This document shows positions 1 through 34,108 of a DNA stretch of 34,108 nt, in pieces; within the stretch, counting starts at the first letter, position 1; the number at the start of each line of letters is the position of its first letter. The stretch covers positions 1-34,108 of the forward strand of contig VFKQ01000264.1 of NCBI GenBank assembly GCA_009885445.1. The letters are read 5' to 3'. Source of the DNA: Anaerolineaceae bacterium (GTDB lineage Bacteria; Chloroflexota; Anaerolineae; Anaerolineales; Villigracilaceae). The notes under the pieces are model-generated. The model ran no database searches. It saw only the letters and a program-made list of their open reading frames with translations, and was not told the DNA's origin. The translations under genes and the position numbers were made by a program.

Positions 1-208
1 GTTTTCGTGGCACAACCCTCTTTTCGTATTCAATTTTTTACATTTGTTATTTTTCCGGTTGGCCCCTGTTTCCGCCTCACCGGTTGAACTTACTGTTTGC
101 AGTTTACAGGGTTTTAAAATGATTGTCAAGTATGTTTTGAAACTCGTTGCATCATCGAGTAAATAGTTGTCAGACAACTTTGCTCCCCGCCAGTTACTGA
201 AATGCATC

Positions 209-433
209 TTAGTCTTTGAAAACCAAAGGATACTGCTCTGGATACTTAAGTGCATCGAGTTCAATGTCCATATCAAGGTCAGGCCAATGAAAATTGTCAA
301 ACTGATTCTCAAAGTGAAAAATCTGCTCGATAGTGGCAGTTCGGAATTCAGGGTAGCGGTCATAAGGCACAAAATATTCGCCGTCTGCGGTTAATAACCA
401 GAAGCCATCACGCTCCACATTTGTGATTTCCAT
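209..433 (-). CDS. DUF2442 domain-containing protein
   Basis: 74 aa; GFWLLTADGEYFVPYDRYPEFRTATIEQI...HWPDLDMDIELDALKYPEQYPLV resembles DUF2442. ATG directly abuts the stop of the upstream ORF. Confidence 0.75.
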   Translation of the reverse strand: MEITNVERDGFWLLTADGEYFVPYDRYPEFRTATIEQIFHFENQFDNFHWPDLDMDIELDALKYPEQYPLVFKD

Positions 434-928
434 TCACCCTCCTCTCCTCATCCTCGCCACCAACTGCGTCAACCCAATCGCGGCGAGCAATGCCAGGAAG
501 GCGACCCACTCAAAACTAAACTGCGGACGAAACAGCATCGAAGCCAGCGATAAGACAAATCCCAGCGCGGCGACGCCGCTGATTCGAATCAAGTGCGGAC
601 GCTCAAGCGACTCGCGCTCGCTGAGGGTGGGCGCATTTTCGAGGCGCTGTTCAAAATCGGACAGGTCCCAGGCGAAGAGCGCGCCGACGATGCCAGCCAG
701 CATCCAGCCGGAGGGCGCGCTCGTCCACACACCATAAGCAGAAAGAATCACAGCGACAGAAAAGCCAATGGAGGCGAACCAGCGCCAATTGCGGAATTGC
801 GCAATCAGCCACAGCGCGGCGAAGATTAAGAGTCCGCGCGCGACAGCGGGCTGACCCGACTCCAAATAGCCGAGCGCCAACGCGCCCATGCCGGTGACGA
901 TGCTGACAAATAAAACGACACGGGTCAT
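434..928 (-). CDS. small multi-pass membrane protein of the MoxR/DUF58 operon
   Basis: Hydrophobic ORF; internal start MTRVVLFVSIVTGMGAL at 928 fits the 4-nt overlap with the DUF58 stop better than the annotated 1015 start. Confidence 0.7.
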   Translation of the reverse strand: MTRVVLFVSIVTGMGALALGYLESGQPAVARGLLIFAALWLIAQFRNWRWFASIGFSVAVILSAYGVWTSAPSGWMLAGIVGALFAWDLSDFEQRLENAPTLSERESLERPHLIRISGVAALGFVLSLASMLFRPQFSFEWVAFLALLAAIGLTQLVARMRRGG

Positions 929-2211
929 GCAGGCCTCCCAATCGAACGCAACCATTGCGGCGTGCGCCCCAACGCCGCGCGGACAGCGGCATCGAAAGGT
1001 TGCTCCACGTCCCAATCTACAGTTTGAATGCCCGCACCTTGCAGACGGCGTAATAACAGTCCGCGTTCGAGGCGCACAATGCGTGCGGCTGTTTCCACTT
1101 CTGAAGTGGCAGGTAAATAACTTAATTCAAAACTCACCGGGTCGGGGCTGACCACGGTGACTTGATAACCGCGCGAGCGCAAACCGACCAGTGCGCCATA
1201 ATCACCTGGAACCAGCGGACTAACCACGACGATCTGCGAATGCACAGGGAAGAGGCGAGTGGGCAAGTGCGCGAGGCTGGCGAACACTTCACTGCCGCCA
1301 GGTCGCGCCGCGGCGAGAGCCTGCAATATTCGTTCGCGTTGCACCTTGCCATAGCCAGGAATCGTCCACTGCAAATATTGTCCGTAGACCAACAGCGCGA
1401 GACGGTTGCCCTGCGTAATCAGCGCGTCGCTGATGGCGGCGCAAGCGATGACAGAATGTTCGAAAAGCGATTTATCCACGCCGAAACGATTCGATCTATC
1501 GCGCCCGTCGAGCAGGATGCCCACATCCGCGACTCTTTCCTGCTCGAATTCGTTCGCATACAAATTATTGGGATGACGCGCGCTGATGTGCCAGTTGATG
1601 CGCCGCGGCGAGTCGCCGGTTTGATATTCGCGCACGCCGAAGAAGTCCACGCCCGAGCCGCCCACCCGCGCAGGGATCTCCCCCGCATACACGCGAGTCC
1701 GCCGTGGGCGAATAGATACTTGCTTGAGGCGCGGCACAAAGGGCAGGACGATGAGTCGCGCGGGGGCGGGTAGAGTCTCCGTCCGCTGGAGCAGGCCGAG
1801 GGAGTCGCGGGCGCTGACGCGTAACGGAGAAAACTGATAATCGCCGCGCAACCCGCTAACCGTGTAAGTCCACGAGGCGGACCCGTTGGGGGCGAGTCGA
1901 ATCAAGTGGCGAGTCTCGCCTTCGAGCAGAGTCAAGCCTAAAAGCAGGTCATCCAGCACAGTTAATTCTTCGATGCTCGCGCCGCGATTTGTGATTTCAA
2001 TAGTGACGTCTACATTTTGATGCGGGCTGACGCGTTCGGCGCTCAACGAACGGCGGACATGCAATTTAATTTCGGCGGGCGCGCGCCAAAAACCAGCGAG
2101 CAGATACAACGCGAGCGGCGCAAGCAAAGCGAGCACATCCCCGCTGACGGTGGCGAGGCCGGCGAGCAGGAGGAGGTAGAGATTGAGAGCGAGGAAGAGT
2201 GGGCGATTCAT
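925..2211 (-). CDS. DUF58 domain-containing protein
   Basis: 428 aa; two N-terminal hydrophobic segments and DUF58 core VGGSGVDFFGVREYQTGDSPRRINWHISAR; adjacent to a MoxR ATPase. Confidence 0.9.
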   Translation of the reverse strand: MNRPLFLALNLYLLLLAGLATVSGDVLALLAPLALYLLAGFWRAPAEIKLHVRRSLSAERVSPHQNVDVTIEITNRGASIEELTVLDDLLLGLTLLEGETRHLIRLAPNGSASWTYTVSGLRGDYQFSPLRVSARDSLGLLQRTETLPAPARLIVLPFVPRLKQVSIRPRRTRVYAGEIPARVGGSGVDFFGVREYQTGDSPRRINWHISARHPNNLYANEFEQERVADVGILLDGRDRSNRFGVDKSLFEHSVIACAAISDALITQGNRLALLVYGQYLQWTIPGYGKVQRERILQALAAARPGGSEVFASLAHLPTRLFPVHSQIVVVSPLVPGDYGALVGLRSRGYQVTVVSPDPVSFELSYLPATSEVETAARIVRLERGLLLRRLQGAGIQTVDWDVEQPFDAAVRAALGRTPQWLRSIGRPA

Positions 2212-2289
2212 GTAAAAAAGATGAAAGATGAAAAAAAAATTAACCTTCGTGTTGTTTCGACAAGCTCAACACGCCGCCTTTGTGTTTAA

Positions 2290-3240
2290 TTAAATCACTG
2301 GCACAGCCGTGCGCAATATTGCATCTCGAATCACTTCGCCTGTGACGGTGTGCGACATCCAATATTCAGGTTGCAAAATAATTCGATGCGCGAGCACGGC
2401 GTTGGCAAAATATTTAATGTCATCGGGCAAAACATAATCGCGGCCGGCGAGCGCGGCAAAGGCGCGCGCTACTTTTAAGAAAGCCAGCGAGCCGCGCGGA
2501 CTCGACCCCACGGCGGTGCGACGGTCTTCGCGCGTGGCCTGCACGAGGCCGACGATGTACGCATCCAAATCTTTGTGGACGTGCACCGACTCGATGCTCT
2601 CGCGCAGTTCAAGTAGTTTTTGCGCGCTGGCCACTTCACGCAATTGCACTTCATCCTGCGTGCGCGCACGGCGACGACTCAAAATCTCACGCTCCTCTTC
2701 GGCAGTGGGATAGCCCATGCCCAGCTTTAACATGAAGCGATCTAATTGCGCTTCGGGCAATGGGAAGGTGCCTTCATATTCAATTGGGTTTTGCGTGGCC
2801 AACACAATGAACGGATCGGGCAGGCGCAACGTCTCGCCTTCGAGAGTCACTTGTCCCTCTTGCATGGCTTCGAGCAAAGCGGATTGCGTCTTCGGCGAAG
2901 CGCGATTAATTTCGTCGGCCAATAAAATATTGGTGAAGATCGGGCCTTTGCGCAATTCAAATTGATTCGTAGTGCGATTAAAAATATATCCGCCGGTAAT
3001 GTCAGCTGGCAAAAGGTCGGGCGTGAATTGAATCCGTTTAAAATCCAAACCCAGCACGGCGGCGAAACTGCGCGCCACAAGAGTCTTGCCGAGGCCCGGA
3101 AAATCTTCGAGCAGAACATGTCCGCCGGCCAGCGCGGCGGCGAGAATCATTTCGAGCGCGGCGCGCTTGCCCACCACGGCGCGCTCCACTTCGGCGATCA
3201 CATTTTTTGCAACTGTTGAAACTTCTTTGATGTCTGTCAT
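2290..3240 (-). CDS. MoxR family AAA+ ATPase
   Basis: Walker A (EDFPGLGKT), Walker B ([23 protein letters not shown]), [20 protein letters not shown]. Confidence 0.95.
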
Positions 3241-3318
3241 TTACAACTCCATCTTTTTTCACCGCGAAGAGCGCAAAGGTTTTTGTTTTCTTCGCGGTAA
3301 AGAATTTTTATCATTACT

Positions 3319-3338
3319 CGCGACACCATGGTGTCGCG
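3319..3338. repeat. perfect 20-bp palindrome CGCGACACCATGGTGTCGCG
   Basis: Self-complementary; abuts the stop codon (3339-3341) of the 3339..3929 gene. Confidence 0.85.
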
Positions 3339-3929
3339 TTACGATTTTTCCAAATTCGATTCAATAATTTCCAACGCGTCATGCGGATTCAAATCCAGCG
3401 GCGTGGGGCGCGGACTTTCAAACGGCCAGCGCGCTTGCGGGAAATCTGCGAACGAGCGATTCAATCCCGCGTCCAAATAGGATGCCACCTCTGCGGGCGG
3501 ATTCCAGTCTGCGTCACGCAACGCTGTCCGCGCCGACGGCGGGTTGCGCCGCGCGCGAAAAGTCAGCAAGTCACGCGCGAGTTGAGCAAGCCGTTGCGCC
3601 ACCAGCCACTTAAAATAATTTCCGCGCGAGGCTTTGTTCAGCCACAACGCCAAAGACTCCACTTGTCCGCGGCCCATGAAGGGCGGGTCTGCTTTTCGAG
3701 GGCGTAGTTTTTGTTCGGGTGTGAGACTGCCCATGATAAACCACAGCGAGGCGGCCACGATGAGTATCCACCACAAAATTTGCGGGAGCGCGTCGTAATA
3801 CAGGCCAGCGATCCACCACACATACAGCGCGGGACGAATCAACATGCGCTCGACTGTGCGCTGCATCGCAAAGGCCAGGACAGCGATGACGAGTAATCCG
3901 CCTAGAAAAATTCCTGCGCGGCGCGTCAT
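3339..3929 (-). CDS. hypothetical membrane protein of the MoxR/DUF4129 operon
   Basis: 196 aa, N-terminal TM segments, 4-nt overlap with the upstream DUF4129-like gene. Confidence 0.75.
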   Translation of the reverse strand: MTRRAGIFLGGLLVIAVLAFAMQRTVERMLIRPALYVWWIAGLYYDALPQILWWILIVAASLWFIMGSLTPEQKLRPRKADPPFMGRGQVESLALWLNKASRGNYFKWLVAQRLAQLARDLLTFRARRNPPSARTALRDADWNPPAEVASYLDAGLNRSFADFPQARWPFESPRPTPLDLNPHDALEIIESNLEKS

Positions 3930-4795
3930 GCCGTCTCACCACATGCGCGCAAAATGGAGGTGAGACATTCCGCCGCGTCGGCTTTTTCGCGCTCTTCTGT
4001 GCGCCGCGCGCCATAACGCGCAGACTCAAATAAACGAGTCAGGCGCGTAACGGCCTCGTAGGGCAAACCCGCTTTCAGCAGGTGCAGAGCGAACTCGCCA
4101 GCAGTCATCGCCTGCTGACGCTGTAGTCCGCGTGCGTGGGCTACGGCCTCAGTCATGCGCACGTAGGCTTTTAGAATCGCGTCTTCCCAATCGTGTCCGG
4201 CGGATAAATCGTCCAGCGAGGCGCGCGCGGCGGAGGCGATTTCGTTGAGCGGAAGGGCCGCGTCTGTTTGAGTCGCTGAAGTGGCGAAGCGCTGTTTGAA
4301 AAACCAGAGCAGGCCTAAAGTCAAGACGATGAACGCGAACGAGAGCAGATAAATTGTGGCGGGCGAAATGTCGGGGGGCGTAAAAACTGCGGGAGGCGGA
4401 GTAACGTCTGCGTTGCTGGGCGAGGAAAAGTCCATAGCCAAATTGATTGGCATCAAACCAAGTTGAACGCGGTTCTGAATCAGCCAGAAAATTGTGAAGG
4501 CCACGATCATTAAACGGATGAAAGCCAGAAGCCTTTGATTGGGTGAAGTCGGCAGAACCGATTGACGGGTGCGCGCCAATAATATGTAGCGAAACAAAAA
4601 TACCGCCACGATTAGCACGGCCCAAAAAACAAGCTGACTGCGCACCGCGCTGAACGGCGCGGGTCCGCCCTGCGCGGCAGTGACCTTGTCCCATTGCGCG
4701 GGATTGAATTGCACATCATGCAGGCCAGCGGCTAAATCGAGCAGGGCCAGGAGTGCTAAAGAGGCAGTTACAAGGATGGAGGTACGCGAGTTCAT
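3926..4795 (-). CDS. DUF4129 domain-containing membrane protein
   Basis: TM segments and C-terminal DWEDAILKAYVRMTEAVAHARGLQRQQAMTAGEFALHLLKAGLPYEAVTRLTRLFESARYG. Likely start MNSRTSILV at 4795 rather than 4888. Confidence 0.8.
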   Translation of the reverse strand: MNSRTSILVTASLALLALLDLAAGLHDVQFNPAQWDKVTAAQGGPAPFSAVRSQLVFWAVLIVAVFLFRYILLARTRQSVLPTSPNQRLLAFIRLMIVAFTIFWLIQNRVQLGLMPINLAMDFSSPSNADVTPPPAVFTPPDISPATIYLLSFAFIVLTLGLLWFFKQRFATSATQTDAALPLNEIASAARASLDDLSAGHDWEDAILKAYVRMTEAVAHARGLQRQQAMTAGEFALHLLKAGLPYEAVTRLTRLFESARYGARRTEEREKADAAECLTSILRACGETA

Positions 4796-4954
4796 CGCAG
4801 GCATTTTACCATCCAGACTCGCGCCGCCCATCCCTCTGCAGAGGGGCGAGGTAGCCACTGCGGCTTTGCGGTATAATCCCGCTCGCACAAAAAAACAAGA
4901 CGCGGAGGTGACGCAACAAATTTATTACGGGAAAAAACAGCGCATGGACTTTGG

Positions 4955-5045
4955 TTAGTTGGGTAGTTCGATAGTTCTATAGTTTACTGGTTGCGCAAAA
5001 CCATGTAACCGAAAAAACTATGTAACTAAATAGCTATGTAACTAC
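4955..5045. repeat. imperfect inverted, TAGTT/AACTA-rich intergenic repeat
   Basis: GTAGTTCGATAGTTCTATAGTTTACTGGTT...AACCATGTAACCGAAAAAACTATGTAACTAAATAGCTATGTAACTAC can fold back. Confidence 0.5.
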
Positions 5046-5257
5046 TAAAAGTTGACGAGGATGAGGGTTCTCAACTGCAAAGTTGAGTTAATTGACCACT
5101 ACGGTCAAAAAAATCGAATGATCAGCGGATGCCCTCCGGTGCCAGCCAGGCCCGACTTCTTTCCCTCCAGAAAAATAACCTTCACAAAAAAATACCGCGC
5201 GGGCAACCATGCGGACAAAGTTGTGAAGCGTGGCATATTAAAAGAGAATAGAGAACG

Positions 5258-5297
5258 GAGAAAAGAGAGTAGTTATGACTCCCTGCTCTCTTTTCTC
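5258..5297 (+). promoter_or_regulatory. 12-bp perfect-stem hairpin in the glmS leader
   Basis: GAGAAAAGAGAG (5258-5269) pairs with CTCTCTTTTCTC (5286-5297), ~37 nt before the glmS ATG. Confidence 0.55.
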
Positions 5298-5333
5298 TAA
5301 TCATCTTCCCGCTCAACTCTGGAGGACTCCCTC

Positions 5334-7175
5334 ATGTGTGGAATCGTCGGTTATATCGGCCCGCGCGACGCGACGCCGATTATTTACAACGGCTTGAAAC
5401 GCCTCGAATATCGCGGCTACGACTCGGCAGGCATCGCCGTGTTGCAAAACGAAAATATCGAAGTGCGGCGTGAGGCGGGCAAACTTTCGATGCTGGGCGG
5501 CTTGCTCGAAACATCCCCGATCAGCGGCAACATTGGCATTGGTCATACGCGCTGGGCTACGCACGGCGCACCCAGCGCGCGGAATGCGCACCCGCATCTC
5601 GGTCAAACCGGACGCGTTGTGGTTGTGCAAAACGGCATCGTCGAAAACTATCTTGAAATCAAAGACGAGTTAACGTCTGAAGGCGTGGATTTCAAATCAG
5701 ACACAGATACCGAAACCATCGTGCATCTCGTGGAGCATTATCTCGCCAGCGGACTCGACCTTGTCGAAGCGGCGCGCAAGACCTTTAAATATATTCGCGG
5801 CGCAAATGTGGTCGTGCTCATGTCTGCGGACGAGCCGGACAAAATCATCGCCGCGCGCATCGGTAATGCTGGCGGGGTCGTGGTGGGTTACGGCGACGGA
5901 GAAATGTTCGCCGCTTCAGACGTGCCTGCCATTTTGGAGCACACGCGCAAAGTGACTTTCCTTGAGTCGCATCAAATGGCCGTGCTGACGCGCGAAGGCG
6001 TCCGCTTTGAAACGATTGACGGAAGCCGAATCCGGCCTGAAATCCAGACCGTGGCGTGGGACCCGATCGCGGCCGAAAAGGGCGAATATCGTCACTTCAT
6101 GCAGAAGGAGATTCAGGAGCAAGTCCGCGCGCTGACAGATACGCTGGCGGGCCGCGTTGATTTCGAAGCCGGAAGAATCCGCCTGCCCGATTTAAATCTC
6201 ACGCCCGAGTTGGCCAAGCGCATCACAAAAATTTACATCACCGCCTGTGGCACCGCCGCGTATGCGGGCATGGTCGGAAAATTTCTGATCGAGAAAATCG
6301 CGCGCATCCCGGTTGAGGTGGAGATTGGTTCCGAGTTTCGTTATCGTGACCCGATCATTGATGCGAACACCGTGGTGCTGGCCATCAGCCAATCCGGCGA
6401 GACGGCGGACACACTGGCCGCGATGGAGGAGGGACGCCGCAAGGGCGCGATTGTGTGGAGCATCGTCAACGCGATTGGTTCGCAGGCCATGCGCATCGCT
6501 GACGGAACCATCGCGATGCAAACCGGACCGGAGATCGGGGTGGCCTCCACGAAGGCTTTCACCGCCCCGTTGATTGACCAATACATGCTGGCGATTCTGC
6601 TGGCAGACATGCGCGGCACGATTGACGAAAAGACGCGCCGCGAGCTTGTGTCTGATCTGCGCCTCGTCCCCGACCTGGCCGGGCGCACGCTAGCCCGCGA
6701 AGCTGACGTAGAAAAAGTGGCGCACGCATTCAAAGATATTCGCAGTTGTCTGTATCTCGGTCGCGGAATCAACATGCCGATTGCATATGAAGGCGCGTTG
6801 AAGTTGAAGGAGATTTCATACATTCATGCCGAGGGCTATCCTGCCGGCGAGATGAAGCACGGCCCCATCGCGTTGATTGACCGCGAGATGCCGGTGTTGT
6901 GCATCGCGCCCAAAGACCCGTGGCATGAAAAGATGATCTCGCAGATTCAACAGGCCAAGGCCCGCGACGGAATCGTGATTGCTGTGGCGACAGACGGCGA
7001 CGAACTGGTGGCTTCGATGGCGGACCATGTGTTGTGGGTTCCCAAAATGCCCTGGCTATTGTCGCCAGTGATCACGGTTCTGCCACTGCAACAGTTGGCT
7101 TATCACATCGCCACCCTGCGCGGCCTCGACGTGGACCAGCCGCGCAATTTGGCGAAGAGTGTGACGGTGGAGTAA
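5334..7175 (+). CDS. glmS: glutamine--fructose-6-phosphate aminotransferase (isomerizing)
   Basis: 613 aa; MCGIVGYIG N-terminus, tandem SIS domains, terminal DQPRNLAKSVTVE; GGAGG upstream of ATG. Confidence 0.98.
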   Translation: MCGIVGYIGPRDATPIIYNGLKRLEYRGYDSAGIAVLQNENIEVRREAGKLSMLGGLLETSPISGNIGIGHTRWATHGAPSARNAHPHLGQTGRVVVVQNGIVENYLEIKDELTSEGVDFKSDTDTETIVHLVEHYLASGLDLVEAARKTFKYIRGANVVVLMSADEPDKIIAARIGNAGGVVVGYGDGEMFAASDVPAILEHTRKVTFLESHQMAVLTREGVRFETIDGSRIRPEIQTVAWDPIAAEKGEYRHFMQKEIQEQVRALTDTLAGRVDFEAGRIRLPDLNLTPELAKRITKIYITACGTAAYAGMVGKFLIEKIARIPVEVEIGSEFRYRDPIIDANTVVLAISQSGETADTLAAMEEGRRKGAIVWSIVNAIGSQAMRIADGTIAMQTGPEIGVASTKAFTAPLIDQYMLAILLADMRGTIDEKTRRELVSDLRLVPDLAGRTLAREADVEKVAHAFKDIRSCLYLGRGINMPIAYEGALKLKEISYIHAEGYPAGEMKHGPIALIDREMPVLCIAPKDPWHEKMISQIQQAKARDGIVIAVATDGDELVASMADHVLWVPKMPWLLSPVITVLPLQQLAYHIATLRGLDVDQPRNLAKSVTVE

Positions 7176-7183
7176 GCGATCTA

Positions 7184-7269
7184 GCCACAGAGAGCACAGA
7201 GAGATTCTAATTTTTTCTCAAGGTTTTCTCTCCCGTAAGAACATCGGGACAATGTGTGAACTCTGTGGC
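7184..7269. repeat. dispersed repeat with GCCACAGAGAGCACAGAG / TGTGAACTCTGTGGC ends
   Basis: Same termini as the element at 11493-11542. Confidence 0.65.
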
Positions 7270-7469
7270 GAACGAATTTGCCTGTGTCAGTCAGACGCGA
7301 AGCGCAACCATTTTACAGATTAGTGTTTCATTAGAGGGTTGATAGCCACTTGACTTGGCCCTCTAAATTTTGTATAGTAATTCTCGGTCACCCCAAAACA
7401 AAAACGGCACTGCCAGAAAAAGATTGGCGTGCCGTTTCTTACGCAAAATCCCCGGGGCAAGGAGCAGAC

Positions 7470-8414
7470 ATGATCCGTGTTACAGATTTAACCAAAGACT
7501 ATGGCCCGCGCAGAGCATTGCACAGCCTGAGCTTTGAAGCCAGGCAAGGTGAGATTATCGGCTTTCTCGGCCCCAACGGCGCCGGCAAGACGACCACCAT
7601 GCGCATCCTCACCGGTTACATGCCACCCACTTCTGGCGAGGCCATTGTGGCCGGTTATAACGTGATGGAGGAATCCATTGAGGTGCGCAAACGCGTGGGC
7701 TACCTGCCCGAGACAGTTCCGCTGTACAACGAAATGGTCGTCCAGGATTTCTTGAAGTTTATGGCCGAGTTGCGCCATATCCCCAACCCTGAAGAAAGCG
7801 TGGCGGACGCACTCAACATGGTGGGCATGACTGAGCGCGCCAAGGGTTACATTGGCAATCTGTCGAAAGGCATGCGCCAGCGTATTGGTCTGGCCCAGGC
7901 GCTGATTCACCGTCCCGAAGTTTTGATTCTCGACGAACCCAGCATCGGCCTCGACCCGGGGCAGGTGGTGGAACTGCGCAAGATTATCCGCGAGATCGGC
8001 AGAGAGCGCACGGTGTTGCTTTCCACGCACATCCTTTCGGAAGCCCAGCAAATTTGTGACCGAGTCATCATCATCAACAAGGGCAAAATCGTCGTGGAGG
8101 ATACGCCCGAGAATCTGCAAGCCCGCCTCGTGGGCGGCGAGCGCGTCGTCCTGCGTGTGCGCGGTGATGCGGCGGAACTCTCAGCGAAGATAGAGCAGGT
8201 GAAGGGCGTCCAACGGCTTAAGTCGAACCCCGATGGGAGTCTCGAGTTTGAATATCTGCCCGGGCACGACGTACGTCCTGAAGTGGCCAAGATCATTACT
8301 AACGGCGGCTACGAGATGCTCGAAATGAAAACCTTGAGCCTGAGCCTTGAGGATATCTTCCTTGAATTAACCAAGGAACAAGTTGTTACGCCCAAAAAGA
8401 AAAGACGGTTGTGA
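7470..8414 (+). CDS. ABC transporter ATP-binding protein (GldA-like)
   Basis: GPNGAGKTTTMRIL Walker A, LSKGMRQRIGLAQAL signature, LILDEPSIGLDP Walker B; start MIRVTDLTKDYG at 7470. Confidence 0.93.
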   Translation: MIRVTDLTKDYGPRRALHSLSFEARQGEIIGFLGPNGAGKTTTMRILTGYMPPTSGEAIVAGYNVMEESIEVRKRVGYLPETVPLYNEMVVQDFLKFMAELRHIPNPEESVADALNMVGMTERAKGYIGNLSKGMRQRIGLAQALIHRPEVLILDEPSIGLDPGQVVELRKIIREIGRERTVLLSTHILSEAQQICDRVIIINKGKIVVEDTPENLQARLVGGERVVLRVRGDAAELSAKIEQVKGVQRLKSNPDGSLEFEYLPGHDVRPEVAKIITNGGYEMLEMKTLSLSLEDIFLELTKEQVVTPKKKRRL

Positions 8415-9178
8415 GGTTTCCCATGAAAAATATTTGGACCATCGCAAAACGCGAATACGATAACTACTTTGCCAGCCCGCTTGCTTACGTGATCGCGGCT
8501 GGTTTGCTCTTTCTTCTCGGAGGAATCTTCCTCATCATCCTGCAAGGTTCCATCCAGCAGGCTATCTTTGGCGGCGGCACTCCCGTGGACATTGGTTTTA
8601 TAAATCAATGGTTCTACTATCTGTTGCTATGGACAGTCCCCGCGCTAACCATGCGCCTGATCTCGGACGAGAATCGCACCGGCACGCTCGAGCTTCTGCT
8701 CACGGCCCCGGTGCGCGACTTTGAATTGGTCATCGGCAAGTGGCTGGGCAGTTTCTTGTATATTCTCAGCGTGATTGGCGTCAGCTTCATCTTTGCCATC
8801 GTGGCCAACTATCTGGCCGAGCCGGGCATTGACCAGGTGAAGATGATGTCTTCGTACCTGGGTTTGATTCTGATTGCCGGCGCACTGCTGGCGTTGGGTA
8901 CGGGCATTTCTGCATTGTTCAATAATCAGATTGCGGCCTTCTTTGTCACGCTCGCGCTCTTCATTGTTCTGTGGTTGCTAATCGGAATCCCGGCCAGTTT
9001 TTTCCCCAGCAATCCGGCCATCGGTGACGTGTTCCGCTATCTTCAAATCGGCAATCATTACGAGAGCACTTTCAATGCCGGTGTGCTTTACCTTTCAGAT
9101 GTAATTTACTTTCTCAGCCTGATCGCCATTGGCCTGTTCACCGGCGTCACGGCTGTTGACTCGCGGAGATGGCGCTAA
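8411..9178 (+). CDS. ABC transporter permease (GldF-like, ABC-2 type)
   Basis: Six hydrophobic stretches; SDENRTGTLELLLTAPVRDFELVIGKWLG; overlaps the ATPase gene by 4 nt. Confidence 0.88.
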   Translation: MRFPMKNIWTIAKREYDNYFASPLAYVIAAGLLFLLGGIFLIILQGSIQQAIFGGGTPVDIGFINQWFYYLLLWTVPALTMRLISDENRTGTLELLLTAPVRDFELVIGKWLGSFLYILSVIGVSFIFAIVANYLAEPGIDQVKMMSSYLGLILIAGALLALGTGISALFNNQIAAFFVTLALFIVLWLLIGIPASFFPSNPAIGDVFRYLQIGNHYESTFNAGVLYLSDVIYFLSLIAIGLFTGVTAVDSRRWR

Positions 9179-10788
9179 TGAATAACGGACGCAACTACAA
9201 CTACTCCTACCTCACACTGGCGCTGGCTGGAGTGGCGCTGATCGTCACCCTGCTGGCATGGTTCGCCAAACTTGCAATCGGCAATGGGTTCTTGCTCTCG
9301 TTCAACCCCGACACCGTGGACTTGACCCTGCAAATCAGCGGCATGATCACCGTAATCAGCGCCGCCGCATATGCTTTCATGGAACCAGACGCGGTGCGCG
9401 ATTTTATGGGCACGCGGCAGGCGCGTTATGGCGCTAATCTGACGGTGATGACGTTGGCCTTCGTGGGTATTATCATCTTTGCCAACAGCATCGTTTACTC
9501 AGCCGATAATCCGCTCAAGTTGGATCTGACCGAGAGCAAAGAAAACACGCTTAGCCCCGAATTGACTCGCGCACTGGATACCCTGCCCGCCAAACTCACG
9601 GCCACAGCCTTCTTTTCTTCGCAGGCCTCTGATATAGAGGCGCGTAAACTCTTACAAAGCATGAAAGCCAGCGCCGGCGGAAAATTTGACTATAGCTTTG
9701 TCAACCCAGATGCAAACCCTGTGGCGGCCAAAGCCGCCGGAGTGACGGGCGATGGCAAAATTGCCCTCGAAATGAACGGCCGCACCGAAGTAGCGGACTA
9801 CGCCGACGAAGGCGAAATTTTGCTGGCCATAGTGCGCATCCTCAACCCTGAAAATCGCACGGTGTATTTCCTCATCGGTCACGGTGAAGCAGATATTGAG
9901 GGCAACGGCGACCGCACCATGACCCGCGCCAAAGAAACTCTTGAAAGCAAAAATTACACCGTTAAGACGCTCAACTTGCTGGCCGAAAATAAAATCCCCG
10001 CCGACGCAAAAGCCATCATCATCGCCGGCCCCACCAAGCCCGTCTCGGCCAACGAAGTCAGCTTGCTGGTGAACTATGCCCTGCACGGCGGGGCGTTGAT
10101 TGTCATGGAAGACCCGACGGCCATCAATGATTTCGGCGACGCCATTGATCCCTTGGCGAATTCCTTAAGTCAAATCTGGGGCTTGCGTCTGCGCAATGAC
10201 TTTGTAGTGGATACCGCCAATACCAGCAATGTCGGCGATGTAATTGGCACAAACATGGATTTCAACCACCCGATCACACGCACCATGAACCCCACTCTGC
10301 CGCCCATCATGCACCTGGCGCGCAGTATCGAGATTCTTCCGCGCGAGGGTGTCACCCAATCGGCGCTGGTGCAAACCAGCCTCGGTTATCGCTCGTGGGG
10401 CGAAACAGATTTTACACCGCTGAAAGACCCCAGCGCCGCCCTCGCCTTTGACGAGGGGACCGACGCCGCCGGCCCCGTTGTAGTGGCCGCCGCCATCGAA
10501 AACGCCAACGGCCTCGGCCGCGTAGTCGTCATCGGCAACTCCTTCTTCGCCGACGATCAAGGCTTTGACGTGTACGGCAACGGCGACTTTTTCGTCAACA
10601 GCGTAGACTGGGCCGTGGGCCAGGAAGACACCATTGGCCTGACCCCCAAGCCTCAGATTCCGCGCACGTTAAAGTTACCCTCCGCCAACGTGCTGTTGCT
10701 CATTCAAGCCGGTCTGCTGTGCTTAATTCCCGGCCTCATTCTTGGCTTGGGCGTCTATGCCTGGGCCGTGCGCCGCAAACGAGGCTAA
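9178..10788 (+). CDS. GldG-like ABC-type transport auxiliary protein
   Basis: LTESKENTLSPELTRALDTLPAKLTATAFFS, FLIGHGEADI, C-terminal TM; probable ATG at 9178 (alternative 9169). Confidence 0.85.
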   Translation: MNNGRNYNYSYLTLALAGVALIVTLLAWFAKLAIGNGFLLSFNPDTVDLTLQISGMITVISAAAYAFMEPDAVRDFMGTRQARYGANLTVMTLAFVGIIIFANSIVYSADNPLKLDLTESKENTLSPELTRALDTLPAKLTATAFFSSQASDIEARKLLQSMKASAGGKFDYSFVNPDANPVAAKAAGVTGDGKIALEMNGRTEVADYADEGEILLAIVRILNPENRTVYFLIGHGEADIEGNGDRTMTRAKETLESKNYTVKTLNLLAENKIPADAKAIIIAGPTKPVSANEVSLLVNYALHGGALIVMEDPTAINDFGDAIDPLANSLSQIWGLRLRNDFVVDTANTSNVGDVIGTNMDFNHPITRTMNPTLPPIMHLARSIEILPREGVTQSALVQTSLGYRSWGETDFTPLKDPSAALAFDEGTDAAGPVVVAAAIENANGLGRVVVIGNSFFADDQGFDVYGNGDFFVNSVDWAVGQEDTIGLTPKPQIPRTLKLPSANVLLLIQAGLLCLIPGLILGLGVYAWAVRRKRG

Positions 10789-11427
10789 ATGAACACACGC
10801 CCCACGTACATTCTGCTGATCATCTTCCTCGCCCTCGTGGGCTGGTCGCTGTGGCAAAAAAATAACGCAAGCAACATTCCTGAGTCCGAAGTTCCGACCC
10901 AGGCCGCCGCGCCCACATTGGAATACCTCTTCCCCGCCGATCAAGGCATCGTCACCAGCATGCTCATCGAAAACAGTGACGGGGGATCCGTAGCCCTCGA
11001 ACGCGTGGGCGCAAGCTGGAGGTTGACCATGCCCATTTTGGGCGACGCCGATACGGGCGCGGTCGAAGCGGCGGCCAGCCAGCTGACAGCCCTGCTGGTC
11101 GAGACGCGCATCCCGGGTCTGGACCCGGCCGAAGCGGGTTTAACGTCCCCGCGCTTTTCTCTCACTATCGGCTTCAGCGACGGAAGCTTCCGCATCGCCC
11201 TGATCGGCGACGAAACGCCAACCGGCGGCGCCTATTACGTGCGTAAAGATGATGGCGGCATCGTCGTCATTAGCGCCAGCACAATTGATTTTCTGACCAG
11301 CATGATTGATAACCTACCCCTGCCGCCTACCGCAATTCCCACAGCAACACCCACCTCGGCGCCCGTTACAGAAACTCTGCAACCCCCCGCCACCCTTGAA
11401 TCGGCAACCGCAACGAAAACGCCATAA
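10789..11427 (+). CDS. DUF4340 domain-containing protein
   Basis: Signal/TM N-terminus, NSDGGSVALERVGASWRLTMPI...DADTGAVEAAASQL; directly follows the GldG-like gene. Confidence 0.75.
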   Translation: MNTRPTYILLIIFLALVGWSLWQKNNASNIPESEVPTQAAAPTLEYLFPADQGIVTSMLIENSDGGSVALERVGASWRLTMPILGDADTGAVEAAASQLTALLVETRIPGLDPAEAGLTSPRFSLTIGFSDGSFRIALIGDETPTGGAYYVRKDDGGIVVISASTIDFLTSMIDNLPLPPTAIPTATPTSAPVTETLQPPATLESATATKTP

Positions 11428-11492
11428 AAGGGTCTTGTATTTCACAAGAAAAAAGCGTAATGTGTAATAGGCCTCTGCAATGAATTTCTTAC

Positions 11493-11542
11493 GCCACAGA
11501 GAGCACAGAGAAACACTCAAAAGACTCTGTGAACTCTGTGGC
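11493..11542. repeat. inverted repeat GCCACAGAGAGCACAGAG...CTCTGTGAACTCTGTGGC
   Basis: Near-perfect inverted arms; related to 7184-7269. Confidence 0.75.
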
Positions 11543-11582
11543 TGGGATTTGCCCCATCGCGCAAGAAGTCTAATAAAAAAAA

Positions 11583-11711
11583 TCTCTACCGTACAAATGT
11601 AAGTAATTCCCATCATTGCGAGGGCGCACTGGCCCGAAGCAATCTCATTGTAAATACTGGGATTGCTTCGTCGGGAGTACCCTCCTCGCAATAACAAATT
11701 TACAGTAGAGA
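11583..11711. mobile_element. MITE-like nested inverted repeat with ATTGCGAGG...CCTCGCAAT core
   Basis: Core 11615-11692 with inner GAAGCAATCTC/GGGATTGCTTC; outer arms TCTCTACCGTACAAATGT / ACAAATTTACAGTAGAGA are also inverted. Confidence 0.65.
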
Positions 11712-11735
11712 AATACAAAAAAACTGGATGTGTAA

Positions 11736-12947
11736 ATGGACATGGAAAAAATATTGATCGTTGACGAGGAAGAAGAATTTCCCGCGATCGCCCGACTCGT
11801 TGAGCTGGGTCGCCAGAAGTCTTATGTGACGCTGGACGACATTTTGCATTTCTTCCCCGAAGCCGAGCAGGATGTGGAGCAATTGGAGGAGGCCTTTTCG
11901 GCCTTGCTCAGCGCCGGCATCCCCTTCGTCGAAGACGCTGTCAGCGCCGAACCCACCGAAGACGAACTCGTGGCGGTGGAGGAAATTGAGGCCGAAGTTG
12001 AAGTTAACCCGGGCCTCGACGACTACCTGGCCAACATTGACACCGACGACACCATCGGCCTGTACCTCAAAGAGGTCAGCCGCGTACCCCTGCTGACCGC
12101 CCCTGAGGAAGTCACACTCGCCCAGCGCATTGAGCGCGGACGTAATTCCCGCGAAGAACTGGCTAAGGGCGCCGTCACCCCCAAGCGTCGCGGCGATTTG
12201 CGCGGCCAAATTGAAGACGGCTGGGCCGCGCGCGAACACCTCATCACGGCCAACTCACGTTTGGTGATTTCGGTGGCAAAGAAATACATGGGACGCGGTG
12301 TGCCCTTTTTGGATTTGATTCAGGAAGGCAACATCGGCCTGATTCGCGCCACCAAGAAATTTGACTATCGCCGCGGGCACAAGTTCTCCACCTACGCCAC
12401 CTGGTGGATTCGTCAGGCCGTCACGCGCGCCATCGCCGATCAGGGACGCACCATCCGCGTGCCCGTGCACATGGGCGACCAGATCAACAAACTCCTGCGC
12501 GTGCAACATCAGCTCACTCAGCGTCTGGGCCGCGAACCCTCGGTGGAAGAACTCGCTGAGGCGCTCGAGGTGCCACCGAAGAAAGTTGAAAATATGATTC
12601 AGGTGGCGCGCCGTCCGCTCTCGCTCGAGACGCCCACCGACGACGAGGAAGATTCTGTGCTCGGCGACTTCATCGAAGACGACGAGGCTCCCCCACCCGA
12701 CGAGACCGCCACTTACAACCTGCTCAAGGAACATCTTGGCGAAGTGCTCAACGGACTTCCGCCACGCGAGGTGCGCATCCTGCAATTACGCTACGGCCTG
12801 CTCGACGGACAAGCCTACACGCTGGAGGAAGTCGGTCGCAAGATGGGCGTGACGCGCGAACGCGTGCGCCAAATCGAAGCGCAGGCACTCAGTCGTCTAC
12901 GTCACCCGTCTATTCGGCGCAAGTTGCGCGATTATTTGGGCGAATAG
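11736..12947 (+). CDS. rpoD: RNA polymerase primary sigma factor (sigma-70 family)
   Basis: Regions 2-4: SRLVISVAKKYMGRGVPFLDLIQEGNIGLIRATKKFDYRRGHKFSTYATWWIRQAVTRAIADQGRTIRVPVHM and VTRERVRQIEAQALSRLRHP. Confidence 0.95.
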   Translation: MDMEKILIVDEEEEFPAIARLVELGRQKSYVTLDDILHFFPEAEQDVEQLEEAFSALLSAGIPFVEDAVSAEPTEDELVAVEEIEAEVEVNPGLDDYLANIDTDDTIGLYLKEVSRVPLLTAPEEVTLAQRIERGRNSREELAKGAVTPKRRGDLRGQIEDGWAAREHLITANSRLVISVAKKYMGRGVPFLDLIQEGNIGLIRATKKFDYRRGHKFSTYATWWIRQAVTRAIADQGRTIRVPVHMGDQINKLLRVQHQLTQRLGREPSVEELAEALEVPPKKVENMIQVARRPLSLETPTDDEEDSVLGDFIEDDEAPPPDETATYNLLKEHLGEVLNGLPPREVRILQLRYGLLDGQAYTLEEVGRKMGVTRERVRQIEAQALSRLRHPSIRRKLRDYLGE

Positions 12948-13043
12948 ACAACACGGCAACGACAGCCTTCTGGCGCGCCCGAATATTTTTACAATGCTTG
13001 TATGGTTTTCTGGACTCCACCACCCTCATTTTGCGCCGCTGAC

Positions 13044-13077
13044 AAAAACTCCCGACAGTAACCTGTCGGGAGTTTTT
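13044..13077. terminator. bidirectional intrinsic terminator between rpoD and the ctaAB-like gene
   Basis: AAAACTCCCGACAG-TAAC-CTGTCGGGAGTTTT; U-tract on both strands between convergent genes. Confidence 0.93.
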
Positions 13078-13100
13078 TAATTTTACGCAATTTCCAGCGC

Positions 13101-14420
13101 TCACACCATCGCGTCAATCATAAAAGCCACGAACAAAAACAATAGATACATGCTCGACCAGCGATACATTTGCCAGGCCACTTTATTGCCTTCGATTTTG
13201 AGCACGCGCCACGCGGCCCAGATCATCCACAAACCCAGCAGAATCGCCGAGACGAGGTAGATGACGCCCGAAAGTTGGAAGATGGGCAAAAGCAGGGTAA
13301 TCGCAAACAACTCCAACGTGTAGATCCAAATCTGACGGCGCGTCTCGGCCTCGCCGCGCACCACGGGGAGCATGGGCACGCCCGCGCGTGCGTAATCTTC
13401 CCGGCGGACAATCGCCAGCGCCCAGAAGTGCGGCGGCGTCCAAAAGAAGACGATGGCAAACAGCAACAGCGAGACAACGTCCACGCGGCCCGTGGCGGCG
13501 GCCCAGCCCACCATCGGCGGGATGGCCCCTGCCCCTCCGCCGATGACAATATTTTGCACAGTGAGAGTCTTCAGCCAGATGCTGTAAATCACCACGTAAT
13601 AAAAAATTCCAGCCAGTGAAAGCGCGGCGGCGGCGAAATTAACAAAACAAGCCAGCACAAAATAACTGAGCAAACATAACATCAGCGCGAAGGAAAGTCC
13701 TTCAGCGGGAAACATGCGTCCCGCCGCCAGCGGACGATTCTCGGTGCGTTGCATGTTCTTGTCTAAATTGCGATCAATGAATTGATTGAGCGCGCTCGAA
13801 CCACCGGCGGCCAGTGCACCCCCCGTCAGCGTGAAGAAGGCCAGGGGGAACGGCGGCCAGCCGCCCAGTCCGGCGAGAAGCGTGGTGATGGTTGTCGCCA
13901 AAAGCAGGAGCACGACGATCGGCTTGGTCAGCGTCAACAAGTCGCGGGCGCGGAGCCCGAATCCAACTGGCGCATAACTAATCGCTTGCGGAGCATCTGT
14001 CGCCGAAATATAAATTAGCGCGACCAGACCCGCCCACACCAAAACAGAAGTGACGCCGTGCAACACAACCAGATGCAACTGAAAGCCGCGCGCCAATTGC
14101 ACAGAGCCGATTAGCGCTTCGCCAAAATATGCAACACTGATGACTGTGACCAGCGGCAGAATGCGAATGTCGTGACGATAGTTTTTCCAGGCGCTGAAAA
14201 AAAATGCGGTCATCAACAGGCCCGCGCCAATCGCGCTCAACTGATGCGTCAGCGCAAGCCAGCCCGCAGAATTTTCTGGCGCACACAACGGCCACTGCGC
14301 GCAGGCCGATTCAATATTTTGAAGCGTGACCAACCTGCCCAAAATTGTAACTAGCAAAATTGCGCCAGCCACAATCAGGGTCAGCCGCGTAAACGCTGAG
14401 GCGAGTGAAAATTTTTTCAT
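13101..14420 (-). CDS. ctaB: fusion: half-length CtaA-like (heme A synthase type) domain + protoheme IX farnesyltransferase (CtaB)
   Basis: N-terminal ~145 aa with CAQWPLC, THQLSA, HLVVLHG (four TMs); C-terminal CtaB with NQFIDRNLDKNMQRTENRPLAAGR and WTPPHFWALAI. Confidence 0.88.
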   Translation of the reverse strand: MKKFSLASAFTRLTLIVAGAILLVTILGRLVTLQNIESACAQWPLCAPENSAGWLALTHQLSAIGAGLLMTAFFFSAWKNYRHDIRILPLVTVISVAYFGEALIGSVQLARGFQLHLVVLHGVTSVLVWAGLVALIYISATDAPQAISYAPVGFGLRARDLLTLTKPIVVLLLLATTITTLLAGLGGWPPFPLAFFTLTGGALAAGGSSALNQFIDRNLDKNMQRTENRPLAAGRMFPAEGLSFALMLCLLSYFVLACFVNFAAAALSLAGIFYYVVIYSIWLKTLTVQNIVIGGGAGAIPPMVGWAAATGRVDVVSLLLFAIVFFWTPPHFWALAIVRREDYARAGVPMLPVVRGEAETRRQIWIYTLELFAITLLLPIFQLSGVIYLVSAILLGLWMIWAAWRVLKIEGNKVAWQMYRWSSMYLLFLFVAFMIDAMV

Positions 14421-15169
14421 ACAAACTGCTTCCTTAAATAAAATGGATAACCGAGCAACATCATCACCGCAAAGCTAAACCATTGTATCGCGTAACCCAT
14501 GTGCGGCCCTTCGCTTAATTCGATCACCGGCTGAAATGGAATCGGCGGCTCATCGTTTGCGGGCGTTGGGTCGAGTTGCAAATACAGCGGCAAAATTTTA
14601 TACGGGATTTGCGCCGCGATGCGCTCGAAGTTTATGAAGTTCCAGAAATCGAGTCTGGATTGATTCGGACTCAGCGTCGGATCGGACAGCCCGCCAAAAG
14701 TGGACTCGCTCATCCCGAGCCGCATCCATCCCCGCGCTCGAAGCGGGCCGGCCACATCGTAGCGACTCCAGCCCGAGGGCGCGTCGTTGCCCTCAGCGGG
14801 GACCCAGCCACGGTCAACGAGAACCGCCCTCCCGTGCGGCAATCGAAGCGGGGTGATGAGGTGATAGCCAAATTCGTTATTGTGAACTTGGTTGCGAATC
14901 GCAAATTGATTCGCAAAGTCGTACATCCCCTCGGCGGAGGCGCGGCGATATTCCTGGGCGGCCACATCCGCATCTGCGCTGATATTTAAATCCAATTCGG
15001 GCAGGGCGCGCATTTCGAGAACGTGCGTGTTGAATTCATGCCGTCCAGCGAGACGATCCAATTGCCAGATGCCGAGGCGCACACACACCGCCGCGCCGAC
15101 GATGACCAGCGCCGTGGTGAGAATCCAGCGCCGCGAAAACATGCGCGGAATCGTGTTGAGCAGGCTCAT
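14417..15169 (-). CDS. SURF1 family cytochrome oxidase assembly protein
   Basis: LGIWQLDRLAGR, HLITPLRLPHGRAVLVDRGWVP, HMGYAIQWFSFAVMMLLGYPFYLRK. Confidence 0.92.
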   Translation of the reverse strand: MSLLNTIPRMFSRRWILTTALVIVGAAVCVRLGIWQLDRLAGRHEFNTHVLEMRALPELDLNISADADVAAQEYRRASAEGMYDFANQFAIRNQVHNNEFGYHLITPLRLPHGRAVLVDRGWVPAEGNDAPSGWSRYDVAGPLRARGWMRLGMSESTFGGLSDPTLSPNQSRLDFWNFINFERIAAQIPYKILPLYLQLDPTPANDEPPIPFQPVIELSEGPHMGYAIQWFSFAVMMLLGYPFYLRKQFV

Positions 15170-15660
15170 GTCTTTTTTTCTTTGGGTTGCAGAGGCGCGA
15201 TGAAACCATACAACGAAAATAAAATGATCATCGGCAGGGCAGAAAAAATTATGCCTTGCATGCGTGTGACGCCAGTGACAGCGGGGAGCACCGTGAGACC
15301 GAGGGAGTTATCGGCGCGAAACGAGCAGTTGTAAGAAAAGTTTTCCACCTTGTCGAGAGTCAGCGTGGCCGAGGAGCCAGCCGGAATAAAAAACGGGCCG
15401 AGCTGATGCGCGACGCTATCTTGGTTGTCTACAACGAGCATGTCGCCCAAAACAAAAGACAGGCTGGTCGGCATACTCATGTCTGCTTCGCCGTGCGCAA
15501 CACGCTCAGCAGTGCCGGGCGAAATAGTCAGGCGGACAATTTCTGGCGGACGATCTTGCGTGGTGCGCAATATCTCATACGAGATCTCGTTAATTAACAC
15601 TGCCATAACGAGGCCCGCCAAAGCAGAAAATAACAAACGCTTGAGAATAAGTTTACGCAT
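15166..15660 (-). CDS. membrane-anchored cupredoxin-like protein of unknown function
   Basis: N- and C-terminal TMs around VLGDMLVVDNQDSVAHQLGPFFIPAGSSATLTLDKVENFSYNCSF; between SCO and SURF1 genes. Confidence 0.6.
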   Translation of the reverse strand: MRKLILKRLLFSALAGLVMAVLINEISYEILRTTQDRPPEIVRLTISPGTAERVAHGEADMSMPTSLSFVLGDMLVVDNQDSVAHQLGPFFIPAGSSATLTLDKVENFSYNCSFRADNSLGLTVLPAVTGVTRMQGIIFSALPMIILFSLYGFIAPLQPKEKKT

Positions 15661-15663
15661 GAC

Positions 15664-16239
15664 TTATTGCTTCAACAGCAGACGCAAGTCTGCGGCCATG
15701 TCATCGGCGAACATGTCGGCTAAAAAGGTGAGCACAAAATTACCCGAGCGATCCAACACGTACATGCGATTGGCGTGCGTCTCACCACCGTCCATGACCG
15801 CCACTCCATAGTCTGACCAAACTTTGGCCAACTCTGCGGGCGTGCCGGTGAGGCCGAGAAAAGAGGTGTCGAAATGGCCGAGGAACTCCGCTAGTGAAGC
15901 GGCATCGTCGCGGGCCGGGTCGGTGCTGACGAACAAGACCTGCACGTCTGCGGACTGCTCGCCGAGGATGCCAAAGACCTGCTTCAACTGCCCCATCGCC
16001 AGCGGACATTCCTTGGGGCAATTGGTGTACCCAAAAAAGATGACCACCACTTTTCCGCGTACGTTTTCGAGCGCGAAGGGGTTTCCATTGTGATCAGTGA
16101 GATTAATCGGTTTCGGCGGCAACGGCGGAGAGATGACCGTACCGTGAAATGTTTCTTTTTTTGTTACGAAGAGCAGGCCAGCCATCAGCACAATCGCCCC
16201 GAAAATGGCCGCCAGCCTGAGAAGTTCCTTGCGTAGCAT
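15664..16239 (-). CDS. SCO1/SenC family copper chaperone
   Basis: VVIFFGYTNCPKECPLAMGQL (CxxxC), distal His in GETHANRMYVLDRSG; start MLRKELLRL at 16239. Confidence 0.9.
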   Translation of the reverse strand: MLRKELLRLAAIFGAIVLMAGLLFVTKKETFHGTVISPPLPPKPINLTDHNGNPFALENVRGKVVVIFFGYTNCPKECPLAMGQLKQVFGILGEQSADVQVLFVSTDPARDDAASLAEFLGHFDTSFLGLTGTPAELAKVWSDYGVAVMDGGETHANRMYVLDRSGNFVLTFLADMFADDMAADLRLLLKQ

Positions 16240-16258
16240 ACATGCCTCCAAAAAAATA

Positions 16259-16284
16259 CTGGGCGCTCTGTTCGAAGCGCCCAG
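16259..16284 (-). terminator. intrinsic-terminator-like hairpin between coxC and SCO
   Basis: Minus strand: CTGGGCGCT-TCGAACAG-AGCGCCCAG followed by TATTTTTTT and then GGAGGC-ATG of the SCO gene. Confidence 0.7.
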
Positions 16285-16314
16285 CAATTCTACTGCTTTT
16301 TTTGTCTTTCGACG

Positions 16315-17130
16315 TTACACCAGCTTGCCGATCAGGTAGAGCGCGGGGTAGAAGAAAATCCAGACCACGTCTACGAAGTGCCAGTAGATGGTGGCGGCTT
16401 CGACGCCCCAGTGCTTTTCAGCGCTGTAGTAGCCCTTGCCAGCCTTACTGCGCACCACCTGCAACAGCGCCAGACCGGTGAGCACGTGGAAGGCGTGCAT
16501 GCCTGTCATCATGAAGAAGATGGCGCCCATCGCTGTGCCGGAGGCAGTCAGTGGGACAAAGCCAGCATGCTCGCCAAACAGAATCAAGACGGGTTCGGCG
16601 ATGGCTGGGATGGTGTGCCATTCAATGACGACCACGCCAACAAAGAAGCCAAGCCCCAAAATCATCGTGATCAAAGACCAGTTCATAAAGCCTTTGGTGT
16701 CGCCATGCGCCATGAGAGTCTCGGCGCGATTCATCGAGAAAGACGAGATTAACAACACATTGGTGACGAACAGGCCGAAGAGCTGGGCCAGCTCGGGGCG
16801 GGTGAGGCCGAGCAAGTTGAATCGTGCTACACCCAAACCGAGGAAGACGAACGCGTCGGAGAGCAAAAACAGCCACAAGCCAAGGCGGTCGGTGCCGGTC
16901 TTGTAGGCGTAGCTCTCGTGACCAGCACCGTGGTCGTCGTCGTTGAGACTGCCGATGTGCATGTAGTAGTAGAGCACCAGCGCCGCCTTGACAATGGCCA
17001 CCACGATTAAGAGCGGGGTGTTATTAACAGCAACCGCAATGAAGTACTCCAAGAGAGTCAGCGCACCGAGGAAGACGAAGATGATTACGCCCTGCCCGAG
17101 CGCGGAGGATTTATCTTGTGTGTGATGCAT
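16315..17130 (-). CDS. cytochrome c oxidase subunit III with N-terminal subunit IV-like extension
   Basis: N-terminus FLGALTLLEYFIAV...IVKAALVLYYYMHI is subunit IV-like; C-terminal part is COX3 (HAFHVLTGLALL, EKHWGVEAATIYWHFVDVVWIFFYPALYL). Confidence 0.88.
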   Translation of the reverse strand: MHHTQDKSSALGQGVIIFVFLGALTLLEYFIAVAVNNTPLLIVVAIVKAALVLYYYMHIGSLNDDDHGAGHESYAYKTGTDRLGLWLFLLSDAFVFLGLGVARFNLLGLTRPELAQLFGLFVTNVLLISSFSMNRAETLMAHGDTKGFMNWSLITMILGLGFFVGVVVIEWHTIPAIAEPVLILFGEHAGFVPLTASGTAMGAIFFMMTGMHAFHVLTGLALLQVVRSKAGKGYYSAEKHWGVEAATIYWHFVDVVWIFFYPALYLIGKLV

Positions 17131-17140
17131 TGGGTGCTTC

Positions 17141-19003
17141 CTATTTCTTCTTCGGAGTTATGAATTCGATATATTTCGAGCCGGCCAAACCGTAATCATA
17201 CGGCTCGCCCACCACTTCAAAAGGCACATCGTAGTTGTGAGCGGGCATCGGCGAAACAACCTGCCATTCGGGCGAGCGCGAGTTCCACAAGTTGCCTGTG
17301 GCGGGTTCGCCGCGCTTGATGCTGATGACCAGATTGTAGAAGAAAATCAGAATCGAGAGCGCGATCAGGAAGCCTGAGATGGTCAGCACGAGGTGCATGT
17401 TGTCAAAACCCAATGCGGGGTCATAGTCCGCGATGCGGCGGCGCATGCCGAGCAGACCGATGCGCATCATGCCAAAGGACAGGGTCAGGAAGGCAGGCGT
17501 CATCAGCCAGAAATGAATCTTGCCGAGAGTCTCATTCATGCGCTTGCCCGTGGCTTTGGGGAACCAGAAATAAAGCGCCGCAAAGAACGGGAAGACGAAT
17601 CCGCCGAAGAGTGTGTCGTGGAAGTGACCGACGACGTAGTAGGTGTCATGCAAGTGCAAGTCCACAGAGACGGTGGCGTTGGGCGGACCAGTGATGCCGC
17701 CCAAGAGGAAGACGACGATCGCACCGAGCACAAAGAGCATCGGCGTGGGGGTGTCAATCTTGCCGCCCCAAATGGTGGCGACCCACGAGAAGAATTTCAC
17801 GCCAGTGGGGATGGCCACCAACAAAGTGCTGTACATGAAAGGCACACGAAGGTATTCGTTCATGCCGGAGGTGAACATGTGATGCGCCCAAACCACAAAG
17901 CCAACGAGAGCGATGGCCAGCGACGACATGGCGATCCACTTGTAACCGAAGAGCGGCTTGCGCGCAAAAACGGGCAACAACTCTGAGACAATGCCCAAGC
18001 CGGGCAGAATGAAGACATACACCGCCGGATGCGAATAGAACCAGAATAGGTGCTGGAACAAAACCGGATTGCCGCCCTTATCCGGGTCGAAGAAGCCCAT
18101 GTGCAGTACGCGTTGGAAAGCAACCAACTGAAAGGAGAGGCCGATCAACTGAGTGGCGGTGAGCGCAATGAGCGACGTGGCAATCGAAGCCCAGACGAAG
18201 ATTGGCATGCGGAAGGCGGTCATGCCCTTGGCGCGCATGCGCAGGGTGGTGGCGATCAAATTGAGCGAGCCGAGGATGGACGACCAACCTGCGGTGAAAA
18301 CGCCGAGGAAGAACATGTCGATTCCCAGTGGCGCTTTCGCCGAAAGAGGGGGATAGCCCGTCCAGCCAGTGTCGAAGCCGCCGAGAATGAGAGCGGAGAC
18401 CAGCAGAATTGCGGCGGGCGGCGCGACCCAAAACGAGAAGGCGTTCAAACGCGGGAAGGCCATGTCATGTGCGCCGATGAGCAGGGGCACGAGGTAGTTC
18501 ATCATAGCGGCCACGCCCAGTAAAATGGAGACGATCATGATCATGCCGTGCAGACTCATCAACGAGTTATACAGTTGCAAACCGTTCTGCTCGAAGAGGC
18601 GAAACTCCAGCGTTAGAAACTGCAGACGTGAGGCGGCCAGCTCTGTACGGAAAATCAGGGCGAAGGTGCCGCCGATGACGAGCAAAGCCAGCGCGGTGAC
18701 GGTGTATTGAATACCAATGACCTTATGGTCCAACGAGGGGCCAAAATATTTTTCGATACCGGGTTTGTCTTCGTGATGTTCAGGCGTATCAATGCCACGA
18801 GCCCATTGATACCAATCGTCCATCACGCCGTGATACCAGACAAAACACAGCACACCCATCAGTCCGCCGAAGAGCCAGGCCGGTTCTCTAAAGAAGAACT
18901 GGGTGTCAAACAAGGGCATGGGGCTAAAAACAGTAGGCAAGGCAATGGGCAACAGCCAGCGCATGAGGGTAACAAATAGCGCGCCGCCCACAGTGCCAAT
19001 CAA
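17141..19003 (-). CDS. cytochrome c oxidase subunit I (A2-type heme-copper oxidase)
   Basis: SLHGMIMI, FWFYSHPAVYVFILPGLG, LHLHDTYYVVGHFHDTLFGG; ~620 aa; apparent TTG start. Confidence 0.95.
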   Translation of the reverse strand: MIGTVGGALFVTLMRWLLPIALPTVFSPMPLFDTQFFFREPAWLFGGLMGVLCFVWYHGVMDDWYQWARGIDTPEHHEDKPGIEKYFGPSLDHKVIGIQYTVTALALLVIGGTFALIFRTELAASRLQFLTLEFRLFEQNGLQLYNSLMSLHGMIMIVSILLGVAAMMNYLVPLLIGAHDMAFPRLNAFSFWVAPPAAILLVSALILGGFDTGWTGYPPLSAKAPLGIDMFFLGVFTAGWSSILGSLNLIATTLRMRAKGMTAFRMPIFVWASIATSLIALTATQLIGLSFQLVAFQRVLHMGFFDPDKGGNPVLFQHLFWFYSHPAVYVFILPGLGIVSELLPVFARKPLFGYKWIAMSSLAIALVGFVVWAHHMFTSGMNEYLRVPFMYSTLLVAIPTGVKFFSWVATIWGGKIDTPTPMLFVLGAIVVFLLGGITGPPNATVSVDLHLHDTYYVVGHFHDTLFGGFVFPFFAALYFWFPKATGKRMNETLGKIHFWLMTPAFLTLSFGMMRIGLLGMRRRIADYDPALGFDNMHLVLTISGFLIALSILIFFYNLVISIKRGEPATGNLWNSRSPEWQVVSPMPAHNYDVPFEVVGEPYDYGLAGSKYIEFITPKKK

Positions 19004-19030
19004 CTGCCAAACAAAGCCCTTGGTGATGGT

Positions 19031-19252
19031 CTAATATCCAACAATGCCATAAAAGAAGGCTATGACGCCGAACATCAACGCCAGCCAACCGGCGAGGGGC
19101 GCAGTGTAGGCTAGTTTGATAGGGAGGCTAAAATTTAGTTGATAGCGGGTCAGAAAATCTGCGCCCAGACCGAGCACATACCCAGCCAGTGCGCCCAAAA
19201 GCAAGAGGCCGAGCGCGCGCCCAAATGATCTATTATTTTTCATGCGAGTCAC
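19031..19252 (-). CDS. small two-TM protein between coxB and coxA
   Basis: 73 aa, two hydrophobic segments; same frame as coxA, separated by a TAG stop. Confidence 0.6.
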   Translation of the reverse strand: MTRMKNNRSFGRALGLLLLGALAGYVLGLGADFLTRYQLNFSLPIKLAYTAPLAGWLALMFGVIAFFYGIVGY

Positions 19253-19258
19253 CTCTAC

Positions 19259-20275
19259 TTATTTCAGCGTCTTGATAAACGCGATGATGTCGTTGATTTG
19301 GTCCGCGCTCAACGTGTTGGCGAACGTCTGCGGCATGTTGGGGGTAAAGCCATGCACAATCCTAGCCAATGGATTCAGAATGGATTCGATAAGATAGGCC
19401 TCGTCAACGACCACACTGGAGCCATCTTGCAAAGTTTCGGTCTTTCCAAACAAACCAAGCCAAACCGGTGCGGCCACGCCCGACAGCTGGGTGGAGGTGA
19501 TTGAGTGGCAACCCAGGCAATAGGTGGCGGCGAGAATTCTGCCGCGCCCTTCGGGGGTTTTGGAGGCTTCAATGGCGATGGCCTGTTGCTCCAGCGCCCA
19601 CTCCTCGAAGTCGGCGGTCTCTTCAACAAGCACATCGTCTTCCATATAAGAGTGGGATATGCCGCATAGTTCCGCGCAACGGACTCTGTATGCGCCGAGG
19701 CGATCGGGCGTGATCAATAATTCGGTAACCCGACCCGGCACAAGGTCCTGTTTGACGCGGAATTCGGGCACCCAGAAAGAGTGGATGACATCCGTGGATT
19801 CCATCAGCAGGCGAATCTGGCGGTTGATGGGCAAATGCAAAACGTCGCTCGAAAAGCCGTAGTCGGGGTATTCGAAAGTCCAGTTCCATTGTACGGCATG
19901 CACGCGGATGACCATCGCATTGGGGTCGAGGCGACGCACTTCACCGAGGCTGTACGCGCCCATGTAGGCGAAGGCGAAGACGGCGAAGAGCGGCAAGACC
20001 GTCCACGCGATTTCGAGATTGTAGTTGCCCTCAAAATGCTGGCCTTCGCCCGTTTCGCCCTTGCGACGATGAAAGACCACCAACGCGTAACTCATGGGGG
20101 CCACGATCAACGCAAACAGAAAAGACATGGCCCTCATCTGCCAGTCCCACAGCCAGTCAATCGAAGTGGCTTGCGTGCTGGCATGCACGGGCATCAGCCC
20201 CAGGGAGGTGAGGCCCACATAAATTACGTAGGTCATTGCCGCTGTCAGAATGCTGACGATCACAAAATGTCGCAT
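19259..20275 (-). CDS. cytochrome c oxidase subunit II fused to cytochrome c (caa3-type)
   Basis: CuA motif CAELCGISHSYM; C-terminal CLGCH heme-c motif with possible Met ligand in FTPNMPQTF. Confidence 0.95.
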   Translation of the reverse strand: MRHFVIVSILTAAMTYVIYVGLTSLGLMPVHASTQATSIDWLWDWQMRAMSFLFALIVAPMSYALVVFHRRKGETGEGQHFEGNYNLEIAWTVLPLFAVFAFAYMGAYSLGEVRRLDPNAMVIRVHAVQWNWTFEYPDYGFSSDVLHLPINRQIRLLMESTDVIHSFWVPEFRVKQDLVPGRVTELLITPDRLGAYRVRCAELCGISHSYMEDDVLVEETADFEEWALEQQAIAIEASKTPEGRGRILAATYCLGCHSITSTQLSGVAAPVWLGLFGKTETLQDGSSVVVDEAYLIESILNPLARIVHGFTPNMPQTFANTLSADQINDIIAFIKTLK

Positions 20276-20398
20276 ACGCTTTCTCCTAAAAGATTATGAC
20301 GGGGTACCCCGCGAATTATTTTTTTGCGCGCCGCAGCCGATAACTGCCAACAGCGGACAAGTTTTACCCAATTATAACGGACGGAAATCAACCGCGCC

Positions 20399-20887
20399 TC
20401 AGTCCGCGCTCACATCGTCCCGATGCACTAACGGGAAAGCGGCCAGCACTTCGAGGCTGTGTTCTGCGGGACGGACCTTCTCGAACACATGCGAAATGTT
20501 GCCCGCCGAGTCTATCAAATAGGTGGTGCGCAGAACACCGTCGTAGGCTTTGCCAAACATTTCTTTGGCGCCCCAAGCCCCATATAACTCGCAGACTTCG
20601 TGACCCGCATCTGCCAATAAAGGGAAGGGCAATTGAAACTTCTTTTTAAATTTTACGTGCGACTCGGCAGAATCTGGGCTGACGCCTAAAATCGTGATGC
20701 CAGCCTTTTCATAAGCCGAATAATCGTCTCGAAAATTGCAGGCTTCTTTGGTGCAACCCGGCGTGTCGTCTGCGGGATAAAAATAAAGCACAACCGCTTT
20801 GCCGCGATAAGAGGAAAGACGGCGCTTGGTTCCGGTGTCATCAAGCAGTTCAAAATCGGGGGCGGGGATTCCGCTGGGAAGTGGCAT
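20399..20887 (-). CDS. bcp: peroxiredoxin (Bcp/PrxQ family)
   Basis: LYFYPADDTPGCTKEACNFRDDYSAYEKAGITILGVSPDSAESHVKFKKKFQLPFPLLAD. Confidence 0.94.
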   Translation of the reverse strand: MPLPSGIPAPDFELLDDTGTKRRLSSYRGKAVVLYFYPADDTPGCTKEACNFRDDYSAYEKAGITILGVSPDSAESHVKFKKKFQLPFPLLADAGHEVCELYGAWGAKEMFGKAYDGVLRTTYLIDSAGNISHVFEKVRPAEHSLEVLAAFPLVHRDDVSAD

Positions 20888-20990
20888 TGATTTACTCCAT
20901 CAGGATTTTTGCAGTGGCGATTATAACCGAGGTGAGCGGGCTGGGAAAAATTAGTGGCCGGTGAAAATGTTGCCGAGGACCGGCACTGCG

Positions 20991-21122
20991 CGGGGATTCA
21001 AATCCCCGACTAATAACTACCAAGTCCGCTGAAGCGGACTCGTCGTCCGCCAGCCGTCTTTTGCGCAGCACCCTTTAGGGCAGACGGCTTCCTCTCTGAG
21101 GCGGGGGATTCATCCCCCCGCC
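20991..21122. repeat. modular hairpin array, copy 1
   Basis: CGGGGATT-ca-AATCCCCG; AGTCCGCT-ga-AGCGGACT; AGCCGTCT...GCACCCTTTAGGGC...AGACGGCT; GGCGGGGGATTCATCCCCCCGCC. Confidence 0.8.
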
Positions 21123-21651
21123 GTACATGGACGACCCCTCCACTCCCGCCAGCGAAGGCTTCGGCTTGATGTACTATTGCGATAGCACCCTTTAGGGCGG
21201 CGCGCGCTGGTACGATCCCTCTCTGGGACGCTCCCCGACACTTGCCTCCGGGGCCATGGTCGCCCAACCCGACAGCATCGTCCCCACGTCCACGCAAGGC
21301 ACGCAGGCCTGGGACAGGTATGCTTATGTCAATGGGAATCCGGTCAAGTACTCGGACCCGACGGGACATAGCGTGGATTGCTGTATTGGGATGGGATGCG
21401 TCGGTAGTTGAACCAACCCGAATGACCCGACTCCTCCAGCAGATGATCCAGATGTTGTGGACGATGATGATGAGCTGGATTGTATGGGAGCGGATTTTTG
21501 GGAATGTAATTTTGACTGGGGCGTTTTGAGAAAAATGCTGGTAAGACCTGCGGTCGGGTTACAGACCCGTGCCGAGCAAGTAAATACCTTTGATCAACTG
21601 CGGGATTTTATTTTGCGGGAAAGGCATGTGTTATTCCGATTGATGATGTGA
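21121..21651 (+). pseudogene. remnant of an Rhs/YD-repeat protein (core end plus variable C-terminus)
   Basis: One frame reads PYMDDPSTPASEGFGLMYY...GARWYDPSLGRSPT...QPDSIVPTSTQGTQAWDRYAYVNGNPVKYSDPTGHSVDCCIGMGCVGS*TNPNDPTPP...; interrupted by TAG (21193) and TGA (21409). Confidence 0.82.
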
Positions 21652-21764
21652 GAGAATTCTTTATGTAAATCAGCGCGATCGCATATCATCCCCGAATGGG
21701 GAGATTCCGCTGGAGCATTAAGGTCGACGAAAATAAGGCGCGGAGTGTATAAGGAAATGCCCAC

Positions 21765-22529
21765 TTACGATTTCCCTTTTATGATCTGCCAGATCATAAC
21801 AAATCCGCCGATTGCCCCGCCAATTGCCCCGCCAATTGCCCCGCCTAAGGTCCAGCCGATCGCCTCGCCGATTGCCCCGCCGATTGCCCCGCCGATTGCC
21901 AAGCCGATTGCCCCGCCGATTGCCCAAGCCAGAATTATCCAGAGCGTGCTATTCCAATCAGAAAGAATATGTTCAATGCGTAACGTGATTCCAATGACAA
22001 GCTCGCCGATTGCCCCGCCGATTGCCCCGCCACCTGCCAAGTTGATGTCGATTGCCCCGCCAATTGCCCAACCGATTGCCCAGGCCAGAGTGATCCAGAG
22101 CATGTTTTTCCAATCAGAAAGAACATGTTCAATGCGTAAGGTGATTGCAATAACAAGCCCGCCGATTGCCCCGCCGATTGCCAAGCCGATTGGCCAGCCG
22201 ATGTCCCAGCCGATTGCATCGACGAAAGCCCAGCCGATTGCCCAGCCGATTGCCCCGCCAATTGCCCAGCCCAGCGTTATCCAGACTATGGCGATCCATT
22301 TTGGAATAGAAATTGGTTTAGGGGTATCTGGTAAATCTGTCTGCACCCATTTCATGCCATCATGACGATACCATAATTCGGTCTCATAGCCCATCATCCA
22401 CCAACTTCCTTGCTCATCCCGTATCATCAGGTCTTCAAGTTGTGCCTTGAATTTAGCATTAGTCAATGTCCCTGCTTCAAACTGAGCTTTGAGTTGTTTG
22501 AATCTTTTCTCTGCTTGCTTGATATCCAT
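21765..22529 (-). CDS. SHOCT-like N-terminal domain + glycine-zipper repeat membrane protein
   Basis: 254 aa; N-terminus KQAEKRFKQLKAQFEAGTLTNAKFKAQLEDLMIRDEQGSWWMMGYETELWYRHDGMKWVQ; then many G-x-A-I tetrads. Confidence 0.75.
   Translation of the reverse strand: MDIKQAEKRFKQLKAQFEAGTLTNAKFKAQLEDLMIRDEQGSWWMMGYETELWYRHDGMKWVQTDLPDTPKPISIPKWIAIVWITLGWAIGGAIGWAIGWAFVDAIGWDIGWPIGLAIGGAIGGLVIAITLRIEHVLSDWKNMLWITLAWAIGWAIGGAIDINLAGGGAIGGAIGELVIGITLRIEHILSDWNSTLWIILAWAIGGAIGLAIGGAIGGAIGEAIGWTLGGAIGGAIGGAIGGFVMIWQIIKGKS
21805..22270. repeat. interrupted 12-bp tandem repeat (GATTGCCCCGCC and variants)
   Basis: Repeated attgccccgccg/a units; also two ~70-bp higher-order copies at ~21956 and ~22109. 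Confidence 0.9.
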
Positions 22530-22554
22530 AATCCATCTCCGATATACTATTATA

Positions 22555-24054
22555 CTATTTTGGCAAATCCTTAGGTTTTCCGCGCAAAGTAATTTCCTCA
22601 GGCATCGATTTTGGCTTTGATGATTTTATATCTTCAGGGAAAGATGCGGGCTTAGTATATTGAAATATTGGCGGTTCTTGTTCAGTTTTAGCTTTTTTAT
22701 CAAATTGCTTTTCTTTGGCGAGACGTTCAACTTCAATCTTTGCTCTTGTACTGCGCTCTTCTTCCACTTTTTGAGCCGCGAGTCGTTTTACCTCATCCTT
22801 AGCCTTTTGTTCTTCATCTTCCTTTTGCTCAGCCAACAATCGCTCAGCCTCTTGTTTGGCTTTTCGTTCAGTTTCTATTTTTTCTGCACGCAGTCGCTTT
22901 GCTTCCATCTTTGCTTTTGCAACGCGTTCTTCTTCAGCCTTTTGTTTAGCCAATAATCTTCCGGCCTCTTCTTGAGCTCTTCGTTCTACTTCCAGTTTTT
23001 CAGCCGTCAGAAGCTCTTCTTCGGCTCTTAGTAATGCAAGACGTTCTGATTCCCCCCTTGATTTTCGTTCATCCTCTGCCTGGCGAATAGATTCCAGCAC
23101 TTGCGTTGCCAGTTGTTCTACACGGCGGGTTGTGTTTTCATCTGTAGCAACCTTCTCCAGCGCTTCGCGGGCTGAACGCGCCAGTCCAATATTCTTGCCT
23201 CTAAGAATCTTTTCTAATTTTTGCACTGCCGCTTCACGCACATAGGGACGAGTATCTTCGATTTCGCTGATAAGATCGTCGGGTAAATCTACAGGCTTGA
23301 TATTTTCAATACGCGTACTTTGGCGCAGGACAATTTCTCCTTGTTGCCTGCTAGAAAATTTTGACGGGGTTTGCTTCGGGGTGGCGATCCTTACCTTCTC
23401 ATAAGCATAATCATATAACTCATCAACTGTGACACGCCCGTCGCTGTCCAAATCCGCTTCGCCTTCCAGGCCTTCCACCAGATAGTGAGTAAATAAGGAA
23501 TTGTCGGTTTCGCCAATAACCTTATCGCCTTCCCATGCGAATTGGGTCGAGTCGCTGGCGGTCAGGATGATGCGACCATAGCCGCTCTCAAAAGCGGAAG
23601 CGGTTCCGATACTGACACCCGTCGCGGCTTTTGTGCCTTGTGCAACAGCGCCACTATTGCAACAATCCAGAATTAATACTTGCCGCCTCGAACGGCTTTG
23701 ATCCATCGCCTCACGAATGTAATCCGATTTAATTGCAGTAGATCTTAAGCGGGAACGAATTGTATTCTTGACAGCCAAATATAATGAGCCAAGTTCGTCA
23801 CGAACACCGTGCCCTGAAAAATACAGAACAAGCAAATCATCGGGCTTCTTCTGGTCGAAAAATTCATCAATCCCTTCGTTCACGGCGGCTGATAATTGAT
23901 TCAATAAAATATTGACACTATCAAACGCGCCAATCTCCTGATCTTTAAGGACACGCGCGAAATCTTCCGTATCCTTGCCAGGCGCGGTGAGTTGCGCCAG
24001 ACCTGGGTCGGTGTATTCCGTGTTGCCAATGATCAGGGCGAACTTTCCACTCAT
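22555..24054 (-). CDS. caspase-like (peptidase C14) protease with EF-hand-like loop, helical repeats and coiled coil
   Basis: Catalytic His in LVLYFSGHGVRD and Cys in VLILDCCNSGA; DLDSDGRVTVDE loop; PYVREAAVQKLEKIL; C-terminal (A/E)ERLLAEQK-type repeats. Confidence 0.9.
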   Translation of the reverse strand: MSGKFALIIGNTEYTDPGLAQLTAPGKDTEDFARVLKDQEIGAFDSVNILLNQLSAAVNEGIDEFFDQKKPDDLLVLYFSGHGVRDELGSLYLAVKNTIRSRLRSTAIKSDYIREAMDQSRSRRQVLILDCCNSGAVAQGTKAATGVSIGTASAFESGYGRIILTASDSTQFAWEGDKVIGETDNSLFTHYLVEGLEGEADLDSDGRVTVDELYDYAYEKVRIATPKQTPSKFSSRQQGEIVLRQSTRIENIKPVDLPDDLISEIEDTRPYVREAAVQKLEKILRGKNIGLARSAREALEKVATDENTTRRVEQLATQVLESIRQAEDERKSRGESERLALLRAEEELLTAEKLEVERRAQEEAGRLLAKQKAEEERVAKAKMEAKRLRAEKIETERKAKQEAERLLAEQKEDEEQKAKDEVKRLAAQKVEEERSTRAKIEVERLAKEKQFDKKAKTEQEPPIFQYTKPASFPEDIKSSKPKSMPEEITLRGKPKDLPK

Positions 24055-24422
24055 TTTTTCTTCTTCCCCTTTTCAAGTGATGCAAGCAGTTTTTGTAATT
24101 CTTCTGGTGAGCCTTCGAACTCAATCCCCTTGCCTTTGAATTTCACGGTGCGTCCCTGTCCGCGCATGACCCAAGCTTGTACCAGTGCAATAATGCCTGG
24201 TGCAACGGCGGGCAAAACTTCAAGAGCCAGCATTCCAATTGTCACTACATCCCCAGCTTTGGTGCCAGCAGGCGCAATGTCCGACTTCACACGTTCAACT
24301 GATTCGACATGACTCTCGTTTAACTCTTTCCACAGATTCGTAGTCATCCGCTCAATATCCTCATCGGTTGTGTATTCAGCCAGGATTTCGAGTTCGAGTT
24401 TGATTGAGTCTTCTGTTGTCAT
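24051..24422 (-). CDS. EACC1-like (effector-associated constant component) protein
   Basis: 123 aa; one TM (GMLALEVLPAVAPGIIALVQAWVMR) followed by GRTVKFKGKGIEFEGSPEELQKLLASL; ATGA overlap with the caspase gene. Confidence 0.6.
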   Translation of the reverse strand: MTTEDSIKLELEILAEYTTDEDIERMTTNLWKELNESHVESVERVKSDIAPAGTKAGDVVTIGMLALEVLPAVAPGIIALVQAWVMRGQGRTVKFKGKGIEFEGSPEELQKLLASLEKGKKKK

Positions 24423-24637
24423 TTAGGGCTCCACGTGTGCTGATCTAGCTGTCTTTATTAAGAGGCATTCCAATTATAGGCTAAAATCTACTTGTTTCAA
24501 TACTTAATTTCTTGTTTAGCTATCAGAGAAAGAATAAAATCTCAACTTTACATCCTCGCCCTGGTTATCCTCTTCGCGATTGACTCCGCTGGCGCATGGT
24601 CTCTGACCTGCGTCAATCCATGACCAAAGGTCTCAGT

Positions 24638-24718
24638 TCCTCTCCCTCCCCAACCCCTCATACACCCTCACCAACTTCTTCTGCGCTTCGTGCCAGGTGA
24701 ACTTCGTCAGCGCGCGCT
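24638..24718 (-). pseudogene. duplicated 3' fragment of the adjacent glycosyltransferase gene
   Basis: Near-identical to ~25525-25605 (offset 887 bp); encodes ALTKFTWHEAQKKLVRVYEGLG on the minus strand. Confidence 0.88.
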
Positions 24719-24724
24719 CGTCAC

Positions 24725-24806
24725 CGCCGGGGATTAAAATCCCCGGCTAAGCACTACCAAGTCCGCTAAAGCGGACTCCTGTGCTGAGGGCGGGGACCAT
24801 GGTCCC
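24725..24806. repeat. modular hairpin array, copy 2
   Basis: GCCGGGGATT-aa-AATCCCCGGC; AGTCCGCTAAAGCGGACT inside AGCAC/GTGCT; GGGGACCATGGTCCCC; same order and orientation as copy 1. Confidence 0.8.
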
Positions 24807-24810
24807 CGTT

Positions 24811-24873
24811 CGTACATGGACGATTGCGTAGCATCAACACCGGGGAGCGATGGCTTTGAGCTGATGAGTTGCT
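24811..24873 (+). pseudogene. short Rhs remnant following hairpin array copy 2
   Basis: YMDDCVASTPGSDGFELMSC* aligns with YMDDPSTPASEGFGLMYY of the remnant at 21124. Confidence 0.6.
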
Positions 24874-24921
24874 GAAGGAACGTGATTTGCCGTATAATTG
24901 GTTGGAGAGGAACGAACACAA

Positions 24922-25182
24922 ATGCCAGAGATAAGCCGCTTTTTTGGGATTGTCATTTTCATGTACTTCGACGAACACAACCCGCCACATTTTCACGTCC
25001 GATACAATGAAGAGCGCGCGGTTGTATCAATTAATGAACTCAAGGTAACACAAGGCAAACTTTCAAAACGCGCGTTGGCCCTGGTCTTAGAATGGGCAAA
25101 CGAACATCGCGAAGATTTAATCGGCAACTGGAATAGCCTGCAAACCACAGGCGAGTTTTCCAAGATTGCTCCGCTGGAATAG
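24922..25182 (+). CDS. DUF4160 domain-containing protein
   Basis: MPEISRFFGIVIFMYFDEHNPPHFHVRYNEERAVVSI. Confidence 0.9.
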   Translation: MPEISRFFGIVIFMYFDEHNPPHFHVRYNEERAVVSINELKVTQGKLSKRALALVLEWANEHREDLIGNWNSLQTTGEFSKIAPLE

Positions 25183-25190
25183 GAGGCACT

Positions 25191-25427
25191 ATGGTTTGGG
25201 TTGTAGACGTGAAGTACATAAAAGATTATCAAATCTGGCTTCGCTTCAACGACGCCACCGAAAAGGTTATTGATTTCAAAGAGAAAATACTCTCTGAAAA
25301 ACGGCCCATCTTCACACCGCTCAAGGATATTGAATACTTTAAAATGGTTTCTCTAAATCGCGAAAGCGACACTATCCAGTGGCCCAACGGCGTAGACATT
25401 GCCCCCGAAACGCTGTACAGTTTTTAG
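25191..25427 (+). CDS. DUF2442 domain-containing protein
   Basis: VVDVKYIKDYQIWLRFNDATEKVIDF...DTIQWPNGVDIAPETLY; 8 nt after the DUF4160 gene with GGAGG before ATG. Confidence 0.9.
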   Translation: MVWVVDVKYIKDYQIWLRFNDATEKVIDFKEKILSEKRPIFTPLKDIEYFKMVSLNRESDTIQWPNGVDIAPETLYSF

Positions 25428-25506
25428 ATTATCAAGTTTCCGGGCAGTCCCGCGCGCACAATCTCCAGTCTCTGGTCACTAATCTCTAATCACTATTCTC
25501 TATTCT

Positions 25507-26691
25507 CTATTCTCTATTCTTTTCTCTCCCCTCCCCCAACCCCTCATACACCCGCACCAACTTCTTCTGCGCCTCGTGCCAGGTGAACTTCGTCAGCGCG
25601 CGCGCGGATGCAGACTCAGCCAACTTTTGCGACAACTCAAAATCATTCAGCAAGGCCAGCGTCTGCCGCGCCAGGTCGTCGGGGTCGGACGGCGAGAAGA
25701 GCAGGCCGTCCACGTCTTCGCGCACCAACTCGCGCACGATGGGCATATTCGACGCCAGCAATGGCCGTCCCGCCGCCATGTATTCGAGCACCTTAATCGG
25801 GCAGGCGCCCTGCGTCACATTGCGGTCGTTCAGTCCCAGCGGCGCCACGCAGAGGTCCGAGGATGCAATCAGCGCGGGCACTTCGTGATGCGCCACCGCC
25901 GGCTCGATGCTGACGTGTTCCTCGAGTCCCAATTTGCGAATCTGCTTCGCCAATATTTTTCGCTGACGTGACCGTCCGCGCCCCACAATTTGGAGGTGTA
26001 TCGGTTGCTGTGCGAGAATCTTCGGCATCGCTTTGATGACGACGTCCAGTCCCTGCCAATCGGCCAGCGTGCCGAGGTACAACAGGACGGGCACGCGCCC
26101 CGTCCGCGCTGGTAGCGGGCTGGGCGAAAAATCTGAGGGGCTGACTCCGTTCGGGATGACGGTCACCCGCTCACGGCGGACGCCGAGCGAGGCCAGGTAG
26201 TCGCGAGTCACCCGCGAGGGACAGATGATTCCGTCGGCGCTGTGCAGAGTCGCCAATTCCTGTTCTTTTATTTTTGCAATCAGCTCGTGTTCGGTTTCGG
26301 GGTAATGATATTTCAGCTCCACCGAGGCGAGGCCGTTGACCTCAAACAGAGTCTTGTATCCATATTTTTTTTTGTTCTGCACAATGTGCAGGCCGTCCCA
26401 GATATTTCGAAAGTGGACAACGTCATATTTTTCGTTGAGCGCCAGATGCGCGGCCACCGCCTGGCCGAAATGAATCGCCCGCGACAAAAAGTTTTGCGAC
26501 AAATCCTGCGCGATGCGCGTCACCTGCGCGCCTTCGAGCATCTCCTCTGCGGGATGCACTCCGTCGTTCGGCGTGAACAAGTGGACGGTATAATTGGCGG
26601 CGACCAGCCCGCGCAGATTGTGCAAAATATGTGTCGAGGCCCCCTTCGGGCTGGGCACAATGTCGAAGGCAGTGTAGAGGACTCTTTTCAT
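25507..26691 (-). CDS. glycosyltransferase family 4 protein
   Basis: MKRVLYTAFDIVPSPKGASTHILHNLRGL, VIPNGVSPSDFSP, CPIKVLEYMAAGRPLLAS; start moved to 26691. Confidence 0.92.
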   Translation of the reverse strand: MKRVLYTAFDIVPSPKGASTHILHNLRGLVAANYTVHLFTPNDGVHPAEEMLEGAQVTRIAQDLSQNFLSRAIHFGQAVAAHLALNEKYDVVHFRNIWDGLHIVQNKKKYGYKTLFEVNGLASVELKYHYPETEHELIAKIKEQELATLHSADGIICPSRVTRDYLASLGVRRERVTVIPNGVSPSDFSPSPLPARTGRVPVLLYLGTLADWQGLDVVIKAMPKILAQQPIHLQIVGRGRSRQRKILAKQIRKLGLEEHVSIEPAVAHHEVPALIASSDLCVAPLGLNDRNVTQGACPIKVLEYMAAGRPLLASNMPIVRELVREDVDGLLFSPSDPDDLARQTLALLNDFELSQKLAESASARALTKFTWHEAQKKLVRVYEGLGEGREKNRE

Positions 26692-26731
26692 AGCGAAGAT
26701 TATAAACTGAACACAAAGAAACCCAGCGAAC

Positions 26732-26840
26732 TTTTTCACCGCGAAGCGGAGGAAGAACACGAAGGCAAATTAATGTCGCGAAGGACACCCTTCGCGTAAC
26801 TCGAAAAAACTTCGCGCCCTTCGCGGTCTTCGCGGTGAAG
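26732..26840. repeat. dispersed repeat with TTTTCACCGCGAAG / CTTCGCGGTGAAG termini
   Basis: Inverted ends and internal CTTCGCG motifs; related shorter form at 3257-3300. Confidence 0.7.
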
Positions 26841-26864
26841 ATTTAGAAATGAACAAGGCATCCG

Positions 26865-27983
26865 ATGGCAAACAAAGGCTTCTTCATTATTACCGACATC
26901 TCCGGCTACACAGAATATCTCACCGGCTCCGAGCTGGACCACGCCAACGAGATTCTGCAAAGCCTGTTCGACGCGCAACTGAAAGCGGTGAAGCATCCCT
27001 TCATTCTTTCAGGCTTTCGCGGCGATGCCATTTTCATGTACGTGCCTGAAACCAATTTCGTGCAGGCGCAAAGCATGCTCGAAGCAATCGAAAATTTCTA
27101 CATCATCTTCGCTGACGTTTTGCAACAGATGCAATACAACACCACCTGCAAATGCCGCGCCTGCAAGAACATGAGCCTGCTCGATTTAAAACTCTGCGTC
27201 CATTACGGCGAATATCTGATTCAAAAACTGGCCGACCGCGAAGAACTGCTCGGCGCAGATGTGATCGTGCCGCACCGCATGTTGAAAAATCACGTCATCG
27301 AAAAAACCGGCATCCAGGCCTACGCGCTGTTTAGCGAGATCGCCGCTGAAAAATTATCGCTGACCGAATATTGCGAGTCGCAGTTCGTGCGACATTCCGA
27401 AACCTACGAACATCTCGGCGAAGTAAAAATGTGCGTGCTCGACTTGCGCACCGCGCTCGAACGCGAACGCAACAAACGCAGATTCTTCGTCCGCCGTGAA
27501 GACGCCTGGATTCAATGGGAAGGTGACCTGCCCTATCCGCCCGCGCTGATCTGGGAGTTCCTGACCAACCCCGAACTCGAAGCGGGCTTCTTGCAATACG
27601 ATAATGTCGTCCGCGAAGATTTTCTCGGCGGCCGCGTGCGCGAAGATGCCGTCTTACACTGCGCACATGGCGACCTGCATGTGGTCAACAAAATTATCGA
27701 TTGGAAACCGTTTGAATATTACAGCATGGACGCGAACGTCAACAGCATGATCTTTTACAAGCAGACCCGTCAGTTAATTCCGATCGAGAACGGCACACAC
27801 GTTCAAACTTTCCTCGGCCAGCCGCGCGATGCCGTCCCCGACGAAACACGTTTGTACGTCGAGTCCGAAATCCAGCGAGCCTGGGCAAATCTCGGCCCCT
27901 TCATTGAAAAAACCATCGCCGAGGGCAAGGTCACTTTTAAATACGATGCCATTGACGCCGTGCCAAAGTCCGCGCACAATTAG
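26865..27983 (+). CDS. DUF2652 (class III cyclase-like) + SRPBCC domain protein
   Basis: FFIITDISGYTEYLTGSELDHANEIL and FRGDAIFMY are cyclase-like; C-terminal IQWEGDLPYPPALIWEFLTNPEL is SRPBCC-like. Confidence 0.8.
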   Translation: MANKGFFIITDISGYTEYLTGSELDHANEILQSLFDAQLKAVKHPFILSGFRGDAIFMYVPETNFVQAQSMLEAIENFYIIFADVLQQMQYNTTCKCRACKNMSLLDLKLCVHYGEYLIQKLADREELLGADVIVPHRMLKNHVIEKTGIQAYALFSEIAAEKLSLTEYCESQFVRHSETYEHLGEVKMCVLDLRTALERERNKRRFFVRREDAWIQWEGDLPYPPALIWEFLTNPELEAGFLQYDNVVREDFLGGRVREDAVLHCAHGDLHVVNKIIDWKPFEYYSMDANVNSMIFYKQTRQLIPIENGTHVQTFLGQPRDAVPDETRLYVESEIQRAWANLGPFIEKTIAEGKVTFKYDAIDAVPKSAHN

Positions 27984-28001
27984 CCGCCGGAGAACCAGCC
28001 C

Positions 28002-29057
28002 ATGAATTCTCAAGATGTTATTTTCTACGCCATTTTCTTTGTTGGTTTTTGCATCTTTCCAATCGTGCTGATATTTTTTGTTTTCCGCGCCTTTCGACGC
28101 GCGCAGACTCCAACGGCGGCGAATAAATCCGTTTCGGTTCAGACCAAGCCTGTAGCGGGCTCGCCCGTTAAGGGCGCGGTCAGCCCCGTCAGCGTGTCGC
28201 CACAAATCGTTGCGGGAGCGGGGTCCGCCGTTACGCCCATCTATCTAAATTTCAGCAACAAGCCTGCCGCGATTATTCAAAGCATGAACGCGCTGACGGC
28301 GCAAGCCAAAGCGGGCAACACCGCGCGCACACGCTGGAGCCGCGGACCGCGCATTTTGTTCTGGCTCGGCTTGGGACTGATTCTATTTGAAGGCCTGATG
28401 TTTCTGCTCGGGTACACGCCCTCGTGCGCTTTCGTCACTGGCGGAATTGTGTTGTGGGTCATTGCGCTTTTCTTTGGGAGCAGATTACGCCGCGCGCAAG
28501 TGCAGGCCTTCCCCAAAGAATTTGGCGAGTTCGAAGATATCGTGCACACCCTGCGCGATGACCTGCGCCCCGACAGCGGCTTCCTCGGCAATTTAGATTT
28601 AACCGGCGCGCGCCAAGCGACGAAAGTTGCGCGCGAAGCAAAAGACACGGCCAATCGCACCACGCAATATTTCCGCGACCAGTGGTTGAACTTAAAAGCA
28701 AAACTCTACGACGGAAATGTTTTGCGCGTTTCGGCCATTCAAAGAATCAAAGAGCGCAAGGGCTATTACGGGCGCGGACGAGTCAGCGGCAAATCCAAAT
28801 GGAAGCCCGCAAAATTCAAAGGCTCATATCAGGAATTGAAAGTGCGCATCGTGGTTAATCCCGACGTATACAAGATTGTGCCCAGCAAAGAAATGGCGCA
28901 CGGCAAAAAGTTCGGCGAGTACACCATTGAAAGTGTGGATAGCGCAGACGGCATCATCACCGTCCTGGCGAATAGCGGCAACGAAAACATTGCCTCCGAA
29001 AGTATTTTGAGCGTGCTCAAGTCTGCTTATGGCATGTTGCAATTGAAGAAGGCATGA
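28002..29057 (+). CDS. hypothetical multi-TM membrane protein
   Basis: 351 aa; N-terminal TM, central TM pair, long soluble C-terminus; 19 nt after the upstream gene. Confidence 0.7.
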   Translation: MNSQDVIFYAIFFVGFCIFPIVLIFFVFRAFRRAQTPTAANKSVSVQTKPVAGSPVKGAVSPVSVSPQIVAGAGSAVTPIYLNFSNKPAAIIQSMNALTAQAKAGNTARTRWSRGPRILFWLGLGLILFEGLMFLLGYTPSCAFVTGGIVLWVIALFFGSRLRRAQVQAFPKEFGEFEDIVHTLRDDLRPDSGFLGNLDLTGARQATKVAREAKDTANRTTQYFRDQWLNLKAKLYDGNVLRVSAIQRIKERKGYYGRGRVSGKSKWKPAKFKGSYQELKVRIVVNPDVYKIVPSKEMAHGKKFGEYTIESVDSADGIITVLANSGNENIASESILSVLKSAYGMLQLKKA

Positions 29058-29086
29058 TTATGGAGTCGGCCCGCTCGCTGGCCGAC

Positions 29087-29108
29087 ATGCGGGAGCAAGC
29101 TCCCGCAT
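29087..29108. repeat. 22-bp palindrome ATGCGGGAGCAAGCTCCCGCAT
   Basis: Perfect arms with AA centre, between two plus-strand genes. Confidence 0.85.
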
Positions 29109-29140
29109 TCCAAAACAAAGCATCACGAAAGGTTACATCA

Positions 29141-30691
29141 ATGAAACTCCGTTCAATCACCACCATCCTCCTGGCCGTCATCATGATTGCGCTCGTCATG
29201 GGCGTCTCGTATTTTTTTGCCAGCAATGGCTCCGCCGCCGCCGAGAAGTATTCGAGCGAATCGTTGTGGAGTCAATCTTACTCCGCCGCCGAAAGCATGA
29301 AGATCATCGACGTCACCGGCGACGGCACCGCAGACCTGTTCATTCAGAACTCCACCAACGTCAGCGTGTATGACGGACTCGGAAATGAGCAGGCCAGCAT
29401 TGGCATCGGCTCCGGCAAGACCACCCTCGGCGACGTGAACGCCGACGGCGTGGAAGACATCATCGTCTACGATTCATCGAACCCCAATGTAAATATCATT
29501 AGCCGCGGAACGACCACGCAGGAATTTTACGTTCCCGGGCTGGGCACGCCCTCGCGCAATGCGCTGATGAAATTTGTGTCTGGGCCCCAAATCATTCTCG
29601 GCGACACCAGCGGCAATTTAATCAGCGTCAACCCTGACGGGATTATTTTATGGCAGAATTCTGTCGGCTCCGAAGAATTCCGCGGCATGGACGACGCCCG
29701 CGTAAACGGAAAAATTTATCTGGCCGTGGCCTCGCATAGCGGCAATCTGGCAGTCTTAGGCGCGGACGGCACGGCGCTGTGGACTGCCGTCACTGAACAG
29801 TTGCGCCGCATGCGCGCCTACGACCTCTTCGGCGACGGCACGAGCGAAATCCTTTCGGGCGGCGAATATGGCGAGTTTGTCATCTGGAACGCGGCGACTG
29901 GCGAGCGCATATTTACCAAGTCACTCGGGCAGGCCATCTCTGAAATCCGCAGTGCCGAAATCAACGGCGACCCCGCCTCCATCGAGATTATCGTCGGCGG
30001 CAAAGACGGCGGCGTGTGGGCCTTCGACGCCAGCGGAAATGAACTGTGGTCACGTTCGGTAGCGGACAAGGTCACCGAGATCGTCGGCGTGGACTTTGAC
30101 GACGACGGCGCGCAGGAAATTGTCATCGGCGACGAGACCGGCGCGGTGAATGTTTTCTCGTCCGCAGGCGCACGCTCGAAGTTGACAGACCTAGGAAACG
30201 AGATCACCAGGATAGATGAAGGCCGGCTCAACGGTGAGCGCGTGCTGGCTGTCTCCAGCCTGTCTGAGTTGCAGGTACACAAGGTCATCTACAGCGCCCT
30301 GCCGGGTTTTGAAAACACGCCTCTGCTCGTCGGTTTAATTGTCAGCCTCGCCATTTTGGGCGTCGCCTGGGTCCTGGCTACCCTGCCGCCCAAACCGCAA
30401 ATGAAAGTTTCGATTCAAGACAAGAGTCGCGAAAGCCTCGAAGCCGAGCGGCGCATGTTGAAAGAATCCATCGCCGACGTGGAACGCCTGCGCAAAGCCG
30501 GCGAAGTCACTGGCGGCGCGTATCTGGCGCGCCTCAAACAACTGCGCGGCGACCTCGCCGAAAACGAAACCGCCTTCAAAACGCAGGGCTTCCCCATCAA
30601 AGTGGAAACCTTCGCCTGCCCCAACTGCGGCGGCACCCTCGAACTCGGCATGGACAAATGCGAGTACTGTGGGCATGTGATTTTGACATAA
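29141..30691 (+). CDS. membrane-anchored beta-propeller (FG-GAP/PQQ-like) protein with C-terminal zinc ribbon
   Basis: Start MKLRSITTILL at 29141; repeats such as DVTGDGTADLFI, DVNADGVEDIIVYD, DFDDDGAQEIVIGD; TM; CPNCGGTLELGMDKCEYCGH. Confidence 0.82.
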   Translation: MKLRSITTILLAVIMIALVMGVSYFFASNGSAAAEKYSSESLWSQSYSAAESMKIIDVTGDGTADLFIQNSTNVSVYDGLGNEQASIGIGSGKTTLGDVNADGVEDIIVYDSSNPNVNIISRGTTTQEFYVPGLGTPSRNALMKFVSGPQIILGDTSGNLISVNPDGIILWQNSVGSEEFRGMDDARVNGKIYLAVASHSGNLAVLGADGTALWTAVTEQLRRMRAYDLFGDGTSEILSGGEYGEFVIWNAATGERIFTKSLGQAISEIRSAEINGDPASIEIIVGGKDGGVWAFDASGNELWSRSVADKVTEIVGVDFDDDGAQEIVIGDETGAVNVFSSAGARSKLTDLGNEITRIDEGRLNGERVLAVSSLSELQVHKVIYSALPGFENTPLLVGLIVSLAILGVAWVLATLPPKPQMKVSIQDKSRESLEAERRMLKESIADVERLRKAGEVTGGAYLARLKQLRGDLAENETAFKTQGFPIKVETFACPNCGGTLELGMDKCEYCGHVILT

Positions 30692-30711
30692 CCGCCGAAT
30701 CAATCACATCA

Positions 30712-30740
30712 GTAGGGACGCAGCAATGCTGCGTCCCTAC
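30712..30740. repeat. palindromic repeat R1 GTAGGGACGCAGCAATGCTGCGTCCCTAC
   Basis: 29-bp hairpin followed by TTTTTAT. Confidence 0.9.
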
Positions 30741-30868
30741 TTTTTATCAACAACGCATCAACGCGGACCGTGAAGCGGGCTTGCCCAAACGATGCTTGAT
30801 TCTCCACCCAAACCCACATGCTATAATCACGGCGTTTTGCAAACCAAAGCGCGACATCGGAGGATTTT

Positions 30869-32347
30869 TTGGAACCCCTTAACTTTATCAACGGCCAATG
30901 GCAAAAAGGCCACAGCGGACAATCTTTTGACACGCTCAACCCCGCAAACGAGTCTATCATCGCCAGCATCGTCGCCGCAGACGTGACGGATGTGGAGGCC
31001 GCTGTCCAAGCCGCCAAAGATGCCTTCAACCCCTGGCGGCTGACCCCCGCTCCTCTGCGCGGTGAATTGCTTTTTCGTGTGGCTGAAATTTTGCGCGAGC
31101 GCAAAGAAGAACTCGCACAACTTTTAACTAAAGACATGGGCAAGGTCATCGCCGAGGCGCGCGGAGATGTGCAAGAGGCGATTGACATGGCCTACTTCAT
31201 GGGCGGCGAAGGACGTCGTCTGCTCGGTTACACTGCGCCTGTGGAGATGCACAATAAATTCGGCATGGCCGTGCGCGACCCATCCGGCGTCGTCGGCATC
31301 ATCACGCCGTGGAATTTTCCCATCGCTGTGCCCTCGTGGAAAATTTTCCCCGCGCTCGTGGCGGGCAACACCCTCGTCTGGAAGCCCTCGCCAGAGACGC
31401 CCGCGATTTCTGCGGCCTTTGTTAAAGTGTTTGAAGATGCGGGCATTCCGAAAGGCGTATTCAATTTGATTCTCGCCCCGGGTGCGGACGTGGGCCGCGC
31501 ACTCGTCTCGCACCCCGATGTGCGCGTGATTTCGTTCACTGGCTCCACCGCCACGGGACGCGCCATTGCTCAAGATGCCGCGCGACTCAATAAAAAAGTC
31601 TCGCTCGAAATGGGCGGCAAAAATGCCATCATCGTCATGGAAGATGCGAATCTCGAACTCGTCAGCGACGCGACGCTTTGGTCCGCCTTCGGCACAAGCG
31701 GACAGCGTTGCACGGCCGCGAGTCGCTTAATTGTGCAAAAAGGCGTGGCGGGCAAGTTGAAAGAATCTTTGCTGGCGCGCACCAAGCAACTTAAACTCGG
31801 TGACGGACTCAACGCCAAGACAGACGTTGGGCCGGTGATCAACAAAGTGGCACAAGAGCGCATCCACGGATTCGTGCAGGCTGGCAAGAAAGAGGGCGCT
31901 CGAGCCCTCGTCGGCGCGGAGATGACCGCCGTAGACGGCAAAGGATTCTTCTACGAGCCGACTCTCTTCGACGGCGTCCTCCCAGGGTCCATGCTCGAGC
32001 GTGATGAAATTTTCGGGCCGGTGCTTTCGATCATCGAGTTCAACACGCTCGAAGAGGCGATTGAAATTAATAATCATTCGCAGTACGGACTCTCCACTTC
32101 GATCTTCACCCAAGATGTGAACCGCGCCTTCACCGCCATGCGCGACATCGCCAGCGGACTGGTCTACATCAACCACGGCACCACCGGCGCGGAGATTCAA
32201 TTTCCATTCGGCGGCGTGCGCGGCACGGGCAATGGCCATCGCGAGGCCGGTCAGGCCGCGCTCGAAGTGTTCACCGAGTGGAAATCCATTTATGTGGATT
32301 ACTCCGGCAAGCTCCAGCGCGCGCAGATCGATAATCGCGAGGAATAA
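30869..32347 (+). CDS. NAD(P)-dependent aldehyde dehydrogenase family protein
   Basis: [64 protein letters not shown] start after GGAGGA. Confidence 0.93.
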
Positions 32348-32353
32348 TCTTTT

Positions 32354-32386
32354 CCGTAGGGGCGCAGCAATGCTGCGCCCCTACGG
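32354..32386. repeat. palindromic repeat R2 CCGTAGGGGCGCAGCAATGCTGCGCCCCTACGG
   Basis: 33-bp hairpin just after the aldehyde dehydrogenase stop. Confidence 0.9.
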
Positions 32387-32404
32387 TTGGTCATCCAAAA
32401 TCTC

Positions 32405-32716
32405 ATGACGAAAAAGAATTTTTATCTCCTGTGCGCAATTCTCGGCTTCATCATCCCCTGGAGCGTTGTAATTTCCGGCATCACAACGCAGGCGCCGCTC
32501 ACGCACATGTTCCGCATTCTCTTTGCCAACACCTATAGCGGCGCGTTCACGGCAGACTTGATGTTTTCGCTTTTCGTCTTTTGGGTGTTTGTGTTTAACG
32601 AGACGCGCAGGCTGGGCATGAAAAACGCATGGACCTACATGCTCTCCTCTGCCTTCCTCGGCCTCGCGTTCACATTTCCACTGTTCCTATTTTTCCGCGA
32701 ACGGGAAATAAAGTAG
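32405..32716 (+). CDS. DUF2834 domain-containing membrane protein
   Basis: YLLCAILGFIIPWSVV...FTADLMFSLFVFWVFVFNETRRLGMKNAWTYM. Confidence 0.8.
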   Translation: MTKKNFYLLCAILGFIIPWSVVISGITTQAPLTHMFRILFANTYSGAFTADLMFSLFVFWVFVFNETRRLGMKNAWTYMLSSAFLGLAFTFPLFLFFREREIK

Positions 32717-32741
32717 GGGCGCAGCAATGCTGCGCCCCTAC
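32713..32741. repeat. palindromic repeat R3 GTAGGGGCGCAGCAATGCTGCGCCCCTAC
   Basis: Same sequence as the R2 core; overlaps the DUF2834 stop codon. Confidence 0.9.
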
Positions 32742-32750
32742 CACGATGCC

Positions 32751-32954
32751 ATGTCTCTCCACTGGGAAGCCACCTTCGCCATCGCCATGGAACTGCGCCG
32801 CCAACACGCGGACGTGGACATCGAGGCCGTGTCGCTAAAACAAATTCTGGATTGGACTCTCGCGCTCCCTGAATTCGACGACGATCCAGCGCTAGTGAAC
32901 GATGATATTTTGTACGCGATCTATCAGGATTGGTTTGAAGAAAATTTACAATAA
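32751..32954 (+). CDS. iscX: IscX family Fe-S assembly protein
   Basis: LHWEATFAIAMELRRQHADVDIEAVSLKQILDWTLALPEFDDDPALVNDDILYAIYQDWFEE. Confidence 0.85.
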   Translation: MSLHWEATFAIAMELRRQHADVDIEAVSLKQILDWTLALPEFDDDPALVNDDILYAIYQDWFEENLQ

Positions 32955-32959
32955 ATGGA

Positions 32960-32990
32960 TGTAGGGGCACGGCGTCGCCGTGCCCCTACA
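32960..32990. repeat. palindromic repeat R4 TGTAGGGGCACGGCGTCGCCGTGCCCCTACA
   Basis: Same outer arms as R1-R3, different but self-complementary core. Confidence 0.9.
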
Positions 32991-33015
32991 AATCAGAAAA
33001 AAAATTGGAAACCAA

Positions 33016-34095
33016 ATGACAAACAATATCACGCAAGAAAATATTCTCGCCGCGCTGAGCAAGGTGCAGGAACCCGATTTACATCAAGACCTGGTCACGC
33101 TCAACATGGTGCGCGACATTGAGATCGCGGACGGCAACGTGTCGTTTATGATCATGCTGACGACTCCGGCGTGCCCGTTTCGGGCGCGGATCGAGCGCGA
33201 GGCCAAAGAGGCGGTGATGACCATTGCTGGCGTCAAATCCGTCGAAGTGAAAATGGACTCGGACGTGCCCAATGACGGGCGCGCGCGCGGTCTCGTCAAC
33301 ATGCCGATTCGCAACGCCATCGCGGTCGGGTCGGGCAAGGGCGGCGTTGGAAAATCTACTGTCGCGGTTAATCTCGCCGTGTCGCTGGCGATGAGCGGCG
33401 CGCGCGTCGGCCTGATGGACGCCGACATTTACGGCCCCAACGTGCCGACGATGATGGGCATCGAAAAACTACCGCCGCCCGTTGGCAAAAAAATGATTCC
33501 GGCCGAGGCGCATGGCGTGAAAGTTATTTCGATGGGACTGTTGGTCAAGCCCGGCCAACCGCTGATCTGGCGCGGCCCGATGCTCAACTCCGCCATCCGT
33601 CAATTTTTGAGCGACGTCGAATGGGGCGAGCTGGATTATTTAATCGTCGACCTCCCGCCCGGAACGGGTGACGCTTCGTTGAGCCTCGCCCAGTCCCTGC
33701 CGTTGAGCGGCGCGGTCGTCGTCACTTTGCCGCAACTCGTCTCGCTCGAAGATGCCAGCCGCGGACTCGAAATGTTTCGCAAGTTGGAAGTGCCACTGCT
33801 CGGCGTCGTCGAAAATATGTCCTATCTCGAATTACCCGACGGCACGCGCATGGACATTTTCGGCAGCGGAGGCGGCGCTCGACTCGCGGCGGCGGCGGGT
33901 GTGCCCTACCTGGGCGGCGCGCCCATCGACCAGAACGTGCGCATCGGCGGCGACACGGGCCAGCCCATCGTCGTCTCGTTCCCCGATTCGCCCGTGGCCA
34001 AAGCCCTGACCGAGATCGCGCAAAAAATTGCTGCGCAGGTGAGCGTCAATGCGTTGAGTGGTGGCAAGCCGATGGAAATTAATATTGTTGGTTAG
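33016..34095 (+). CDS. apbC: Mrp/NBP35 family P-loop Fe-S carrier protein
   Basis: N-terminal MIP18-like domain, GSGKGGVGKSTVAVNLA, DADIYGPNVPTMMGI, DLPPGTGDASLSLAQ. Confidence 0.95.
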   Translation: MTNNITQENILAALSKVQEPDLHQDLVTLNMVRDIEIADGNVSFMIMLTTPACPFRARIEREAKEAVMTIAGVKSVEVKMDSDVPNDGRARGLVNMPIRNAIAVGSGKGGVGKSTVAVNLAVSLAMSGARVGLMDADIYGPNVPTMMGIEKLPPPVGKKMIPAEAHGVKVISMGLLVKPGQPLIWRGPMLNSAIRQFLSDVEWGELDYLIVDLPPGTGDASLSLAQSLPLSGAVVVTLPQLVSLEDASRGLEMFRKLEVPLLGVVENMSYLELPDGTRMDIFGSGGGARLAAAAGVPYLGGAPIDQNVRIGGDTGQPIVVSFPDSPVAKALTEIAQKIAAQVSVNALSGGKPMEINIVG

Positions 34096-34108
34096 GTGTT
34101 TAACGTAA

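Follow-up and report, generated by a model that had tools for sequence, protein, structure and literature searches.

Gene organization of the locus

The analyzed stretch of DNA (34,108 nucleotides from an Anaerolineaceae bacterium; the window) carries a three-gene operon encoding, in this order, a small EACC1-like membrane protein, a caspase and a predicted membrane protein rich in glycine-zipper motifs (hereafter, the zipper protein) (Table 1). The genes are tightly packed: the caspase and EACC1-like genes overlap by 4 bp, and the zipper gene lies 25 bp downstream of the caspase gene. An open reading frame on the plus strand (21745-22365) was rejected as a mere shadow of the zipper gene on the minus strand.

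Table 1. Features of the operon and its surroundings (positions within the window).
Feature	Position	Strand	Basis and remarks
Y1/REP-type transposase, 3'-end remnant	21564..21662	+	tblastn E = 3e-9; convergent with zipper gene
Glycine-zipper membrane protein gene	21765..22529	-	ATG at 22529, stop 21765-21767, 254 aa; third gene of operon
Membrane hairpin 3, residues 192-252 (predicted)	21774..21956	-	AlphaFold2 helices 192-224, 226-252
12-bp repeat array, 10.1 copies	21805..21925		Tandem Repeats Finder; excess over recoded control
156-bp unit, 1.9 copies (one hairpin + linker duplicated)	21893..22182		Tandem Repeats Finder
Membrane hairpin 2, residues 140-185 (predicted)	21975..22112	-	AlphaFold2 helices 140-159, 164-185
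12-bp repeat array	22004-22031		Tandem Repeats Finder
Membrane hairpin 1, residues 77-133 (predicted)	22131..22301	-	AlphaFold2 helices 77-106, 108-133, modest confidence; hydropathy
12-bp repeat array, 9.7 copies	22157..22271		Tandem Repeats Finder
Soluble N-terminal domain, residues 1-68, Trp-rich	22326..22529	-	AlphaFold2 mean pLDDT 86; homologues
Caspase, 499 aa, Peptidase_C14 residues 4-235	22555..24054	-	PF00656 2e-20; NCBIfam NF047832
Tail at the caspase C-terminus, residues 472-499 (FPEDIKSSKPKSMPEEITLRGKPKDLPK); putative docking peptide	22558..22641	-	common to window and genome G593
Charged repetitive coiled-coil-like caspase linker, residues 326-460	22675..23079	-	divergence from G466 caspase begins here
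Small EACC1-like membrane protein with a single hydrophobic helix, 123 aa	24051..24422	-	first operon gene; homologues directly 5' of caspase genes in relatives

The caspase matches the NCBIfam model NF047832 ("caspase, EACC1-associated type") with 169.9 bits against a cut-off of 140, and its His-Cys dyad is recognized by motif only (His82 in FSGHG, Cys131/Cys132 in LDCC). The Pfam profile of EACC1 (PF19953) does not reach the window copy of the 123-aa protein; one of ten homologues of this protein matches it (5.1e-5) and the homologues share an invariant core, and through this transitive homology the 5' gene with its single transmembrane helix is probably an EACC1 gene. The constant part of the caspase is followed by a variable one, since the protein is 77% identical to the caspase of genome G466 over residues 1-325 and then diverges. 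As judged from sequence, the operon matches the published EACC1-caspase conflict system (PMC7159879), here in a three-gene form, and its predicted role is immunity or cell suicide.

In the order to which the window belongs, the C-terminal region of the caspases varies: an FGE-sulfatase/C-type-lectin fold was found in this position, and a TolB-like propeller, NosD-like repeats and multi-helix membrane regions were recognized by eye. The genome from which the window derives carries a second EACC1-caspase pair (G000:C289, L084:2205-4591), whose caspase bears a C-terminal FGE-sulfatase lectin-fold domain confirmed with Pfam. In genome G591 (L123:2299-3240), inspection by eye suggests that a TIR-like domain is joined to the EACC1-like protein; the operon also has another TIR gene at its side. 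To our knowledge, no trigger or membrane partner has been demonstrated for bacterial caspases of EACC1 systems.

Intact homologues of the Y1 transposase whose remnant is seen in the window occur in G466 and G594 (loci L064 and L124), in both of which they are convergent with the caspase gene, and the copy in L064 is assigned to Y1_Tnp (PF01797). At ~21199-21411 (+), a stretch that by eye looks like the terminal part of an Rhs core (ARWYDPSLGR...RYAYVNGNPVKYSDPTGH) had no Pfam match, and a CTATTCT heptamer tandemly repeated in ~6 copies (25479-25528) overlaps the 3' end of a glycosyltransferase gene.

Composition, DNA repeats and predicted structure of the zipper protein

The C-terminal part of the zipper protein contains 41 Ile, 40 Gly, 26 Ala and 16 Trp, and runs of GxxxGxxxG start at 16 of its glycines. 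As these runs lie in hydrophobic helices (by hydropathy and AlphaFold2), the abundance of GxxxG helices claimed in the preliminary description is borne out, and the protein belongs to the glycine-zipper class in the descriptive sense of this term; no HMM match to the Pfam glycine-zipper families was obtained for it or its relatives.

The 12-bp DNA repeats of the preliminary description also proved real. They were delimited by Tandem Repeats Finder, and recurring 12-mers make up 33.8% of the module, compared with a mean of 6.5% and a maximum of 16.4% in 500 recodings in which the same protein was back-translated with the codon usage of the window. Furthermore, GCA accounts for 21 of the 26 Ala codons in the module (11% elsewhere in the window), and two units of 52 aa use the same codon at 28 of their 35 identical residues (15.6 expected). 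Because 12-mer recurrence exceeds that of the recoded control, and because of the GCA skew and the shared codons, the repeats stem from duplication of DNA in addition to the amino-acid motif. The 156-bp unit and the shared codons also uphold the internal duplication within the higher-order units that had been described, whereas their supposed number of two gives way to three predicted two-helix hairpins.

A single-sequence AlphaFold2 model of the full-length protein (pLDDT 68, pTM 0.48) consists of six helices forming three hairpins, and the C-terminal part is predicted to be a six-helix, three-hairpin membrane region. Lys and Arg residues are absent from the hairpin loops and present in the linkers and at the C-terminus, which suggests that the N-terminus and the inter-hairpin linkers are cytoplasmic. 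The protein had no sequence match in PDB, and a fold search with the full-length model, weak since its pLDDT is 68, returned nothing significant. Modelled alone, the N-terminal domain (N-domain) contains two helices and a three-stranded sheet (pLDDT 86); this sheet has conserved Trp residues. An identity as a proline-binding domain of the WW/GYF type was not confirmed, the N-domain having no significant match to anything in Pfam or PDB or by fold. Its pattern, D..G.WWMLG...G.WYR.DG..WV (alignment A3), marks an unnamed domain that is widespread in the phylum, where relatives are fused to FHA-like, zinc-ribbon and membrane regions.

A split version of the system in a second genome

The three-gene order EACC1-like, caspase, zipper is kept in genome G593, with identities to the window of 56%, 58% and 37%, respectively. 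The zipper homologue (L125:3431-4168; tblastn E = 4e-46) is an open frame of 245 aa in the equivalent position, and its N-domain is 68% identical to that of the window. 12-mer repetition in this gene amounts to 1.6%, versus 33.8% in the window. The idea that the gene is in essence a DNA repeat finds no support: since the homologue is almost without 12-bp repetition, the conserved feature is the membrane architecture, and the array looks like a local, lineage-specific DNA expansion. A search of seven further genomes of the genus did not detect the zipper gene. In G593, a TIR gene adjoins it (L125:4381-5697).

The caspase of G466 continues into the membrane module after residue 325, whereas in that of the window this position is followed by a charged linker, after which the protein terminates and the next gene encodes the module. 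Both split caspases end in a common tail, FPEDI[KR]SSKP.S[ML]PEEI.LRGKP.DLPK, identical at 23 of 28 positions between the window and G593. Among 149 genomes of the family, this tail was found only in these two caspases (E 1.2e-16 and 2.5e-11; next 0.085), and it is absent from all fused caspases compared. As the tail co-occurs with the split gene and is missing from the fused caspases, we hypothesize that it docks onto the N-domain of the zipper protein. With two split loci known, the pairing of tail and N-domain may also be simply co-inherited, and the presence of the N-domain in many unrelated proteins, with no significant fold match, speaks against the docking hypothesis.

Recurrence of the module on caspase, TIR and kinase proteins

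The hairpin module of the zipper protein recurs in the order at the C-terminus of proteins with three kinds of heads. These are: (i) six caspases (G466, G589 (two, in tandem), G591, G594 and G619), (ii) four TIR proteins (G460, G643, G607 and G599) and (iii) three Ser/Thr kinases (G533, G586 and G007). Headless, free proteins with five hairpins were identified in G087 and G638. At L067:7868-9711 and L128:2451-4177, in two genomes, such free versions adjoin a pair of genes whose products resemble cyclic-di-AMP receptors (PF06153 in L067), and a link to c-di-AMP signalling is possible.

Three kinds of shuffles, the strictest of which keeps the tetrads intact, guarded against chance likeness of glycine-rich helices. 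For each of five relatives, the observed score with the window module was reached by none of 300 shuffles, with z = 7.9-15.2 against tetrad-preserving shuffles; the homology of the module across its partners exceeds what composition and tetrad periodicity would give. A non-glycine linker motif, L..E..LS.WK...WI.LAWAIG, is also conserved among the relatives.

The module profile matched 18 of 152 genomes of the window's family, most with E < 1e-20, and about three weak matches among the 18 (in G637, G634 and G062) are probably due to chance. Scanning 349 sampled genomes of the phylum gave matches in members of the family only. Candidates from G400, G339, G202, G637 (an MFS transporter) and G634 (MscL-like) were attributed to chance or to a distant resemblance between glycine-rich helices and were excluded. 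No exact relatives of the zipper gene were found in the viral contigs, genome contigs or plasmids searched, and the G466 module alone had no match in plasmids.

A tree of the modules places TIR and caspase types intermixed within one group (support 89/90), the other branches being weak, and the clustering of head labels is close to that of shuffled labels; an exchange of heads between modules is suggested. In eight genomes (G460, G643, G607, G466, G594, G593, G589 and G525), the same alpha-amylase gene adjoins the module or EACC1-caspase loci. This site is one chromosomal slot for TIR, caspase and split versions, resembling a defence hotspot; the variable slot at the side of the alpha-amylase gene, with TIR or caspase conflict genes, was observed in L064, L065, L085, L120, L121, L122, L124 and L125. 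The preliminary description had overlooked the EACC1-caspase operon, the soluble N-domain and the tail of the caspase, as well as the recurrence of the module on heads of the caspase, TIR and kinase types.

Proposed mechanism and alternative explanations

We propose that the zipper protein is the membrane-bound sensing and oligomerizing component of the three-gene EACC1-caspase system, a tentative reading that we rate as a little short of evenly balanced. Somewhat less probable is its extension, a conjecture in which the unnamed hairpin module would serve three unrelated immune-type enzymes of one order (caspases, TIR domains and Ser/Thr kinases) as a shared sensor in the membrane and as their platform for assembly, being either fused to them or, when separate, gripping the short tail of the caspase. 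The six-helix module would sit in the inner membrane, with the N-domain and the inter-hairpin linkers in the cytoplasm, and its GxxxG packing would allow it to respond to a disturbed membrane or to assemble within one, e.g. during phage entry. Assembly of the module would gather the attached enzymes; in the window, the N-domain of the platform would grip the proline-containing tail of the caspase and thereby recruit this enzyme, and the activated caspase would cleave its targets and thereby cause arrest or death of the cell. Caspases, TIR domains and Ser/Thr kinases are commonly activated by proximity, and therefore one platform could drive all three heads; the C-termini of kinases are usually sensory.

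The platform is favoured by the presence of the module on three unrelated enzyme heads, by the typical activation of these heads through proximity, and also by the lectin-fold domains that share the C-terminal slot of the caspases, because C-terminal C-type-lectin domains in such conflict systems have been proposed as sensors (PMC10907252). Against it stand the six helices being a prediction only, taken from a single-sequence model with pLDDT 68 and pTM 0.48, and the view of Kaur et al., who read the C-terminal domains of caspases as effectors deployed by proteolysis, not as sensors (PMC7159879). Their view would suit a pore-forming effector, in which the EACC1-like protein senses a trigger, the caspase in turn releases the zipper protein or switches it on, and an oligomer formed through the glycine faces depolarizes the membrane. 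This main rival is, in our estimation, less probable than the platform, even though the zipper protein is separate from the caspase in both the window and G593, and orthocaspases cleave after basic residues (PMC6426788), which the juxtamembrane and inter-hairpin linkers of the zipper protein carry. The module is fused to TIR and kinase heads too, of which TIR would already be an effector, and searches by sequence and by fold did not connect it to any known pore former, the fold search being weak since the model is weak.

Still less probable is a passive membrane anchor, whose hairpins would merely hold signalling enzymes while the glycine repeats arose by DNA slippage in a tolerant sequence. 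The lineage-specific 12-bp array, absent from the G593 homologue, and the free five-hairpin versions devoid of a head would agree with it; however, a conserved linker motif together with at least three hairpins goes beyond what an anchor requires, and the module stays coupled to immune-type heads. A region of short repeats in an assembly of 404 contigs also raises the question of an assembly artefact or non-coding repeat, but G593 is an independent genome whose homologue is an open frame of similar length in the same position, free of the repeats, and matches to the module profile recur across the family as given above. This explanation is highly improbable, and the assembly artefact was rejected on the G593 homologue.

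The natural fusions and fissions described here point to a specific partner, a specific docking peptide and a specific membrane module for a caspase of an EACC1 system. That one membrane module serves caspase, TIR and kinase heads alike would, if true, be analogous to animal and plant immunity, in which such enzymes are gathered on shared platforms.

Comparison with known systems

Membrane effectors of CBASS, Pycsar and similar systems tie membrane helices to immune-type signalling, as the system of the window may do, but the latter is devoid of a nucleotide-signal domain and has no sequence match to them. In bacterial gasdermin-caspase pairs, a caspase lies beside a membrane-active partner, and the window caspase likewise adjoins a candidate membrane-active protein. 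The window protein, unlike gasdermin, is predicted to consist of alpha-helical hairpins; no Pfam or PDB sequence match to gasdermin was found, nor a significant fold match, on a model of modest confidence. Another defence operon with a predicted glycine-zipper protein shares the presence of a zipper in a defence context, whereas the operon itself differs.

Likenesses are also seen with putative sensor/effector conflict proteins of the FGE/CLec type (PMC10907252), whose caspase-like, TIR or kinase heads are combined with a C-terminal module that can be exchanged. In the order of the window, the C-terminal slot of caspases is likewise filled by FGE domains, whereas the window module is composed of predicted membrane-embedded hairpins. 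The EACC1-caspase two-gene system, System 4 of Kaur et al. 2020, for which the anti-invader/cell-death function is a prediction in the founding paper too, has its main range in Actinobacteria and some Proteobacteria (PMC7159879), while the host of the window belongs to Chloroflexota. The window operon resembles System 4 in its 5' EACC1-like gene, its 3' caspase with a variable C-terminal region and its predicted association with the membrane, and differs from it in that the variable part is encoded by a gene of its own, the third of the operon, while the caspase has a conserved tail at its end instead.
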